Of a stretch of 64,000 bases of DNA, positions 1 to 64,000 are shown piece by piece; position 1 is the stretch's first letter; each line of letters opens with the position of its first letter. The stretch is from Burkholderia cenocepacia. Its GTDB lineage: Bacteria; Pseudomonadota; Gammaproteobacteria; Burkholderiales; Burkholderiaceae. The position numbers and the translations under genes were made by a program. Below the pieces are notes generated by a model. The model had not been told where the DNA came from. It ran no database searches and saw only the letters and a list, made by a program, of their open reading frames with translations. The DNA lies in assembly GCF_900446215.1 (NCBI RefSeq), contig NZ_UAQZ01000001.1:1612001-1676000 (forward strand), read 5' to 3'.

Positions 1-1553
1 ATTACCAGTGGACCGGCGGCGGCAAGACGATCAACTACACGACGACCACCGGCCACCTGACCGCGCAGGACGCGAACGGCAATGCGGAAGCGTCGATGTC
101 GTATGTCGCGTACACCGCGCCCAGCACGAACGGCAAGCCGCGCCCGGTCACGTTCGTCTACAACGGCGGGCCCGGCTCGTCGTCGATCTGGCTGCGGCTC
201 GGCTCGTTCGCGCCGACCCGCGTGGCCACGCCCGATCCGCTGTTCGGCAACAACTGGCCGAACTACCCGCTCGTCGACAATGCGGAGAGCCTGATCGACA
301 CCACCGACCTCGTGTTCATCGACCCGCCCGGCACCGGGCTGTCGGAAGCCGTGTTGCCGAACACCAACCAGAAGTACTGGGGCTCCGACGTGGACGTGAA
401 CATCATGCGCGACTTCATCCAGCGCTACCTGAACGTCAACAGTCGCGGCACGTCGCCGATCTACCTGTACGGCGAATCGTACGGCACGCCGCGGACCGAC
501 ATGCTCGCGCTCGCGCTCGAATCGGCCGGCGTGCACCTGACGGGCATCGTGCTGCAGTCGTCGATCCTGAACTACTTCGCGGATGCGGTGGAAGCGGTGG
601 CGATCACGCAGTCGACCGAAGGGCTGCTGCTCGATACCGATACGGTAGCCGGCTACCTGCCCGGCTACGCGGCGGTCGCCGCGTACTTCAACCAGGTGTC
701 GCCGGCGCCGGTGAACCAGGATCTGTACGCATTCCAGACGGAACTGTTCACGACGCTGATCTACAGCCAGCTGCAGAAGTACTCGCAATCGTGGGTGTTG
801 AGCCAGCTCGGCATTCCGGATGCGCTCGGCACGCCGGTGTTCCCGAGCGATGCGACGCTCAGGCTGTGGTCGATCCCGTCGAGCCTCACGCAGCAGGCGC
901 TGCGCGGCTACTTCAACGCGAATCCGTTCGGCACGAGCCTGCTGCCCGGCACGACGATCGGCCGCTACGACGGGCGCGTGTCGTTGCCGAACTCGGACCC
1001 GCGGCTGCAGACCGACGGCGATCCGTCCGACATCCTGATCTCGCAGCCGTTCACGAACGCGCTCGCGACGCAGATGCCGGACTACCTCGGCTATACGGCC
1101 CCGAACGCGACGTACCTGCCGCTGAACGACAACATCATCGGCGTCTGGGACTTCTCGCACGACGGCCAGCCGATGCCGGACACGATCCCCGATCTGCTCG
1201 GCGCGCTGCAGCTCAACCCGAAGCTTCGCGTGCTCGCGGAGAACGGCTACCACGATCTCGCGACGCCGTTCTTCAACACCGAGAAGCAACTCGCGCGGCT
1301 GCAGACGGTGAAGGGCCTGAATCCGAAACTGCAGGTGAACTTCTTCCAGGGCGGCCACATGACTTACCTGGACGACGTCGCCCGTCCGCTGATGAAGCGG
1401 GACCTGCAGACGTTCTACAAGGGCGCGCGGATTCCGACGGCGCTGACGCTGCACACGCTGCCGCCGCCGTGGCCGGATGAAAACCCGCCGAGCGTTCCGA
1501 CCGGCAGCGTCCCGGGCGCGACGGCCGCGACGACGCTGGCGGCAGCCCCTTGA
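1..1553 (+). CDS. Serine carboxypeptidase, peptidase S10 family (5' end missing)
   Basis: The reading frame is open from base 3, so the start codon and any signal peptide lie before the window; 516 residues are visible. The alpha/beta-hydrolase fold of family S10 is shown by the oxyanion-region motif NGGPGSSS, the nucleophile elbow YGESYGTPR (catalytic Ser), a later ENGYHDLATPF segment carrying the likely catalytic Asp, and GGHMTYLDD carrying the His. The family removes C-terminal residues from peptides at acid pH, and bacterial members are exported. The C-terminus ends in a Pro/Ala/Thr-rich tail of low complexity. The next gene starts 43 bases downstream and could be co-transcribed. Confidence 0.9.
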   Translation, partial: YQWTGGGKTINYTTTTGHLTAQDANGNAEASMSYVAYTAPSTNGKPRPVTFVYNGGPGSSSIWLRLGSFAPTRVATPDPLFGNNWPNYPLVDNAESLIDTTDLVFIDPPGTGLSEAVLPNTNQKYWGSDVDVNIMRDFIQRYLNVNSRGTSPIYLYGESYGTPRTDMLALALESAGVHLTGIVLQSSILNYFADAVEAVAITQSTEGLLLDTDTVAGYLPGYAAVAAYFNQVSPAPVNQDLYAFQTELFTTLIYSQLQKYSQSWVLSQLGIPDALGTPVFPSDATLRLWSIPSSLTQQALRGYFNANPFGTSLLPGTTIGRYDGRVSLPNSDPRLQTDGDPSDILISQPFTNALATQMPDYLGYTAPNATYLPLNDNIIGVWDFSHDGQPMPDTIPDLLGALQLNPKLRVLAENGYHDLATPFFNTEKQLARLQTVKGLNPKLQVNFFQGGHMTYLDDVARPLMKRDLQTFYKGARIPTALTLHTLPPPWPDENPPSVPTGSVPGATAATTLAAAP

Positions 1554-1596
1554 GCGACGGCGTCCTTGTCGAAGGAACCCACTCTTCATCCATTGA

Positions 1597-2028
1597 ATGC
1601 GAGCGATCATGTCCCTAATCCAATTGATGCGGCGTATGTCTCCGTTGATCGTGCTCGGTGCCGCGATGAGCAGTGCCTACGCGTTGCCGCCGCAGGCGGT
1701 GGCGCCGGTGAAGCTGCCGCACGGCGGGCGCGGTGTCGACGGTCCGTTCTTTCCGGCCACGCGCGCGGCGCCGGTGTTGCCGTCGACCGGCGCGGCGTTG
1801 CAGCAGCAGGCGCAGCAGCGCGTCGATGCGCGGCTCGGCGCCAATACCGTGCTGAGCAACGGCGCGGCCGTGACGAAGGCGCAGGCGCAGAGCAGCGGGC
1901 TCGGCTTCGTGTCGAAGCACTTCGACGAGATCGATGCGAAGCACACCGGCCGCGTGACGATGAGCGATGTACGGCAGTTCATCCGGCAGCGGCAGGTGCA
2001 GGCGCAGCAGGAACAGCAGGACGAGTGA
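1597..2028 (+). CDS. Small exported protein with a degenerate EF-hand
   Basis: A 143-residue protein with an N-terminal hydrophobic signal (about residues 13-29, ending SSAYA). The C-terminal part has the pattern FDEIDAKHTGRVTMSDVRQF, which has the spacing of an EF-hand loop (Asp at 1, Gly at 6, Asp at 12) but Lys and Thr at positions 3 and 5, so calcium binding is doubtful. The tail is Gln-rich and probably helical. A second ATG at 1609 is also possible and neither start has a strong ribosome binding site. It follows the carboxypeptidase closely. Function unknown. Confidence 0.65.
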   Translation: MRAIMSLIQLMRRMSPLIVLGAAMSSAYALPPQAVAPVKLPHGGRGVDGPFFPATRAAPVLPSTGAALQQQAQQRVDARLGANTVLSNGAAVTKAQAQSSGLGFVSKHFDEIDAKHTGRVTMSDVRQFIRQRQVQAQQEQQDE

Positions 2029-2044
2029 CGTAGTCGGGCAGGGC

Positions 2045-2078
2045 GGCGGCCGGCGCGATGGCGATCGCACCGGCCGCC
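2045..2078. terminator. GC-rich hairpin between convergent genes
   Basis: A nine-base perfect outer stem (GGCGGCCGG at 2045-2053 with CCGGCCGCC at 2070-2078) continues, after one mismatch, into a five-base inner stem around a GGCG loop. It lies between convergent genes ending at 2028 and 2161. There is no T-run, so it could act as a bidirectional terminator or an RNA-stabilising stem rather than a classic intrinsic terminator. Confidence 0.45.
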
Positions 2079-2160
2079 GACTATTCAGCTGCGCGGGGGC
2101 GGGGTCGCCCGGCTTCCGTTGCATGTTTTCATCCCGCGTGCCGGAGAAGCGGGCGACGGC

Positions 2161-3115
2161 TTATTCCGTTTGCCGGTTGTCGCGTCGCGGTCCGAAGCGC
2201 GCGCGATAGTCGCGCGGCGAGATGCCGACGCGTTTCGAGAACGCACGCTGCAGCGCGTCCACGCTGCCGAATCCCGAGCGTTCCGCGATCCGTTCGAGCG
2301 GCCAGTCGGCCCGCTCCAGCAGCGCCTTCGCGCGCTCGACGCGCGCTGCCAGCACGTACTGCGCGGGCGATAGTCCGGTCTCCTTGACGAAATGGCGCGC
2401 GAACGTCCGTTCGCTCATGTGCATGCGGGCGGCCAGCGCGGCGACGCCGAGGTCGGCGGCCGGATCGTCGGCGATGTCGGCGAGCAGCGACCGCATGCGC
2501 GGCGTCGCCCCGGCCTGGATGTCGAGCCCGACGCTGAACTGCGCCTGTCCGCCGGGACGATGCATGAACAGCACGAGTTCGCGTGCGATCGCGAGCGCGG
2601 TCGGCGCACCGCAGTCCGCCTCGACGAGCGCCAGGCACAGATCGATACCGGCCGTCACGCCGGCCGACGTATGGAACGGCGGATCGCTCACGTAGATCGC
2701 GTCCGGCTCGATCCGCGCGTCGGGACAGAGCGCCTGTAGCGCCGAGCACGAACGCGCCGGTGCAGATGCTCGCGATGCGCCGCGTGCTCGCGATCCGGGT
2801 GCGGAGCCACGGCAGCACGCCGGCTTCCGACGCGGCGTGCCGTAGCGCCGCTTCATCGCCGCCCGCGACGATGATCGTGTCGATTCGTTCCGGCAGTGCC
2901 GCGAGGGCGGCCGCGCCGGCGAGCCGCAGGCCCGCGTGCGTGACGATATCGTCCCCGTGTTGCGACGCGAGCGTGAGCCGGTACGGAACGGCGTGATCCG
3001 GAAGATGACGGTTCGCGACCGCGAACACTTCCATCGGCCCCGTGATGTCGAGCGACTGGACACCTGCGAAGCCGACGACGACGACGTCGCGTGCCGAACG
3101 GGTTGACTGAGGCAT
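2161..3115 (-). pseudogene. GlxA-type AraC regulator with DJ-1/PfpI domain, broken by an internal deletion and frameshift
   Basis: Two frames on the minus strand together encode a GlxA-family regulator. The first (from ATG at 3115) gives the N-terminal DJ-1/PfpI domain up to ICTGAFVLGA. The second gives ALQALCPDARIEPDAIYV through the C-terminal double HTH of AraC type (MSERTFARHFVKETGLSP). They meet at about 2738-2745. In intact family members about 17 residues (a segment containing LLDG and TTHW) separate these motifs. They are missing here and the frame shifts, so roughly 50 bases appear deleted. As written, no single product can contain both the sensor domain and the HTH. An assembly error in a GC-rich stretch is the alternative. 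It is divergent from the DJ-1/PfpI gene starting at 3204. Confidence 0.8.
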
Positions 3116-3203
3116 GGCGGAAAGTGCGGTGGAGTTGTCCTTGTGACCGCGAGCATGATCCTTGTAATTTTCCGGACATGCAATCGATCGACACGGGTGG
3201 GCG

Positions 3204-4304
3204 ATGCGGGAACGGAAGACAGGCGGCGCGGTGCTGCTCGTATGCGGGCTGCTGGGTGCGTGGGCATGGGGGTGGCCGGCGCGGGCGATGGCGGAGGACC
3301 CGCCGGCGGCGGCCCGGACGCTGACGATCGGCATGCCGAAGGCGGGCCGCCCGCGACCGCTCGTTGCGATCGTCGCGGACAACGCCGGAACGGAGACGAC
3401 CGATTTCATCGTGCCGTACGCGATTCTGAAGCGCTCCGGTGCGGTCGATGTCGTCGCCGTGTCGGCCGACGAAGGCGCGGTCGAACTGATGCCCGCTCTG
3501 CGCGTGCTCGCCGATACCACGTTCGACCGGTTCGACGCGACGGTGCCCGCGGGGGCGGATGTCGTGATCGTTCCCGCGATGCATCGCGCGGACCGGCCGG
3601 CCGTGCTGGCCTGGCTACGCAAGCAGGCCGCTGCCGGCGCGACGATGGTGGCGATCTGCGATGGCGCCGAGGTGCTCGCGAACACCGGCCTGCTGCGGCA
3701 TCGCACCGCGACGTCGCACTGGTATTCGCGCGAGCGCCTGCGTCGCCGCTTCACCGAGACGAAATGGGTCGACGATCGTCGCTACGTGATGGACGGCAAC
3801 GTGATGACGACGACCGGCGTGTCCGCATCGATTCCCGCTTCGCTGGCATTGTTGAGCGCGCTGGCCGGGCCGACCGCCGCGCGCGACACGGCGCGCGGCC
3901 TCGGCGTGCAGGCATGGGGCGATGCGCACGACGGCAGCCGCTTCGGGGTGACCGCGCGCGCGGTGGCGATCGCATTGATGAACCGCGTCGCGTTCTGGCG
4001 GCACGAGACGTTCGATCTTCCGGTCGAAAGCGGGTTTGACGAGCTGCCGGTCGCGTTGAGCGCCGACGCGTGGGCGCGGACCTGGCGCAGTGACGTCGTC
4101 GCGACGGCCGATGCGGGCGTGGTCGAGTCGAGGTACGGGCTGCGGTTGCTGGCGCAGCCGGCCCATGGCCGGCACGCGCGCGTGACGACGTCGGCCGGCT
4201 GGCGGGGCGAATCGACGCTTGCCGGTGTGCTCGCGGATATCGCGGCGCGCTACGGCGACGCCACATCCGGGTGGGTCGCGTTGCAACTGGAGTATCCGGA
4301 GTAG
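3204..4304 (+). CDS. Exported DJ-1/PfpI family protein
   Basis: A 366-residue protein starting with a signal peptide (hydrophobic segment about 9-30, cleavage probably after ARAMA). Residues about 50-230 form a DJ-1/PfpI glutamine amidotransferase-like domain; the nucleophile elbow AICDGAE places the reactive Cys at residue 152. The pattern (TTDFIVPYAILKRSG, GADVVIVPA) is that of the sensor half of GlxA-type regulators, but no HTH follows; the last 130 residues match no domain I recognise. It is divergent from the broken GlxA-type regulator (start codons 88 bases apart), which suggests they were once a regulated pair. Substrate or ligand unknown. Confidence 0.7.
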   Translation: MRERKTGGAVLLVCGLLGAWAWGWPARAMAEDPPAAARTLTIGMPKAGRPRPLVAIVADNAGTETTDFIVPYAILKRSGAVDVVAVSADEGAVELMPALRVLADTTFDRFDATVPAGADVVIVPAMHRADRPAVLAWLRKQAAAGATMVAICDGAEVLANTGLLRHRTATSHWYSRERLRRRFTETKWVDDRRYVMDGNVMTTTGVSASIPASLALLSALAGPTAARDTARGLGVQAWGDAHDGSRFGVTARAVAIALMNRVAFWRHETFDLPVESGFDELPVALSADAWARTWRSDVVATADAGVVESRYGLRLLAQPAHGRHARVTTSAGWRGESTLAGVLADIAARYGDATSGWVALQLEYPE

Positions 4305-4316
4305 CGCCCGCCGCGC

Positions 4317-4736
4317 TTACTTCACCCATTCCGCGAGCCGCGGATCGGGATAGGGCAGGAGATCTTGCGACGCGGTGGGCTCGGCCACCCATTTCTCGCC
4401 GTTCCAGTGGAAATCGGCCTGCGTTTCCGATCCGTGGCCGTTCGAGCGGATGGCCATGGTGCAGGCGGCCTGTCCGGGGTACGTCGGGTTCTTGGCACCG
4501 ATGCAGGACCCGAGAAACACCATGACGTCGCCGAGGCCGAACCGCTCCTGCATCGCATAGGTTGCGTCGAGGTCGGAGAGCCGGTCCGGCACCGGCGTCG
4601 CGTCGCATGCAGCGACGCTCGCGGCCAGCAGCAGCGCGGCGGCGCGGCCGGCGCGCCGCCAGTGGTACGGGCCGTGGGCGGAAGGTGCGTCAGCGTCGGC
4701 GCGCTGCCGCGCGCGGGCATGTGACGGGCGGGGCAT
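4317..4736 (-). CDS. Putative small lipoprotein, function unknown
   Basis: A 139-residue reading frame whose residues about 26-44 form a hydrophobic signal ending in the lipobox-like VAAC, so the mature protein would be lipid-anchored in the envelope. The remaining 95 residues (DATYAMQERFGLGDVMVFLG, later NGEKWVAEPT) have codon use typical of the window but no family I recognise. The long charged stretch before the signal suggests the true start is further in, at an alternative codon. It is convergent with the DJ-1/PfpI gene, 12 bases apart. Confidence 0.6.
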   Translation of the reverse strand: MPRPSHARARQRADADAPSAHGPYHWRRAGRAAALLLAASVAACDATPVPDRLSDLDATYAMQERFGLGDVMVFLGSCIGAKNPTYPGQAACTMAIRSNGHGSETQADFHWNGEKWVAEPTASQDLLPYPDPRLAEWVK

Positions 4737-5099
4737 TCGGCGTCCAGCGGATGAACATGGCGGCCATTGTGACGGATTTCGCCGGCCGCCGCGACGTTCG
4801 CCAGGGGATCGACATGAAACTGCCGTGCCTCGACGTGCCGCTACCCGGCGCCAGCCCCGACGCGGCGTGATGGCGGCTCGCGTGCCGCGCGCGCGAACGC
4901 CAAGCCGCGATCACCGTCATCCTGAACGGCCCGCCGTGTTCCGCCGCATGCGCGACTGCGCCGTTCGCGACGTCGAGCGCGAAGCCCCTCACGTCGAAAT
5001 GCCCGAGGTCGAGCGACCCGCCGCGAACGCGCCCGGTCATCGGCGTCACGGCTGCCGTCGGGTACATCCATTTGCCGCGCAGCGTCACGGCGGGGACGT
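4737..5099. other. Gene-poor gap of 363 bases
   Basis: No convincing gene. On the minus strand one frame continues with coding-like third-position GC past the stop of the cysteine desulfurase fusion and contains VPAVTLRGKWM, which faintly resembles the start of SymE-like toxins, but it has no start codon with a ribosome binding site and the expected rest of that family does not follow. It may be decayed coding sequence. Confidence 0.4.
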
Positions 5100-6578
5100 T
5101 CAGGCCGTCCGTCGTGCAGACAGCCGGTTCCACAGCATGCCGGAGCGGCTCCCGCTGCGGCAATACGCAAGCACCGGCTTGGGCAGCGTATCGACCAGTG
5201 CGCCGAACGCGTCGACTTCCGCGTCGCCGATGCGATCGCGTTCGACCGGCAGGTAGCGCGCGTCCATCCCGAGTTCGCGCGCGGCCGCGGCGATTTCCTC
5301 GAACGCCGGCTGGTCGTCGCCTTCGCCATCCGGCCGGTTGCAGATCACCGCACGGAAGCCGGCATTGCGGATCGCCTTCAGGTCGGCCGGCGTGATCTGC
5401 CGCGACGCGGTGAAGCCGGTCGCCGCGGCCGCGCGACATTGCTCGATCGCTCGCGCGAAACAGCCGATCGCGAAGTCGACGTCCTGCTCCGTCGTGAACC
5501 GCCCGAAACTGATGCGCACGGTGCGACCGGCCGTTTCCGCATCGAGGCCGATCGCGGTCAGCACGTGGGACGGCGCGCCGCTGGTCGAATTGCACGCGGA
5601 GGTCGACGACACGGCGAGCGCATCGCCGAGCATGAACGGGAAGAAGCCCGGCGCATGCACCGTCAGGCTCAGCGTGTGCGGGATGCGGCGGGCGGCGGCC
5701 GCGTTCTGCGTGACGTCGCCGAGCGCGAACAGCGCGCCGGTCAGCCGTGCGCCGAGCGCCGCGATTCGCGCGGTCTCGCCGTCGAGTTTTTCCGCGGCGA
5801 GTGCGCACGCGACGCCCATGCCGACGATCTGGTGCGTCGCGAGCGTGCCCGAACGCAACCCGCGCTCGTGGCCGCCGCCGTGAATCTGCGGTGCGATCCG
5901 GCTGGCGATCTCGCGGCGGACGAACAGGGCGCCGATGCCTTTCGGGCCGTACACCTTGTGGGCGGACATCGACATCATGTCGATGCCGAGCGCGCGCACG
6001 TCGATCGGCGTCTTGCCGAGCGCCTGCGCGGCGTCGACGTGGAGCAGCGCGCCGGCGGCGTGCACGATGCCGGCGATCGCGCCGATGTCGGTCAGCGTGC
6101 CGATCTCGTTGTTCACGAGCATCAGCGACACGAGGCCCGTGTCGGGGCCGATCGCGGCCGCGACCGCGTCGGCGGTGATTTCGCCGTGCGCGTCGGGCGT
6201 CAGGAAGGTGACCTGCGTGCCGTGCTTCGACAGGTTCGCCATCGTGTCGAGAATGGCCTTGTGCTCGAGGCGGCTCGTGATCAGGTGGCGCTTGCCGGTC
6301 GCGTTTTCCGCATAGCCCTTCAGCGCGAGGTTGTTCGATTCGGTGGCGCCGGACGTCCAGACGATTTCGTCGGCATCCGCGCCGATCAAGGCGGCGACCT
6401 GCGCGCGGGCGTGCTCGACCTTGTCTTTCGCGAGCCGGCCGGCGGCGTGCGAACTGGAAGCGGGGTTGCCGAAGATGCCGTCGAAGCCGAGGCAGGCCGT
6501 CATCGCTTCGATCACGCGCGGATCGGCCGGGGTGGTGGCTGCGTAGTCGAGGTAGTGCAGCGGGGTGGGTTCGCTCAT
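5100..6578 (-). CDS. Cysteine desulfurase fused to a rhodanese-like (TIGR01244-type) sulfurtransferase domain
   Basis: 492 residues in two modules. Residues 1-385 are a class V aminotransferase-fold cysteine desulfurase of the NifS/IscS type: the PLP lysine is K208 in SMSAHKVYGPKG and the persulfide-carrying cysteine is C329 in SSTSACNSTSG. Residues about 388-490 (TPADLKAIRNAGFRAVICNR) match the beta-lactamase-hydrolase-like phosphatase/sulfurtransferase family, with the CX4R loop CRSGSRSG and reactive Cys at 473. The inferred reaction is transfer of sulfane sulfur from Cys329 to Cys473. ATG 6578 is chosen because GAGACGG lies just upstream. It follows the cystine-type ABC genes on the same strand after a 300-base gap, consistent with processing imported cystine sulfur. 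Confidence 0.88.
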   Translation of the reverse strand: MSEPTPLHYLDYAATTPADPRVIEAMTACLGFDGIFGNPASSSHAAGRLAKDKVEHARAQVAALIGADADEIVWTSGATESNNLALKGYAENATGKRHLITSRLEHKAILDTMANLSKHGTQVTFLTPDAHGEITADAVAAAIGPDTGLVSLMLVNNEIGTLTDIGAIAGIVHAAGALLHVDAAQALGKTPIDVRALGIDMMSMSAHKVYGPKGIGALFVRREIASRIAPQIHGGGHERGLRSGTLATHQIVGMGVACALAAEKLDGETARIAALGARLTGALFALGDVTQNAAAARRIPHTLSLTVHAPGFFPFMLGDALAVSSTSACNSTSGAPSHVLTAIGLDAETAGRTVRISFGRFTTEQDVDFAIGCFARAIEQCRAAAATGFTASRQITPADLKAIRNAGFRAVICNRPDGEGDDQPAFEEIAAAARELGMDARYLPVERDRIGDAEVDAFGALVDTLPKPVLAYCRSGSRSGMLWNRLSARRTA

Positions 6579-6878
6579 GTCCGTCTCTTGCTGATTGCGT
6601 AGTGACGGAAATGATACGGGGGACAGAAGGGAAAAAGGATCCAAAGTTGGCTGGCGATTCAGCTCGATGTGGAATAATATTTTCTCTGTTTATGAAGTTG
6701 GGGAATTTGTTTCTCGGTGGGCCAATTGTGCGCGGGGGCACCGGCTCGACCGGCGGGTTGGCCTGCCGCGGTCGGCCGGGTCGCACGGAGAAGCGTCGCG
6801 GGCCGGCATGGCAGCTGGCCATCGTGTCGCCGGGTTCGAGCCTGCCGGCGCCCGGCGGCACGTCGGGTCACGCGCGCA
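6579..6878. other. Spacer with AT-rich core upstream of the cysteine desulfurase fusion
   Basis: 300 bases between two minus-strand genes. Bases about 6620-6720 are clearly AT-richer than the surroundings and are the likely place of a separate promoter for the desulfurase fusion. No gene seen. Confidence 0.4.
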
Positions 6879-7649
6879 TCAAGTCTCGATGAGATTGAGA
6901 AACTGCCGCACGCGCGGGTGCGTGCTCGCGGTAAAGAACGCATCGGGCGTCGTGTCCTGCACCACCACGCCGTTCTCCATGAACACCACGCGATCGGCGA
7001 CGTCCTGCGCGAAGCGCACTTCGTGCGTGACGACGAGCATCGTCATTCCGTTGCCCGCGAGTTCCCGCATGACCGCGAGCACGTCTTCCCGCAATGCCGG
7101 ATCGAGCGCGGAAGTCGGCTCGTCGAACAGGATGACTTCCGGGTCCATCGCGAGGCCGCGGGCGATGGCGACGCGCTGCTTCTGGCCGCCGGACAGTCGC
7201 GCCGGGTATTCGCCGGCCTTGTGCGCGAGGCCCACGCGGTCGAGCAGGTGCAGCCCGCGCTCGAGCGCTTCGCTTTTGCGCACGCCCTTGACGCTCACGA
7301 GCCCCTCGATGACGTTTTCCAGCGCGGTGCGGTGCGGAAACAGGTTGAACGACTGGAACACCATCGCCGTACGCTGGCGGATGGCCTTGATGCGTTTCTG
7401 CTCGTCGCGCGACAGCGCGGTGCCGCCCGCGCGTTCGATTTCGATGCCGCACACCGATACCTTGCCCGCATCGGGCAGTTCCAGAAAATTCAGCGAGCGC
7501 AACAACGTGGTCTTGCCGGAGCCGGACGGCCCCATCAGCACGACCACTTCGCCGCGTGCGACACGGAAGTCGACGCGCCGCAGCACGACGTTTTCCCCGA
7601 AGGACTTGGCCAGCCCCTGAACGACGATGGTATGCATAGGTGTAGTCAT
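6879..7649 (-). CDS. Amino acid ABC transporter ATPase (cystine type)
   Basis: 256 residues with all ABC ATPase motifs: Walker A GPSGSGKTT (about 40-48), Q-loop in VFQSFNLFPH (98-107), signature LSGGQ (152-156), Walker B VILFDEPTS (172-180) and switch His in VVTHE. This is the polar amino acid importer subfamily. The start at 7649 overlaps the permease stop in ATGA, implying translational coupling; an in-frame ATG at 7637 is the alternative. It energises the permease and binding protein encoded just upstream. Cystine or a related sulfur amino acid is inferred as substrate from the neighbouring lyase and desulfurase. Confidence 0.93.
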   Translation of the reverse strand: MTTPMHTIVVQGLAKSFGENVVLRRVDFRVARGEVVVLMGPSGSGKTTLLRSLNFLELPDAGKVSVCGIEIERAGGTALSRDEQKRIKAIRQRTAMVFQSFNLFPHRTALENVIEGLVSVKGVRKSEALERGLHLLDRVGLAHKAGEYPARLSGGQKQRVAIARGLAMDPEVILFDEPTSALDPALREDVLAVMRELAGNGMTMLVVTHEVRFAQDVADRVVFMENGVVVQDTTPDAFFTASTHPRVRQFLNLIET

Positions 7650-8296
7650 TGAAAGCGCCGCGACACGCGGCCTTCGAAGATCGTCTGGACGATCGTCAGG
7701 ATCTGGTTGATGACCCAGTAGATCAGGCCGACCATCAGGAACATCTCCATGTAGCGGAAGGTCGACGCGCCGACCTGGTCGGCCACGCGGGTGAGTTCGA
7801 CGACGGTGATCGTGGACGCCAGCGACGTATCCTTGATCAGCGCGATCATCCGGCTGCCGACGGGCGGGATCGCGATGCGCAGCCCCTGCGGCAGGATCAC
7901 GCGCCACATCATCTTCCAGTAGTTCATGCCGAGCGAATGCGCGGCTTCCCACTGGCCGCGATCGACCGCGTTGATCCCGGAGCGGAAGTTCTCGCTCAGG
8001 TACGCCGCGGAGAACAGCGTGAGCGCGAGCAGCGCGGCCGGTACCGGGTCGAGCGTGATGCCGTAGCGCGGCAGCCCGAAGTAGATCAGCAGGATCTGCA
8101 CCAGCAGCGGCGTGCCGCGAAAGATCGACACGTACGCGAACGCGATGCCGCGCAGGAAGCGGATCGACGACACCCGCGCGAGCGCGACGGCGAGCCCCAG
8201 CGCCGAGCCGAGCGCGAACGAAGCGAGGCCGAGGAACACGGTCATCGTCACCGCGCTTTCGAGCAGCGGCAGCGACCGCACGAAGAGATCGAGCAT
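7646..8296 (-). CDS. Amino acid ABC transporter permease (cystine type)
   Basis: 216 residues with about five membrane segments and the HisM/GlnP permease signature EAAHSLGMNYWKMMWRVILP, the cytoplasmic loop that docks on the ATPase. The upstream FRGTPLLVQILLIYFGLP segment is typical of polar amino acid permeases. The stop overlaps the ATPase start by four bases and the start is 3 bases from the binding protein stop, so the three genes are one operon. Confidence 0.93.
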   Translation of the reverse strand: MLDLFVRSLPLLESAVTMTVFLGLASFALGSALGLAVALARVSSIRFLRGIAFAYVSIFRGTPLLVQILLIYFGLPRYGITLDPVPAALLALTLFSAAYLSENFRSGINAVDRGQWEAAHSLGMNYWKMMWRVILPQGLRIAIPPVGSRMIALIKDTSLASTITVVELTRVADQVGASTFRYMEMFLMVGLIYWVINQILTIVQTIFEGRVSRRFQ

Positions 8297-8299
8297 GCG

Positions 8300-9139
8300 T
8301 CACTCCTTCTGCGCTTTCGCCCGCGCGATGTTGCCGACCATGTCGTAGGTCGGGCCGACCCAGCGCTTCGCGAGCCGTTCGAGCGTGCCGTCGGCGGCCA
8401 TGTCGTCGATCGCCTTGTCGACGGCGGCGAGCAGCGCCGGTTGTCCCTTCGCGAGCGCCGGCGCGGACAGCTGATAGATCAGCGGCTCGCCGACTTCCTT
8501 GACCGGCAGGTGATTCACGTTCGCGTATTTCATCCCGCCGAAGTGGGAAATGATGACCGCATCGAGGCGGCCGCTGCCGAGATCGTTGAACACGAGGCCG
8601 CCGTTGTCGTACGCGCGAATGTCGGCGTCCTTCAGGTGCGCGCGTGCCCAGGTTTCGTTCGACGAGCCCGTGGTCACGCCGACGCGCTTGCCTTTCAGGT
8701 CGGCCTGCCCGTGAATGTGGGTGTTGTCGGTGCGCACGAAGATCCGGAAATCCTCGACGCCGTACGGTTTCGCGAAATCGACCTGCTTGCTGCGCTCGGC
8801 CGTCGGCGTCAGGTCGTTCATCACCAGATCGTATTTGCCGGCCTTGAGCCCTTCGACGAAGTTCTTGTACGCGTCCGCGACGAACACGACCTGCTTCACG
8901 CCGATGCGCTTGCCGACTTCGCGCGCGACTTCGACGTCGTAGCCGGCCGGCTGGTTGCGCTCGTCCAGCAGGCTCCACGGCGGGCTGCTCTGCGTGTTCG
9001 CGACGCGCAGCGTGCCGCTGCCGCGCGCGGCAGCGAGCAGGTCGGCCGCGCCGGCATCGAGGCTCGACAACGCGAGCGCGCCCGCGATGCCGAGCGTGGC
9101 CAGGCCTCTGGCCAGAACGCGGGTGGTCTGAGGGTTCAT
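8300..9139 (-). CDS. Periplasmic amino acid (probably cystine) binding protein
   Basis: 279 residues: signal peptide about 1-31 (ending DAGAA), then a family 3 solute-binding fold with the diagnostic PAGYDVEVAREVGKRIG and YDLVMNDLTPTAERSKQVDF segments. The sequence resembles FliY/TcyA-type cystine receptors; ligand assignment is inferred mainly from the cystathionine lyase-like gene upstream and the cysteine desulfurase downstream. Start ATG 9139 has AAGGAGAC just before it. It delivers the ligand to the permease encoded immediately downstream. Confidence 0.9.
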   Translation of the reverse strand: MNPQTTRVLARGLATLGIAGALALSSLDAGAADLLAAARGSGTLRVANTQSSPPWSLLDERNQPAGYDVEVAREVGKRIGVKQVVFVADAYKNFVEGLKAGKYDLVMNDLTPTAERSKQVDFAKPYGVEDFRIFVRTDNTHIHGQADLKGKRVGVTTGSSNETWARAHLKDADIRAYDNGGLVFNDLGSGRLDAVIISHFGGMKYANVNHLPVKEVGEPLIYQLSAPALAKGQPALLAAVDKAIDDMAADGTLERLAKRWVGPTYDMVGNIARAKAQKE

Positions 9140-9194
9140 GGTGTCTCCTTGGGTGGTGGCTTGTTCCGCACGGCGGGTGTGTACGAGCGCCGCG

Positions 9195-10358
9195 TTACGC
9201 TGCGTGGTTTCTGACGTCGGTGAACGCGGCGAGCCCCGTGTACAGATCGTCGATCAGCAGCTCGGGGGCTTCGAGTCCGATCGACAGGCGCACGATCGGC
9301 TGGTCGGTCAGCGGGAACCGGCGCTGCGCCTGCAGCGGCGCCGGGTAGTACGCGGCGAGGCTGTGGACGCCGCCCCAGCTCGCGCCGATCGCGAAGTGGC
9401 GCAGCGCATCGAAGAACGCGGTGAACGCGGCTTCCGGCGCGGGTTCGAGCATCAGCGAAAACAGGCAGCCGTTGCCGGAGAAATCGCGCTTCCAGATCGC
9501 GTGCCCCGCGTCGGACGGCAGTGCGGGAAACAGCACCTGGCGAACCGCCGGATGCGATTCGAGCGCCTGCGCGACGCGCAGCGCCGCCGCGCTTTGCGCA
9601 TCGAAGCGCACCTTCAGGGTGTCGAGGCCGCGCAACACGAGGAAACAGTCGTCGGGGCTCGCCTGCTGACCGAGGATGCTCTGCGTCTCGCGCAGCGTCT
9701 CGTAGTAGCCGAAGTCGTTCATGCTGATCGCGCCGAGCAGCAGATCGGAGTGACCGCCGAACAGCTTCGTGGCCGCTTCGACGCTCAGGTCCACGCCATG
9801 TTCGAGCGGTCGAAACGCGAGCGGGCTGGCCCACGTGTTGTCCATCATCGTCATGATGCGATGGCGGCGCGCGACGTCGACGATCGCCGGCACGTCCGGC
9901 ATTTCCATCGTCACCGTGCCCGGCGATTCCATGCAGATCATCCGCGTATTCGGTTTCACGTACCGCTCGATGTCGGCGCCGATCGCCGGTTCGTACAGCT
10001 CGACGTCCACGTCGAACAGCGCGAGCCATTTCTGCGCGAAGGTCTTCAGCGCGCCGTAGCACGCGGCCGACACGAGCAGGTGATCGCCGCCGCGCACGAA
10101 GCCCATCACGGACGTCATCAGCGCGGCCTGCCCGGACGGCGCCAGCACGCAGTGCGCGCCGCCTTCGAGCACGGCGATGCGGCGCTCCAGTTCGCGCGCG
10201 GTCGGCGTGCCGGTGATGCCGTAGCTGTAGCCGTCGGGCTGGCGTTCCTTGCGGCGGGCGAAATCGTCGAGCGAGTCGAATACGACGGTCGAGGCACGCA
10301 TGACCGCCGGCGACAGGCTGCGGAACGGTTGCGGAGGGAGCGGCGGGGTGGTCGTCAT
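9195..10358 (-). CDS. Cys/Met metabolism PLP enzyme, cystathionine beta-lyase-like
   Basis: 387 residues of the Cys/Met-metabolism PLP family. Visible are the YGITGTPTARELERRIAVLE segment, the PLP-phosphate-binding APSGQAALM, the Asp of MMDNTWASP, and the PLP lysine in VEAATKLFGGHSDLLLG. Length and motifs fit cystathionine beta-lyase (releases homocysteine, pyruvate and ammonia), but members also cleave cystine or other sulfur compounds, so exact specificity is uncertain. It is first in a minus-strand operon followed by the ABC importer genes, and divergent from a LysR regulator 108 bases away. Confidence 0.88.
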   Translation of the reverse strand: MTTTPPLPPQPFRSLSPAVMRASTVVFDSLDDFARRKERQPDGYSYGITGTPTARELERRIAVLEGGAHCVLAPSGQAALMTSVMGFVRGGDHLLVSAACYGALKTFAQKWLALFDVDVELYEPAIGADIERYVKPNTRMICMESPGTVTMEMPDVPAIVDVARRHRIMTMMDNTWASPLAFRPLEHGVDLSVEAATKLFGGHSDLLLGAISMNDFGYYETLRETQSILGQQASPDDCFLVLRGLDTLKVRFDAQSAAALRVAQALESHPAVRQVLFPALPSDAGHAIWKRDFSGNGCLFSLMLEPAPEAAFTAFFDALRHFAIGASWGGVHSLAAYYPAPLQAQRRFPLTDQPIVRLSIGLEAPELLIDDLYTGLAAFTDVRNHAA

Positions 10359-10466
10359 GATGCGGGTCGGGACTCCATGGCTGGAAACGGGATGACAAGC
10401 AGTTTTACTTTCGCGCCGGTTTGCAGCAACATCGGAAATAATTAGGTTGATAAGCCGGAGTTATAG

Positions 10467-11420
10467 GTGAGCGTGCGCGATATCGAGGTGTTCCGGGCGG
10501 TGATGAACGCCGGCAGTACCAGCAAGGCGGCCGGCGTGCTGGAGATTTCGCAGCCGGCGGTGAGCCAGTCGATCCGGCGGCTCGAGGGCATGGCCGGGTT
10601 CCGCCTGTTCGAGCGCGTGCGCAGCCGGCTCGTGCCGACGCAGGAGGCCGTCGCGCTGATGCGCGACGTCGACCGGTACTTTCTCGGCTTCGAGGTGATC
10701 GAACACCGGATCCGCAGCCTGCGTTCGTATGGGTTGGGGCGCCTCGCGATCGCGTCGCTGCCCGCGCTCGGCACCGGCTTCCTGCCGCGCGTGATCGCGT
10801 CGTTCGACGCGGCGGCGCGCGACGTGCAGATTTCGCTGCAGGTGATGAGCTCCCGCGAGGTTCACGAGAAGGTGTCGGCCGGGCAGGTCGATTTCGGGCT
10901 GATGTCCGACGAGATGTCGATGGCCGGGCTCGAGCACTCGTCGTTCGTCAGCATGCCCGGTGTCGCGGTGATGAATGCCGCGCACCCGCTGGCGGCGAAA
11001 AGCGTGATCAAGGCCGACGATCTGTCGCAGGCGCCGTTCATCGCGCTGAACCCGGAGGACAGCACGCGGTTGCGGCTCGAAACGCAGTTGCGCGGGCTCG
11101 GCGTCGTGCTGAAGCCGCTGGTCGAAACGCCTTATTCGCATACCGTATGCGAACTCGCGCTGGCCGGCGTGGGCGTCGGTTTCGCGCATCCGCTGGTGGC
11201 GCTCGACTTCGCACAGCGCGGGCTCGTGGTCCGGCCGTTCGACGTCGATGTCGCGTTTACCGGCGTGCTGGTGTTTCGTCCGGGTACGCCGATGTCGGAG
11301 AACGCGCGCGTGTTTCTCCAGCACATGCGGATCCAGCTGGAGGCCGACCGGCATGCGCTGGCGGCGTTGTCAGGCAGGAAGGGGCGGGGTAGTGCGCGGG
11401 GGCCGGGCGGTGGCGGTTGA
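10467..11420 (+). CDS. LysR-family regulator, probable controller of the sulfur cluster
   Basis: 317 residues: winged HTH at about 3-62 (NAGSTSKAAGVLEISQPAVS) followed by a LysR substrate-binding domain. Translation probably begins at GTG 10467 with CCGGAG six bases upstream. The protein ends in a Gly/Arg-rich tail. It is divergent from the cystathionine lyase/cystine importer operon, the usual arrangement for a LysR activator of the opposite operon; the 108-base spacer contains the AT-rich ATAATTAGGTTGATAA. The inducer is unknown. Confidence 0.9.
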   Translation: MSVRDIEVFRAVMNAGSTSKAAGVLEISQPAVSQSIRRLEGMAGFRLFERVRSRLVPTQEAVALMRDVDRYFLGFEVIEHRIRSLRSYGLGRLAIASLPALGTGFLPRVIASFDAAARDVQISLQVMSSREVHEKVSAGQVDFGLMSDEMSMAGLEHSSFVSMPGVAVMNAAHPLAAKSVIKADDLSQAPFIALNPEDSTRLRLETQLRGLGVVLKPLVETPYSHTVCELALAGVGVGFAHPLVALDFAQRGLVVRPFDVDVAFTGVLVFRPGTPMSENARVFLQHMRIQLEADRHALAALSGRKGRGSARGPGGGG

Positions 11421-11782
11421 ATCGACAGCTGCTCGGGGGCCGTCCACCGATATCCCGATGTCCATGAGGGATTCCCCCGTAGCACGTGGCCACGCGCCCG
11501 TTCGACGCGGTACCCGTTCGCTCCGCGCGTTCCGGTAGCGCCTCCCGGTCCGCCGCGCCCGATTGTTTGCGTTTCGCGAATGGCGCGTTCGCCGGTTGTT
11601 CCATACCCGATCGGCGTCCGCGCACCTATCGTGGTGGCGTCGGCCGAGCCCGTTCGATGCGTCGAATCGGGACGCCGGCCGGCACTTCCTCGCGATTCGC
11701 GTCGCACACAAAAACCATCGGACACGAACCGTGCGCAGGCGCTGCGGCGCGCGCGGGCGAACCGGCGTCCACGGAGACGGAC
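11421..11782. other. Leader region before the hydroquinone cluster transporter
   Basis: 362 bases between the LysR gene and the MFS gene on the same strand. No gene seen. It holds the reverse-strand copy of a 16-bp box also found upstream of the dioxygenase genes (listed separately). Confidence 0.5.
11566..11581 (-). promoter_or_regulatory. Box ATTCGCGAAACGCAAA, copy 1 (upstream of the transporter)
   Basis: Read on the minus strand this 16-mer is identical to 14101-14116, which precedes the dioxygenase genes. It contains the palindrome TTCGCGAA. Its position before both plus-strand units of the hydroquinone cluster makes it a candidate site for the LysR regulator encoded between them. Confidence 0.55.
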
Positions 11783-13036
11783 ATGAAAGCAAACGAGTGG
11801 GATACCTCATACGAGTGGAAGGCGGTCACGCTGCTGGCGCTCGGTTTCGGGCTGGTCGGCCTCGACCGCTGGCTCATCGCGCCGCTGTTTCCTTCGATCA
11901 TGAAGGACCTGAACCTGAACGCGCAGGACGTCGGCAACTGCATCGGCGTGCTCGGCCTGTCGTGGGGCATCTTCGCCGCGCTGATGGGCGGCATCTCGGA
12001 CAAGATCGGTCGCCGGAAGGTGCTGATTCCGGCCATCATCGCGTTCTCGCTGCTGTCGGGCTTCTCGGGGCTCGCGGGCGGGTTGCTCGGCCTGATGGCG
12101 ATTCGCGGGCTGATGGGCGTCGCGGAAGGCTCGTTCTGTCCGACGAGTTTTGCCGCGACGGCCGATGCGTCGCATCCGCGGCGGCGCGGCCTGAACCTCG
12201 GCCTGCAGCAAAGCGGCTTCGCGCTGTTCGGGCTCGCGCTGTCGCCGATCATCGCCACGCAGTTGCTCGGTTTCGTGTCGTGGCGCTGGGTCTTCGCGCT
12301 CGTGGCCGTGCCCGGCCTGGTCCTCGGCGCGATCATGGTGTTCGTGATTCGCGAGCCGAAGGTCGCGCAGGACGTCGCGTCGGAGCATGCGCCCGCGTCG
12401 CTCGGCCACGTGCTCAAGCGCCGCAACATCCTCGTGGCGATGGCCGCGCTGTGCTGCGCGATGACCGGCGTCTTCGTGCTCGGCGCGCTGCTGCCGCTGT
12501 ACCTGACCGATTACCTGTCGCTCGGCACGCAGAAGATGGGCCTCGTCGTATCCGCGATCGGCTTCGGCGGCTTTCTCGGCCAGTTCGGCCTGCCCGGCCT
12601 GTCCGATCTGGTCGGCCGCCGCATCGCCAGCATCGTCGGCTTCGCGGGCACGGCCGTGATGCTCTACGTGTTCCGCGGCCTCGGCCCGCAGCCGCTCGCG
12701 CTGTTCGGCGTGCTGTTCGTCGCGTCGTTCTTCACGCTCGGGCTGGTGTCGCTGCTGTCCGGCCCGGTCGCGACCGAGGCCGCGCCGGTCGGCCTCGTGT
12801 CCACGTCCATCGGCGTGGTGGTCGGCGTCGGCGAGATCTTCGGCGGCGGCATCGCGCCGGCGATGGGCGGCTACGTGGCCGCACACTTTGGCATCCAGAA
12901 CATCCTGTGGCTGCCGATGGCCTCGGTGCTGCTCGGCATCGTGGTCAGCCTGCTGCTGAAGGAAACCGCGCCGGCCGTGCTGCAGCGCCGCGCGATCGTG
13001 CAGCCGGAGCTGGCCGCCGGAGAGCAAGCGCGGTAA
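11783..13036 (+). CDS. MFS transporter, probable aromatic compound uptake
   Basis: 417 residues, twelve predicted membrane segments, with the MFS loop 2-3 signature GGISDKIGRRKVL and its repeat GLSDLVGRRIAS after helix 8. The overall pattern fits aromatic acid/H+ symporters or related organic anion carriers. ATG 11783 is chosen over longer in-frame starts because GGAGACGG precedes it by five bases. It precedes the LysR and dioxygenase genes and shares the 16-bp box with them, so import of hydroquinone or a precursor is inferred. Confidence 0.85.
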   Translation: MKANEWDTSYEWKAVTLLALGFGLVGLDRWLIAPLFPSIMKDLNLNAQDVGNCIGVLGLSWGIFAALMGGISDKIGRRKVLIPAIIAFSLLSGFSGLAGGLLGLMAIRGLMGVAEGSFCPTSFAATADASHPRRRGLNLGLQQSGFALFGLALSPIIATQLLGFVSWRWVFALVAVPGLVLGAIMVFVIREPKVAQDVASEHAPASLGHVLKRRNILVAMAALCCAMTGVFVLGALLPLYLTDYLSLGTQKMGLVVSAIGFGGFLGQFGLPGLSDLVGRRIASIVGFAGTAVMLYVFRGLGPQPLALFGVLFVASFFTLGLVSLLSGPVATEAAPVGLVSTSIGVVVGVGEIFGGGIAPAMGGYVAAHFGIQNILWLPMASVLLGIVVSLLLKETAPAVLQRRAIVQPELAAGEQAR

Positions 13037-13158
13037 TGCCGGTGTCGATGGGTCGGGCGATTGACATCGATTTCGCGACACAGTGACGCCTTTCGCATGA
13101 CACCGCCTTGTATCCGCACAGGTAGACTGCCGGTTTCGCTGTCGAAAAAGGGCGCGGT

Positions 13159-14088
13159 ATGGACCGGTTTCTGAGCATCGAGGCATTCGTGAGGGTCGCG
13201 GAGGCGAGCAGCTTCGCCGAGGCGGCGCGGCAGCTGGGTGTGACGAGTTCGGTCGTGACGAACCGCATCCAGCAACTGGAGAAGTTCGTCAACGCGCCGT
13301 TGTTTCACCGCAGCACGCGCCACGTGCGGCTGTCCGAAGTCGGCGAAACGTTTTACCGCGAGTGCGCCGAGGTGGTGGGCCGCGTCAACGAGCTGACCGA
13401 CCAGATGCGCGAGCTGCGCGCGACACCGACCGGGCGGCTGCGCATCCAGATGCTGCCCGGCTTCGCGCTCGATCACTTCGGCAAGCCGCTCGCCGCGTTC
13501 AACCAGCGTTATCCGGGCATCCAGCTCGACATCATCGTCAACGATCGCGTCGTCGACCCCGTCGAAGAAGGGTTCGACATCGCGTTCCAGATCTTCCCGC
13601 CGATTTCCGAGTCGCTGATCGAGCGACGGCTGTTCACGGTCCGGCGCCTCTTCTGTGCCGCGCCCGCGTATGTCGACGCGCATGGTGCACCACAACATCC
13701 GCGCGATCTGCTGCAACACACGACGGCGCTGTATTCGGGCTACCCGTCGCGCAACCGCTGGACGATGACGCGCGGCGACGAGGTCGTCGAGATGGAGTTG
13801 CCGGGCATGATTCGCTCGAACTCCGTTCATCTGTTGCGCGAATACGCGCTGACCGGCGGCGGGGTCGTCTGCCTGCCCACGCTCGTGGCCAGCGACGCGC
13901 TCGTCGCGGGCCGCCTGGTGCCGATCCTGACCGACTACCAGCTCGCGCCGCTGAGCTTCGCCGCCGTCTATCCCGCCACGCAGCGACAGGCGTTGAAGGT
14001 GAAGGCCTTGGTCGAGTTCCTCGCGGAATACATCGGCGACGAATCGCCGTGGGACCGGCCGCTGCTGGCGCGCGGCTGGGTACGCTGA
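13159..14088 (+). CDS. LysR-family regulator of the hydroquinone cluster (inferred)
   Basis: 309 residues: HTH at about 2-60 (SSFAEAARQLGVTSSVVTNR) and a C-terminal effector domain of the subgroup with the TGRLRI linker and GPxx-like substrate pocket. It lies between the transporter and the dioxygenase genes, all on one strand, so it is likely the pathway regulator; a partial match to the shared box (TTCGCGACAC at 13072-13081) sits upstream of its own start, consistent with autoregulation. The inducer (hydroquinone or a ring-cleavage product) is not known. Confidence 0.88.
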   Translation: MDRFLSIEAFVRVAEASSFAEAARQLGVTSSVVTNRIQQLEKFVNAPLFHRSTRHVRLSEVGETFYRECAEVVGRVNELTDQMRELRATPTGRLRIQMLPGFALDHFGKPLAAFNQRYPGIQLDIIVNDRVVDPVEEGFDIAFQIFPPISESLIERRLFTVRRLFCAAPAYVDAHGAPQHPRDLLQHTTALYSGYPSRNRWTMTRGDEVVEMELPGMIRSNSVHLLREYALTGGGVVCLPTLVASDALVAGRLVPILTDYQLAPLSFAAVYPATQRQALKVKALVEFLAEYIGDESPWDRPLLARGWVR

Positions 14089-14100
14089 CCCGCGCGGATT

Positions 14101-14116
14101 ATTCGCGAAACGCAAA
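14101..14116 (+). promoter_or_regulatory. Box ATTCGCGAAACGCAAA, copy 2 (upstream of the dioxygenase genes)
   Basis: Identical 16-mer, in opposite orientation, to the box upstream of the MFS gene. It lies 87 bases before the small dioxygenase subunit start, where a LysR activator would bind. Confidence 0.6.
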
Positions 14117-14203
14117 TGCCGTAATCGCCATCCGTTGCCTTGTTGCTGGTGTGCGTTGCCCCTAGAGTGGAATCCAACAAGCGGTTCAACTCAGGAGACA
14201 GAC

Positions 14204-14698
14204 ATGACCAGCACGGCATTCCACACCGTCTTCGGTTCGCTCGACGGTTACCGGAAGGGCGAGATCGAAATCACCAGCGGCAGCGCGCAGCACTACGCCT
14301 TCTCGAACGTCTTCGAGGTGGCGTCGAAGTCGGCCCCTTACGAAAAGGTCGTCGCCGGCAAGAACCTCGAATACGTGATCGAAGTGCTGCGGACCGACGG
14401 CCAGTCGCCGTGGTTCGCGTGCGCGCACGACGAGTTCACGATCCAGATGGACGGCGAAGTCCGGATCGACTTCATCAAGCTCGACCACCCGCCGCAAGCG
14501 GGCCGCGGCACCGTGAGCGCAGGCGCGCATCCGGCCGGCCGAAACATGGGGTACGTCGTGTTGCGCAACGGGCATCAGGCGCTGTTGCCGGCCGGCTGTG
14601 CGTATCGCTTCACCGCGAGCCGGCCGGGCGTCGCGCTCGTCCAGACCGTGCTCGGCGAACTGTCCGTCGAGAAGTGGGCCGAGATCTGCCTGCACTGA
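14204..14698 (+). CDS. hapC: Hydroquinone 1,2-dioxygenase, small subunit
   Basis: 164 residues, about 18 kDa, matching the small subunit of two-component hydroquinone 1,2-dioxygenases (HapC/PnpC/HqdA). The fold appears cupin-like: GYVVLRNGHQALLPAGCAYRF is a typical cupin strand pair, but the metal site of the enzyme is in the large subunit. ATG 14204 has CAGGAGAC just upstream. It is followed 37 bases later by the large subunit, then by the two enzymes completing the pathway to 3-oxoadipate, which together make the assignment secure. The complex is cytoplasmic. Confidence 0.88.
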   Translation: MTSTAFHTVFGSLDGYRKGEIEITSGSAQHYAFSNVFEVASKSAPYEKVVAGKNLEYVIEVLRTDGQSPWFACAHDEFTIQMDGEVRIDFIKLDHPPQAGRGTVSAGAHPAGRNMGYVVLRNGHQALLPAGCAYRFTASRPGVALVQTVLGELSVEKWAEICLH

Positions 14699-14735
14699 CC
14701 GTCCGACCGCATTCGACTATTCCAGGAGACACGTT

Positions 14736-15755
14736 ATGGCCACCCTCGAGACCCTCGACCTTTCCACGGGCTTCGCCGCCGATCTGGTGCGATCGACCGA
14801 AGCCGATGCCGTCACCGGCTACCGCCGCTTTCAGCTCGGCGAATTCGCATTCCAGCGCGACGAATATTTCGTGAAGATCAGCTGGCCCGCGAAAGGCCAG
14901 ACCCGCACGCATGCGATGCCGGCCGACGCATTCCTGCGCGCGATGATGCGCGACGTCGCGTGGGGCTTCTTCTACGGCTGGGTGAATTTCGACCACGTAT
15001 TCGGCACGCGCAATCACTACGGCAAGGTCGACATGTATGCGGGCACCTTCAACGGCATTCTGAAGGACGCCGGCGTCGACTACACCGAGACCTTCGACAC
15101 GCCGACGATCATGGCGACCTTCAAGGCGATGCTGCACGACTGGACCAACGAAGGCTTCGACCCGTTCGCGGCGCCCGAGGAAACGGGCACGGCGTTCGGC
15201 CGCAAGCACGGCGACAACGGCGCGGCGATCGAGCGCACGCGGATCGCGACGCGCCGCATGCCGGGGCTCGAAGGCGACTCGCCGTTGCGCGACGACCTGC
15301 CGGTCAACCGCGCGTTTCTCGACGTCGCGCAGGACGAGCCGGAAGTGCACGTCGAGCCGGGCTTCGAGGGCGAGCTGCACGCGTTCAACCTGTTCAAGTA
15401 CCTGTCGCGCTCGGACGTGACGTGGAATCCGTCGGTCACGTCGGTGTGCGGGCGCAGCCTGTTCTGCCCGACCACCGAGGAATTCATCCTGCCGGTCTTC
15501 CACGGCAACGACCGCGTCGAATGGTTCCTGCAACTGTCCGACGAAATCGTGTGGGATATCGGCGACAAGAACACCGGCGCGCCGCGCGCCCGCATCACGA
15601 TGCGGGCCGGTGACATCTGCGCGATGCCGGCCGATATCCGGCACCAGGGATATTCGACGAAGCGCTCGATGCTGCTGGTCTGGGAAAACGCGACGCCGGA
15701 TCTGCCGCAACGCTACGAGAGCGGCGAGCTCGCGCCGTACCCGATCGCGTTCTAG
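14736..15755 (+). CDS. hapD: Hydroquinone 1,2-dioxygenase, large (iron-binding) subunit
   Basis: 339 residues, about 38 kDa. The enzyme opens hydroquinone between carbons 1 and 2 to give 4-hydroxymuconic semialdehyde using Fe(II). The cupin motif FHGNDRVEWF supplies His256, Asn258 and Glu262, and DIRHQGYS supplies His303; these positions coincide with the iron ligands I recall for the p-nitrophenol pathway enzyme PnpD, so the active site looks intact. ATG 14736 follows CCAGGAGAC. The small subunit gene is 37 bases upstream and the dehydrogenase 50 bases downstream. No gene producing hydroquinone is visible in the window. Confidence 0.92.
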   Translation: MATLETLDLSTGFAADLVRSTEADAVTGYRRFQLGEFAFQRDEYFVKISWPAKGQTRTHAMPADAFLRAMMRDVAWGFFYGWVNFDHVFGTRNHYGKVDMYAGTFNGILKDAGVDYTETFDTPTIMATFKAMLHDWTNEGFDPFAAPEETGTAFGRKHGDNGAAIERTRIATRRMPGLEGDSPLRDDLPVNRAFLDVAQDEPEVHVEPGFEGELHAFNLFKYLSRSDVTWNPSVTSVCGRSLFCPTTEEFILPVFHGNDRVEWFLQLSDEIVWDIGDKNTGAPRARITMRAGDICAMPADIRHQGYSTKRSMLLVWENATPDLPQRYESGELAPYPIAF

Positions 15756-15805
15756 GCCGCGCGTCAGTGTCTGCTTCCGCTTCCGCATTACACCGAGGAC
15801 GATTC

Positions 15806-17272
15806 ATGCAAACCCAACTCTTCATCGACGGGCGCTTCGTTGACGCCGTCGATCGCGGCACGATCGACGTGCTGAACCCGCACGATGGCTCCGTCATCAC
15901 GAAGATCGCGGCTGCCACCGCGGCGGACGTCGATCTGGCCGTCGACGCCGCGACGCGCGCCTTCCCGGCCTGGTCGGCGATGCCGGCCGCCGAGCGCGGC
16001 CGCCTGCTGCTGCGCCTGGCCGATGCGATCGAAGCGAACACGGAAGCGCTGGCGCAGCTCGAATCGCTGGACACCGGCCACCCGATTCGCGATTCGCGGG
16101 CGCTCGACGTGCCGCGCACGGCGGCCTGCTTCCGCTATTTCGGCGGCATGGCCGACAAGCTGCAAGGCTCGGTGATACCGGTCGACACCGGCTTCCTGAA
16201 CTACGTGCAGCGCGCGCCGATCGGCGTGGTCGGCCAGATCGTGCCGTGGAATTTTCCGCTGATGTTCACGAGCTGGAAGATGGGCCCGGCGCTGGCGGCC
16301 GGCAACACGGTGGTGCTCAAGCCGTCGGAAATCACGCCGCTGTCGACGTTGCGCATCGTCGAGCTGATGGCCGAGGTCGGATTTCCTGCCGGCGTCGTCA
16401 ACATCGTGCCCGGCTACGGCCATACGGCCGGCCAGCGGCTCGCCGAACATCCGGGCGTCGGCAAGATCGCGTTCACCGGCTCGACGGCGACCGGCCGGCG
16501 AATCGTCGAAGCATCGCAGGGCAACCTGAAGCGCGTGCAACTGGAACTGGGCGGCAAGGGCGCCAACATCGTGTTCGACGATGCCAACCTCGACGCGGCC
16601 ATCAACGGCGCCGCGTGGGCGATCTTCCACAACCAGGGGCAGGCGTGTATCGCGGGGTCGCGTCTGGTGCTGCACGAACGCATCGCGGACGCGTTTCTCG
16701 AACGCTTCGTCGCGCTCGCGTCGTCGATCCGGATCGGCAATCCGCTCGACCCGAATACCGAAATGGGGCCGCTCACGTCGAAGCAGCACCTCGATCGCGT
16801 GCTGTCGTATGTCGACGTCGCGCGCGAGCAGGGCGGCCGCGTGCTGACGGGCGGCAGCGCGCCGCAGGACCCGGCGCTCGCCAATGGCTATTACGTGCGC
16901 CCGACGATCGTCGAGGCGAAGCATGCGACCGACCGCGTCGCGCAGGAAGAAGTGTTCGGCCCGTTCGTCACCGTGCTGCGCTTCGGCAGCGACGACGAAG
17001 CGCTGGCCATCGCCAACGCGACGGAATACGGGCTCGGCAGCGGCCTGTGGACCAACGACCTGTCGCGCGCCCACCGGATGGCGGCGCGGATCGACGCGGG
17101 CATGTGCTGGATCAACTGCTACAAGCGCGTGAATCCGGGCAGCCCGTTCGGCGGCGTCGGCAAGTCGGGCTACGGCCGCGAGATGGGCTTCGAGGCGATG
17201 CACGACTACACGGAAGCGCGCTCGGTGTGGGTCAACGTCGACGGCAACGTGCCGCCGCATTTCAAGCGCTGA
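15806..17272 (+). CDS. 4-Hydroxymuconic semialdehyde dehydrogenase
   Basis: 488-residue NAD(P)-dependent aldehyde dehydrogenase. Catalytic residues are present: Glu247 in QLELGGKGAN and Cys281 in NQGQACIAGSR; the Rossmann motif is FTGSTATG. In this cluster (between hydroquinone dioxygenase and maleylacetate reductase) its job is to oxidise 4-hydroxymuconic semialdehyde to maleylacetate, equivalent to PnpE/HapE-type enzymes. ATG 15806 follows GAGGA by five bases. It ends seven bases before the next start, so the genes are co-transcribed. Confidence 0.9.
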   Translation: MQTQLFIDGRFVDAVDRGTIDVLNPHDGSVITKIAAATAADVDLAVDAATRAFPAWSAMPAAERGRLLLRLADAIEANTEALAQLESLDTGHPIRDSRALDVPRTAACFRYFGGMADKLQGSVIPVDTGFLNYVQRAPIGVVGQIVPWNFPLMFTSWKMGPALAAGNTVVLKPSEITPLSTLRIVELMAEVGFPAGVVNIVPGYGHTAGQRLAEHPGVGKIAFTGSTATGRRIVEASQGNLKRVQLELGGKGANIVFDDANLDAAINGAAWAIFHNQGQACIAGSRLVLHERIADAFLERFVALASSIRIGNPLDPNTEMGPLTSKQHLDRVLSYVDVAREQGGRVLTGGSAPQDPALANGYYVRPTIVEAKHATDRVAQEEVFGPFVTVLRFGSDDEALAIANATEYGLGSGLWTNDLSRAHRMAARIDAGMCWINCYKRVNPGSPFGGVGKSGYGREMGFEAMHDYTEARSVWVNVDGNVPPHFKR

Positions 17273-17279
17273 GGCCCGT

Positions 17280-18347
<1,068 letters not shown>

Positions 18348-18377
18348 ACGCCGGACAGGCGAACGGAGAACGACGTG

Positions 18378-18449
18378 ATGAATGACCAGACCGGCCTGCA
18401 CGGCTTGCACCGCGAAGCGATGTTCTGCTTCGTCCTCGATCGGAGCTGA
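18378..18449 (+). CDS. Putative 23-residue peptide in the hydroquinone operon
   Basis: Translates as a short peptide beginning MNDQTGLHGLHREAMF and ending in VLDRS. CGGAGAA lies a suitable distance before ATG 18378, most codons end in G or C like the surrounding genes, and the stop is five bases before the YciI-like start, which has its own GGAG inside the end of this ORF. It could be a real micropeptide, a coupling leader, or the remnant of a larger gene. It resembles no family I know. Confidence 0.35.
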   Translation: MNDQTGLHGLHREAMFCFVLDRS

Positions 18450-18454
18450 TCGCC

Positions 18455-18766
18455 ATGGCGCGTTTTTTTGCGGTGTTTGCCACCGACCAGCCGGGCATGC
18501 GTGACGTGCGCGACCGCATGCGGCCGATTCACCGGACATATCTGCGCTCGGCGGCCGAGCATGGCGTGTATGTGCGGCTCGGCGGCCCGACGCTGGACCC
18601 GCAGGACGATGCGATGAACGGCACGCTGCTCGTCGTCGAGGCGGACGACATCCATGCGGTGATGCAGTTCATCGGCAACGATCCGTATGTGAAGGAGGGC
18701 CTGTTCTCGCGCGTCGAGGTGCGCCCGTGGGACTGGAGCCTCGGCAACCCCGAGCACAGGGTGTGA
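18455..18766 (+). CDS. YciI-like protein
   Basis: 103 residues of the YCII ferredoxin-like fold: FFAVFATDQPGMRDVRDRMR at the start, the central HGVYVRLGGPTLDP and the closing EVRPWDWSLG are typical of the family. Members occur beside aromatic ring-cleavage genes and are thought to be small lactone or muconate-type enzymes or binding proteins; the exact role is unproven. GGAG lies nine bases before ATG 18455. The stop is three bases from the Rieske gene, so both belong to the hydroquinone operon. Confidence 0.8.
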   Translation: MARFFAVFATDQPGMRDVRDRMRPIHRTYLRSAAEHGVYVRLGGPTLDPQDDAMNGTLLVVEADDIHAVMQFIGNDPYVKEGLFSRVEVRPWDWSLGNPEHRV

Positions 18767-18769
18767 GCG

Positions 18770-19105
18770 ATGGAAGCGAAACAGCTGTGTCGCGTGGCCG
18801 ATGTGCCCGACGGCGGCGCGCGGGTCGTCGACGAAGCCTGCATCGGCCGTCCCGTCATCGTCGTGCGGCGTGGCGAGCAGGTGTGGGCGTACGTGAATCG
18901 TTGCCCGCACTTTTCGGTGCCGCTCGATTTCGTGCCGGGCAATGTGTCGTGCTACCGGTCGCAGGTGTTGATGTGCGCGCATCACAGTGCGTTGTTCCGG
19001 TTCGATGATGGCGTGTGTATCGACGGACCCTGCACGGGGGCCGGGCTGGAAACCGTGGCCGTCGAGGTGGACGCATCCGCATGGATCGTCTTTCGGGGCG
19101 CTTGA
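18770..19105 (+). CDS. Rieske [2Fe-2S] ferredoxin-like protein
   Basis: 111 residues with one Rieske cluster motif: CPH at about 45-47 and CAHH about 20 residues later, giving the two Cys and two His ligands. Such free ferredoxins pass electrons to oxygenases or keep extradiol-type iron centres reduced. Because hydroquinone dioxygenase itself needs no electron donor, the likely roles are reactivation of an oxidised Fe(III) dioxygenase or service to a hydroxylase outside the window. Start is three bases after the YciI-like gene. Confidence 0.85.
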   Translation: MEAKQLCRVADVPDGGARVVDEACIGRPVIVVRRGEQVWAYVNRCPHFSVPLDFVPGNVSCYRSQVLMCAHHSALFRFDDGVCIDGPCTGAGLETVAVEVDASAWIVFRGA

Positions 19106-19298
19106 CTTGGCGCATGTTGAATGCGTGCGCGTCGATGCGGGTTCACCGGGAATTGTTCTGAATTGATCGATCGGTAAAACCCATTTCCGGTGTTGATGTG
19201 ACTGCCTGAATCAACGCGATTTTCCACGAAGCAATGAGCGAACACCCGCCTCGCAGCGGGTGACGGACTCGCATTTTCATAAAAAAGACGGAGACGAC

Positions 19299-20387
19299 AT
19301 GAAACTCAGGTTTGGTGTATTGGCGGTGCTTGCCGTGGCGCAGGGCGCATGGGCGCAAAGCAGCGTGACGATGTTCGGGCTGATCGATTCCGGCATCACG
19401 TATGTCAGCAACGAGGGCGGCGGAAAGAACGTCAAGTTCGACGACGGCATATTCGCGCCCAACCTGTTCGGCCTGCGCGGCATCGAGGATCTCGGCGGCG
19501 GGTATCGCGCGACCTTCGCGCTCGTGAACCAGTTCTCGATGGCGAACGGCAGCATCATCGGGACCGGGATTTTCGGGCGCAATGCCTACGTGGGGATCGA
19601 GAGCGACCGCTTCGGCAGCATCACGCTGGGCAATCAGTACGACTTCATGGTCGATGCATTGTTTTCAAAGGGCAACGCGATTTCGCGGGACATTTCCGGG
19701 CTGTACGGCTTTCGGAACGGCCCGTTCCAGCGTCTCGCGCTGCCGGGCAATCCGACCGGCGCATTCGACTGGGACCGTACCGCAGGCAGCAAGCCGATCG
19801 CGAATTCGGTCAAGTACAGCTCGCCGACCGTCGCGGGTTTTTCCGGCGGCGTGATGTATGCGTTCGGCGGCGTCGCGGGTTCGATCGGCGCGGACAACGC
19901 CGTCAGCGCCGGCGTGAACTACGAGCTCGGGGCCTTCGGCGTGGGCGCGGCCTATACGAACGAGAAATACGGTCCGGCGCCGGGTGTGCCATCGACCAGC
20001 GTGCGCAACTGGGGTGTCGGGATGCACTACGACTTCGGTGTCGTGACCGCGAAGGCGCTGATGACCACCGTTCGCAATTCGTTCAACGATGCGGGCGTGT
20101 GGATGGCCGAGGCCGGCGGCTTGTGGCGAATCAGGCCGGACGTCGTGCTGGGCGCGAAATACATGTACATGAAGGGCAATGAAGCGTTGAACGACGACCA
20201 TGCGCATCAGGTCAGCGTCGCGCTTCAATACCTGTTGTCGAAGCGGACGATGGTGTATGTGTCGGCGGATTATCAGCGCGCGAATGGCGGCGCGAATGCG
20301 CAGGTGAACGGCGTGCTGGATCCGAACGGGGCGTCGAGTTCCGCGAGTCAGGCGGTGGCGCGGGTGGGGGTGCATACGGTGTTTTGA
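19299..20387 (+). CDS. Outer membrane porin, Burkholderia general porin type
   Basis: 362 residues. Signal peptide about 1-20 ends GAWAQ, followed at once by SSVTMFGLIDSGITYVSN, the standard first strand of Gram-negative trimeric porins; SMANGSIIGTGIFGRNAYVG is the conserved loop before the constriction zone, and the chain ends in aromatic-terminated VGVHTVF. ATG 19299 is favoured over the in-frame 19260 by GACGGAGACG upstream and the signal peptide. It closes the hydroquinone cluster on the same strand, separated from the Rieske gene by 193 bases that could hold its own promoter, and may admit the aromatic substrate. Confidence 0.93.
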   Translation: MKLRFGVLAVLAVAQGAWAQSSVTMFGLIDSGITYVSNEGGGKNVKFDDGIFAPNLFGLRGIEDLGGGYRATFALVNQFSMANGSIIGTGIFGRNAYVGIESDRFGSITLGNQYDFMVDALFSKGNAISRDISGLYGFRNGPFQRLALPGNPTGAFDWDRTAGSKPIANSVKYSSPTVAGFSGGVMYAFGGVAGSIGADNAVSAGVNYELGAFGVGAAYTNEKYGPAPGVPSTSVRNWGVGMHYDFGVVTAKALMTTVRNSFNDAGVWMAEAGGLWRIRPDVVLGAKYMYMKGNEALNDDHAHQVSVALQYLLSKRTMVYVSADYQRANGGANAQVNGVLDPNGASSSASQAVARVGVHTVF

Positions 20388-20464
20388 CGGGGCGGCGGTG
20401 CCGCGCTTCAGATGCGTCGTGGTGCGTCGCGTATGCGACGCCTGTCGTTGGACGGATCAAACGG

Positions 20465-20490
20465 AAAACGGGCCAGGCGGCCCGTTTTCT
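20465..20490 (+). terminator. Intrinsic terminator after the porin gene
   Basis: Perfect ten-base stem AAAACGGGCC / GGCCCGTTTT with an AGGC loop, followed by CTTTT. It ends the hydroquinone-porin transcript. Confidence 0.85.
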
Positions 20491-20527
20491 TTTCCACTTT
20501 TACGGCGTTTGCGATTGCCATACTCGC

Positions 20528-20779
20528 TTACGCGAGACTCATGACGACGCCGTTACTTGCGCCGAAGTAGTCCTTGACCACCCGTTTCGGCAAGGCCGTG
20601 CGGGTCAGTTCCGACAGATTGCGCAGGAGAGGGACGTCGCCGCCGCTCGCCTGCAGCGTCATTCCGCCCAGGGCGAAACAGGCGATGGCGTCCTCCAGTG
20701 TGCCTTGCGTCATGATTTCGGTAATGCGATTGACATTTCCGCGCAATTTAATGCCTTCCGCGATGCCGAGTTTGCTCAT
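20528..20779 (-). CDS. Unknown 83-residue protein
   Basis: Begins MSKLGIAEGIKLRGNVNRI, with AAGAGG six bases before ATG 20779, so translation is well supported. There is no signal peptide or membrane segment; a central ACFALGGMTLQASGG stretch is mildly hydrophobic. I do not recognise the family. Base composition is less GC-rich than neighbouring genes. It is divergent from the RHH/HTH protein (97 bases between starts), which is the best candidate for its regulator. It might be a small toxin, effector or phage-like product, but nothing in the sequence decides this. Confidence 0.6.
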   Translation of the reverse strand: MSKLGIAEGIKLRGNVNRITEIMTQGTLEDAIACFALGGMTLQASGGDVPLLRNLSELTRTALPKRVVKDYFGASNGVVMSLA

Positions 20780-20876
20780 ATTTGCCTCTTTTTCTAGAGA
20801 AGGTTGGCCACGAAGTGTGACTGGAGCGACTTTAGGCCATGGCGTCGTGTTCGGGCAGTCATGCTAAAGTGATTGC

Positions 20877-21680
20877 ATGGTTGATAAACTGAAAGCGCGC
20901 ACCGAGCCCCTGTTTGCTCGTATCCCGGCGAGTCTGAAGCGGAATCTGGTCGCCTCGGCGCAAGCGCGGGGAGTGGGCGTAGGCCAGGAGCTCGCCCGTC
21001 TTCTCGGGGAGCGCTTTGAATCCGGGTTGTCGGCATCGTTACAGCGCGGGATCGACGAATTCGGTCGTGCTCAAAGGGCCGAGCGAGCAGTGTGGCTCGA
21101 GAAATATCAGGTACTTCTCGAGGCGCATGTACTGGAGTGTGTAAAGGCGGCACAAAACGGCGATATTTCCGCGCTCGTCAAGCTCGGTGCCGATGTCCGA
21201 GCGGCCCGGCGAAATCGTCAACGTGGCCTTGCCGGGTTGAACTCCAGAATTGAAGCGCGAAAGCGCGAGTCGTTACAGGAACAGGCGGCAAAGGACGAAG
21301 CTGCGAGGGTTCGACAAAATTCCGCATTCGACACAGGCGGGCCTATCGAGGATTTTCAACTGCCTCCCGAGGAGCGGAGGCGGAGAAATTTGATCGCGCA
21401 GTTGGAAAAAATGCCGGTCGGCACTAAAAAGAATCTGGCTTTGCAGCTTGGGTGGCGTTCCATGTCTCGCGTAAGTCACATACTGACTCCCAAAGGGAAG
21501 AAAGGGCATCGGCCGATTTCCGCCGCGCTCGCAAAGGAAATTGCAAAAATTCTCGAAATCGATGTTGAGGTGCTCAACAAAATTGAGCCGAATCGTGACC
21601 TCGCGGCAATACTTCACCATGTCGACAAGCTGGAGAAGCTCTTCGATGACATTGCAAATGTCGGGCCTCGTTCCAGGTGA
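20877..21680 (+). CDS. Putative DNA-binding protein with ribbon-helix-helix-like N-terminus and C-terminal HTH
   Basis: 267 residues. Residues about 13-47 (FARIPASLKRNLVASAQARG) look like a ribbon-helix-helix dimerisation and DNA-binding unit. A long charged helical middle (about 60-170, coiled-coil-like, many Arg, Glu and Gln) follows. Residues about 180-240 (GTKKNLALQLGWRSMSRVSH, then AALAKEIAKILEIDVEVLNK) resemble a phage repressor-type HTH. Lower GC and many AAA/AAT codons suggest acquired DNA. No ribosome binding site is visible before ATG 20877. Divergent from the 83-residue unknown, with which it may form a functional pair. Confidence 0.65.
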   Translation: MVDKLKARTEPLFARIPASLKRNLVASAQARGVGVGQELARLLGERFESGLSASLQRGIDEFGRAQRAERAVWLEKYQVLLEAHVLECVKAAQNGDISALVKLGADVRAARRNRQRGLAGLNSRIEARKRESLQEQAAKDEAARVRQNSAFDTGGPIEDFQLPPEERRRRNLIAQLEKMPVGTKKNLALQLGWRSMSRVSHILTPKGKKGHRPISAALAKEIAKILEIDVEVLNKIEPNRDLAAILHHVDKLEKLFDDIANVGPRSR

Positions 21681-22120
21681 ATGTCCGCACATGGCATACG
21701 CCTGACGGACTTCGCATCGCGGACCAGCCATTTCCCGTTCCCGTTTGTCTACGGCCGCAACGATTCGAGCGTGCCGTTTTACGGTGCGAAGGTCTTCCTG
21801 TCCGATATCGAGCAGGTTCTGTCCGCTTCCCCGATGCTGCACGACGCAATCAGCACCTTCCAGGTCGCCACCAACGAAGATGCGTACCTGACGAGCTTCC
21901 TGCACGTTCATCTCGAACGGGCGTCGACCAGTGCGCCGATACCGCTTGAGGACGCAGTACTGCATGCCGAGATGTTCGAGGGTATGAAACGCGTGAATCA
22001 CGATTTTCGTGAGGTATCGAGGCTGTTCGATCCGACGCAGGTGATCGTGCATGTGCACGATCACGATACGGGCCGTTTCAGGGACGCGATATTCGGATCA
22101 AGAACAAGGACATCGCGTGA
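21681..22120 (+). pseudogene. C-terminal remnant of a PaaK-like adenylate-forming ligase
   Basis: The frame encodes TDFASRTSHFPFPFVYGRND and VPFYGAKVFLSDIEQVL, the C-terminal lid region of phenylacetate-CoA ligase/PaaK-type enzymes, but the whole ATP-binding N-terminal domain (about 300 residues) is absent. Near the end the frame breaks: the expected IRIKNKDIA followed by TGA lies in another frame at about 22091-22120. So the gene is truncated at the 5' end and frameshifted at the 3' end. It starts directly after the RHH/HTH gene, which probably marks the insertion or deletion junction. No enzyme activity is expected. Confidence 0.7.
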
Positions 22121-22530
22121 GAACGGGAGGAGGATGGGTTCGCGCTGCGTCGCCTCGCCTCGCCTCGCGTCGCGCCGAGCCATCCGGCGTATTCCCCTGT
22201 CGCTCTCCCGGTCCGGCAGCCTCGGCTGATCGTCCGCGAACTTGAACGTCGACGTACGCTCCCTCTCGTATGAGGGCCGGATCGGTGCAGGCACTCTAGC
22301 CGGAATGTGGCTTTTACTGGACAGCTTGTCAGCTTCCGGATTTTCGATATAATGAATCAACGTTCGGAATGTCGAACGTGAGAGTTCAAGCATCCAGAGT
22401 CGGGTTTCCCGACGCCAACCTGCCCTCCCGGGCAAGGTGGACGCCCTCGAGGCGATGCGGCCGATTGACGGCAACGAAACGGGAGCAGCGTGGCTGGCAC
22501 CGGTTCGATAACCATTCATCCGGAGCTACC
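22121..22530. other. Non-coding stretch with a CGCCT repeat and a regulated-looking promoter
   Basis: Contains a short iteration of CGCCT/CGCGT units at about 22149-22176 and, further on, a sigma70-like promoter with an operator-like repeat (separate entry). No gene with a ribosome binding site was found on either strand. Confidence 0.45.
22326..22379 (+). promoter_or_regulatory. Promoter with an adjacent inverted-repeat operator
   Basis: TTGTCA at 22326-22331 and a perfect TATAAT at 22348-22353, 16 bases apart, form a strong-looking sigma70 promoter. Starting six bases later is the inverted repeat ACGTTCG-N6-CGAACGT (22360-22379), placed over the expected transcription start where a repressor would bind. 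It reads towards the ACT-like gene at 22531, with a leader of about 170 bases. Confidence 0.6.
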
Positions 22531-22881
22531 ATGAGCCAAGTTTCCTCCGCTTCCCGCCCGACCGTCTGTGAAGACTGGTCGCACTTCCTTCCCGGTTTCA
22601 CTTTGACGCATACGGTTCATCTCGTTTCGAGACGGAACCCGGGCATCGTCTCGACCGCGGCGGCCGTGCTCGAAGGGGAAACGGCTACGGTCGATCGGTG
22701 GGCCATCACCCGCTGTGGTGACGTTCTCGAGCAGAAGATCGTGCTCGGCGAAATGACGGAAGGGCAAGCGGTCCGGCTGCGTGAGCGGCTTGCCGCGCTG
22801 GAGGGGGTGCTCCGGACTCGGGTGGAGCACCATTTCGTGAGGGCGGCGGCGGCCGGAAGCACGCCGGAGAGCAGTCACTAG
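22531..22881 (+). CDS. Small protein, possible ACT-like fold
   Basis: 116 residues. The segment HLVSRRNPGIVSTAAAVLEG, followed about 20 residues later by EQKIVLGEMTEGQAVRLRER and a closing RVEHHFVRA strand, follows the beta-alpha-beta-beta-alpha-beta order of ACT domains such as acetolactate synthase small subunits, though identity is too low to be sure. CGGAG lies before ATG 22531. A ligand-binding or regulatory role is inferred only. It is driven by the promoter at 22326 and ends close to a symmetrical terminator before the convergent glmS paralogue. Confidence 0.55.
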   Translation: MSQVSSASRPTVCEDWSHFLPGFTLTHTVHLVSRRNPGIVSTAAAVLEGETATVDRWAITRCGDVLEQKIVLGEMTEGQAVRLRERLAALEGVLRTRVEHHFVRAAAAGSTPESSH

Positions 22882-22915
22882 ACGACGCATGCGCATCGTC
22901 GCTGTATCAGCCGAC

Positions 22916-22939
22916 GAGGGGGAGAACCCGCTCCCCCTC
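22916..22939. terminator. Bidirectional hairpin between the ACT-like gene and glmS paralogue
   Basis: Nine-base perfect stem GAGGGGGAG / CTCCCCCTC around an AACCCG loop, between convergent genes and touching the glmS stop. It lacks a long T-run but its position suggests a shared terminator. Confidence 0.55.
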
Positions 22940-24767
22940 ACTCCACCGTCACCGACTTCGCCAAATTCCTCGGCTTATCAATATCCGTCCCCCGCGCCAA
23001 CGCAGCGTGATACGCGAGCAACTGCATCGGCACCGTATGCAAGATCGGCGACAACGGCCCGTAATACTCGTTCAGCCGAATCACCTCGATCCCTTCACTC
23101 GGCACCAACCCACAGTCCACATCCGCAAACACGAACAGCCGTCCATTCCGCGCACTGACCTCATGCATGTTCGACCTGAGCTTCTCGAGCAGCACGTCAT
23201 TCGGCGCAACCGCAATCACCGGCATTTCATTACTCACGAGCGCCAGCGGCCCATGCTTCAACTCCCCGGCCGGATAAGCCTCCGCATGAATATAGGAAAT
23301 CTCCTTCATCTTCAGCGCGCCTTCCAACGCGATCGGGTAATGCATCCCGCGCCCGAGAAACAGCATGTTGTCGCGTCGCGCGAGCAACTCCGACCACGCC
23401 ATGATCTGCGGCTCCAGCGCGAGCACCTTCGACATCGCATCGGGCAGATGCCGCAGCGCCCGCAGATGCTCCTTTTCCGCATCGTCACTCAACCGCCCGC
23501 GCACCTGCGCCAGTGACAACGTCAGCAGGAACAGCGCAACGAGCTGCGTCGTAAACGCCTTCGTCGACGCCACGCCGATCTCGATCCCCGCACGCGTCAC
23601 GAACTGCAGCGCGCATTCGCGCATCAGCGCACTCGTCGCCACGTTGCAGATCGCGAGCGTATGCATCATCCCGCTGCGTTTCGCGACATGCACGGCGCCG
23701 AGCACGTCGGCCGTCTCGCCGCTCTGCGACACCGCAACCACCAGCGTGCGCGGATTCGGCACGCAGTCGCGATAACGAAACTCGCTGGCAATCTCGACGC
23801 TCGCCGGCAGCTTCGCGATGCTTTCGATCCAGTACTTCGCGGTCAGCGCCGCGTGATAGCTGCCGCCGCACGCGAGCAGCAGCACCGAATCGACGTCATT
23901 GAACACACGCCACGCGCCGTCGCCGAACAGCTCGGGCATGATCGACGAAACGTCGAGCAGCGTGTCGGCCACGGCCTGCGGCTGCTCGAAGATCTCCTTC
24001 TGCATGTAGTAGCGATACGATCCGAGATCGGCCGCGCCGCTATGCGCGGCGACGCGTTGCACCGCGCGCTCGACGCGCTGACCGTTCGCATCGACGATCC
24101 AGTAGCGATGCAGTTGGATATCGGCGACGTCGCCGTTCTCCAGGTAGGCAATGCGATCGGTAATGCCCGACAGCGCAATCGCGTCGGACGCCAGAAAATT
24201 CTCGCCTTCGCCGACCCCGACGACGAGCGGCATCCCGTCGCGCGCGCCGACGATCCGGTGCGGCTCGTCGCGGCACATCACCGCGATCGCATAGCTGCCG
24301 CGCAGTCGCGCGACCGCGCGCCGTACCGCGTCGAACAGGTCGCCGTCGTACAGGTGGTCGATCAGGTGCGCGATCGCCTCGCTGTCGGTCTGGCTCGCGA
24401 ACACATAGCCATGCGCCTGCAGTTCCGCGCGCAGTTGATCGCAGTTTTCGATGATCCCGTTGTGCGACAGCGCGATGCGCGCATTCGCGTCGCTCGGCGA
24501 GAAGTGCGGATGCGCGTTGAGCGTGACGGGCGCGCCATGCGTGGCCCAGCGCGTATGCGCGATGCCCGTGTAACCGGACAACGCCAGCTCGGCGATCTCG
24601 CGCTGCAGGTTCGCGACGCGATCGACGCTGCGGGCGCGCGCCAGTGCGCGGTCGCGGTAGACCACGACGCCGCACGAATCGTAGCCGCGGTATTCGAGCC
24701 GCTTCAGGCCGTCGACGAGGTTTGGCAGGATGTCCCGCTGGGCAACCGCCCCGACAATTCCACACAT
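22938..24767 (-). CDS. glmS: Glutamine-fructose-6-phosphate aminotransferase (isomerising)
   Basis: 609 residues. The N-terminal glutaminase domain starts MCGIVGAV, with the nucleophile at Cys2 after Met removal; [17 protein letters not shown] and [10 protein letters not shown] are its conserved glutamine-site motifs. Two SIS isomerase domains fill the rest ([27 protein letters not shown]), ending [11 protein letters not shown] as in all GlmS. It makes glucosamine-6-phosphate for peptidoglycan and LPS. Its pairing with a divergent Lrp-type gene, away from glmU, suggests that this is a second paralogue. Its promoter faces the Lrp gene across palindromes. Confidence 0.95.
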
Positions 24768-24825
24768 ATCGCGCTCCGTAAATGTCCTGTCTGGATCAGT
24801 GAGAGCGATGGTAGAGCCGGTGAAA

Positions 24826-24840
24826 TGGAATTAAATTTCA
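24826..24840. promoter_or_regulatory. Palindromic box TGGAATTAAATTTCA
   Basis: One mismatch from the perfect palindrome at 24885-24899, whose left edge is 59 bases away. Lies in the glmS/Lrp spacer, nearer glmS; probably one of two operator sites for the Lrp-type protein. Confidence 0.6.
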
Positions 24841-24884
24841 AAAAACAAACAAATATGAAACAGACGGATGATTGTCTATCATGT

Positions 24885-24899
24885 TGAAATTAAATTTCA
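24885..24899. promoter_or_regulatory. Perfect palindrome TGAAATTAAATTTCA
   Basis: TGAAATT-A-AATTTCA, a 15-bp perfect palindrome in an AT-rich island, 24 bases before the Lrp start codon. AT-rich dyads of this size are typical Lrp/AsnC sites, so autoregulation and control of glmS are both likely. Confidence 0.7.
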
Positions 24900-24923
24900 C
24901 TCGCTAACCGGAAGGAGTGGCCG

Positions 24924-25415
24924 ATGGCCGGCATCACCCTCGACGATCTCGACCTGCGCATCCTCGCGATCCTGCAGGACGATGCATCGGTATCGAACCT
25001 GCAACTCGCCGAGCGCGCGCTATCGTCGCCGCCCACCTGCATGCGTCGCGTGCGGCGGCTGACGGAGGCCGGCGTGATCCGCCGGCAGGTCGCGGTGCTC
25101 GACCCGGTCGCGATCGGCACGGCGGTTACCGCGTTGATCGAGATCAGCCTCGACCGGCAGACGGCCGAAGACTACGACGCGTTCGAAGCGTACGTGTGCG
25201 CGGAGCCGGCCGTCACGCAGTGCTATCGCGTGTCGCCGGGGCCCGACTTCGTCGTGATCGCCGATCTGGCCGACGTCGCCGAATACGACGAATTCGCGCG
25301 GCGGCTGTTCACCGGCGCGTCGAACGTCCGCAACGTGCGGACGTTTTTCTCGACACATCGCGCGAAATTCGAAGCGAACGCGCGGGTCGCGCATGCGATG
25401 CGCAAGCGCACCTAG
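24924..25415 (+). CDS. Lrp/AsnC-family regulator
   Basis: 163 residues: N-terminal HTH (LDDLDLRILAILQDDASVSN, recognition helix in SSPPTCMRRVRRL) and a RAM ligand-binding domain (VTALIEISLD, then VSPGPDFVVIADLADVAEYD). Family members bind amino acids and wrap DNA as octamers. GGAAGGAG lies upstream of ATG 24924. It is divergent from the glmS paralogue with two AT-rich palindromes between them, so it probably controls glmS in response to an amino acid, plausibly glutamine; that is inference. Confidence 0.92.
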   Translation: MAGITLDDLDLRILAILQDDASVSNLQLAERALSSPPTCMRRVRRLTEAGVIRRQVAVLDPVAIGTAVTALIEISLDRQTAEDYDAFEAYVCAEPAVTQCYRVSPGPDFVVIADLADVAEYDEFARRLFTGASNVRNVRTFFSTHRAKFEANARVAHAMRKRT

Positions 25416-25444
25416 CGTGCGGTAACCGCGTCGTTCGTCCCGCC

Positions 25445-26299
25445 TCACGCAGCCGGGGCCGCGTCCGCCAGTTGCAGCGGCTTGCCGTATCCGAAGCAAT
25501 GCGCGGGCTCGGGAAACACGCGCTGCCGCACGTCGTGCGCGTACTGGCGGATCGCGTCGCGCATCACCGCGTTCGCATCCGCGTAACGCTTCACGAAGCG
25601 CGGCGTGTACGCATCGAACGCGCCGATCATGTCCTCGGTCACGAGCACCTGCCCGTCGCACGCGGGCGATGCGCCGATGCCGATCGTCGGGATCGTCAGC
25701 GTTTCGGTCAGGTGGCGCGCGAGCGCTTCGGCGGTGCCTTCGATGACGACGCCGAACGCGCCGGCCCGCTCGGCCGCGCACGCGGCGTCGAACACCTGCG
25801 CGGCCGAACGCGGGTCCATGCCCTGCGCACGGAAGCCGCCCGTCGCGTTGGCCTGCTGCGGCATGAGGCCGACATGTGCCATCACCGGAATGCCGCGATC
25901 GGTCAGGAAGCGGATCGTGTCGGTCATCTCGCAGCCGCCTTCGAGCTTCACGGCCTGCGCGCCGGTTTCGGCGAGCAGCCGCGCGGCGGAGCGATACGCC
26001 TGCGCGGGTGATTCCTGGAACGTGGAGAACGGCAGGTCGACGACGACGCACGCCTGCGCGGCGCCGCGCACGACGGCGGCCCCGTGTGCAATCATCATGT
26101 CGAGCGTGACGCGCAGCGTATCGGGCATCCCGTACAGCACCATGCCGACGGAGTCGCCGACGATGATCACGTCGGCCACGTCGTCGACGAGTTTCGCCAT
26201 CGGCGCGGAATACGCGGTCAGCGACACGAGGCTGCCGATGCCTTTGGTCGAGCGGATCGCGGTGACGGTCTTGCGGGTGATGCGGGTATGAGCGCTCAT
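25445..26299 (-). CDS. panB: 3-Methyl-2-oxobutanoate hydroxymethyltransferase, PanB paralogue
   Basis: 284 residues, TIM barrel of the PanB family, which adds a hydroxymethyl group from methylene-tetrahydrofolate to 2-oxoisovalerate for pantothenate synthesis. Family motifs are clear: [44 protein letters not shown], and [18 protein letters not shown]. The N-terminus is shorter than in many housekeeping PanB proteins and no panC is adjacent, so it may be a secondary copy. ATG 26299 is preferred since the family begins about here; an in-frame ATG at 26356 would add 19 unrelated residues. Confidence 0.88.
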
Positions 26300-26376
26300 G
26301 AGCGGAAGCCGTGTGAAAAAGGAGCCGCCACGGTAGCATCGCGCTCGTTCGTGCAATGACCTTCGGAGGACGTCTT

Positions 26377-27195
26377 ATGTTGCTGGCGGGACAACCCGGC
26401 GACCTTTACGCGGTGCCGCCGATGGCGCGCCTGCCGCGGCCGCTGTACGTGCGGGCGTTCGGCATTCCCGGCAACGCGAGCGTCGATGCGCACAGTCATC
26501 CGTGGGCCCAGCTGATGTATGCGACGAGCGGCGTGCTCGAGGTGACGACGCCGTCGGGCCGGCAACTGCTGCCGCCGCACTACGCGATGTGGATTCCGCC
26601 GCACGTGCCGCACGCGGTGTCGACGCGCGATTGCGTCGCGTTTCACAGCCTGTATCTCGACGAAGCCATCGCGCGCCGCGACGTGAACGACGATTGCACG
26701 ATCCTCTGCATGACGCCGCTGCTGCGCGAACTGATGATCGCGACCGGCGAGTTGCCGGTGAATTACGACGAGGCGGGGCCGGACGGTGCGCTCGTGTGCC
26801 TGATCGCGGACCGGATCGCGCGCATGCAGCCGGCGCCGCTCACGGTGCCGCTGCCGCGCGATCCGCGCCTGCTGAAAATCGCGCGCGCGTTGCACGCGGC
26901 GCCGGGCGACACGCGCAGTCTCGACGAATGGGGGCGTCAGGTCGGCGCGACGCGGCGCACGTTGTCGCGGCTGTTCCGGCAGGACACGGGGCTGTCGTTT
27001 ACCGAATGGCGGCAGGCCGTGCGGCTGCTCGCATCGCTGCCGCTGCTCGATGCGGGCGCGCCGATCGGCACGGTGGCCGCGCAACTGGGTTACGACTCGA
27101 CGTCGTCGTTCATCGCGCTGTTCCACGCGAAATTCCGCGTGACGCCCGGCGCGTATGCGAAGCGTGAAGCGCGCCGGCCGGTGTTGAGCGCGTGA
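26377..27195 (+). CDS. AraC-family regulator with cupin sensor domain
   Basis: 272 residues. An N-terminal cupin (VDAHSHPWAQLMYATSGVLE, then YAMWIPPHVPHAVST) is followed by the AraC double HTH at about 175-265 (WGRQVGATRRTLSRLFRQDT and GTVAAQLGYDSTSSFIALF). ATG 26377 is chosen because CGGAGGA precedes it; an ATG at 26356 is upstream of that site. It is divergent from the panB paralogue with 77 bases between starts. The closely spaced His residues of the cupin suggest a metal or small-molecule sensor. Target unknown. Confidence 0.88.
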   Translation: MLLAGQPGDLYAVPPMARLPRPLYVRAFGIPGNASVDAHSHPWAQLMYATSGVLEVTTPSGRQLLPPHYAMWIPPHVPHAVSTRDCVAFHSLYLDEAIARRDVNDDCTILCMTPLLRELMIATGELPVNYDEAGPDGALVCLIADRIARMQPAPLTVPLPRDPRLLKIARALHAAPGDTRSLDEWGRQVGATRRTLSRLFRQDTGLSFTEWRQAVRLLASLPLLDAGAPIGTVAAQLGYDSTSSFIALFHAKFRVTPGAYAKREARRPVLSA

Positions 27196-27208
27196 TGCGG
27201 TCCGCCGA

Positions 27209-27742
27209 TCAGAACGCGAGCGCGTGCTGCATCGGATGATGCACACCGCGTGAAAGTTCTGCGCCTTCGAGCGACAGCAGCGCGCGTTTGCGGTCGATGC
27301 CGCCTGCATAGCCGGTCAGGCTGCCCGATGCGCCGACCACGCGGTGACACGGCACGATGATCGACACCGGATTGCGGCCGACCGCACCGCCCACGGCGCG
27401 CGCGCCGCTCATCGGCAGCCCGACGCGCTCGGTGATGTCGCCGTACGACACGAGTTCGCCGAACGGAATCGCCAGCAGTTCTTGCCATACGCGTCGCTGA
27501 AACGCGGTGCCGCGCAGGTGGATCGGCACCGAGAACGTGTCGCGCGCGCCGGTGAAGTATTCGGCGATTTCTTCCGCGACCTGGCGTGCGATGGGCGATG
27601 TGGCGAGCGCATCCGCTTCGCGCACGATCGCCAGCGACGGGAAGTATTTCTGGCCGACGAAGTACAGGCCGGTCAGCGCATCGTCCTCGATGCGCACGGC
27701 GATGTCGCCCAGCGGGCTCGGAATCAGATGAGCGGGCGTCAT
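27209..27742 (-). CDS. ogt: Methylated-DNA-protein cysteine methyltransferase
   Basis: 177 residues. Acceptor cysteine is C132 in the invariant PCHRVVG; FQRRVWQELLAIPFGELVSY holds the arginine finger and helix-turn-helix of the family. It removes O6-methylguanine lesions in a suicide reaction. The start overlaps the stop of the Ada-AlkA fusion in ATGA, so the two repair functions are co-translated. No regulatory Ada domain is present on this polypeptide; that domain is on the upstream partner. Confidence 0.95.
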   Translation of the reverse strand: MTPAHLIPSPLGDIAVRIEDDALTGLYFVGQKYFPSLAIVREADALATSPIARQVAEEIAEYFTGARDTFSVPIHLRGTAFQRRVWQELLAIPFGELVSYGDITERVGLPMSGARAVGGAVGRNPVSIIVPCHRVVGASGSLTGYAGGIDRKRALLSLEGAELSRGVHHPMQHALAF

Positions 27743-29190
27743 CGCAACCTCTCTCCATGAAGGCGCCACACGTGCAGCGCGGCATACGCGCGCCACGGCG
27801 CCCAGCGTGCCGCATGCGGCGCCGATGATGATACGCGCGTGCGCTCGGTGCGGGCGGGCAGCCACGCGTCGTCGGCGGGGAACGCATTCGGCCACGCCAT
27901 CGCGCGCATCGCGACGTACTGCACCGCGCGTTCGTCGAAGCCGGGCAGCGCGCGCAGCGCGGCGAGCGTTGCGTCGAGCGGCGCCATCGGTTCGAGCGCG
28001 AGCGTGCCGTCGTCGACCGCGCGGGCGAGCGACACGATCGCGTGCGCCGTGTCGCGCTCGATGCCGATCGTTTCGAGGACCGAAGGCGGTAGCGCCGCCA
28101 GCGTCGCGGCGCAGGGCAGCGCATGCGCGAGGCCCGGCGGCGCGCCATCGACCGGATTGCCGAAGCGTGCCGCGATCCGTGCGAGCAGCGGCGTATCGGC
28201 CTGCGCCGCCGCAAGCTGCTCGCCCGCGATGGCACGGATCGCCATCTCGAGGCCATCGAACGCGCCGGGCACGCGCAGGCCCGGCGAACCGTTCGCGAGA
28301 TCGCCGAGATGCGCATCGATCACGTCGGGGCGGCTGTCGAGATCGAACAGCCGGCGTACGCGCGCGAGCACGGCCGGCACGACCGGCGTCAGCGCGGGCG
28401 ACACGGTGACGGCGAGCGCGAAGCGCTGCGGCACGTGCGCGATGGACAGCCAGCCGGCCACGAGCCCGCCGTCGTTCCGGTTCGGCAGTTCGACGATGCG
28501 TGCATAACCGTGCGCGTCGATCCGCTCGACGCCGTCGATCTGCCGCTGTGCGAGAAAGCGCATCAGGTCGGCCCACGCGAACGGGGGCCGGTACGGCAGC
28601 GGGAACGTCATGTCGCCGTCGGCCGACGCGCCGGCTCCTTTGCGCAGCCGCAGCGGATTGAGGCCGTAGCGCTGGCGGAACAGGTCGTTGAAGCGCCGTA
28701 CGCTGCCGAACCCGGCCGTCGACGCGACGACGGCCACCGGCAGCGCGGTATCGGTCAGCAGCCGCTTGGCCATCAGCAGCCGCTGCGTCTGCGCGAACTC
28801 GACCGGCGACACGCCGAATTGTGCGCCGAAGATCCGCCGCAGATGGCGTTCGGTCACGCCGATGCGCCGTGCGAGCGCCGCGACGGAATGCGCGTTCAGG
28901 AAACCGTCGTCGATCAGCGTCGCGGCCGCGTCGGCGAGATTGCCGGACAGGTCGAGCAGCCCGTGGCCGGGCGCGAGCTCGGGGCGGCAGCGCATGCAGG
29001 GCCGGAAGCCGGCTTTCTCGGCGGCCGCGGCGGTCGGGTAGTAGCTGCAGTTTTGCGCTTTCGGCGGCTTCACCGGGCAGACCGGGCGACAGTACACGCC
29101 GGTCGTCGCGACGCCGACGAAGAACCAGCCGTCGAAGCGGCGGTTCCGCGAAAGCAGGGCGTCGTAGCAGGTGTCGGGATCGAGGCGCAT
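27739..29190 (-). CDS. alkA: Ada-like zinc/HTH regulator fused to 3-methyladenine DNA glycosylase (AlkA)
   Basis: 483 residues in three parts. Residues 1-75 are the Ada zinc domain with Cys34, Cys38, Cys65 and Cys68 in the same spacing as the E. coli methyl-phosphotriester acceptor site. About 85-185 is an AraC-type HTH (VAALARRIGVTERHLRRIFG). About 195-483 is an AlkA glycosylase: AlkA_N region, then an HhH-GPD motif ending MAWPNAFPADD with the catalytic Asp. Together it senses alkylation and excises alkylated bases. ATG 29190 fits the family start; ATG 29208 is possible. It is translationally coupled to ogt. Confidence 0.92.
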   Translation of the reverse strand: MRLDPDTCYDALLSRNRRFDGWFFVGVATTGVYCRPVCPVKPPKAQNCSYYPTAAAAEKAGFRPCMRCRPELAPGHGLLDLSGNLADAAATLIDDGFLNAHSVAALARRIGVTERHLRRIFGAQFGVSPVEFAQTQRLLMAKRLLTDTALPVAVVASTAGFGSVRRFNDLFRQRYGLNPLRLRKGAGASADGDMTFPLPYRPPFAWADLMRFLAQRQIDGVERIDAHGYARIVELPNRNDGGLVAGWLSIAHVPQRFALAVTVSPALTPVVPAVLARVRRLFDLDSRPDVIDAHLGDLANGSPGLRVPGAFDGLEMAIRAIAGEQLAAAQADTPLLARIAARFGNPVDGAPPGLAHALPCAATLAALPPSVLETIGIERDTAHAIVSLARAVDDGTLALEPMAPLDATLAALRALPGFDERAVQYVAMRAMAWPNAFPADDAWLPARTERTRVSSSAPHAARWAPWRAYAALHVWRLHGERLR

Positions 29191-29531
29191 GGGGCGACTG
29201 TAAACCATCCTCGCGGTCGATTCTGGCTGGAATCGGACATGTGTCCTGGCGGCCGCGCGCCCGTTGGTCCGCAGCGGGAAAATCAGGGGAAAAACGGTTA
29301 ATACCAATCTGCGAAACAGTCGTCTCTTTTGCCGTGCCGAATTTGAGATGACTCATCGAAATCCCCGACTGACACGGCGCCGGCACCCGTCCTATCCTTT
29401 GAAAAACGTTTTCCAGATGGAGCGGCGAAACGGGCCGTGCGCCGCAGCGCACCGCCGTTCGCCCCGGCGCCGGTCGCCGGTCAACGAACTTCGTGCGGCG
29501 CGACGGGCGCGACCGTGCATCGGAGACATTC
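29191..29531. other. Divergent promoter region, alkA side and hexuronate transporter side
   Basis: 341 bases. Holds the LacI-type operator at 29401-29414 for the transporter gene. The alkA/ogt operon must also start here; no distinct Ada box could be assigned by eye. Confidence 0.5.
29401..29414. promoter_or_regulatory. LacI-type operator GAAAAACGTTTTCC
   Basis: 13 of 14 bases match the perfect palindrome GGAAAACGTTTTCC found before the uronate dehydrogenase gene. Located 117 bases before the transporter start; probable site of the LacI protein encoded at 30901-31893. Confidence 0.75.
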
Positions 29532-30824
29532 ATGCCCTCTGCCGTCGTCGGCGCCGTGCGCGCGGCCGCCAGCCGTTATCGCTGGACCGTCTGTGCGCTG
29601 CTGTTTTTCGCGACCGTGATCAACTATATGGATCGGCAGATCCTCGGCCTGCTCGCGCCGATGCTCCAGCACGACATCGGCTGGAGCCAGGTGCAGTACG
29701 GCCGTATCGTGATGGCGTTTTCGGCGTTCTATGCGCTGGGCCTGCTCGGCTTCGGGCGCATCGTCGACTGGCTCGGCACGCGCGTGTCGTACGCGGTGGC
29801 GATGCTGGTGTGGAGCATCGCCGCGATGCTGCATGCGGCGGTCGGCTCGGTGACGGGCTTCGCGTTCGTGCGCGCGCTGCTCGGCATCGGCGAGGGCGGC
29901 AACTTCCCGGCCGCGATCAAGACCACGGCCGAATGGTTTCCGCGCCGCGAACGCGCGCTCGCCACGGGCATCTTCAACTCGGGCGCGAACATCGGCGCGG
30001 TGTTCGCGCCGGCGATCATCCCGGCGATCGCGGTGGCCTACGGCTGGCGCGCGGCGTTCGTGATCATCGGCGCGATCGGTATCGTATGGCTCGCCGTATG
30101 GCTCGCGATGTATCGCACCGCCGACACGCGCGCGCTCGCCGCGGAATACGACGAGCCGCGCGACGAAGCCGAAGCGCTCGACGCGGCGAACGCGGACGCC
30201 GGCGCGCCGCGCTGGGGCGAGCTGATCCGCAAGCGCGAGACGTGGGCGTTCCTGGTCGGCAAGTTCCTGACCGATCCGGTGTGGTGGTTCTACCTGTTCT
30301 GGCTGCCGAAGTGGCTCAACGAGTCGCGCGGGATGGACATGCAGCACATCGGCTTGCCGCTCGTCTGCATCTATGCGCTGACGACGGTCGGCAGCATCGG
30401 CGGCGGCTGGCTGTCGTCGATGCTGCTGCGCGCCGGCTGGAGCGTGAACCGTGCGCGCAAGACGGCGATGCTGATCTGCGCATGCTGCGTGCTGCCGATC
30501 GCGTTCGTGTCGCAGGTGCAGAGCCTGTGGGTCGCGGTGCTGATCGTCGGCCTTGCCGCCGCCGCGCACCAGGGCTGGTCGGCGAACCTGTTCACGACGG
30601 CGTCCGACCTGTTCCCGCGCCGCGCGGTCGCGTCGGTGGTCGGCATCGGCGGGATGGCCGGCTCGATCGGCGGCGTGCTGTTCTCGGAAGTGATCGGCCA
30701 GGTGCTGCAGCGCACCGGCCACTACTGGGTGCTGTTCGCGATCGGCGCATCGGCCTACCTGATCGCGCTGGCCGTGATGCACGGGCTCACGCCGAAGATG
30801 AAGCCCGCGAAACTCGACGCGTGA
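29532..30824 (+). CDS. exuT: MFS transporter, hexuronate (ExuT) type
   Basis: 430 residues, twelve membrane segments. The opening RWTVCALLFFATVINYMDRQ and the GIGEGGNFPAAIKTTAEWFP segment are characteristic of the anion:cation symporter/ExuT group that imports galacturonate and glucuronate. ATG 29532 follows CGGAGACATT. It is in one regulon with the LacI gene (convergent, just downstream) and uronate dehydrogenase, all near copies of the same palindrome. A strong terminator follows at 30842. Confidence 0.9.
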   Translation: MPSAVVGAVRAAASRYRWTVCALLFFATVINYMDRQILGLLAPMLQHDIGWSQVQYGRIVMAFSAFYALGLLGFGRIVDWLGTRVSYAVAMLVWSIAAMLHAAVGSVTGFAFVRALLGIGEGGNFPAAIKTTAEWFPRRERALATGIFNSGANIGAVFAPAIIPAIAVAYGWRAAFVIIGAIGIVWLAVWLAMYRTADTRALAAEYDEPRDEAEALDAANADAGAPRWGELIRKRETWAFLVGKFLTDPVWWFYLFWLPKWLNESRGMDMQHIGLPLVCIYALTTVGSIGGGWLSSMLLRAGWSVNRARKTAMLICACCVLPIAFVSQVQSLWVAVLIVGLAAAAHQGWSANLFTTASDLFPRRAVASVVGIGGMAGSIGGVLFSEVIGQVLQRTGHYWVLFAIGASAYLIALAVMHGLTPKMKPAKLDA

Positions 30825-30841
30825 TCGCGTATCGGCAAGCG

Positions 30842-30869
30842 AAAACGCCGCCCTCGGGCGGCGTTTTTT
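30842..30869. terminator. Intrinsic terminator between the transporter and lacI-type gene
   Basis: Ten-base stem AACGCCGCCC / GGGCGGCGTT with a two-base TC apex, flanked by AA on the left and TTTT on the right, so it can terminate the transporter and, less strongly, the convergent regulator gene. Confidence 0.85.
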
Positions 30870-30900
30870 GTGGGCGGGGAAGCCGGGTGCCGCGAACGCG

Positions 30901-31893
30901 TCAGCCGGCCGGGGCCGTCGACGCGCGCATGATCAGCCGCGGCTCGAACGTCGAGTAGCTCGCGTCGGTGCGCCCCGCGAGCGCGTCGATCAGCTTCTGC
31001 ATCGCGAGCTCGCCCATGTTTTCGCTCTGGATGTCGACGGTCGTCAGCGCGGGCGCCGCGTATTCGCCATACGGCACGTTGTCGACGCCGGCGACGGACA
31101 CGTCCTGCGGCAGCCGGAAGCCGAGCGACGCGGCTTCCTTCATGAAGCCGAGCGCGATCAGGTCGTTGTAGCAGATCACGGCCTGCGGGCGCTGCGGCCC
31201 GAGCATCACGCGGGAGCACGCGCGCTCGCCGGCTTCGGCGGTCGGCGCATGCGCGTCGTGCACGTCCAGCGTGAGCCCCGCTTCGGCGAGGCAGTCGCGC
31301 GCGCCCTGGATCCGTTCGTCGTTCACGCGTGCGGTGCCGAAGCCGAGATACGCGATGCGCGTGTGGCCGAGGTTGAGCAGATGGCGCGCGAGCATGTACG
31401 TCGACAGCCGGTTGTCGATGCCGACGCTCGGAATCGGCAGGCCCGGGCTGCGACGCAGCAGCACGAGCGGCTTGTTGAGGTCGAGCATCCAGCCGGCTTC
31501 CTCGTCGGGCATCCGCGTGCTGACGATCAGCCCGTCGACGCGCTGCGCGAGCGCCTCGATCAGCGAGCGTTCGCGCGCCTGGCTCTCCTCGGTATCGACG
31601 AGCAGCAGCGTGTAGTCGTGCTGCAGCGCGACGCGGTTCGCGCCTTTCACCACGTTCGTGAAGTGCGGGTTGCTGATGTCGAGGATCACGAGGCCGATCG
31701 TGCGCGTGCGGCCGGTGATCATCGAACGCGCGAGCGGGTTCGAACGGTAGCCGAGCCGCTCGATGGCTTCCTTGAGCCGGGCCTCGACGGTCGGCGAGAA
31801 GCGCTGCGTGCCGTTCACGTACTTCGATACCGTCGCGACCGACACGCCGGCTTCCGCGGCCACGTCGCGGATCGTCGGGGAAACTTTTTTCAT
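30901..31893 (-). CDS. LacI-family regulator of uronate catabolism
   Basis: 330 residues: HTH at about 7-27 (TIRDVAAEAGVSVATVSKYV) with the hinge helix GYRSNPLARSM, then a periplasmic-binding-protein-like effector domain (IGLVILDISNPHFTNVVKGA). ATG 31893 is the family-typical start. A weaker copy of the operator (GGGTAACGTTTTCG, 31899-31912) lies six bases upstream, allowing autoregulation. It lies between the hexuronate transporter (convergent) and uronate dehydrogenase (divergent), both with good operators. A uronate or aldarate is the likely inducer. Confidence 0.92.
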   Translation of the reverse strand: MKKVSPTIRDVAAEAGVSVATVSKYVNGTQRFSPTVEARLKEAIERLGYRSNPLARSMITGRTRTIGLVILDISNPHFTNVVKGANRVALQHDYTLLLVDTEESQARERSLIEALAQRVDGLIVSTRMPDEEAGWMLDLNKPLVLLRRSPGLPIPSVGIDNRLSTYMLARHLLNLGHTRIAYLGFGTARVNDERIQGARDCLAEAGLTLDVHDAHAPTAEAGERACSRVMLGPQRPQAVICYNDLIALGFMKEAASLGFRLPQDVSVAGVDNVPYGEYAAPALTTVDIQSENMGELAMQKLIDALAGRTDASYSTFEPRLIMRASTAPAG

Positions 31894-31898
31894 CGGAA

Positions 31899-31912
31899 GG
31901 GTAACGTTTTCG
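31899..31912. promoter_or_regulatory. Weak LacI-type operator upstream of its own gene
   Basis: GGGTAACGTTTTCG matches 11 of 14 bases of the GGAAAACGTTTTCC consensus. It overlaps the translation initiation region of the LacI gene. Confidence 0.4.
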
Positions 31913-32034
31913 TTCGATAACGCCGGATTGTGGCAGAAAAAGCCGGCGCGCGGCCAGCCGTCGATATCGGGAAAGTGCGGATGGCTGCGAACGGGTTCGA
32001 CCATTGACGTTCGACGGCGCGTCCGCGTATAGTT

Positions 32035-32048
32035 GGAAAACGTTTTCC
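32035..32048. promoter_or_regulatory. Perfect LacI-type operator GGAAAACGTTTTCC
   Basis: A 14-bp perfect palindrome with the CG centre usual for LacI-family sites, 27 bases before the uronate dehydrogenase start. Confidence 0.85.
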
Positions 32049-32075
32049 GCTTCAGGTCAGATCCAAGGAGATTCG

Positions 32076-32912
32076 ATGAACGCCTCATCCACCGCCGCGC
32101 GCAAACCGTTCGGCCGCCTGCTGCTGACGGGCGCGGCCGGCAACCTCGGCCGCCAGTTGCGCGGCGCGCTCGCCGACTGGGCCGACGTCGTGCGCGTCAG
32201 CGACATCGCGGCGCTGGACGACGCGGCCGCGCATGAAGAAATCCGCGTGGTCGACCTGGCCGACCGGCCGGCCGTGATGCAGCTCGTCGACGGCGTGGAC
32301 GCGATCGTCCACCTCGGCGGCATTTCGGTCGATGCGCCGTTCGACGATCTGGTCGGCGCGAACATCACCGGCACGTACAACCTGTACGAAGCCGCGCGCA
32401 AGCACGGCGTAAAGCGCGTCGTGTTCGCGAGCTCGAACCATGCGATCGGTTTCCATCCGGTCACGGAAGTGCTCGACGCCGATGCGCCGCTGCGCCCCGA
32501 CAGCCTGTACGGCGTGACGAAGTGCTTCGGCGAATCGCTGTCGAGGTATTACTTCGACCGCTTCGGGATCGAAACCGTATGTCTGCGGATCGGCTCGTCG
32601 TTCGAGGTGCCGAAGAATCCGCGGATGCTCGTCACGTTCCTCAGCTATCGCGATTTCATCGAGCTCGTGCGCTGCTCGCTGCTGACGAACCGCGTCGGGC
32701 ACGCGATCGTCTACGGCGCGTCGGACAACCCGGTGAAGTGGTGGGACAACACGAAGGTCGGTTTCCTCGGCTTCCGTCCGCGCGACAGCTCCGAACAGTT
32801 CGCCGGGTTGTTCCCGGTGACGGCGCCGACCGCCGAGTACGACGATCCCGCACAGCGGTTCCAGGGCGGTGGATTCGTCGTCGGCGAGCCGATGGAGCGG
32901 AAGGCGTCGTAA
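32076..32912 (+). CDS. udh: Uronate dehydrogenase
   Basis: 278 residues, extended short-chain dehydrogenase. NAD is bound by TGAAGNLGRQL; the catalytic Tyr-Lys pair is YGVTK, with VVFASSNHAIGF providing the Ser; the last third (ASDNPVKWWDNTKVGFLGF) is specific to uronate dehydrogenases, which oxidise glucuronate and galacturonate to aldarolactones. AAGGAG lies six bases before ATG 32076. A perfect LacI operator sits just upstream. With the hexuronate transporter it forms the entry of the oxidative uronate route; later enzymes are not in the window. Confidence 0.93.
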   Translation: MNASSTAARKPFGRLLLTGAAGNLGRQLRGALADWADVVRVSDIAALDDAAAHEEIRVVDLADRPAVMQLVDGVDAIVHLGGISVDAPFDDLVGANITGTYNLYEAARKHGVKRVVFASSNHAIGFHPVTEVLDADAPLRPDSLYGVTKCFGESLSRYYFDRFGIETVCLRIGSSFEVPKNPRMLVTFLSYRDFIELVRCSLLTNRVGHAIVYGASDNPVKWWDNTKVGFLGFRPRDSSEQFAGLFPVTAPTAEYDDPAQRFQGGGFVVGEPMERKAS

Positions 32913-32940
32913 GCGGTGTCGGCATCGCCGGCGTGATGAT

Positions 32941-33261
32941 TCAGCGCAGGATGTCGGTCGCCTTGTGCCGTTCGTCGACGCCGTCGATCAGGATCAGCGG
33001 GCCGCTCGCGTGTCGCGCGCGCAGCGGCTGGATCTGCCGGTACGCATCCGATTCGTACCATGCGCGCGCCGTGTCGAGATCGGGAAACGCGATCGCGATC
33101 AGGTCGCCGCGCCATTCGCCTTCGCGCACTTCCGGGCGTGCGCCGTGAATCACGAAATGGCCGTCGTACGGCGCGAGCGTGCCGTCGATCCGTTCGAGGT
33201 ATTCGACGATGTCGTCGCACATGTCGACGTCATGCAGGTGGGCGATGGCGTAGGCGGTCAT
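32941..33261 (-). CDS. DUF1330-like small protein
   Basis: 106 residues, dimeric alpha/beta-barrel type fold: MTAYAIAHLHDVDMCDDIVE at the start, central GHFVIHGARPEVREGEWRGD, and FPDLDTARAWYESDAYRQIQ, all typical of the DUF1330 family. AAGGAG precedes ATG 33261. The biochemical role of the family is not known. Convergent with udh and not obviously linked to it. Confidence 0.8.
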   Translation of the reverse strand: MTAYAIAHLHDVDMCDDIVEYLERIDGTLAPYDGHFVIHGARPEVREGEWRGDLIAIAFPDLDTARAWYESDAYRQIQPLRARHASGPLILIDGVDERHKATDILR

Positions 33262-33393
33262 GGCGGGCTCCTTGGCGTGATGCGGTTCGAGAGTCGATGG
33301 AGCCATGATCGCGGCGCGGACGGCGCGCGTCGATTACCTGCGACGTAAGCAAATCCTCGCAGCCGCGCCCGCCTCGCCGCCAGCCGGCCGCCG

Positions 33394-34089
33394 TCAATGC
33401 TTGCGGCAAGCCGGATCGTTGTTGCGCCGCTCGGCGGAATCGCACCAGTAACTCGGCCGCCACGCTTCGAACGAAACGGCCTTTGCCGCATTCGCACGCG
33501 TGACGCGTACCGGGTCGGCCTTCAGCGCATCGCCGTCCTGTTCGTAGTTGAATCGCCAGTTCCGGAACACTTCGCGATGGAACAGCCACGTGCGATGCGC
33601 GACGTCATAGCGAAACGTCACGCGGTCGCGCCAGTGGTTATGGCCTGCGAATACGCCCTGTTCGACGGTGAACATGCGAGGCTCGATCGTGAGCGCGTTC
33701 TCGGCGACGCCATCGAGATACGGGTCGCCCATGCCGCCTTCGTCGGCTTTCATGATCACGGTGTCGTTGCGGGCCGCCAGCCGGTAGCGTCCGTTCGCAC
33801 CCTGCAGGAAGATCAGCAGCGGACGCAGCGACGGCGTCTGCATCGAATCGCCGGGCTGATGCGCGACGACGACGTAACCGTTGCGCGTGCCGTCGGTCAG
33901 GCGCCCCGATGCGGCATCCAGCGCTTCGTAACCGGCGGGCAGTTGCGCGACGATGTCGGCCGGCAGATCGGAGGTGTCCGGGCAACGGATCGACGAATGC
34001 GTGTCGTCGCACGTCGACGCGAAGGCACTGCCGATGCCGAACGTCAGCAGTACGGCGATGAAAAATCCTTTGATACGGGGGATCGTCAT
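33394..34089 (-). CDS. Exported hypothetical protein
   Basis: 231 residues with a clear signal peptide (about 1-25, ending GSAFA). The mature part holds four Cys residues, two near the N-terminus (CDDTHSSIRC) and two near the C-terminus, suggesting disulfides in the periplasm. FLQGANGRYRLAARNDTVIM and FAGHNHWRDRVTFRYD suggest a beta-rich structure, but I do not recognise the family. No clear partner gene; MerR gene follows upstream on the same strand after about 100 bases. Confidence 0.6.
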   Translation of the reverse strand: MTIPRIKGFFIAVLLTFGIGSAFASTCDDTHSSIRCPDTSDLPADIVAQLPAGYEALDAASGRLTDGTRNGYVVVAHQPGDSMQTPSLRPLLIFLQGANGRYRLAARNDTVIMKADEGGMGDPYLDGVAENALTIEPRMFTVEQGVFAGHNHWRDRVTFRYDVAHRTWLFHREVFRNWRFNYEQDGDALKADPVRVTRANAAKAVSFEAWRPSYWCDSAERRNNDPACRKH

Positions 34090-34189
34090 GCGGATACGGT
34101 CGTGAGGGTGCTCGGCGGAAGACGGTGCGCATGCGGCGACGCGTGTCGCCGCAGCGCCGGTTGATCGATGGGTGACGCAGTGTAGCCGG

Positions 34190-34648
34190 TCACGCGCGCT
34201 TGCGCGCCGGCCGCACCACAGGGGCGGACTCCAGCGGCTGGCTGGCCTGCTCGCACAGCCGGTCGAGCATCCGCTGCGCGGCGCCCGCGCAATCCTCGCC
34301 TTCGGGCTTGTTCTCGATTTCGTCGATCAGCGTCTCGAGGTGCTGCCGGTTCTGCGCGAGACGCCGTTCGAGCAGCGCGATTTCGTCGACCTTGTGCCGC
34401 AGCGCGACCAGCAGTTCGTCGTGCGGCCATGCGCCGAGATCGGGCGGCAGCACCGCGCGAATCTCGTCGAGCGAGAAGCCTGCGCGCTGCGCGCGATCGA
34501 TGATCGCGAGCCGCGTCAACGCTTCCGGCCCGTATTCCCGATAGCCGTTCGCCTGGCGGCGGGCCGGTTCGAGCAGGCCGCTCGCTTCGTAGAAGCGGAT
34601 GCGCGACGCCGCGAGGCCGCTCGCCTTCGCCAGTTCGCCGATTTTCAT
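34190..34648 (-). CDS. MerR-family regulator
   Basis: 152 residues: winged HTH at 1-70 (MKIGELAKASGLAASRIRFY, then GYREYGPEALTRLAIIDRAQ) and a long dimerisation coiled coil, without the paired metal-binding cysteines of CueR/ZntR types; a Cys near 117 and another near 130 could be redox-sensitive. ATG 34648 has GGAG upstream. It is divergent from an Old Yellow Enzyme gene with a MerR-type promoter between, so it probably activates that gene in response to electrophiles. Confidence 0.9.
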   Translation of the reverse strand: MKIGELAKASGLAASRIRFYEASGLLEPARRQANGYREYGPEALTRLAIIDRAQRAGFSLDEIRAVLPPDLGAWPHDELLVALRHKVDEIALLERRLAQNRQHLETLIDEIENKPEGEDCAGAAQRMLDRLCEQASQPLESAPVVRPARKRA

Positions 34649-34666
34649 GATGGGCTCCAAAAGGGC

Positions 34667-34697
34667 TTGACCTTAAAGTTGACTTTAAAGTTATCGT
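34667..34697 (+). promoter_or_regulatory. MerR-type promoter with 19-base spacer
   Basis: TTGACC (34667-34672) and TATCGT (34692-34697) are 19 bases apart, the long spacing that MerR activators untwist. The spacer carries the dyad ACCTTAAAGT-TG-ACTTTAAAGT (34670-34691, nine of ten bases symmetrical). It drives the Old Yellow Enzyme gene. Confidence 0.8.
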
Positions 34698-34725
34698 TGG
34701 GCATCGTCAATCGAGGGTGTCCACC

Positions 34726-35958
34726 ATGAATCTGTTTGCGCCGCTCACACTGCCCAACGGGGCGGTGATTCCGAACCGTCTGGCCAAGGCCGCGATGGAA
34801 GAAAACATGGCCGATGCGGACCACGCGCCGTCCGACGCGTTGCTGCGCCTGTACCAGGCGTGGGCCGACGGTCAGGTCGGCCTGATCCTGACCGGCAACG
34901 TGATGGTGGACGGCCGCGCGATGACGGGGCCGAACGGCGTCGTGCTCGAAAGCGACGCGCATCTCGACCGGTTCCGCCGCTGGGCGCAGATCGCGCGCTC
35001 GGGCGGCGCGCACGTATGGATGCAGATCAATCACCCGGGGCGCCAGATGCAGGCGGCGCTGGGCCAGACGACGCTCGCGCCGTCGGCCGTGCCGCTCGCG
35101 CTCGGCGCGCTGTCGAAGCAGTTTCCGGTGCCGAAGGAGATGACGGCGGCCGACATCGCCGACGTGCAGCAGCGCTTCGTGCGCGCCGCGCAGCTCGCGG
35201 AGCAAAGCGGCTTCACCGGCGTGCAGGTGCACGCGGCGCACGGCTATCTGCTGAGCCAGTTCCTGTCGCCGCTGACCAATCGCCGCCAGGATCAGTGGGG
35301 CGGCAGCATCGAGAATCGCGCGCGCCTGCTGCTCGATATCGTGAAGGCGGTGCGCGCGACGGTGTCGCCGGCCTTCGTTGTCGCGGTGAAGCTGAACTCG
35401 GCCGATTTCCAGCGCGGCGGCTTCAGCGCGGACGACGCGAAGCGGGTGGTCGAACTGCTGAATCCGCTCGGCGTCGATCTCGTCGAACTGTCGGGCGGCA
35501 GCTATGAAGTGCCGGCGATGCAGGGCGAGGCGCGCGACGGGCGCACGCTCGCGCGCGAAGCGTACTTCCTCGAATTCGCGCGCGACATCACGGCCGTCGC
35601 GCGGATGCCGCTGATGGTCACGGGCGGCATCCGGCGCCGTGCGGTGGCCGAGCAGGTAGTGAACAGCGGTGTCGCGATGGTCGGTATCGCGACCGCACTG
35701 TCGATCGACCCGAACCTGCCGCGCGACTGGCGCGCGGGCAAGGACAGCGCGCCGGTGCTGCAGCCGATCCGCTGGAAGAACAAGGCGTTGGGCGCGCTGG
35801 CGAACATGGCCGTCGTCAAGTTCCAGCTCACGCGGCTCAGCGAAGGGCGTCGCACGCATCCTCGGGTGTCGCCGCTGCGCGCGCTGGTGCGCCAGCAACT
35901 GGCCGCGCAGTGCCAGACGCGGCGCTACCGGAAGTGGATGGCCGGCCCGCGCGCGTGA
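34726..35958 (+). CDS. NADH:flavin oxidoreductase, Old Yellow Enzyme family
   Basis: 410 residues, FMN-binding TIM barrel. Markers are NRLAKAAMEENMADADHAP, HVWMQINHPGRQ, the substrate-binding VHAAHGYLLSQFLSPLTNRR, and VTGGIRRR near the phosphate site. The family reduces activated double bonds of enones, quinones or nitro compounds. There are no iron-sulfur cysteines of the 2,4-dienoyl-CoA reductase type. ATG 34726 is taken; GTG 34717 is possible. The divergent MerR gene and shared promoter suggest induction by reactive electrophiles. Confidence 0.9.
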   Translation: MNLFAPLTLPNGAVIPNRLAKAAMEENMADADHAPSDALLRLYQAWADGQVGLILTGNVMVDGRAMTGPNGVVLESDAHLDRFRRWAQIARSGGAHVWMQINHPGRQMQAALGQTTLAPSAVPLALGALSKQFPVPKEMTAADIADVQQRFVRAAQLAEQSGFTGVQVHAAHGYLLSQFLSPLTNRRQDQWGGSIENRARLLLDIVKAVRATVSPAFVVAVKLNSADFQRGGFSADDAKRVVELLNPLGVDLVELSGGSYEVPAMQGEARDGRTLAREAYFLEFARDITAVARMPLMVTGGIRRRAVAEQVVNSGVAMVGIATALSIDPNLPRDWRAGKDSAPVLQPIRWKNKALGALANMAVVKFQLTRLSEGRRTHPRVSPLRALVRQQLAAQCQTRRYRKWMAGPRA

Positions 35959-36052
35959 CGGGCCGTTTCGGGCGGGCAGCGGCGAGACCGGAAGCTGACC
36001 GACCCGCCGCCGCGCACGCATCGGCGGACGCGTTGCGCGGCGGCGCGCCGCA

Positions 36053-38176
36053 TCAGAACCGGTAGTTCGCCAGCACCTCGACGCGCCGGTCGTTGCCGAG
36101 CAGATACTGCGTCTCGTTGTAGTACGCGGACTGCACGTAGCGGCGATTGAACACGTTGTACGCGCGGGCGGTGATCGTCGTGTCCTTGCGCGGTTTCCAC
36201 GCGAGGCCGAGGTCGACGGTCGTGTACGACGGCATCACGAGCTGGTTCGCGGTATCGGCGAACCGCTTGCCGACGTACTTGACGCCCGCGATGCCGGTCC
36301 AGTCCGGCGCGAAGCGCCAGCTTATCCACAGGTTCGCGAGCCGCTGCGGCACCGACACCGGCACGTTGCCCGCGCGCGACACGGTCGTGCCGCCGGACGA
36401 CTGCTGGAAATCGTCGTATTTCGCGCGCAGGATCGACACGTTCGCATCGACGCGCCAGTCCTTCGCGATCTCCGCGCCGACCGTCGCCTCCAGCCCGCGC
36501 GATGACTGCTGGCCGACCTGGATCGACTGGTTCGGATTCACCGGGTCGGCCGTCAGGAGGTTACGCTTCACGATCCGGTACGCGGCGAGCGTCCATTCGG
36601 CCTTGCCGTCGAGGAACGACTGCTTCACGCCGATCTCGATCTGCCGGCCGGTCGCGAGCGTGAAGTTGGCCTTCGACGCATTCAGCGACAGCAGCGAGCT
36701 GACCGGATCGGCCGCGACCGAATACTGGCCGTATACGGCGAGGCCGGGCCGCACGTCGTACACGGTGCCGAGGCGCCAGCCCGTGTTCGCGAATACCTTC
36801 GTGAACGCGCCGCCGTTCACGAGATCGTCGCGGTTCACGCTCGCATGGTCGTAGCGCAGCCCGCCGATCACCGACCAGCGCGGCGTGATCTCGAGCCGGT
36901 TCTCCGCGAACAGCGCGTACTGGTTCGACTGGCTACGGTACTTCGGAAACGTGCCGGCCGTGTTGAGGAAACTGCCCGGATCGACGTTGAACGGATCGAC
37001 CGTCGACGTGCCCGCATACGGCGAATTGTTGTCGTGCTGGAACGTCGTGTGGTTGAACTCGACGCCCGCCGAAAACGTGTTGCGCATCCCGAACAGCGCG
37101 CTGCCGACGGTGGCCGTCGTCACGTTGCCGTATTGTTCCTGGTCGTGAAAGATCTCCGTGTAGCTGCTGCGCCGCGCCTGCGCGCTCGACGGCAGGTACG
37201 TGTAGTACTCGGCGTCCTTCCAGTGACGGTTGCTCTTCATCCGGTACAGCGTGCTCGTCACGTTCAGCGCGTCGCTCGGCTGCCAGTTCGCCGAGACGGT
37301 GGCCCAGCTGTCGCGGAACGCGATGTCGGCGTCGCCGACGTTGTAGTTTTTCTTGTCGAGCGCGCGATCGCGCGCACCGTCGACGAGCGGCACACCGAAA
37401 TACTGCATCGGATGCATGAAGCCCTGCGCATACGACGCCGTCACGTACAGGTCGGGCGTCACGTCGTAGCGCAGCGCGCCGGACACCGACAGGTTGCGCG
37501 AGTCGCCGCGATCGACCCAGTTCGACGAGCGGTTGCCGCTGACGTCGAAGCGGTACGACAGCTTGTCGTTGATCGCGCCGCCGCTGCCGAACGCGGCGCG
37601 CGCCGTGCCTTCGGTGCCGCCGCCGACCTGCAGCTCGTTGCGGATCGGCGTGCGCGTCGGCTTCTTCGGCACGATGTTGACCACGCCGCCGATCGCGCCT
37701 TCGCCGTAGATCACCGAAGCGGGGCCGCGCAACACGTCGATGTGGTCGACTGACCACGTGTCGAACGGGAACGTGACGCCGATCGCGCCGTACGGGCGCA
37801 TGCCGTCGTAGAGCTGCGTGACCGACGATGCACCGACGAAGCCGCGCGCGGCGAGCTCCGAGTTGCCGTTGCCGGGATGCGGCGATGCGCTGATGCCGGC
37901 GGCGCGGCTCACGGCGTCGATGATCGAGTTGTCGCCGCGCGTGTCCAGCGTCGCGCGGTTGATCTGCTCGACGCTCGCGGGCGTTTCGAGCGGCGACAGC
38001 CCGAGATGGCTGCCGGTGTCGAGCGGTTGCGTCAGGGCGGGCGCCTTCTGCGCGTCGACGAGAATCGGCGCGAGCGTGGCGCCGGCACCGTCGACGCCGC
38101 GTTCCTGTGCGTGGGCCTGCCCGGCCGGCGAGAGCGCCGCGAGCACGGCGGCGGGCAGCATCGATTTGAACTTCAT
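36053..38176 (-). CDS. TonB-dependent receptor, siderophore or metal-chelate type
   Basis: 707 residues. Signal peptide about 1-23 (ending QAHAQ), plug domain with ETPASVEQINRATLDTRGDN and IDVLRGPASVIYGEGAIGGV, then a 22-strand barrel ending VLANYRF. It imports a chelate across the outer membrane using TonB energy. It is last in a minus-strand group with a PepSY membrane protein and a DUF2946 protein. Homology class is ferric siderophore receptor, but the His/Met-rich partner and DUF2946 also permit copper; no Fur box was found. Confidence 0.9.
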   Translation of the reverse strand: MKFKSMLPAAVLAALSPAGQAHAQERGVDGAGATLAPILVDAQKAPALTQPLDTGSHLGLSPLETPASVEQINRATLDTRGDNSIIDAVSRAAGISASPHPGNGNSELAARGFVGASSVTQLYDGMRPYGAIGVTFPFDTWSVDHIDVLRGPASVIYGEGAIGGVVNIVPKKPTRTPIRNELQVGGGTEGTARAAFGSGGAINDKLSYRFDVSGNRSSNWVDRGDSRNLSVSGALRYDVTPDLYVTASYAQGFMHPMQYFGVPLVDGARDRALDKKNYNVGDADIAFRDSWATVSANWQPSDALNVTSTLYRMKSNRHWKDAEYYTYLPSSAQARRSSYTEIFHDQEQYGNVTTATVGSALFGMRNTFSAGVEFNHTTFQHDNNSPYAGTSTVDPFNVDPGSFLNTAGTFPKYRSQSNQYALFAENRLEITPRWSVIGGLRYDHASVNRDDLVNGGAFTKVFANTGWRLGTVYDVRPGLAVYGQYSVAADPVSSLLSLNASKANFTLATGRQIEIGVKQSFLDGKAEWTLAAYRIVKRNLLTADPVNPNQSIQVGQQSSRGLEATVGAEIAKDWRVDANVSILRAKYDDFQQSSGGTTVSRAGNVPVSVPQRLANLWISWRFAPDWTGIAGVKYVGKRFADTANQLVMPSYTTVDLGLAWKPRKDTTITARAYNVFNRRYVQSAYYNETQYLLGNDRRVEVLANYRF

Positions 38177-38216
38177 TGTTTCGGTTTCCTTCGAATGGGG
38201 GAAGCGCTTGCGTCGA

Positions 38217-39686
38217 TCACGCCGCGGCGCGCGCGGCGCGGCCGAACAGCAGTCGGTCGAGCAACCAGACCGCGACGATCGTCAGTCCCATCAGCGGGAA
38301 CACGATGCCGAGCAGCACGAGCCCGGCGATCCAGCCGCGCATCGGCGGCGTGCCGCGTTCGCGCGACGGTGCGCCCAGCGTCCCGGCCGGGCGGCGCTTC
38401 CACCACATCACGGTGCCCGTGACGGCCATCGCGGCCAGCCCGAGCGACAGCACCGCGCAAATGATCTGGTTCGCGAGGCCGAAATAGCGGCCCATGTGCA
38501 GCGACGTGCCGTACGACACCGCTTTCGATACCGCGCCGTAGTCGCCATAGCGGATGTCCTTCAGGACCGCGCCGCTGTACTGGTCGACGTAGATCGTGCG
38601 TTCGGCCTTCGGGTCGGCCGGGAAGTACGACGCGGTGAACACGCCGTCCGCGCCGGACGGCAGCGCGAGCGTGTAGCCGCTCGTCACGCCGAGCCCGGCG
38701 ACGATCGCGATCGCGCGGGCCAGCGGCAGCGGCGCGGGCGTCGGCGCGGACGGCGAATGCGGCACGGGCACGTTGCCGACCGCCCACGGCGTTTGCGGCA
38801 ACGGCAGGTCGTCCATCACCATTCCCGGCATCGATTCGCCGGAATCGTGGTGATGGCCGGACGGCGCGGTGGCCTGCGCAGGCGCCTGCCCGGCCGTCGC
38901 GGCGGCACCGGGGCGCGTCGAGCGTACCGACGCGCCGCCCCATGCGCCTTCCGGCGCGCCGAGGTTCACGGTCGCGGCGAGCGCCTTGAAGTTCTTGCCC
39001 CACGAGCCCGACCACGGCAGCCCGGTCAGGATGAACGCGACCGTGCCGGCCGCGAGCCAGATGCCGGCCGTCGCATGAAGGCTCTTCCACAGCGGCCGGC
39101 CGCGCAGCGACAGGTCGGGCCGCAGCGCGCGCCCGACGCGTGCCGCGCCGCGCGGCCACCACAGCGCGATGCCGGTGCCGATCATCACGAAGGTCCAGCA
39201 GGCGGCGAGCTCCATCAGCCACTCGCCGGTCTTGCCGAGCAGCAGCTTGCGATGCAGCATCCGGTCGACCTGCATGAAGCGGTTCTCGACGCTCAGCGTG
39301 CCGAGCACGCGGCCGTCGTACGGGCTCACGTACACGCTCTCGCGGCTGCCGTCGCGCAGCCGAAAAACATACTCGGCGCTGCGGTCCGGCGCGGTGGCGA
39401 CCTGCACGGATACCGGCGTCGCGTCGGCCGGCATCGCGGTGCGGGCGCGGGCGAGCAGCGTGTCGGCATCGAGCCGCGGCGTCGCGCGCGGTTCGACGAC
39501 CAGCCGGTGCGGATACAGCAGCGGCTCGATCTGCGGCTGGAAGCCGTACAGCGTGCCCGTGATCGCGAGGATCACGAGGAACGGCATCACGAACAGGCCG
39601 GCATAGAAATGCCAGCGCCAGAGCGTCCGGTAACCGGCGCTGGCGGAACGGGCGGGCGCGACGGCCCGATCGACGGTGGTCGACAT
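38217..39686 (-). CDS. PepSY-associated inner membrane protein
   Basis: 489 residues with four main membrane segments and PepSY domains in the periplasmic loops (GTLYGFQPQIEPLLYPHRLV; later YVSPYDGRVLGTLSVENRFM). Family members reduce ferric siderophores or supply reducing power beside TonB receptors. Unusual is a periplasmic insert around residues 275-295 with GHHHDSGESMPGMVMDD, a His/Met-rich run typical of copper ligands. The receptor gene follows 40 bases downstream, so they are co-transcribed. Confidence 0.85.
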   Translation of the reverse strand: MSTTVDRAVAPARSASAGYRTLWRWHFYAGLFVMPFLVILAITGTLYGFQPQIEPLLYPHRLVVEPRATPRLDADTLLARARTAMPADATPVSVQVATAPDRSAEYVFRLRDGSRESVYVSPYDGRVLGTLSVENRFMQVDRMLHRKLLLGKTGEWLMELAACWTFVMIGTGIALWWPRGAARVGRALRPDLSLRGRPLWKSLHATAGIWLAAGTVAFILTGLPWSGSWGKNFKALAATVNLGAPEGAWGGASVRSTRPGAAATAGQAPAQATAPSGHHHDSGESMPGMVMDDLPLPQTPWAVGNVPVPHSPSAPTPAPLPLARAIAIVAGLGVTSGYTLALPSGADGVFTASYFPADPKAERTIYVDQYSGAVLKDIRYGDYGAVSKAVSYGTSLHMGRYFGLANQIICAVLSLGLAAMAVTGTVMWWKRRPAGTLGAPSRERGTPPMRGWIAGLVLLGIVFPLMGLTIVAVWLLDRLLFGRAARAAA

Positions 39687-39892
39687 GGTGTGAACTCCTC
39701 GTATGCGTCGAGCGGCGGGACCGGCGCGGGCCGGCGGCCGTCAACGTGCGTCGCACCCGCGTGCAGGCCGCACCGCGGCAGGCGGCGCGGCACGTTGCGC
39801 GGACGATGCGCAGGGCGGCGTCGCCCGCGCGATGCGGGCTGGCGGGTGAACGCGTGAATCAGGTCGGGTGAAACGAACGGCGTGAACGCGCG

Positions 39893-39908
39893 TGCACGTC
39901 GACGTGCA
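39893..39908. promoter_or_regulatory. Perfect 16-bp palindrome TGCACGTCGACGTGCA
   Basis: Lies in the 242-base gap between the DUF2946 stop and the PepSY start. It could be an operator for the receptor unit or simply a hairpin; no T-run follows. Confidence 0.35.
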
Positions 39909-39928
39909 TGCGCCACGGGGTGGAACGT

Positions 39929-40414
39929 TCAGCAGAACCGAGGAGGGGCGCGGGAGGGCGGGCGATCGTCGAATAGCGATCGCACGAAAGGAAGACTGTC
40001 GAAGTGAACGCGGAAGCGTCGGGGAACCGCCGCGGGAAACAGCAGCACCAGCAGCACGAACGATGCGAGCGCGGTGAACAGCGCGGCGCCGAATGCGCAC
40101 AGGCTGTCGCCGTTGCCGGAAGACGCCGCCTTGTCGGCGTGCGCGTCATGCTTCAGTGCATCGACGAGCGCCAGCGCGTCGTTGGCCGGCGTGATCGGCG
40201 CGCTCGCGTCGAAGCGGGCGGCCAGCGCGGCGGCGGTGACGATCAGCGGGCCCTGGCCTGAACACAGCACCACCGAGCCCGCATCCGGACCGTCCGGATC
40301 GAGCATCACGGCGCCCGACATCAGCGCGCGGGACAGCAGCGTCACGAGGAGGAACCCCCACAGCCACTGTCGTGCGACGCCTGGCCGGAGCAGGAAGCGG
40401 CGAAGTGCGTTCAT
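39929..40414 (-). CDS. DUF2946-like membrane protein
   Basis: 161 residues. The N-terminal segment QWLWGFLLVTLLSRALMSGA is membrane-inserted, followed by VVLCSGQGPLIVT, a His/Asp-rich loop (DALKHDAHADK), a second hydrophobic segment (LFTALASFVLLVLLFPAAVP) and a basic Pro/Arg tail ending FC. This order is that of DUF2946 proteins, often next to copper-linked TonB receptors. It precedes the PepSY and receptor genes. ATG 40414 is the start that exposes the membrane segment; a longer in-frame start adds 35 unlikely residues. Confidence 0.75.
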   Translation of the reverse strand: MNALRRFLLRPGVARQWLWGFLLVTLLSRALMSGAVMLDPDGPDAGSVVLCSGQGPLIVTAAALAARFDASAPITPANDALALVDALKHDAHADKAASSGNGDSLCAFGAALFTALASFVLLVLLFPAAVPRRFRVHFDSLPFVRSLFDDRPPSRAPPRFC

Positions 40415-40496
40415 GGCGCGCGATTGTACCTCCGTTTGCGTGGAGGGGCAGGCGGGCCGTGCGTGTGCGGGGTGGGTCGAGGTGGGTCGGGTTGCG

Positions 40497-40700
40497 TCAG
40501 ACGGGACCGGAGTCCACACCCGATTGGTCTTCTTCGGTTGCGTCGTCGGCTGGCAGACCGGGGAGGTCGGCCGTCGACAGTCGCCTCATCGCGCGTTCGG
40601 TGTCGTTCGGGTCGAGGTGTTTCCGTGCGTTGCGCCCGTATTGCTTCACGAAGAGGCCGGGCTCGCCGGCCAGCCGGGATGTCCGGTTTCCGATGCGCAT
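40497..40700 (-). CDS. Small basic/acidic hypothetical protein (FVKQY type)
   Basis: 67 residues. The core EPGLFVKQYGRNARKHLDPN followed by a helical MRRL and acidic C-terminus resembles short hypothetical proteins common in Burkholderia with FVKQYxRKAQ...DPND. No signal or membrane segment. Start support is weak. Function unknown. Confidence 0.5.
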   Translation of the reverse strand: MRIGNRTSRLAGEPGLFVKQYGRNARKHLDPNDTERAMRRLSTADLPGLPADDATEEDQSGVDSGPV

Positions 40701-40788
40701 GCGGCGAGGTTATCCGGCATGCGAGCGCATCGCGGACGGCCGGCGCCGGCACGACGGCCGTGTGCGGCACGCGCTCCGTTGCGCCGGC

Positions 40789-41112
40789 TCACACCGGATA
40801 CGCATCGTCGACCTTGAGGTTCGCGAGCCGGAACAGCGTGCGCAGCGTCTGCGGATGAATGTCGCGGTGCGCGGCGAGCGACGTCAGCATGAAATCGAGC
40901 ACCTTCGCGTAGCGCAGCAGCACGAGGCAGCGCGCGAGATCGGGCGTGCGGCCGCGCATGTCTTCGGCGAGCGTGACCATTTGCGTCGACAGCGTGCGCG
41001 CCATCTCGAGTTCCATCTGCTGTTTCTCGGTCCAGTCGGGCAGCGGCTGTTCGAGCACCTTCGCGAGGAAGAGCTGGAACGACGTATCGGACGAATTGGG
41101 CTGCGCATCCAT
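40789..41112 (-). CDS. Hypothetical helical protein
   Basis: 107 residues, predicted all-helical and leucine-rich (LFLAKVLEQPLPDWTEKQQM, later LARCLVLLRYAKVLDFMLTS), ending in LKVDDAYPV. No signal peptide. Codon use is typical of the window. I do not recognise a characterised family. The upstream 588 bases contain little else. Confidence 0.65.
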   Translation of the reverse strand: MDAQPNSSDTSFQLFLAKVLEQPLPDWTEKQQMELEMARTLSTQMVTLAEDMRGRTPDLARCLVLLRYAKVLDFMLTSLAAHRDIHPQTLRTLFRLANLKVDDAYPV

Positions 41113-41700
41113 GAAGGGCCTCGTTGCGTGTGCACATCGTACGGGCGTAGCCGTTGGGGCGCCCGCGGGTGAATTCATGTCCGCGCGCCAGCGCGGCTTC
41201 TGCCCGAACGGAATGCAGATTCCGTACCAGCGCCGCCGGACGATTGTTGAGCAATGTTGAGCCGCGCTCCCGCATCGGTCGGCGAGTCCCGCCGGGACTG
41301 GATCGGGCTGGCGATCGAGGAGGGCGTCTACGCGCGCACGGCGGGCGGCGTCGGGCGCCTGCAGCGGCGCGACGAGGTGAAATGCTTCACGGATGTAACG
41401 TAACGCAGGTATCCGGCACGTCGCGCGTTTCCGTCGGCGCACGGCCGGCACGGCGCGTGTCGCGCGGTTCGGCCACGCCCGCCGTGCGTCCGCCGACGGG
41501 ACCCGGCCGCGGGGAACGCGTGCCGCTGCGTCGCGCGAACCGGCGGCGGACGCGCCGGTTGTTTCAAAACAGAGACGGTCCGGCGTGCGGCGATCGGTTG
41601 CATGACCACGCAACTGGCCCAGCGATCGGCCGCACAATTGTCCATGGGCAGACGGCGCGGGTTTGCCAACAATCTCCGAACCATCCCCGCGAGATTCGAC
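41113..41700. other. Gene-poor gap before the LysE-type exporter
   Basis: 588 bases. The only candidate is a 49-residue ORF at 41254-41403 (separate entry). The last 100 bases contain the promoter for the LysE-type gene, with no clear boxes. Confidence 0.4.
41254..41403 (+). CDS. Possible 49-residue ORF
   Basis: Starts MLSRAPASVGESRRDW, ends DEVKCFTDVT. About four in five codons end in G or C, as in real genes here, but the ribosome binding site is poor and no family is recognised. May be a remnant. Confidence 0.22.
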   Translation: MLSRAPASVGESRRDWIGLAIEEGVYARTAGGVGRLQRRDEVKCFTDVT

Positions 41701-42333
41701 ATGAGCGTCCACACCTTCTTCTCGGCCAATCTGCTGCTCGCCTACACGGCCTATTTCATCGGCACGGCCAGCCCCGGGCCGAGCAATCTCGCGATCATGT
41801 CGGTCGCCGCGAACCAGGGCCGCAAGGCGGCGCTGGCGTTCGCGCTCGGCGTGATTTCAGGGTCGATGTTCTGGGCGACGGTGGCGGCGCTCGGCGTATC
41901 GGCCGCGCTGCTCGCATGGTCGAAGCTGCTGATCGCGATCAAGGTCTTCGGCGGGCTGTACCTGCTGTGGCTCGCGTTCAAGTCGGCGCGCACGGCGCTG
42001 GCGGGGCCGCCGGCGGCATCGGCGAACGCGGCGCGCGAGCAGCGGCTGTCGCGCTTCTACGTGCGCGGCGCGATGCTGCACCTGACCAATCCGAAGGCGA
42101 TTCTCGTGTGGGTGTCGATCGTCGCGCTGTCGTCGAACGGCGCGGGCGGCGCGCACGGCGCCGTCGTGCCGGGCTGCCTCGCGATCGGCTGCGCGGTGTT
42201 CGGCGGCTATGCGCTGGTGTTCTCGATGGACGGTGCGCGCCGGCTGTACGTGCGCGGCCGGCGTGCGATGGAGGCGTGTCTGGCCGTCGTGTTCGGCGTG
42301 GCGGGGGTGCGGCTGCTGGTGACGAACGTGTGA
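41701..42333 (+). CDS. LysE/RhtB-family amino acid exporter
   Basis: 210 residues, about six membrane segments. YFIGTASPGPSNLAIMSVAA is the signature of the family, followed by the conserved GRKAALAFALGVISGSMFW and HLTNPKAILVWVSIVAL. Members export homoserine, threonine, lysine or related amino acids by proton exchange. No neighbouring regulator is visible. ATG 41701 is assigned by the family start; the upstream Shine-Dalgarno sequence is weak. Confidence 0.88.
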   Translation: MSVHTFFSANLLLAYTAYFIGTASPGPSNLAIMSVAANQGRKAALAFALGVISGSMFWATVAALGVSAALLAWSKLLIAIKVFGGLYLLWLAFKSARTALAGPPAASANAAREQRLSRFYVRGAMLHLTNPKAILVWVSIVALSSNGAGGAHGAVVPGCLAIGCAVFGGYALVFSMDGARRLYVRGRRAMEACLAVVFGVAGVRLLVTNV

Positions 42334-42563
42334 GGTGTCGCGCGCCGGCTGCGCGGGCCGCGAGAGGCGGTCAGCCCGCGCAATCGTCGCGCCGGTGACG
42401 GCGTCGTGCGTGCCGTCGATACCGGCGTGGCCGACGTGCCGGTTGACGTGCCCGCATCGGGCCTCGCACCGCCCGCTGCTGCGCGACCCGTGCAACGGCG
42501 AGGGCCGCGTCTTTCCGGGTACAGTGTCGGGCAACCCATGAAGGATGCACGAGGTACCGGAAG

Positions 42564-43607
42564 ATGCTGATGGTTCGTCTTTTGCGCTGGTTCGGTGTGC
42601 TGGCGGGACTGTGTGCCTGCACTTCGGTGTTTTCCGCCGATCCGGCGACAAGCAATCCGCTGCTGTCCAAAGTACGTCCGTGGTGTATCGGCCGCCTGGT
42701 GTTCGATCGGCCGGTTTCGAGCGAGATCTCGAGTCAGCGTTACGCGTACCGCGGGGAGCAACTGCTCACGACGCACGAGGTGCCGCCGGATGCCTACCAG
42801 GCCGCCATCGCCGCTCGCGAGCAGGTGATGCGTACCCGGCTGCGCGCGAATCCGGTCGAGATGGATCGGAAGACCCGTCACGCGTGGCTGGAAATGGCCT
42901 TTTCCCCCGTACCGGATTCGCGTGTTTTCGTCTTCAACGAAGCGGCGGCGAAATCCGTCACATTGCCGTTCGATACCGAAGGCTATCTGTACGCGAACCG
43001 CACGCTCGTCCGCACGACGGGCAGCATCGGCGCCGATGCGCTGGATCGTGTCGAGGGCGTCTATGACGACACGTTCCGGCGCATCCGGATGCGCGACAAC
43101 TGGGTCGTACCGACCGAACCGGGCTTCTGCTTCGACGGCGGGATTGTGACCGGATCGTCCACCTACCCCGAAGAAGTCAGGCAATCGTTCGCGTTGATGC
43201 CGGGCCGACCGGCGCTGCTCGTGATCCAGTCGCGCAATGCCTTCGGCGACGATCGCGAGCAGCCGTTCAGCCGTACGCTGCCCGCGTTGCGCGCGAAATT
43301 CGATCGCCTGCCCGGAAGCCATCGTCTCCTGCGCGAGGGGAAACGGTCGATTGCCGGCATGGATGCCGAGGAAGTGCTGTTCGAGCTCCGGGACGGCGCC
43401 GTCACGGCTTATCGCTTCTACCTGCTCGCGCCGGGCAATGCCGCCACGCTTGCGCAGCCGCATACCGCGATCGAGATGCTGCTGGGCGTGGCCGGGCAGA
43501 GCGACTTGCCGCCGGCGCAGGCCACCTCGCCGGTCGATGAGGCGCGCGCGCTGCAGGCATGGGACACGCTGCTGAACGGCCTGCACGCGCGACCGGGCGC
43601 GATCTGA
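42564..43607 (+). CDS. Exported Tli4-like protein (putative type VI secretion immunity)
   Basis: 347 residues with an N-terminal signal (about 1-25; the Cys residues in GLCACTSVFS could be a lipoprotein site). The mature start WCIGRLVFDRPVSSEISSQ and the later FCFDGGIVTGSS, RPALLVIQSRNAFG pattern resemble the Tli4 family of immunity proteins against T6SS lipase effectors. No effector, VgrG or DUF4123 gene is adjacent, so it would be an orphan immunity gene. GAGG lies nine bases before ATG 42564. Assignment is by weak motif memory. Confidence 0.5.
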   Translation: MLMVRLLRWFGVLAGLCACTSVFSADPATSNPLLSKVRPWCIGRLVFDRPVSSEISSQRYAYRGEQLLTTHEVPPDAYQAAIAAREQVMRTRLRANPVEMDRKTRHAWLEMAFSPVPDSRVFVFNEAAAKSVTLPFDTEGYLYANRTLVRTTGSIGADALDRVEGVYDDTFRRIRMRDNWVVPTEPGFCFDGGIVTGSSTYPEEVRQSFALMPGRPALLVIQSRNAFGDDREQPFSRTLPALRAKFDRLPGSHRLLREGKRSIAGMDAEEVLFELRDGAVTAYRFYLLAPGNAATLAQPHTAIEMLLGVAGQSDLPPAQATSPVDEARALQAWDTLLNGLHARPGAI

Positions 43608-43698
43608 CCGGCGGCGGTGATGCGGGCGACGCGGGCGATGCGTTCGACCGGACGCCCCGCCGCGCCATGCACGGCGGGGGCCCCGCATCGAAGCGGCT

Positions 43699-45327
43699 TC
43701 AGAAAATGAAGCCCGTATTGATGAACTTCGAGTGGTGATCCGACACGATCGAGTCGAGCAGCTGCTTGCTGCCGTCGGTCTGCTTCGCCGCGACCATCGA
43801 GCGGATCGAGAACGCGCGCAGCGCGTCGCTCACCGACAGCGTGCCCTCGGCCGAATCCTTGCGTCCGGCGAACGGGAACACGTCGGGCCCGCGCTGGCAC
43901 TGACAGTTGATGTTCACGCGGCACACCTGGTTCACGAGCGGATCGACGAGCGCGCCGATCTGCGCCGGATCGGAACCGAAGATGCTGACCTGCTGGCCGT
44001 GCTCCGACGTCGTCACGTAGTCGAGCGCGGTTTCCACGTCGTCGAACGGCGCGACCGGAATGATCGGCCCGAACTGCTCCTCGCGGTACAGCTTCATTCC
44101 TTCGGACACCGGATACACGACGGCCGGGTAGAACAGCGTCTTGCTGAATTCGCCGCCCTGATGGTTGACGACCTGCGCGCCCTTCGCCCTCGCGTCGTCG
44201 ATCGCGTCCGTCATGTACGCGGTGCGATGCATGCCGGGCAGCGGGGTGATGCTGACGCCTTTTTCCCACGGCATGCCGATCTTCAGCTGTTCGAGCGCGG
44301 CGGTGAAGCGCTTCAGGAATTCGTCGACGATCGAGCGATGCACGAGCAGCATCTTCAGCGCGGTACAGCGCTGGCCGTTGAACGACAGCGCGCCGAGCAG
44401 GCACTCCTTCACGGTGAGGTCGAGATCGGCGTCGGGCAGCACGATCGCCGCGTTCTTCGCATCGAGACCGAGGATCGCGCGCAGCCGGTGCGACTTCGGG
44501 TGCTGCTTCTTCAGGTGATCGGCGACCTTGCTCGAGCCGATCAGCGCGAGCACGTTGATCTTGCCCGATGCGAGCATGTGCGGCACGACCACCGCGCCCG
44601 GCGCGTAGATCGTGTTGATCACGCCCTTCGGGAACGCGTCGCGGAACGCTTCCAGCAGCGGCTCGAACAGCAGCGTGCCGTACTGCGGCGGCTTGAACAC
44701 CACGGTGTTGCCCATCAGCAGCGCGGGGATCAGCGTCGCGAAGGTTTCGTTCAGCGGATAGTTGTACGGGCCCATGCACAGCACGACGCCGAGCGGCGTG
44801 CGGCGGATCTGGCCGATCGTGCCCTCCGCGATCACGAAGCGCGAGTTCGCGTTGTCCAGCTCCTTCAGCGCGTCGATCGTCTGCGTCATGTACGTGACGG
44901 TGCGGTCGAATTCCTTCTGCGAATCGGCGAGGCTCTTGCCGATCTCCCACATGATCAGGTTCACGACGCGTTCGCGCTGCGCGACCATCCGCTTGATGAA
45001 ATCCTGCATGCACGCGATGCGCTGCTCGACCTTCATCGTCGGCCACTCGCCGCGGCCGGCGTCGTACGCGCGTACCGCGGCGTCGAGCGCCGCGTCGCTT
45101 TCCGTTTCGCCCATCACCGGATAGCTGCCGATCTCGACCTGCTCGACGCCGCCGTCCGGCTGCCGCACGCACACGGGCGACAGCACGGTCTTGGTCGCGC
45201 CGTCCCACGGTCGCAATTCGCCGTCGACGAGCGACACGCGCTGGTGAATCGGCGAAGCCAGCCGGAATTCGGCGGGGATGTCCTGTAAGGCGGGAAAGAG
45301 GTGCTGCAGGGAGGCGGAATCGGGCAT
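43699..45327 (-). CDS. Aldehyde dehydrogenase, non-phosphorylating GAPDH (GapN)-like
   Basis: 542 residues, aldehyde dehydrogenase fold. MGPYNYPLNETFATLIPALL, the Rossmann ALIGSSKVAD and catalytic Cys321 in SFNGQRCTALK are clear. The sequence is of the NADP-dependent glyceraldehyde-3-phosphate dehydrogenase type, which oxidises GAP directly to 3-phosphoglycerate. At the position of the usual general-base Glu the motif reads GLDAKNAAIVL, with Asp289 instead. ATG 45327 is the family-like start. An 8-bp-arm palindrome lies 134 bases upstream. Confidence 0.85.
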   Translation of the reverse strand: MPDSASLQHLFPALQDIPAEFRLASPIHQRVSLVDGELRPWDGATKTVLSPVCVRQPDGGVEQVEIGSYPVMGETESDAALDAAVRAYDAGRGEWPTMKVEQRIACMQDFIKRMVAQRERVVNLIMWEIGKSLADSQKEFDRTVTYMTQTIDALKELDNANSRFVIAEGTIGQIRRTPLGVVLCMGPYNYPLNETFATLIPALLMGNTVVFKPPQYGTLLFEPLLEAFRDAFPKGVINTIYAPGAVVVPHMLASGKINVLALIGSSKVADHLKKQHPKSHRLRAILGLDAKNAAIVLPDADLDLTVKECLLGALSFNGQRCTALKMLLVHRSIVDEFLKRFTAALEQLKIGMPWEKGVSITPLPGMHRTAYMTDAIDDARAKGAQVVNHQGGEFSKTLFYPAVVYPVSEGMKLYREEQFGPIIPVAPFDDVETALDYVTTSEHGQQVSIFGSDPAQIGALVDPLVNQVCRVNINCQCQRGPDVFPFAGRKDSAEGTLSVSDALRAFSIRSMVAAKQTDGSKQLLDSIVSDHHSKFINTGFIF

Positions 45328-45460
45328 GACGGTCTCGTTTGACGGGGGTGTCCGGGAAGGACGGGCGATGCGAATCCTGAGCTGAATGATCCTCGATCCT
45401 GAATCGGCATCATGACCTGCACGCGACGGCGCGTCACGCGGGAACGTGGCCGATTCAGCG

Positions 45461-45478
45461 AATGGAACCAGTTCCATT
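45461..45478. promoter_or_regulatory. Palindrome AATGGAAC-CA-GTTCCATT
   Basis: Perfect eight-base arms around CA, the size of a TetR-type operator. It lies 134 bases before the GapN-like start and is the best candidate for control of that gene, but no regulator is encoded next to it. Confidence 0.5.
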
Positions 45479-46011
45479 AAAAAGGAACGCCGTCACGAAT
45501 GCAACAATGACCGAATCGCGGCAGCGGCATCGTAAGTATTTAGAAAGACTGTTTCCGAATCGCCGGTATAACGGCCTGGGTGCAACCGCAAACGTTTTAC
45601 TTCGGCCGAATTGAGCGGATAATGGCGCAGCGCGGTGAGGAAAAAAATGCAGTGAACCTGAGAGCAGACGTAGTGAAGAATAGAAGTCGGTCCGCCGCGC
45701 TGCCGATACGAGGTCGGCTGCCCGGAGCGCCGGGTCGGGGTTGCCCGGTCCGGCGCGCACCGGACCGTTGAATCCGTCCCGCCAGTCCCGCCAGCTTGGC
45801 CGATCCTTCGTGATCCTCTTCAGCTTCTCCGCCGTCGTATCCCGAATCCCCGCCTTTTACCGATCGTCGCCGCATGACGCGATCGATCCAATGCTTTCGT
45901 TTTTATTACGATTCGAGCCGCCCAATTGCTTGAAACAGAAAGGCATTCGTCAGGAATGCAGAGCGCATCGCGTATTCACGTTGTGGCCAGGCGACACGTT
46001 GAAAATTAATT

Positions 46012-46030
46012 AAAAACACGAATCATTCTC
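46012..46030 (+). promoter_or_regulatory. Possible Fur box (one good half)
   Basis: AATCATTCTC at 46021-46030 matches nine of ten bases of the right half of the Fur consensus; the left half is poor. TATTAT at 46034-46039 could be the -10 element. Iron control of the TonB receptor is inferred. Confidence 0.45.
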
Positions 46031-46053
46031 GTTTATTATTTCGCCGCATTACG

Positions 46054-46081
46054 AGCCGTGACGGGATGTCACGGCTTTTTT
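46054..46081 (+). terminator. Intrinsic terminator-like hairpin in the TonB receptor leader
   Basis: Perfect nine-base stem AGCCGTGAC / GTCACGGCT with a GGGAT loop, running into six T residues. It lies between the Fur-like promoter and the receptor start codon 53 bases later, so it either ends an upstream transcript or acts on the receptor mRNA leader. Confidence 0.75.
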
Positions 46082-46134
46082 CGTGCCGCTTGCGCTGGCC
46101 GTTCGCCGTTTTCTTCACCACCTCTACGTTCACG

Positions 46135-48264
46135 ATGAAACTCCACACGAGCGCGTGCCATGCGCTTCTGATCGCCACGTCGCTGGCCGGCGCCCGCACT
46201 TCGTTTGCGCAGGCGAGCGATGCCGCGGCGACCCTGCCCGCGATTTCCGTCAACGCGGCCGCCGAGCATGGGTCGTACGACGGCGGCCATTCGCGCGCGG
46301 CGACCAAGACCGACATGTCGCTGATGGACGTGCCGCAAACCGTGAACGTCGTGCCGCACGCGGTGATCGAGGATCAGAACGCGACGTCGCTGCAGGACGC
46401 GCTGCGCAACGTGCCGGGCGTCGGCTTCTCGGTCGGCGACGGCCAGCGCGACCAGATCACGATCCGCGGCTTCAACAGCATCACGGACCAGTACGTCGAC
46501 GGCATTCGCGACGACGCGCTGTACTACCGCGACCTGTCGAACGTCGATCGCGTCGAGGTGCTGAAGGGGCCGGCGGCCGTGCTGTACGGGCGCGGCTCGG
46601 CGGGCGGCATCGTGAATCGCGTGCTGAAGCGGCCGCAGGCGAACCCGGTGAACGACGTGGGCGTGACGCTCGGCACGCGCGGCGAGCGGCGCGGCGAGTT
46701 CGATCTCGGCTGGAACCCGAACGACGCGGCGCGCTTTCGCATCACCGGCGCGGCCGAGAATTCGAACAGCTTCCGCGACCGGTTCCAGCTCAACCGGCAG
46801 GCGATCGCGCCGTCCGCGCAGTTCAAGCTCGACCGCGACACGGTGCTGAACGTCGAATTCGACTACCTGCACGACCGCCGCACGTCCGATCAGGGGTTGC
46901 CCGCGTATCGCGGCCGGCCGGTCGACGTGCCGATCAACACGTACTACGGGTCGGCCGACGGCGGGAACAGTTCGTACAACGACATCTCCGCGAAAAGCGC
47001 GACGGTGTCGCTCGATCACCGCTTCAACGATTCGCTGTCGTTCCACGGCGCGATCCGCGCGTACGACTTCTCGCTCGAGCGGAAGAACTACGTGACGTAC
47101 GAGCCGATCAAGACCGCCGCGCACCCGGTCGTCACGCTCGATCAGTCGACGCGCCAGCGCACCGATCACGGCATCGACGGGCTGTTCGAACTCACGCAGA
47201 AGACCTCGCTGTTCGGCATGCGTCACGAGCTGCTGTACGGGCTGGAGCTGTCGCAGCAGCAGAAGTTCGACACGATCTACAGCGTGACGAAGGTCGCGAC
47301 CTACGATCTGTTCAATCCGCAGCCGGTCGTCCTGCCCGGCGTGCCGGGCGGCACGCGTGCGAAGACGAACGCGTCGACCGTCGTCGGGCTCGCGGGCGTC
47401 TATGCGCAGGACCTGATCTCGCTGACCGAACACTGGAAGGTGCTCGCCGGCCTGCGCTTCGATTACCTGAACCAGATCCGCCACGACTACACGTCGTCGA
47501 ACGTCAATCTCGACCGCACCGATCATGCATGGAGCCCGCGCGTCGGCCTGATCTACGAACCGCTCGACTGGCTCACGCTGTACGGGTCGTTCAGCCAGTC
47601 GTTCTCGCCGCTGGCCGACACGCTGATCAGTTCCGGCGCGTTCTCGAACGGCGCCGCGCTCGCGCCGCAGAAGACCACCGCGTATGAAGTGGGCTCGCGC
47701 TTCGACCTTGGCGGCAAGGCGACGGCCAGCGTCGCGCTGTTCGACATGCGCCAGACCAACCAGCAGATCGGCGACCCGGCGAATCCCGGCTATGCCCTGC
47801 CGATCGGCACGCAGCACGTGCGCGGGATGGAGCTCGGCTTCACCGGCGAGATCGCGCCGAAGTGGTCGGTGTATGCGGGTTACGCGTACCTGAACGGCAC
47901 GGTGGACGGGTCCGCGCAATCGACGGCGGCCGGCCTGGCGGTGTCGAGCAACACGCCGGGGCTGATGCCGCGCCACAGCGCGAACCTGTGGCTCAAGCGC
48001 GAGCTGCCGTACGGCTTCTATGCGGCGGCCGGCATGCAGTTCCAGTCCGCGCGCTATACGTCGGCGAGCGATCTCGTCACGCTGCCGTCGTTCACGGTGT
48101 TCAACCTGGGCGCCGGCTATCGCAGCAAGAAGGTCGACGTGACGCTCACGCTCGACAACCTGTTCGATCGACGCTACTTCATCGCCGCGCACGGCAACGC
48201 GGACCTGTACAACATGCCGGGCGATCCGCGCACGCTGACCGCCACGGTGAAGTGGCACATGTAA
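46135..48264 (+). CDS. TonB-dependent siderophore receptor
   Basis: 709 residues. Signal peptide about 1-25 (ending TSFAQ). The plug domain has MSLMDVPQTVNVVPHAVIED, LQDALRNVPGVGFSVGDGQR and VEVLKGPAAVLYGRGSAGGI, the hallmark of catecholate/hydroxamate siderophore receptors such as FhuE/FiuA types; the barrel ends LTATVKWHM. ATG 46135 is chosen because the signal peptide begins there. A partial Fur box upstream supports iron regulation. It stands alone, without biosynthesis or ABC genes. Confidence 0.92.
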   Translation: MKLHTSACHALLIATSLAGARTSFAQASDAAATLPAISVNAAAEHGSYDGGHSRAATKTDMSLMDVPQTVNVVPHAVIEDQNATSLQDALRNVPGVGFSVGDGQRDQITIRGFNSITDQYVDGIRDDALYYRDLSNVDRVEVLKGPAAVLYGRGSAGGIVNRVLKRPQANPVNDVGVTLGTRGERRGEFDLGWNPNDAARFRITGAAENSNSFRDRFQLNRQAIAPSAQFKLDRDTVLNVEFDYLHDRRTSDQGLPAYRGRPVDVPINTYYGSADGGNSSYNDISAKSATVSLDHRFNDSLSFHGAIRAYDFSLERKNYVTYEPIKTAAHPVVTLDQSTRQRTDHGIDGLFELTQKTSLFGMRHELLYGLELSQQQKFDTIYSVTKVATYDLFNPQPVVLPGVPGGTRAKTNASTVVGLAGVYAQDLISLTEHWKVLAGLRFDYLNQIRHDYTSSNVNLDRTDHAWSPRVGLIYEPLDWLTLYGSFSQSFSPLADTLISSGAFSNGAALAPQKTTAYEVGSRFDLGGKATASVALFDMRQTNQQIGDPANPGYALPIGTQHVRGMELGFTGEIAPKWSVYAGYAYLNGTVDGSAQSTAAGLAVSSNTPGLMPRHSANLWLKRELPYGFYAAAGMQFQSARYTSASDLVTLPSFTVFNLGAGYRSKKVDVTLTLDNLFDRRYFIAAHGNADLYNMPGDPRTLTATVKWHM

Positions 48265-48282
48265 CGCACGCGGTGCGCGACA

Positions 48283-48813
48283 ATGCGGGTCTTCGTCACG
48301 ACGACCCGCACCCGACTGCCCATGAGCCGCCACGCGCTTGATGCGTCCAGCATGACCGCCCGCGCCCGCGCGCTGCTTTTATCGTTGCTGGCGTGCGGCC
48401 CGGTCGCGGCCGGTGCGCAGACGATTCCCGCGGATGCCGAGCCGGGTTGCCATGCCGTGCATGTCGACCGGACGATCACGCTGTCGGGGCGTTACGCGCT
48501 CGACTACGGCGACGAATCGATCGGGCCGGACGTGGGGTTCGAAGAGGACGACGCGTCGGCGCGGCACTTGCCTGATCACCCGCAGCGCGCAGGCGTGATC
48601 GTTTTCACGAACCAGTCCGACGCGCGGCGCCGGCTGCGGCTGCCCGCCGCGCAGCCGCGCGGCGTGTGCCGGTTCGACGGGCGTGCGACGCTCGTGATCC
48701 GCGATCTGGAGACCGCGTGCCCGGGGCTGGAAACGCCCGATCGTGCGCGGCTGGTGAAGGTCGTGTCAGCCGACGCGCCGGCGCGGCACGCATGCGGCGC
48801 CACCGCGCGGTGA
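48283..48813 (+). CDS. Exported hypothetical protein
   Basis: 176 residues as written; a signal peptide lies at about 24-45 (ARALLLSLLACGPVAAGAQ), so the true start may be ATG 48352. The mature protein has four Cys and reads like a small beta-rich periplasmic protein. Starts 19 bases after the TonB receptor stop, so it may be co-transcribed and iron-regulated. Family not recognised. Confidence 0.5.
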   Translation: MRVFVTTTRTRLPMSRHALDASSMTARARALLLSLLACGPVAAGAQTIPADAEPGCHAVHVDRTITLSGRYALDYGDESIGPDVGFEEDDASARHLPDHPQRAGVIVFTNQSDARRRLRLPAAQPRGVCRFDGRATLVIRDLETACPGLETPDRARLVKVVSADAPARHACGATAR

Positions 48814-48832
48814 CACCGGCGCGGCAGCGCCG

Positions 48833-49780
48833 TTACTCGACGTCTTCGTCATCCTCTTCATCGGCGTCTCGCGCGTCGCGTTCCGGCGCCGCATACGCGC
48901 TCGCCTGTTCGAGCAGCCAGCCGCGGAACGATTCCAGCGGCTTGCTGTGGCTGAACTCCGTCGGATACACGAGGTAGTACGCCGAATCGCCGACGGTTGC
49001 CGCATCGCACGGCACGACGAGCCCGAGTTGCTGCAACTGTTCCTCGACGAAAAACTTCGGCACGAGCGCGACGCCGAGCCCGGCCGCGGCCGCGCTGATC
49101 AGCATCGTATGCAGCTCGTAGCGCACGCCCTGCATCGTGCGGATGTCCTCGACGCCGTGCGTCTCGAACCACTGCGCCCACGCGCCGGGGCGCGTCGTCG
49201 AGTGCAGCAGCGGGTACGCGAGCAGATCCTCGACGCGCTCGACCGGCCCGTTCAGCAGCGCGGGCGAGCAGATCGGCACGACTTCCTCGCCGAACAGATA
49301 GTCGGACGACGTGCCGGGCCAGGTCGGCTTGCCGTAGTGGATCGCGGCTTCGAAGTGCGTGTCCTCGAACGAGAACAGGTCGGTGCGGCTGCCCATGTTC
49401 ACGCGCACGTCGGGCGTGCGGTCGTAGAAGCTCTTGATGCGCGGGATCAGCCAGTGCGACGCGAAGGTCGGCAGCACCGCGAGTTCCAGGTAGCCGCCGC
49501 CGCTGCCGTGCGCGATGATCGACAGCGTGTCGCGGTCGAGCGCTTCCAGCGCGCGCCGCACCTGCGTGCCGTACAGCTTGCCGGCGCGCGTCAGCACGAC
49601 GCGCTGCTTCACGCGCGCGAACAGCCGCACGCCGAGGCTCGCCTCCAGCGTCGCGATCTGCCGCGACACCGCGCTTTCGGTCAGGAACAGCTCCTTGGCC
49701 GCGTGCGTGAAGCTCTCGTGGCGGGCGGCGGCTTCGAAAGCCACGAGCGCGCCCATGTTGGGGATCTTGAATTTGCGCAT
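48833..49780 (-). CDS. LysR-family regulator (GcvA-like)
   Basis: 315 residues. The first 60 residues (MGALVAFEAAARHESFTHAA, then LTESAVSRQIATLEASLGVR) are a GcvA-type HTH; the effector domain includes LLHSTTRPGAWAQWFETHGV. An unusual acidic C-terminal tail (about ten Asp/Glu in the last 13 residues) is present. It is divergent from the DUF1338 gene (225-base spacer with an AT-rich core near 49850-49890), which it probably controls. Confidence 0.9.
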   Translation of the reverse strand: MRKFKIPNMGALVAFEAAARHESFTHAAKELFLTESAVSRQIATLEASLGVRLFARVKQRVVLTRAGKLYGTQVRRALEALDRDTLSIIAHGSGGGYLELAVLPTFASHWLIPRIKSFYDRTPDVRVNMGSRTDLFSFEDTHFEAAIHYGKPTWPGTSSDYLFGEEVVPICSPALLNGPVERVEDLLAYPLLHSTTRPGAWAQWFETHGVEDIRTMQGVRYELHTMLISAAAAGLGVALVPKFFVEEQLQQLGLVVPCDAATVGDSAYYLVYPTEFSHSKPLESFRGWLLEQASAYAAPERDARDADEEDDEDVE

Positions 49781-50005
49781 GATGCTCTATTTATCCGACA
49801 AAAAGGGCCGCGCCGCACGGGGGTGAAGGGGAGCGAAGGGCCGCCGATAATTCCAAAAACTCATCACATATCAATTTAATCTCGCTTTACGCCCCGCTGC
49901 AACCCTTTGAATAATGCTTCCCGTGCAAGGTCAGGCGCCCGCCGGGCGGCCGGCCGACGAGTTGCCGGCACGTTTGCCGGCGGGTCCCCCGAGACGAGAA
50001 TCCTG

Positions 50006-51034
50006 ATGCGCAATCCGAATATCGACAGCTTGCTGACGAAGCTGCTGGGACAGGCGAAGACCGACGCCCTGTTCTCGACCCTGAACATGCCGGCCATCCT
50101 CGAAGAATGGGAAGACGGCGTCGTGACGCGCGCGGAAATCGCGCAGGCGATGAACATGGCGCTGTTCGAAGGGCTGCTCGAGCGTTCGGCGAACGGCCGC
50201 GCGTACACGGCCGAGGCGATCGAAAACGGCGGCTCGGTCTATTTCGACCACGGCGCGTTGCGCACGGTGCGCTGGCCGCACACGGGCGCGCTGCCGCCGG
50301 GCGAGGCGGCGTTCACGCGCATCCTGCGTCCGCTCGGCTTCCGCCTGAACGGCCGTTACCCGCTCGACAAGCTCGGCATGACGGGCCGCGCGTATGCGCA
50401 TGAAGACGCGCCGGACGAAATCGCGCAGTTTTTCGTCAGCGAACTGCATCCGGAGCGCTTCTCGAAGGAATTCCAGCAGGCGGTGACGAACGTCATCAGT
50501 TCGTCGTGCGACCCGCTGTCGCCGGCGGCCGTCGCGCTGCTGTGGGAAGTCGAGCGCGAAGGCTGGCTGTCGCTCGAAGCCGCGCACGTGCTGCTGCCGG
50601 AAATCGTCGGCGCGTTCGCGCGCCAGCACGATGTGCCGAACGAGCTTGACTACGAAACGCTGCTGATGGAATCGGCGGAGATGGCGTGGATCGCGACCGA
50701 AGGCAATGCGTTCAACCATGCGACCGACCGCGTCGCCGACGTGTTCAAGCTGTCCGACGACGAGAAGGCGAAGGGCCGGCCGATGAAGCCGGAGGTCGAG
50801 CGCTCGCGCTCGGGCCGCGTGTTCCAGACGGCCTATCGCGCGGATACCGTCGAGCGCGAATTCCGCACCCGCGACGGCGGCACGGTCAAGCGCAACGTGC
50901 CGGGGTCGTTCTACGAATTCATCACGCGCAAGCGCACGTTCGACCAGGCGGCGCGGCGCTGGGTGACCGACCTGCGCTTCGACGCGGGCAATGCGCAGGG
51001 CATCTTCAAGATGACGGCGAACGCGGCGAAGTAA
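50006..51034 (+). CDS. DUF1338 protein, 2-oxoadipate dioxygenase/decarboxylase family
   Basis: 342 residues. Conserved His in VYFDHGALRTVR and EGNAFNHATDRV and Glu in SFYEFITRK are the expected Fe(II) site of DUF1338, whose member HglS turns 2-oxoadipate into 2-hydroxyglutarate in lysine breakdown. This protein is about 100 residues shorter than HglS, so the substrate could differ. ATG 50006 is the start where homology begins. The divergent LysR gene is its likely regulator, and a strong terminator follows at 51070. Confidence 0.85.
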   Translation: MRNPNIDSLLTKLLGQAKTDALFSTLNMPAILEEWEDGVVTRAEIAQAMNMALFEGLLERSANGRAYTAEAIENGGSVYFDHGALRTVRWPHTGALPPGEAAFTRILRPLGFRLNGRYPLDKLGMTGRAYAHEDAPDEIAQFFVSELHPERFSKEFQQAVTNVISSSCDPLSPAAVALLWEVEREGWLSLEAAHVLLPEIVGAFARQHDVPNELDYETLLMESAEMAWIATEGNAFNHATDRVADVFKLSDDEKAKGRPMKPEVERSRSGRVFQTAYRADTVEREFRTRDGGTVKRNVPGSFYEFITRKRTFDQAARRWVTDLRFDAGNAQGIFKMTANAAK

Positions 51035-51069
51035 GCACGGCGCGGCACGTATCGCGTGCACAAGCAGAA

Positions 51070-51105
51070 GGGCCGGCGGCTGGTTTCAGCCGTCGGCCCG
51101 TTTTC
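51070..51105. terminator. Intrinsic terminator after the DUF1338 gene
   Basis: Thirteen-base stem (GGGCCGGCGGCTG with CAGCCGTCGGCCC, one G-T pair) around GTTT, followed by GTTTT. Confidence 0.85.
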
Positions 51106-51126
51106 ATTGACGGGGCGTCGCGTGCG

Positions 51127-51210
51127 TCAGAATAGGTGCGTGACCAGAAAAAACAGCACCAGCAGCCCGATCGGTACGCCGAGCAGCCATGCGATCAGAT
51201 ATTTGCCCAT
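51127..51210 (-). CDS. 27-residue hydrophobic membrane peptide
   Basis: Begins MGKYLIAWLLGVPIGLLV, a single membrane-spanning helix, ending VTHLF. GGAGG lies eight bases before ATG 51210, a strong ribosome binding site, so it is translated. Similar tiny membrane peptides occur next to CsbD and BON stress genes; the next genes on the same strand are exactly those. Function unknown. Confidence 0.7.
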   Translation of the reverse strand: MGKYLIAWLLGVPIGLLVLFFLVTHLF

Positions 51211-51273
51211 GTCGTTGTCCTCCGCGTGGCCGCGACGCGGTGCGCGTCGCGGCGGGGTGAGACGACTGGCGCG

Positions 51274-51471
51274 TTACAGCTCGCGGTCGAATTCCTTCAA
51301 CTGCTTCTCGGCTTCGTCGCGGGCGATCCCGTAACGCTCCTGGATCTTGCCGGCCAGATAGTCGCGATTGCCTTCCGCGACCTGAAGATCGTCGTCGGTC
51401 AGCTTGCCCCACTTGGCCTTCAGCTTGCCGGTGAGCTGCTTCCACTGGCCCTTGATCTTGTCTTCGTTCAT
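51274..51471 (-). CDS. CsbD-family stress protein
   Basis: 65 residues: MNEDKIKGQWKQLTGKLKAK, then GKLTDDDLQVAEGNRDYLAG and a charged C-terminus, the complete CsbD/YjbJ fold (a small four-helix protein made under general stress). AAAGGAG precedes ATG 51471. It is one of two CsbD genes here; this one has the longer YjbJ-like form. It is between the membrane peptide and the BON protein on the same strand. Confidence 0.93.
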   Translation of the reverse strand: MNEDKIKGQWKQLTGKLKAKWGKLTDDDLQVAEGNRDYLAGKIQERYGIARDEAEKQLKEFDREL

Positions 51472-51524
51472 GGTGTGCTCCTTTCGTAAGGGGAGAAAAG
51501 TGCGGCGCTCGGCCGCGGGGTAGC

Positions 51525-51875
51525 TCAGGCCTTCGCCTTCAGGCCGGATGCGTCGACGTGCTTCACGCCCTTGATCGCGCGCGTCACGGCGATGGCCTTC
51601 TTCACGGCGACCTTCGTCGGCAGCACGCCCGTGAGCGTGACGACGCCGTCGACCGTCTTCACGCTGATGTCGGTGCTCTTCACGCCGTCGGTGGTTGCGA
51701 GCTCGCCCTTCACCTTGGTCGTGATCCACGTGTCGGTGACCGGCTGATTCGATTCGCTCGCCATGCCGCTGTCGGTCGACGAGGCCTGGGCGTGCGCGTT
51801 CGTGAGCGGGGCGGCGGACAGCAGGAAGGCCGCGCTGACGGCGAGCAGGGTCGAAAGGTGCGAGGTCTTGTTCAT
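51525..51875 (-). CDS. BON-domain periplasmic protein
   Basis: 116 residues. Signal peptide about 1-29 (ending NAHAQ). One BON domain at about 45-113: TDTWITTKVKGELATTDGVK, then ISVKTVDGVVTLTGVLPTKV. The OsmY-like family binds membranes or phospholipid and responds to osmotic stress. GGAGAA precedes ATG 51875. Part of the minus-strand stress cassette. Confidence 0.92.
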   Translation of the reverse strand: MNKTSHLSTLLAVSAAFLLSAAPLTNAHAQASSTDSGMASESNQPVTDTWITTKVKGELATTDGVKSTDISVKTVDGVVTLTGVLPTKVAVKKAIAVTRAIKGVKHVDASGLKAKA

Positions 51876-51949
51876 TGATGTTCTCCTTCGATTGGCGGGT
51901 TGAATCAATCAGTCGGTGAGCACGGCGCGTTCCCGTGCGTTCGTGTGCC

Positions 51950-52114
51950 TCAGCGGGCGATCGGCGTGTCGTAGCCGGGCTCGCGCGGCGGCATGTCCGG
52001 GCGCGGCACGTCGGGCGGCAGCGGTACCGGCGGGTCGGTGCCGGGCGCCGGCTCGGGCGGATTGTCCGGGGCCGGTTCGGGCCGCGTCGGATCGGGTGTC
52101 TGATGCAATTTCAT
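51950..52114 (-). CDS. Proline-rich 54-residue peptide
   Basis: Begins MKLHQTPDPTRPEPAPDNPP and continues as Pro/Asp/Glu repeats to the end (EPGYDTPIAR); nearly 40 percent Pro, so unstructured. GGGAGG nine bases before ATG 52114 is a strong ribosome binding site. Next to stress genes and divergent from the PAS-LuxR regulator. Function unknown. Confidence 0.65.
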   Translation of the reverse strand: MKLHQTPDPTRPEPAPDNPPEPAPGTDPPVPLPPDVPRPDMPPREPGYDTPIAR

Positions 52115-52512
52115 CCGGGTGTCCTCCCTCTGCGGTATGAAAGGGCAGCGCATGAGCGCCGATGCAATACCAGCGTACCGACGCGAACGCGAGCGGACAT
52201 CGCGCAAATTCACCGGATCGGTTAGTGCGTTTGCACTGGGGGACGGAACAGACCGGCGGGACGGGTACGTGCACCACGACCCGGGCAACGCGGCGCGACA
52301 GGCGAGCGGGCCGTGGCGCACCATTCGGCGGGGCACCGCACGATCACGGGCGGCATGCGAATGTACTATTCGAGATAGTGCATTCGCGCGTGTCGCGCCG
52401 TTGCGCGGCACGCGATCATCGCCGCACGCGCCGGCCGGGGCATGCCGTTGCAACGGGCGCCCGGCCGGCGCTCGGGTTGACCGCTCATGTTGACGACAGG
52501 GACAACGATTCG
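52115..52512. other. Divergent control region of the PAS-LuxR gene
   Basis: 398 bases without a gene. Its main feature is the 31-bp inverted repeat at 52357-52387. Confidence 0.5.
52357..52387. promoter_or_regulatory. 31-bp inverted repeat, copy 1, upstream of the PAS-LuxR gene
   Basis: Arms GCGAATGTACTAT and ATAGTGCATTCGC (12 of 13 symmetrical) around a five-base spacer, 125 bases before the start codon. A related repeat with the same 13-5-13 layout lies after the gene at 54056-54086. Confidence 0.7.
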
Positions 52513-54045
52513 ATGAACGAACAAGTAGACGAACAGGCGCTCAAGTCGCATACCGACCGGCGCCAGCTGCACCAGATCATCGCGGGACTCACCGAGGGCG
52601 TGATCCTGATCGAGCCGGACCAGCGGATCGTCTGGGCGAACGAGGCCGCGCTCGCGATGCATGGCGTGACCGAGCTGAAGGCGCTCGGCGCGGACGTCAC
52701 CGAATACCGCGAGCGATTCCGGCTGCGCTACCGGAACAACCATCCGGTGCGCGACGGCCACTATCCGATGGATCGCGTGATCGCCGGAGAGGAGTTCAGC
52801 GACGTGACGGTCGAAGTCGAATCGGCCGCCGACGCGTCGGTGAGCTGGGTGCACCGCATCCGCAGCCTGGTGCTGACGAACGCGGCCGGCGAACCCGACT
52901 GCCTCGCGCTCGTGCTGCACGATGCGACCGAATGGGCGAGCGCCGAGGAGCGCTTCGAGCGCACCTTCAACGCGAACCCGGCGCCGGCGGTGATCTGCCG
53001 GCTCGACGACTTGCGCTACGTGAAGGTCAACCAGGGCTTTCTCGACATGACGGGCCACGCGCGCGACGACGTGCTCGGCCGCTCGGTGTACGAGATCGAC
53101 GTGCTCGAACAGGCCGAACGGCGCGAGCTCGCGATCGAGCGGCTCGGCGAAGGCGCGACGATTCCGCAGATGGAGGCCGTGCTCAAGCTTGCCGACGGCA
53201 GCACCAAGGCGGTGGTCGTCGCCGGACAGCCGATCGACATGAACGGCGAGGCGTGCATGCTGTTCACGTTCATGGATCTCGAGCCGCGCAAGCAGGCCGA
53301 GCGCGCGCTGATGCAAAGCGAGGAACGCTTCGCGACGGCCTTCCGGATGGCGCCGGTCGCGATGGCGATCGTCACGGCCGACCGTTTCGAGCTGCTCGAC
53401 GTGAACGATGGGTTTGCCGCGATGACGGGCCATGCGCAGGCCGACCTCCTTGGTAAATCCGCGGACGAGATCGGGCTGTGGGCCGAACGCGGTGCGTGGT
53501 CGCGCATCGAAGGCCGGCTCGCCGGCGACGGCCACGTGCGCAACGTGGACGTGCAGATCCGCACGCGCGACGGCGACGTGCGCGATTGCGTCGTGTCGGC
53601 CGACCCCGTCGCGATTCACGGACGCGACTGCCTGCTCGTCGCGCTGCTCGACATCAGCGACCGCAAGCGTACCGAGATGGAGCTCGTCTATGCGATCGAG
53701 ACCGCGATGCAGGATGCGTCGTGGTTCAGCCGTACGCTGATCGAGAAGCTCGCGAACGTGCGGCGCGCGAATGCGCCGGATGCGGGCGCGCAGCTGTCCG
53801 ACCTGACCGCGCGCGAGCGCGACGTGTTCGACCTGCTGTGCCACGGCCTGGCCGACAAGGAGATCGCCGGCCGCCTCGGGCTCGCGCCGAACACCGTGCG
53901 CAATCACGTCGCGACGATCTACGCGAAGCTCGACGTGCACAGCCGCGGCGAGGCGATCGTGTGGGCGCGCGAGCGCGGGATCGTCGGCACGGCCGAACCG
54001 AACGGCGCGCGCGGCGACAAGGGCGGCGCGAAGGGCAAGGACTGA
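52513..54045 (+). CDS. Triple-PAS sensor with LuxR-type DNA-binding domain
   Basis: 510 residues, cytoplasmic. Three PAS folds at about 17-130 (LTEGVILIEPDQRIVWANEA), 145-260 (FNANPAPAVICRLDDLRYVK) and 275-385 (FRMAPVAMAIVTADRFELLD), then a LuxR HTH at about 425-485 (LTARERDVFDLLCHGLADKE, APNTVRNHVATIYAKLDV). No kinase or receiver domain, so it senses and binds DNA in one protein. Flanking 31-bp repeats suggest autoregulation and control of the CsbD gene behind it. Confidence 0.9.
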   Translation: MNEQVDEQALKSHTDRRQLHQIIAGLTEGVILIEPDQRIVWANEAALAMHGVTELKALGADVTEYRERFRLRYRNNHPVRDGHYPMDRVIAGEEFSDVTVEVESAADASVSWVHRIRSLVLTNAAGEPDCLALVLHDATEWASAEERFERTFNANPAPAVICRLDDLRYVKVNQGFLDMTGHARDDVLGRSVYEIDVLEQAERRELAIERLGEGATIPQMEAVLKLADGSTKAVVVAGQPIDMNGEACMLFTFMDLEPRKQAERALMQSEERFATAFRMAPVAMAIVTADRFELLDVNDGFAAMTGHAQADLLGKSADEIGLWAERGAWSRIEGRLAGDGHVRNVDVQIRTRDGDVRDCVVSADPVAIHGRDCLLVALLDISDRKRTEMELVYAIETAMQDASWFSRTLIEKLANVRRANAPDAGAQLSDLTARERDVFDLLCHGLADKEIAGRLGLAPNTVRNHVATIYAKLDVHSRGEAIVWARERGIVGTAEPNGARGDKGGAKGKD

Positions 54046-54055
54046 CCGCGGCGGT

Positions 54056-54086
54056 ACGAATGCACCATGCCGATTGGTGCATCCGC
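54056..54086. promoter_or_regulatory. 31-bp inverted repeat, copy 2, before the second CsbD gene
   Basis: Arms ACGAATGCACCAT and TTGGTGCATCCGC (ten of 13 symmetrical; ATGCACCA/TGGTGCAT perfect) around a five-base spacer. The left arm matches 11 of 13 bases of the reverse complement of the right arm of copy 1. It starts ten bases after the PAS-LuxR stop and 133 bases before the CsbD start. Confidence 0.65.
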
Positions 54087-54188
54087 ATCTGCCGCCCGCG
54101 GCGTCCGCTTGCGATCCTGTCCACTCGGCGGTGCGGCGCAGGGGCGCGGCGTCGCCGGCTCTCCCCCAAACCATCGCAGGAGATGACC

Positions 54189-54380
54189 ATGGACAGGAAT
54201 CGCGTCGAAGGCAAGCTCAAACAGGTCAAGGGTTCGGTCAAGGAAGCACTCGGCAAGGTGACGGGCGACCGCGAAACCGAAGCGGAAGGCCTGGCCGAAC
54301 AGCAGGCCGGCAAGCTTCAGGAGAAGGCCGGCGAGGCGGCCGATGCGATGCGCAAGCATACGGGCACCGATCGGCACTGA
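54189..54380 (+). CDS. CsbD-family stress protein, short form
   Basis: 63 residues: MDRNRVEGKLKQVKGSVKEA followed by GKVTGDRETEAEGLAEQQAG, the CsbD core. ATG 54189 is preferred to 54183 because AGGAG is seven bases before the former and too close to the latter. It directly follows the PAS-LuxR gene and the second 31-bp repeat, so it is probably a target of that regulator. Confidence 0.92.
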   Translation: MDRNRVEGKLKQVKGSVKEALGKVTGDRETEAEGLAEQQAGKLQEKAGEAADAMRKHTGTDRH

Positions 54381-54803
54381 ACGATGACGCGGCGCCCGCC
54401 ACGGGCGTCGCGAAGGCCGGCCGGGCCGGCGTCGCAGCGATGATGCGTGGCCGGCATGACCACGGCCGGCCTTTCTCCACGGGCGCGGCCGCCATTTCCT
54501 GCACGAGCACTCCATCCACGGCCCCCGTCGTACGGGCCGCGGATCGGCCATGAACCCGGAACTTGATGATAAATCCTCACAACGTAGTTCCGATATTTCG
54601 TTTGCTGCACGGGTATTGGCTACCCACAATCCATTCACCTCTTTCGCGGTGAAAGGTTCTTCGGAGACGGAACCGCGGTGATTGGCCGGCCGGGCGGACG
54701 CATGAAATGCGCCTCTGGCAGTGCAAGCAGTCACCGGCGCGCAGGAGGTTGCCGACGCGCGTCATTCGCGCGTTGCATCCCGACCCTCAGAAGAAGGACT
54801 GCC
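54381..54803. other. Gap between CsbD and the binding protein gene
   Basis: 423 bases. A hairpin GGCCGGC/GCCGGCC (54449-54471) followed by CTTT may end the CsbD transcript; bases about 54560-54660 are AT-richer and probably hold the promoter of the next gene. No gene seen. Confidence 0.4.
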
Positions 54804-55955
54804 ATGACGTTCCGCATTCGTTCGCTTTCCGGCGCTGCACTGACCGCCGTGCTTCTCGCGTTCCAGACGGGCGCGGCCCATGCGCAGGAGACGATCGTCA
54901 AGGTCGGCGTGGCGGGCCCGCTGACGGGCGGCGGCGCCGCCTACGGCAAGGACATCGAGAACGGCGTGCGCATGGCGGTCGACGAAGCGAATGCCGCGCG
55001 CACGACGGTCGGCGGCAAGCCGGTGAAATTCGTGATCGCGTCGCAGGACGACCAGAGCGATCCGCGCACCGGCGTGCAGGCCGCGCAGCAGCTTGCCGAT
55101 GCGCAGGTCGCCGTCGTGATCGGCCACTTCAATTCGGGCACGACGCTGCCCGCGTCGAAGATCTACGCGAAGGCCGGCATTCCGATGATCACGCCGTCGG
55201 CGACCAATCCCGACATCACGCGCGCCGGGCTCGACACCGTGTATCGCGTGATCGCGACCGACACGCAGAACGCCGGCAACGCCGGTGCGTATGCGGCGAG
55301 CGTGACGAAGGCGAAGCGCATCGCGATCATCGACGATCGCACCGCGTTCGGCCAGGGCGAAGCCGACGAATTCGAGAAGTCGGTGAGGGCGAACGGCGGC
55401 ACGATCGTCGCGCGCGAATTCACGAACGACAAGGCCGTCGACTTCAGCGCGCAGCTCACGAAGATCAAGAGCACCAATGCCGATCTCGTGTTCTTCGGCG
55501 GCCTCGACGCACAGGCCGCGATGCTCGTGAAGCGCATGCGCCAGCTCGGCATCCGCGCGCAGTTCCTCGCGGGCGGCGGCGTGATGAACGCGAACTTCAT
55601 CCGGCTGGCCGGCAATGCGGCCGAGGGCGCGTCGGTGTGGGAATACGGGCAGCCGCTGTCGCGGCTCGCGAAGGGCAAGCTGTTCGAAACGAAATTCAAG
55701 CAGAAGTACGGCGTCGACATGCTCGCGTATGCGCCGTTCGCGTACGACGCGACGTGGATCGCGATCAACGCGATGCAGAAGGCGAACTCGACGAAGCCGG
55801 CCGATTTCAACGGCGCGCTGAAGGGCACGCGCTACGACGGCATCACGGGCACGATCGCGTTCACGAACACGGGCGACCTGAAGAACCCGAGCTCGACGCT
55901 GTATGAAGTGAAGAACGCCGCGTGGCAGCCCGTCACGACCAAGTCGGCGGACTGA
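54804..55955 (+). CDS. Branched-chain amino acid-type ABC substrate-binding protein
   Basis: 383 residues. Signal peptide about 1-28 (ending AHAQ), then a LivJ-type fold: VKVGVAGPLTGGGAAYGKDI, VVIGHFNSGTTLPASKIYAK, PMITPSATNPDITRAGLDTV. The ligand could be Leu/Ile/Val or another amino acid or amide. AAGAAGGACTGCC precedes ATG 54804. No permease or ATPase is nearby, so it must work with a transporter elsewhere. A DAO-type oxidoreductase follows on the same strand. Confidence 0.92.
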   Translation: MTFRIRSLSGAALTAVLLAFQTGAAHAQETIVKVGVAGPLTGGGAAYGKDIENGVRMAVDEANAARTTVGGKPVKFVIASQDDQSDPRTGVQAAQQLADAQVAVVIGHFNSGTTLPASKIYAKAGIPMITPSATNPDITRAGLDTVYRVIATDTQNAGNAGAYAASVTKAKRIAIIDDRTAFGQGEADEFEKSVRANGGTIVAREFTNDKAVDFSAQLTKIKSTNADLVFFGGLDAQAAMLVKRMRQLGIRAQFLAGGGVMNANFIRLAGNAAEGASVWEYGQPLSRLAKGKLFETKFKQKYGVDMLAYAPFAYDATWIAINAMQKANSTKPADFNGALKGTRYDGITGTIAFTNTGDLKNPSSTLYEVKNAAWQPVTTKSAD

Positions 55956-56120
55956 ATGCAACCCGCGTGAGCGGGCTTTCGCGGCGATGCCGGACGTGCT
56001 GAAATAGCCGGAGCGATCGCCCACGAAGGCTGCCCGCGCGACGCCGCGCGAGTCGCGGCACGAACCACCCAACGGGCGCGGCCGGCTGGCTGCGCCTTTT
56101 ACGTGTAACCGGAGTCAGTC

Positions 56121-57293
56121 GTGAGTTCTCAAGTCGTCATCGTCGGCGGTGGTGTGATCGGCAGCTCGATCGCGTATTTCCTGCGCGCCACCGATCCCAC
56201 GGTCGCCGTGACCGTCATCGAACGCGATCCTACCTATGCAAGATCGTCGTCGGCGCTGTCGGCCGCGTCGATTCGCCAGCAGTTTTCCACGCCGCTGTCG
56301 ATCGAGATGTCGCTGTTCGGCATCGAGTTCCTGCGCACGATCGGCGAGCGGCTCGAAGTGGACGGCAACCGGCCGTCGATCGATCTGCACGAAGGCGGCT
56401 ACCTGTTCCTCGCGACGCCGGCCGGCGACGCGACGCTGCGCGAGAACCATGCGCTGCAGACCAGCCTCGGCGCCGATATCCGGCTGATGGACGGCGACGC
56501 GCTGCGCGCGAAGTTTCCGTGGCTGAACGTCGACGATCTCGTGTCGGGTGCGTACGGCGTGAGCGGCGAAGGCTGGTTCGACGGCTACGGGCTCGTGCAG
56601 GCGCTGCGCAAGAAGGCGCAGGCGCTCGGCGCGCGCTACGTGCCGGCCGACGTGAAGGACGTGGTGCGCGACGGCCGCAAGATTACGCATGTCGTGACGG
56701 ACGACGGCGAGCGCTACGCGTGCGACACGCTCGTCAACGCGGCCGGCGCATGGACGCGCACGCTGTCGTCGATGATGGGCATCGACATTCCGGTGTTTGC
56801 ACGGCGTCGCAGCATCTTCAACGTATCGTCGCCGGCGAAGCTTGCCGATTGCCCGCTGCTGATCGATCCGACCGGCGTGTATTTCCGGCCGGAAGGGCGC
56901 ACGTATATCTGCGGCACGTCGCCGAGCCCCGATCGCGACCCGGACGACCTGCCGCTCGACGAAGTCGACCACGACCTGTTCGACGACGTGATCTGGCCGA
57001 CGCTCGCGCATCGCGTACCGGAATTCGAGGCGCTGCGCGTCGAGAATTGCTGGTCCGGTTACTACGAGTACAACGTGTTCGATCACAACGCGATCATCGG
57101 CTACCACCCGGAACTCGACAACGTCGTGTTCGCGAACGGCTACAGCGGCCACGGGCTGCAGCAGGGGCCCGCGACGGGGCGCGGCGTCAGCGAACTCATT
57201 CTGGGCGGGCGTTACGACACGCTCGACCTGTCGTCGCTCGGCTGGGCGCGCGTGCTCGAAAACCGGCCGATCGTCGAAAAGAACGTCGTGTAG
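56121..57293 (+). CDS. FAD-dependent oxidoreductase, DAO/FOXRED1-like
   Basis: 390 residues. FAD-binding motif SSQVVIVGGGVIGSSIAYFL at the start; LVNAAGAWTR and a C-terminal NGYSGHGLQQGPATGRGVSE complete the D-amino acid oxidase/sarcosine oxidase-like fold. GTG at 56121 follows CGGAG. It would oxidise an amine or N-methyl amino acid. The position behind an amino acid binding protein suggests catabolism of the imported compound. A terminator follows. Confidence 0.88.
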   Translation: MSSQVVIVGGGVIGSSIAYFLRATDPTVAVTVIERDPTYARSSSALSAASIRQQFSTPLSIEMSLFGIEFLRTIGERLEVDGNRPSIDLHEGGYLFLATPAGDATLRENHALQTSLGADIRLMDGDALRAKFPWLNVDDLVSGAYGVSGEGWFDGYGLVQALRKKAQALGARYVPADVKDVVRDGRKITHVVTDDGERYACDTLVNAAGAWTRTLSSMMGIDIPVFARRRSIFNVSSPAKLADCPLLIDPTGVYFRPEGRTYICGTSPSPDRDPDDLPLDEVDHDLFDDVIWPTLAHRVPEFEALRVENCWSGYYEYNVFDHNAIIGYHPELDNVVFANGYSGHGLQQGPATGRGVSELILGGRYDTLDLSSLGWARVLENRPIVEKNVV

Positions 57294-57351
57294 CGCGGCG
57301 TGACCGCCCGGTATGGGGTGGGCGGGATTCTCCTAGTGTCTCAAACCCGTT

Positions 57352-57378
57352 GGCCCGACTTTCGTCGGGCCTTTTTTT
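57352..57378. terminator. Intrinsic terminator after the DAO-family gene
   Basis: Eight-base stem GGCCCGAC / GTCGGGCC with TTTC loop and seven T residues. Confidence 0.9.
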
Positions 57379-57486
57379 GTCGTCGGCAGGCTGCTCCGTA
57401 CCCGATGTCGTCGATGTCGGAATGTGGCAACATCGCGGGGGTTTTTACACACTGACTGTCTACTCGAGCAACGGGGGCTCGCTGGA

Positions 57487-57696
57487 ATGAGCGACATCGC
57501 CATCGATATACCGTGGCCGGTCATGATGCTGATTTTGGGCATCAGCTATTGGCCGTTGTGGCTGCTTGTCGGCGCCGGGTTGATGTATTTCGGTATGACG
57601 CGTCTGCGCGGGATCGGGCGTATTGCCTGTATCGTCGCTGCGGTCTTGTTCATCGCTTATACCGGCTTGGGCTTGTACGTGATTCTTGCCAGGTAG
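57487..57696 (+). CDS. Small two-helix membrane protein, function unknown
   Basis: 69 residues with two or three hydrophobic segments (PVMMLILGISYWPLWLLVGA and IACIVAAVLFIAYTGLGLYV). ATG 57487 is weakly supported by a GGGGG run upstream. Lower GC than neighbours. Lies between two terminators. Not recognised. Confidence 0.5.
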   Translation: MSDIAIDIPWPVMMLILGISYWPLWLLVGAGLMYFGMTRLRGIGRIACIVAAVLFIAYTGLGLYVILAR

Positions 57697-57829
57697 GGGA
57701 AACGTCCGTGACGGCGTGCGATAACGATGCGGTCAGCCGGGATTGGCGTTGCGTCGATTCAGGGCGCTCGCCGCACGTTATTCGCCATGCCGGGCGCGAG
57801 GAAGTGGCCGAGCCGCATGGAACGAGACT

Positions 57830-57852
57830 GGCCCGGCTTTGCCGGGCCTTTT
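57830..57852. terminator. Hairpin terminator between convergent genes
   Basis: Eight-base stem GGCCCGGC / GCCGGGCC with TTT loop, then TTTT; serves the small membrane protein and possibly the hydrolase gene that ends at 57863. Confidence 0.8.
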
Positions 57853-57862
57853 CCATTCCGCG

Positions 57863-59044
57863 CTACCGCACGCCATAAATCGCATCGCGCAGATCGAGCG
57901 TGTACTGCCCGTTCATCCCTTCGTAGAGCGTGTTCGACAGCGACACGACGGTGAGCCCGCGTGCGCGGTCGACGAACCACGAATGACCGTAGACGCCGCC
58001 CCAGCGCCACGTGCCGACGGATTCCGGCGACGCGGCCGCCTGCGGGTCGTGCAGCACCGAGAAGCCGATTCCGAAGCCCGCGCCGGGCAGGTCCGGCAAT
58101 TCCAGATCGCCGGTCTGTACGCGACCCATCTCGTCGACCAGCTCGGCGGGCAGGATCGCGCCGCCGCCCGCGCGCAACGTGTCCAGCACCGTCAGCACGT
58201 CGCCGGCGGTGCCGACCATCCCGGCGCCGCCCGACGGGAACGCGTGTGCATCCAGCGCACGCGACGGCGAGTACGTGACGCCGACGAACCCTTCGACGAT
58301 GGGTACCGTCTCGTTCTCGGCGAGCCGGTGCGGCTGCGGCGTGTCGTTGACGTACGGCGTCGCGAGCCGCGCGGGATCGCGTGCGACGAACGCCGTGTCG
58401 TGCACGCCGAGCGGGCGCAGCACGAGCGCATCGATCGCATCGGCGAGCGGCACGCCGCAGACGGCCTCGATCAGCGCGCCGACGACGTCGATCGACAGCG
58501 AGTAGTTCCAGCTGGTGCCGGGCGCGAACAGCAGCGGCACGCTCGCGATCCGGCGCAGGTTGTCGGCGAGCGTGATCGATGCGGCATCGAGCCCGTCGGA
58601 GACGCCCGCACGCGCATACGGGCCGTTCGCATCGGTTTCGTTGAAGCGATAGTCGAGGCCGGCGGTATGCACGAGCAGCTGGCGCACCGTGATCGTCGGC
58701 ACGCGGCCGTCGGGCAGCGCCGGACGGAATTCGGGCAGCCAGCGCGTGACGTCGTCGTCGAGCGACAGCTTGCGTTGCGCGACGAGCGCCATCGCGGCCG
58801 CCGAGACGATCGGCTTCGTCACCGACGCGAGCCGGAACAGCGTGTCCTCGCGCATCGGCGTACGCGATTCGCGGTCCGCGAAGCCGGCCGCGCGGCGATA
58901 GACGAGTTCGCCGTCGCGGGCGACGAGGACGACCGCGCCGACGAGGCGCTGCGTGTCGAGCTGGCGGGACAGGACCGCGTCGATGCGCCCGGCGAGCGCG
59001 CGATCGGTTGACGACTGCAGTGACGATGCGGGAGAGGAGGTCAT
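57863..59044 (-). CDS. Serine hydrolase, beta-lactamase/class C-like (EstB type)
   Basis: 393 residues. SxxK motif SVTK in LFRLASVTKPIVSAAAMALV; the YxN motif is NYSLSIDVVG with Tyr; a Gly-rich WRWGGVYGHSWFVD replaces KTG, as in family VIII esterases. No signal peptide, so it is probably a cytoplasmic esterase or peptidase rather than a resistance enzyme. ATG 59044 is weakly supported (GACGGA upstream); an upstream ATG would add 18 residues. Confidence 0.85.
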   Translation of the reverse strand: MTSSPASSLQSSTDRALAGRIDAVLSRQLDTQRLVGAVVLVARDGELVYRRAAGFADRESRTPMREDTLFRLASVTKPIVSAAAMALVAQRKLSLDDDVTRWLPEFRPALPDGRVPTITVRQLLVHTAGLDYRFNETDANGPYARAGVSDGLDAASITLADNLRRIASVPLLFAPGTSWNYSLSIDVVGALIEAVCGVPLADAIDALVLRPLGVHDTAFVARDPARLATPYVNDTPQPHRLAENETVPIVEGFVGVTYSPSRALDAHAFPSGGAGMVGTAGDVLTVLDTLRAGGGAILPAELVDEMGRVQTGDLELPDLPGAGFGIGFSVLHDPQAAASPESVGTWRWGGVYGHSWFVDRARGLTVVSLSNTLYEGMNGQYTLDLRDAIYGVR

Positions 59045-59321
59045 CGAAAATTCCGTCGTGAAGGGCCTGGTCGACATGTTATGGGACGCGCGCCGCACGC
59101 GTCGTTAACCCTTACATGGAACGGGGCGATGTGCGCGGCAGGGGCCGGCGTCGACGAATACCGGGCCCCGCAGCAGACAAAATATGCCCCAATCGACCGG
59201 CGCCGTTCGTTAGAATCTGCTTTCGTCGAGGAAATGACGCATTTGCATGGGTGCAGAGCAGTATCGAATCGAAGACGCTGCTTGTCCTGATTCCATCGTT
59301 CATCTTTCACCGGAGGCGAGC

Positions 59322-60449
59322 ATGCCAGGTTTACTTCCCGATGTTGACCGCGAGGGGCTCCTCGAATATTCGGTGGTGTACACCGATCGCTCCGTCAACC
59401 ATATGTCGCAGCGCTTCCAGGGCGTCATGCGCGACATCTCCGCCACGCTGAAAAACGTCTACAACGCGAAGTCGGTCGCGATCGTCCCGGGCAGCGGGAC
59501 GTTCGGCATGGAAGCCGTGGCGCGACAGTTCGCGACGAACAGGAAGTGCCTCGTCATCCGCAACGGCTGGTTCAGCTTCCGCTGGTCGCAGATTTTCGAC
59601 ATGGGCGGCATTCCGTCCGAGACGACGGTGCTGAAGGCGCGTCCGGTCGAAGCGGGCCGGCAGGCCGCCTATGCGCCGGCGCCGATCGACGAAGTGGTCG
59701 CCGCGATCAACGAGCACAAGCCCGATCTCGTGTTCGCGCCGCACGTCGAAACCGCGTCCGGCATGATGCTGCCCGATGCGTACTTGCGCGCGGTGGCCGA
59801 TGCCGTGCATGCGGTCGGCGGCATGTTCGTGCTGGATTGCATCGCGTCGGGCACCGTGTGGGTCGACATGCAGGCGAGCGGCGTCGATATCCTGATCAGC
59901 GCGCCGCAAAAGGGCTGGAGCGCGTCGCCGTGTTGCGCGATGGTCGTGTTGAGCCCGCTCGCGCGGGAACGCATCGATTCGACGACGAGCACCAGCTTCG
60001 CGTGCGATCTGCGCAAGTGGCTGCAGATCATGGAAGCGTACGAGGGCGGCGGGTTCGCGTACCACGCGACGATGCCCACGGACAGCCTCACGACGCTGCG
60101 CGACGTGATGAAGGAAACCGAGGCATATGGCTTCGACAAGGTGAAGGCGGAACAGCTGGAACTCGGCGAGCGCGTTCGTGCCGTGCTGACGGAGAAGGGA
60201 TTCAGAAGCGTGGCCGCGAAGGGGTTCGAGGCGCCGGGTGTCGTGGTCAGCTACACGGACGACGACGGTATTCGCACCGGGCAGAAATTCGCCGATGTCG
60301 GTTTGCAGATTGCGGCGGGCGTGCCGTTGCAATGCGACGAGCCGGCGGACTTCAAGACATTCCGGCTCGGGTTGTTCGGTCTCGACAAGCTGCATGACAT
60401 CGATGGGGCGGTGAAGCGGTTTGCCGATGCGTTGAACCGGATTGTTTGA
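59322..60449 (+). CDS. Class V aminotransferase, alanine-glyoxylate type
   Basis: 375 residues, fold type I PLP enzyme. PLP-binding GSGTFGMEAVARQF, the Asp of MFVLDCIASGTVWVD, and lysine in ILISAPQKGWSASPCCAMVV. This subfamily includes alanine-glyoxylate and 2-aminoethylphosphonate aminotransferases; substrate not fixed by sequence. ATG 59322 follows CGGAGGCGA; the longer frame from 59247 lacks such a site. Stands alone. Confidence 0.88.
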   Translation: MPGLLPDVDREGLLEYSVVYTDRSVNHMSQRFQGVMRDISATLKNVYNAKSVAIVPGSGTFGMEAVARQFATNRKCLVIRNGWFSFRWSQIFDMGGIPSETTVLKARPVEAGRQAAYAPAPIDEVVAAINEHKPDLVFAPHVETASGMMLPDAYLRAVADAVHAVGGMFVLDCIASGTVWVDMQASGVDILISAPQKGWSASPCCAMVVLSPLARERIDSTTSTSFACDLRKWLQIMEAYEGGGFAYHATMPTDSLTTLRDVMKETEAYGFDKVKAEQLELGERVRAVLTEKGFRSVAAKGFEAPGVVVSYTDDDGIRTGQKFADVGLQIAAGVPLQCDEPADFKTFRLGLFGLDKLHDIDGAVKRFADALNRIV

Positions 60450-60545
60450 CGCGGTTTTGCGCAATGGCGTGTTCCGGCGGCTGCCGCTCATTGGTTGAGC
60501 GGCGGCTTTCGAGTCGTTGAAAACGCAACCATTCAGGATCGTGTC

Positions 60546-61115
60546 ATGACCGAATGCGCGCTGACGTTCGCCAGTCAGGCCGAATGGGAAAGCTGGTTGG
60601 GGCAAAACGGCGGCACGTCGACCGGAGTATGGCTGCGGCTCGCGAAAAAAGGCGTGGAGCAGCGAACCGTCACCTACGAACAGGCGGTTGAGAGCGCCCT
60701 CTGCCACGGCTGGATCGATGGCCAAAAGAAGGCCGAGAGCGGGCAGTATTGGTTGCAGCGCTTTAGCCCGCGTTCCGCGAAAAGCATCTGGTCAAAAATC
60801 AACAAGGACAAGGCCGAAGCGTTGATCGCCGCAGGCAGGATGCAGCCGTCTGGCCTGTCCGAGATCGACAGGGCCAGGAAGGACGGCCGCTGGGAGGCGG
60901 CCTATACGTCGGCCAGCAACTCGATCGTGCCGGACGATTTGCAGGCGGCGCTGGACGCCAATCCGAAAGCCGCGAAGTTTTTTGCAACGCTGAACAGCCG
61001 TAATCGCTATGCGATCCTGTTCCGGATACAGAACGCCAAGAAGCCGGAAACGCGGGCGCGCAAAATCGCGGAATTCATCGACATGCTGAAGCGGGGCGAG
61101 ACTTTTCATCCGTAG
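60546..61115 (+). CDS. YdeI/OmpD-associated family protein
   Basis: 189 residues. LTFASQAEWESWLGQNGGTS, VESALCHGWIDGQKKAESGQ and QRFSPRSAKSIWSKINK are diagnostic of the YdeI family; the C-terminal part (ALDANPKAAKFFATLNSRNR) is the helical OmdA domain. Proposed roles in resistance to cationic peptides are not proven. ATG 60546 has CAGGA upstream. Confidence 0.9.
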   Translation: MTECALTFASQAEWESWLGQNGGTSTGVWLRLAKKGVEQRTVTYEQAVESALCHGWIDGQKKAESGQYWLQRFSPRSAKSIWSKINKDKAEALIAAGRMQPSGLSEIDRARKDGRWEAAYTSASNSIVPDDLQAALDANPKAAKFFATLNSRNRYAILFRIQNAKKPETRARKIAEFIDMLKRGETFHP

Positions 61116-61207
61116 AGTGCGGGCTTCTGACGGCGTGGAGCGCCCGATTGATCATCGCCCGTTCGCGAACGTTCGACGTCGCCCGAAGCCGCGTCGCCGC
61201 TGCACGG

Positions 61208-61783
61208 CTACGCGGGCAAAAGGCCTGCCTTACGATAACTGTCGATCAGCGCGTCGTAGAGCGAGAGATCGGCACGGCTGCGCGCGATGAGCTGAGCGCC
61301 GGCGATGGCGGCGAAGATGGCCCGCGCCCGCTGTTTGCTCTCCCGAGCGCCGACCACTGCCGCCGCGGACAGCACCTTGCTCAACCACGCCACGTTCACG
61401 TCGGCGAAGGCCAGCACTTCCTTCATCACGACTTCCGGCAGGTCGTCGGTTTCGGCGGCCATGAAGCTGCACAGGCACAGGCGGTTGCCGGTCTCGAGCG
61501 CCTTGCGAAAGGTATCCGGATAGCGACGCAGGCAATCCAGCGGATCGCGCGATCGGGCCAGCATGTCGTCCAGCGCCGCCGCTGAATCTTCCCGATAACG
61601 CCTCGCTACCGCCGCGCCGAGATCGGCCTTGCTTTCAAAATGGTGGTAGATGCTCGCGGCCTTGATCCCCACCTCGTTGGCGAGATCCCGATAGTTCAAG
61701 CCGCCGTAACCGTGCGTCTGCGTGAGCCGCGTGGCGGCCGCCAGAATTCTTTCTCTCGAGTTCGAGCTCGCGTCGTTCGTCAC
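61208..61783 (-). CDS. TetR-family regulator
   Basis: 191 residues: HTH at about 10-55 (ILAAATRLTQTHGYGGLNYR, then VGIKAASIYHHFESKADLGA), C-terminal ligand domain with two close Cys (NRLCLCSFMA). It is divergent from a glutathione S-transferase gene; between them lies a perfect TetR-type dyad. It probably represses the transferase and itself until an electrophile or similar ligand binds. Confidence 0.92.
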   Translation of the reverse strand: MTNDASSNSRERILAAATRLTQTHGYGGLNYRDLANEVGIKAASIYHHFESKADLGAAVARRYREDSAAALDDMLARSRDPLDCLRRYPDTFRKALETGNRLCLCSFMAAETDDLPEVVMKEVLAFADVNVAWLSKVLSAAAVVGARESKQRARAIFAAIAGAQLIARSRADLSLYDALIDSYRKAGLLPA

Positions 61784-61813
61784 TGCGTCAGTCTCCGCGC
61801 ACGGGAAATGGTG

Positions 61814-61862
61814 TTGACACTCCGGATTGTACCTTATATGGTTAACCTAACAAACGTTAGGT
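61814..61862 (+). promoter_or_regulatory. Promoter and TetR-type operator of the GST gene
   Basis: A consensus TTGACA at 61814-61819 with TATGGT 17 bases on (61837-61842), followed at once by ACCTAAC-AAAC-GTTAGGT (61845-61862), a perfect seven-base-arm dyad. A bound repressor would block transcription start. Confidence 0.8.
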
Positions 61863-61928
61863 AGATTCGCGGGCGACGTGTGTTCATGTCGTCCGATCCA
61901 GTGCGAACGACCATGGAGCGCGCCTGCA

Positions 61929-62621
61929 ATGACTTCCCGTACCGCCAATTTCGACGTAGCCCGACTGCCCCTGATGAAGGTCTACGATTTCCCGACCGGG
62001 CCCTATCCGACCCGCGTGCGCATCGCGCTGGCCGAAAAGGGGCTGCAATCGCGCGTCGAGTTCGTGATGGTCGATCTTTACAAGGGCGAGCATAAAAAGC
62101 CCGAGTTCATCGCCGGCAAGAATTATTCGGGTACGTTGCCGGTGCTGGAGCTCGACGACGGAACCTGTATCGCCGAGTGCACGGCCATTACCGAATACCT
62201 CGACGCACTCGATGGCGCGCCCACGCTCACCGGCAGCACGCCTCGCGAAAAGGGCATCATTCACATGATGAGCAAACGCGCCGAGCTGGAGCTGCTCGAC
62301 GCCGTCAGCGTCTATTTCCATCACGGCACGCCGGGGCTCGGCCCCGACGTCGAGACGTATCAAAACCCGGAGTGGGGGTTCCGCCAGCGCGACAAGGCGC
62401 TGAGGGGCATGCGCTACTTCGATGCCGTTCTGCAAAGCCGGCCGTATGTCGCGGGTGCGACGTTCTCGATGGCCGACATCACCGTCATCGGCGGTCTGAT
62501 CTTTGCGATGCTCGTGAAGCTGCCGGTGCCTGAGGAGTGCGAAGCGCTTCGCGCCTGGTACGCGCGCATGCTGGAACGTGAGAGCGTCAGGAGCCAGCCG
62601 GTGTTCGCCGCCTTGACCTGA
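61929..62621 (+). CDS. Glutathione S-transferase
   Basis: 230 residues. Thioredoxin-fold N-terminal domain (MKVYDFPTGPYPTRVRIALA, GTLPVLELDDGTCIAECTAI with the cis-Pro and glutathione-binding Glu-Cys/Ser region) and all-helical C-terminal domain (VAGATFSMADITVIGGLIFA, N-capping motif). ATG 61929 has GGAGCG upstream; ATG 61974 would start right at the fold. Divergent from the TetR gene with shared operator, suggesting inducible detoxification. Confidence 0.9.
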   Translation: MTSRTANFDVARLPLMKVYDFPTGPYPTRVRIALAEKGLQSRVEFVMVDLYKGEHKKPEFIAGKNYSGTLPVLELDDGTCIAECTAITEYLDALDGAPTLTGSTPREKGIIHMMSKRAELELLDAVSVYFHHGTPGLGPDVETYQNPEWGFRQRDKALRGMRYFDAVLQSRPYVAGATFSMADITVIGGLIFAMLVKLPVPEECEALRAWYARMLERESVRSQPVFAALT

Positions 62622-62782
62622 GCCGCCGCGGATGCGCGGCGACGTGTGTGAGGGTGAATGGGGAAGCCCGTGCATTGCACGATCGGAGAGCGGCTTCGGT
62701 CACCGCTATTCCCGTATCATCTGTCCGGTTCGCCAGGACCGTATCACTGACCATCCCAAGCTCATTCATCCGGGGGAGCCCC

Positions 62783-63157
62783 ATGTTCGACCACGTCAAA
62801 TTCGGCGTCAGCGACTACGCCGCCAGCAAGGCGTTTTTCCTCAAGGCGCTTGAACCGCTGGGCGTCGTGATTGTCGGGGAAGGCGAGCCGTCGTACGGGA
62901 TAGAGATCAGTGCGCCCGGCAAGCCTTCGCTGTGTTTGTTCCAGACCGACGAGAAGCCGGCGCATCTCCACATCGCATTCGTGGCCGACACGCGGCGGCA
63001 AGTCGATGCGTTTCATCGCGCGGCGCTGGAGGCGGGGGCGAAAGACAATGGCGCGCCCGGGCTGCGGCCGCATTATCACGCGAACTATTACGCGGCGTTC
63101 GTCATCGGTCCGGATGGACACAATATCGAGGTGGTGTGTCATCGGGCGGAGGGGTGA
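62783..63157 (+). CDS. VOC (glyoxalase/bleomycin resistance-like) protein
   Basis: 124 residues in two beta-alpha-beta-beta-beta repeats: MFDHVKFGVSDYAASKAFFL, AHLHIAFVADTRRQVDAFHR, YYAAFVIGPDGHNIEVVCHR. The conserved His and Glu could bind metal. GGGGGAG precedes ATG 62783. Stop and next start overlap in TGATG, so the next gene is translationally coupled. Confidence 0.9.
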   Translation: MFDHVKFGVSDYAASKAFFLKALEPLGVVIVGEGEPSYGIEISAPGKPSLCLFQTDEKPAHLHIAFVADTRRQVDAFHRAALEAGAKDNGAPGLRPHYHANYYAAFVIGPDGHNIEVVCHRAEG

Positions 63158-63834
63158 TGCGCCGGATCGGTAAAACGCTCGCGGTGATCTCGAGCATGGC
63201 GGTCGTCGGCATCGCCCACGTTCAAGCAGCCTCCGGCGAAACTGCATTCCCGCGTTTCACGCAATCCGAAGGCAAGCTCGATGCCGACGGGCTTCCGCTG
63301 TCGGGCGTGAAGCTCTGCGTGCTGCCCGACCGTGCGCCGTGCTTCGAGATGCCGCCGAAGCTTGTCCCCGGTTCCGCCAAGGAGCTGTACCAGTTCGGTC
63401 TGAATCCACGCTCCGAACGGCTGCCGATTGCGTCGGGCGGCTCGTGGGTGTTTTTCTCGGGAATGTTCTCGGGTGGCGGCAGCGGAATGCTGGAACGCGT
63501 CGCTGTCCTGCGTGTCGGCGCGAATGGCAAGATCGAGAACCTGATGCCGATCGTCACCGAAACCGAGATGGCCGATCGTGCGATGTGGAGCGTGCCAGAG
63601 GTGTCGCCGTATCCGCTGTTCGTCCGGGCCGACTACGTGTGGGGCAAGGGCGAGGATCATTTCGGCAAGCACGTCTTCGACGTCGACGCATGGACGTTCG
63701 ATCCCGCCGCCAATCGATACGCGAAGCGCTTTTCCTACCGGACGAGCAAACGCTATGACAGAGGCGAAGGCGCGGATCGCGTGCTGAGTGCCGAGCGTCC
63801 GGAAATCCTGCGGCGCCTCGCCGCCGCCCAATAG
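63157..63834 (+). CDS. Exported hypothetical protein coupled to the VOC gene
   Basis: 225 residues, signal peptide about 1-25 (ending HVQAAS). The mature part has two Cys (LCVLPDRAPCFEM) and a beta-rich SWVFFSGMFSGGGSGMLERV. ATG 63157 overlaps the stop of the VOC gene by one base. Family not recognised. Convergent with the LysR gene, four bases apart. Confidence 0.6.
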   Translation: MRRIGKTLAVISSMAVVGIAHVQAASGETAFPRFTQSEGKLDADGLPLSGVKLCVLPDRAPCFEMPPKLVPGSAKELYQFGLNPRSERLPIASGGSWVFFSGMFSGGGSGMLERVAVLRVGANGKIENLMPIVTETEMADRAMWSVPEVSPYPLFVRADYVWGKGEDHFGKHVFDVDAWTFDPAANRYAKRFSYRTSKRYDRGEGADRVLSAERPEILRRLAAAQ

Positions 63835-63838
63835 CGTG

Positions 63839-64000
63839 TTACCGCTGTGCGTCCCCGTAAGTCTCCTTGCACACCGCGCGTAGCGCGTCGACGAGCAGAT
63901 CGCGCGCGGGCGACCGCGAATCGGCGGAGCGCGTGAACAGCGCGATGGGCGGCAGCGTCCACACCAGCGAATACGGCACGATCGCCACGCCGGCGATCCG
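63839..64000 (-). CDS. LysR-family regulator, C-terminal end only
   Basis: The last 53 residues of a minus-strand protein that runs off the window: GVAIVPYSLVWTLPPIALFT followed by a helix ending VCKETYGDAQR. GxAIVPxS near the end is typical for the LysR effector domain. The HTH lies outside the window. Confidence 0.7.
   Translation of the reverse strand, partial: RIAGVAIVPYSLVWTLPPIALFTRSADSRSPARDLLVDALRAVCKETYGDAQR

Follow-up and report, generated by a model that had tools for sequence, protein, structure and literature searches.

The window, a stretch of 64,000 nucleotides of Burkholderia cenocepacia DNA, carries an operon that can, judging by homology, be assigned with high confidence to hydroquinone catabolism through the dioxygenase PnpCD, a dehydrogenase and a reductase. 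The locus itself is ordinary; what is new is the comparative linkage of its Rieske ferredoxin gene, pnpX2, to the dioxygenase. In the explanation that we prefer, and to which we give an even chance as a whole, this hydroquinone operon has lost its pnpG gene, the Rieske protein would keep the dioxygenase iron ferrous and a YciI-family protein would act on a side product.

In our open reading frame analysis of the window, the catabolic genes at 14204-18347 are all present, open and co-directional, and they are followed by genes for a YciI protein, a Rieske ferredoxin and a porin (Table 1). Matches in the PDB and in Pfam bear out the lower hydroquinone pathway of the original prediction, i.e. a two-subunit dioxygenase, a dehydrogenase and a maleylacetate reductase. 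PnpCD, with ferrous iron, would cleave hydroquinone to 4-hydroxymuconic semialdehyde, which the dehydrogenase would convert to maleylacetate and the reductase further to 3-oxoadipate. The dehydrogenase matches a gamma-hydroxymuconic semialdehyde dehydrogenase, and a nearer PDB entry, 4o6r, is titled merely aldehyde dehydrogenase; likewise, the reductase matches two maleylacetate reductases, and 3jzd, which is nearer, bears the title iron-containing alcohol dehydrogenase.

Table 1. Features of the hydroquinone locus, in positions of the window.
Feature	Positions	Strand	Evidence
MFS transporter	11783..13036	+	PF07690 E 2.2e-45 (Pfam on 11786-13036); start codon read from frame
LysR-type regulator	13159..14088	+	PF03466, PF00126; operon's direction
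Inverted repeat GATTAT...GTAATC, candidate regulator site, 5' of pnpC	14097..14126	.	by-eye alignment
PnpC, predicted hydroquinone 1,2-dioxygenase small subunit	14204..14698	+	4zxa_A E 3e-71
PnpD, predicted hydroquinone 1,2-dioxygenase large subunit, H256 N258 E262 H303	14736..15755	+	4zxa_W, PF18191
4-Hydroxymuconic semialdehyde dehydrogenase	15806..17272	+	4go4 E 1.2e-275
Maleylacetate reductase	17280..18347	+	3hl0, 3w5s
Hydroxyquinol 1,2-dioxygenase (PnpG) deletion scar	18375..18449	+	comparison with intact gene, L010:12667-13539
YciI-family protein (PnpX1)	18455..18766	+	PF03795; 4lbh E 9.6e-15 with profile
Rieske [2Fe-2S] ferredoxin (PnpX2), CxHx21CxxH	18770..19105	+	PF00355
Porin	19299..20387	+	PF13609; ATG start

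PnpD, a protein of 339 residues, aligns without gaps over positions 1-339 to the large subunit of 4zxa (E 3.2e-188), which we take to be the hydroquinone dioxygenase of Pseudomonas WBC-3, and matches Pfam family PF18191 (E 5.6e-83); its cognate small subunit is encoded next to it. Residues 256, 258, 262 and 303, presumably the iron ligands, are H, N, E and H, so that the iron site is intact, as had been proposed. The corresponding HxNx3Ex40H pattern is present in 79 of the 80 related loci listed (used out of 333 confirmed, the window itself not counted), and the exception, L073, appears frameshifted. By homology, PnpCD is thus a predicted hydroquinone 1,2-dioxygenase.

Of the 80 related loci, 48 have the MFS transporter ahead of the operon, and its match to aromatic-acid symporters falls far below the cut-off; the porin, whose start is more likely the ATG at 19299 than the GTG at 19260, lies directly downstream in 20, and the LysR-type regulator occurs in many. 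The inverted repeat upstream of pnpC, a candidate regulator site, belongs to a block recognizable in 16 of 18 alignment rows, with both arms exact in 7. Scans for promoters and terminators gave no signal above shuffles, and no viral contig matched. As the original prediction had it, the operon encodes no hydroquinone-making hydroxylase: Pfam found none among the proteins of 10467-20387, and searches of the same genome for PnpA-like flavin hydroxylases and FMO-like proteins listed no match inside the window. A PnpA-like hydroxylase elsewhere in the genome was rejected as the hydroquinone source, its best match showing 31% identity.

The YciI, Rieske and porin genes, which had been described as unusual accessory genes, are confirmed by Pfam. 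They are not unusual as far as the first two are concerned, since these are the named pnpX1 (YciI) and pnpX2 (ferredoxin) of the pnpC1C2DECX1X2 cluster (PMC6063337, in the excerpts consulted), whose C1, C2, D, E, X1, X2 order is found here as well. In related loci, a hydroxyquinol 1,2-dioxygenase gene usually precedes YciI; between reductase and YciI, the present operon has only a 24-codon scar, which keeps the reading frame up to the former stop, and is thus a pnpC-less variant of the cluster. Comparison with the intact gene shows that the hydroxyquinol side branch has been lost here through an internal pnpG deletion. The original prediction had passed over this scar.

PnpX2 has the CxH...CxxH ligands and the fold of a Rieske [2Fe-2S] ferredoxin, and its additional cysteines C83 and C88 are invariant in 25 rows. 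Its gene is tightly linked to the dioxygenase: 398 Burkholderiaceae genomes contain 113 dioxygenase genes, of which 111 have it downstream, and it is full-length in 79 of the 80 related loci listed, the remaining one (L052) being cut by a contig end. It is also kept where the hydroxyquinol dioxygenase, YciI or reductase gene is gone. PnpCD clusters without this Rieske gene in the stretch seen are L087, L088, L089, L169, L170, L195, L196 and L197, as well as the second PnpCD copies L150 and L151.

Distant relatives of the Rieske protein adjoin other Fe(II) aromatic dioxygenases, namely VOC extradiol-like proteins, HppD and HmgA. Ten placed plasmid relatives adjoin VOC extradiol-like genes (35 of 44 records covered), in related rows from a collection that is probably rich in catabolic genes. 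In a phylum sample of 80 regions from 127 listed matches (the first 72 minus two, the window's own Rieske and G274 near a contig start, plus ten lower ones), 57 regions had a co-directional upstream frame, and a dioxygenase was found near the Rieske relative in eight by a panel that could detect relatives of PnpD, PnpC, VOC, HppD and HmgA only. On this count, we rejected the idea that members of this Rieske subfamily generally act as partners of Fe(II) dioxygenases. Other neighbors, with Pfam scans covering 38 of the 49 regions that had such a frame and no panel dioxygenase, were a phosphatase-SppA cluster (8), gpsA (3), YciI (2) and EVE (1). FAD oxidoreductases beside the VOC-Rieske pairs were considered as the missing ferredoxin reductase and rejected, since the four tested belong to a flavin hydroxylase family.

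The most likely role of PnpX2, at somewhat less than an even chance, is that of a one-electron carrier that would restore Fe(II) in oxidized PnpCD, receiving its electrons from a reductase whose gene lies elsewhere. The near-obligate linkage and the distant relatives beside other Fe(II) dioxygenases support, without proving, such an iron-keeping function, to which the original prediction had come by way of XylT. XylT is a plant-type [2Fe-2S] ferredoxin, and ferredoxins of its type reactivate catechol 2,3-dioxygenase; the comparison stands as a functional analogy at most. Several points count against iron-keeping: Pfam found no ferredoxin reductase among the proteins of 10467-20387, some PnpCD clusters lack the Rieske gene, the enzyme is active alone (recombinant PnpC1C2 turns over hydroquinone in vitro; PMC4871426, in excerpt), 72 of the 80 phylum relatives have no panel partner, and in TTNP3 substrate inactivation is not reversed by Fe(II) (PMC3222310, in excerpt). 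Somewhat more speculative is the broader proposal that, within one small Rieske subfamily, several clades may be dedicated electron donors keeping PnpCD, VOC extradiol enzymes, HppD and HmgA, mononuclear Fe(II) dioxygenases that differ in fold, ferrous.

It is unlikely, in our view, that the Rieske protein, perhaps together with YciI, instead handles benzoquinone or semiquinone from hydroquinone autoxidation and not the dioxygenase iron. Hydroquinone and homogentisate are both para-diphenols, related Rieske genes adjoin HppD and HmgA, and the Rieske-less L150 and L151 have an FMN-reductase/flavodoxin-family gene, presumably WrbA-like, and an FAD_binding_3 hydroxylase beside PnpD; however, the substrates of the plasmid-borne VOC extradiol-like neighbors need not be para-diphenols, Pfam recognizes no domain besides Rieske, and a one-electron carrier would make a poor quinone reductase. 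We give a similarly low probability to the accessory genes being dispensable passengers, or a redox sensor for regulation, with no direct effect on the dioxygenase. This would agree with the Rieske-less clusters and with the statement, in the excerpts of PMC6063337, that pnpC1C2DE is sufficient, but not with the retention of a full-length Rieske gene whose dN/dS (0.08-0.09) falls inside the 0.07-0.18 span of the pathway enzymes. That the Rieske protein serves PnpG or YciI is improbable, since, despite the 3 bases between the YciI and Rieske genes and the YciI genes near related Rieske genes in L201, L226, L227 and L237 (directly upstream in L226 and L237), it is retained after loss of either, in 11 of 11 rows without full pnpG and nine of nine loci without YciI, all Achromobacter (L052 set aside in both), and in Caballeronia NK8 and Conchiformibius, with no annotated YciI gene in the stretch seen.

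PnpX1 itself, full-length in 70 of the 80 related loci listed, has two solved matches by profile, the better being TftG (4lbh, 58 bits), a 5-chloro-2-hydroxyhydroquinone dehydrochlorinase. Its H26 and D76 align to the His and Asp of TftG, whose activity requires this dyad (PMC7641849, in excerpt), and all 18 alignment rows have both residues. By analogy with this relative, PnpX1 might, though we hold this with little confidence, act on a side product that derives from hydroquinone or is itself a substituted hydroquinone.

That ferredoxins reactivate hydroquinone dioxygenase in vivo is a general suggestion already in print (PMC3222310, in excerpt). In titles and abstract openings, we found no report that a Rieske protein reactivates a dioxygenase of the hydroquinone, extradiol, HppD or HmgA type, and in the partial texts consulted pnpX2 is named with no test of it. 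The linkage data turn this passing idea into a directly testable one and provide a first concrete hypothesis for pnpX2. If the Rieske protein restores oxidized hydroquinone dioxygenase, the same is predicted for the VOC, HppD and HmgA pairs, touching tyrosine and other aromatic pathways and helping users of these unstable dioxygenases. Such a role across all these pairs would amount to a second solution, based on Rieske proteins, beside the one that XylT-type ferredoxins offer catechol 2,3-dioxygenase.

Compared with known systems, PnpX2 shares its proposed role with XylT but not its family: Pfam finds no plant-type Fer2 domain, and the two are not homologs. With the Rieske ferredoxins that serve multicomponent oxygenases (T4moC, BphF, CarAc) it shares fold and cluster ligands, but it differs in its CxHx21CxxH loop, in C83 and C88, and in that no oxygenase or reductase partner gene was found in its operon. 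PnpX1 has TftG as its nearest solved relative, at a modest 58 bits and, unlike TftG, at a locus where no chlorinated pathway was recognized. The operon as a whole resembles pnpC1C2DECX1X2 of Pseudomonas putida DLL-E4 and pnpCDEFG of Pseudomonas sp. WBC-3 in functions and gene order (dioxygenase small and large subunit, dehydrogenase, reductase, then YciI and ferredoxin); it differs in its hydroxyquinol dioxygenase scar, in the flanking MFS transporter and porin, and in that no hydroxylase or quinone reductase gene was recognized beside it. Finally, it shares the absence of a hydroxyquinol dioxygenase gene with some Burkholderia hydroquinone clusters (PMC6063337, text on Fig. 2); that text, as excerpted, gives the absence only, whereas the scar, its frame and the repeated loss are described here.

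In the window, a known operon is present in a pnpC-less form, that is, one without the hydroxyquinol 1,2-dioxygenase (here PnpG) of the pnpC1C2DECX1X2 cluster rather than without the small subunit of the hydroquinone dioxygenase PnpCD. The original prediction of a hydroquinone operon with the PnpD iron site is borne out by the gene content and the matches to 4zxa, 4go4, 3hl0 and 3w5s: PnpD, present in one copy in this genome, is collinear across 339 residues with the solved hydroquinone dioxygenase 4zxa and carries H256, N258, E262 and H303, while dehydrogenase and reductase match a gamma-hydroxymuconic semialdehyde dehydrogenase and maleylacetate reductases, respectively, the closer entry having a general name only in each case. 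Several public plasmid records misleadingly label PnpD as hydroxyquinol 1,2-dioxygenase, though it matches hydroquinone dioxygenase.

Features of the hydroquinone operon and its surroundings in the window
Feature	Coordinates	Strand	Solved match
MFS transporter	11783-13036	+	
LysR regulator	13159-14088	+	
pnpC	14204-14698	+	4zxa, E 3e-71
pnpD	14736-15755	+	4zxa, E 3.2e-188
semialdehyde dehydrogenase	15806-17272	+	4go4
maleylacetate reductase	17280-18347	+	3hl0, 3w5s
PnpG scar	18375-18449		
YciI gene	18455-18766	+	
Rieske gene	18770-19105	+	
porin	19299-20387	+	

The accessory genes, by contrast, are not unusual, as had been proposed, but ordinary operon members, since the Fig. 2 legend of PMC6063337, covering ten strains, already names the YciI family protein pnpX1 and the ferredoxin pnpX2. 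A passage of the same paper describes some Burkholderia without hydroxyquinol 1,2-dioxygenase. For strain DLL-E4, the excerpted text of PMC4871426 gives hydroquinone as the operon effector, and X1 and X2 are not among the entries of its expression table.

In most relatives, an intact PnpG of about 290 residues is encoded between reductase and YciI. Among the 81 rows of our locus set (the window and 80 of 333 confirmed related loci, denoted by L numbers), 69 have a full PnpG; in the other 12 it is partial or absent, in one of them (L052) because the contig ends. The window scar reads VMNDQTGLHGLHREAMFCFVLDRS up to the stop, and its end resembles that of the intact L010 gene (TYDFVLDRS, stop); the L096 scar, MNDQIGLNGPYREATYDFVLDRS and stop, has a similar end and agrees with the window scar at 16 of 23 residues in a by-eye count. 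A remnant is recognisable in nine of the 11 other PnpG-deficient rows, comprising only about eight codons in L008, L009 and L011, and was not recognised in L039 and L049. Eight of the nine remnants are open as far as the former stop immediately ahead of YciI, and that of L023 is shifted. Because the rows share ancestry, these eight open remnants represent fewer than eight independent cases; the fewest changes on an 80-row tree, poorly supported at 26 of 77 inner branches, are six for PnpG, three for maleylacetate reductase and one for YciI. In L012 (12636-12911) and L106, a six-base unit encoding Ser-Leu is repeated many times in frame inside the scar, resembling a microsatellite that expanded within the dying gene. 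Maleylacetate reductase is itself missing or broken in seven Achromobacter and two Cupriavidus clusters (L054, L055, L056, L059, L061, L063, L064, L066 and L068).

Among the accessory genes of the operon, the Rieske gene is the constant one. Of the 81 rows, 80 have it in full, and only L052 does not; the 11 other PnpG-deficient rows all retain it together with YciI, and nine Achromobacter loci retain it with YciI absent. Its dN/dS is 0.090 in PnpG-less rows (seven chosen from 11) versus 0.082 in PnpG-bearing rows (eight from 69). The ligands C45, H47, C69 and H72 are invariant in a diverse set of 25 proteins, and CxHx21CxxH occurs in 78 of 79 loci, with Tyr replacing the last His ligand in L033. 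In a survey of 398 Burkholderiaceae genomes (threshold at least 125 bits, next match 91.2), 109 genomes yielded 113 Rieske matches, 111 of them downstream of PnpD and co-directional with it. Conversely, 111 of 113 PnpD places (107 genomes; two rows representing terminal fragments of split genes were excluded) have the Rieske gene. The two without it, L150 and L151, are second PnpCD copies; where the Rieske gene occurs and PnpD does not (L152 and L153), the Rieske match is N-terminally incomplete. In L150 and L151, PnpCD is adjoined by an FAD_binding_3 hydroxylase and an FMN-reductase/flavodoxin-family gene, and matches to the dehydrogenase, reductase and Rieske protein were not found in the stretch. 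L073 PnpD appears frameshifted ahead of the fourth iron ligand, and in L155 (10374-15206) a branched-chain-type ABC transporter set, in which Pfam confirmed the binding protein and one permease, sits between reductase and Rieske gene.

Beyond the observed gene content, iron-site residues, PnpG loss, linkage and selection, the Rieske protein may hand an electron to ferric PnpCD. In general form this reactivation idea is already in print, as part of PMC3222310 suggests that ferredoxins reverse iron oxidation in vivo; there, the activity of the TTNP3 hydroquinone dioxygenase is lost on exposure to air or peroxide and partly regained with Fe(II) plus ascorbate, but substrate-caused inactivation of the enzyme is not reversed by Fe(II). 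Against electron transfer to PnpCD also stand the failure to find a ferredoxin reductase among the proteins scanned in 10467-20387, PnpCD clusters without Rieske in the stretch seen (L087, L088, L089, L169, L170, L195, L196 and L197), the activity of the recombinant dioxygenase by itself (in a passage of PMC4871426) and the statement in PMC6063337, likewise from a passage, that pnpC1C2DE suffice. The noteworthy point is that a small Rieske protein and Fe(II) dioxygenases with differing folds may be linked, which can be put to the test.

The Rieske query matched 44 plasmid records, of which 35 were examined; the organisms of the other nine all occur among these. By coordinates, PnpD lies within 8 kb in 16 of the 44. 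In ten records (Massilia, two Bradyrhizobium, Diaphorobacter, Azospirillum, B. anthina, Roseinatronobacter, Alloyangia, Rhizobium and P. hospita), a VOC gene is directly upstream. Pfam confirmed the glyoxalase/dioxygenase superfamily in all eight VOC proteins scanned, their scores against extradiol models lying far below the cut-offs; in the Azospirillum protein, two His and one Glu coincide with what we take to be the iron ligands of BphC (1han). HppD or HmgA is a neighbour in Paracoccus, Sphingomonas, Sulfitobacter and Halomonas records, and in five records (Bradyrhizobium BWA-3-5, Amphritea, Roseomonas, Acinetobacter and P. sprentiae) the flank showed no dioxygenase. Among three lower-scoring Burkholderiaceae relatives, L172 and L173 form VOC-Rieske pairs, unlike L174. 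Partner types cluster on a tree of 32 Rieske proteins (5 changes versus a shuffled mean of 16.4), which has good support at only 3 of 29 inner branches.

A profile of dioxygenase-linked Rieske members matched 116 of 299 genomes drawn from across the phylum. Of 80 regions taken from the 127 matches listed, with the window's own Rieske left out, only eight (L198, L199, L200, L203, L205, L231, L233 and L234) have a PnpD, VOC, HppD or HmgA relative nearby, which weakens Fe(II) dioxygenase pairing as a rule for the whole subfamily; such pairing therefore seems to characterise particular clades. Eight other regions (L247, L248, L256, L258, L260, L264, L268 and L275) place the Rieske gene in a cluster between presumed HAD phosphatase and SppA genes; one of these regions, L247, belongs to the genome that the window comes from and holds another Rieske gene. 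In six (L201, L207, L212, L213, L226 and L237), the gene is directly downstream of gpsA, YciI or EVE; a TsaD-GpsA-YciI-EVE operon has been described in PMC7641849, in whose excerpt the word Rieske is absent.

As for the YciI protein of the operon, our best guess is that it acts on a hydroquinone-type side product. Among solved structures, its profile best matches the chlorohydroxyhydroquinone dehydrochlorinase TftG (E 9.6e-15), and the His and Asp aligned with this enzyme are invariant in 18 of 18 YciI rows.
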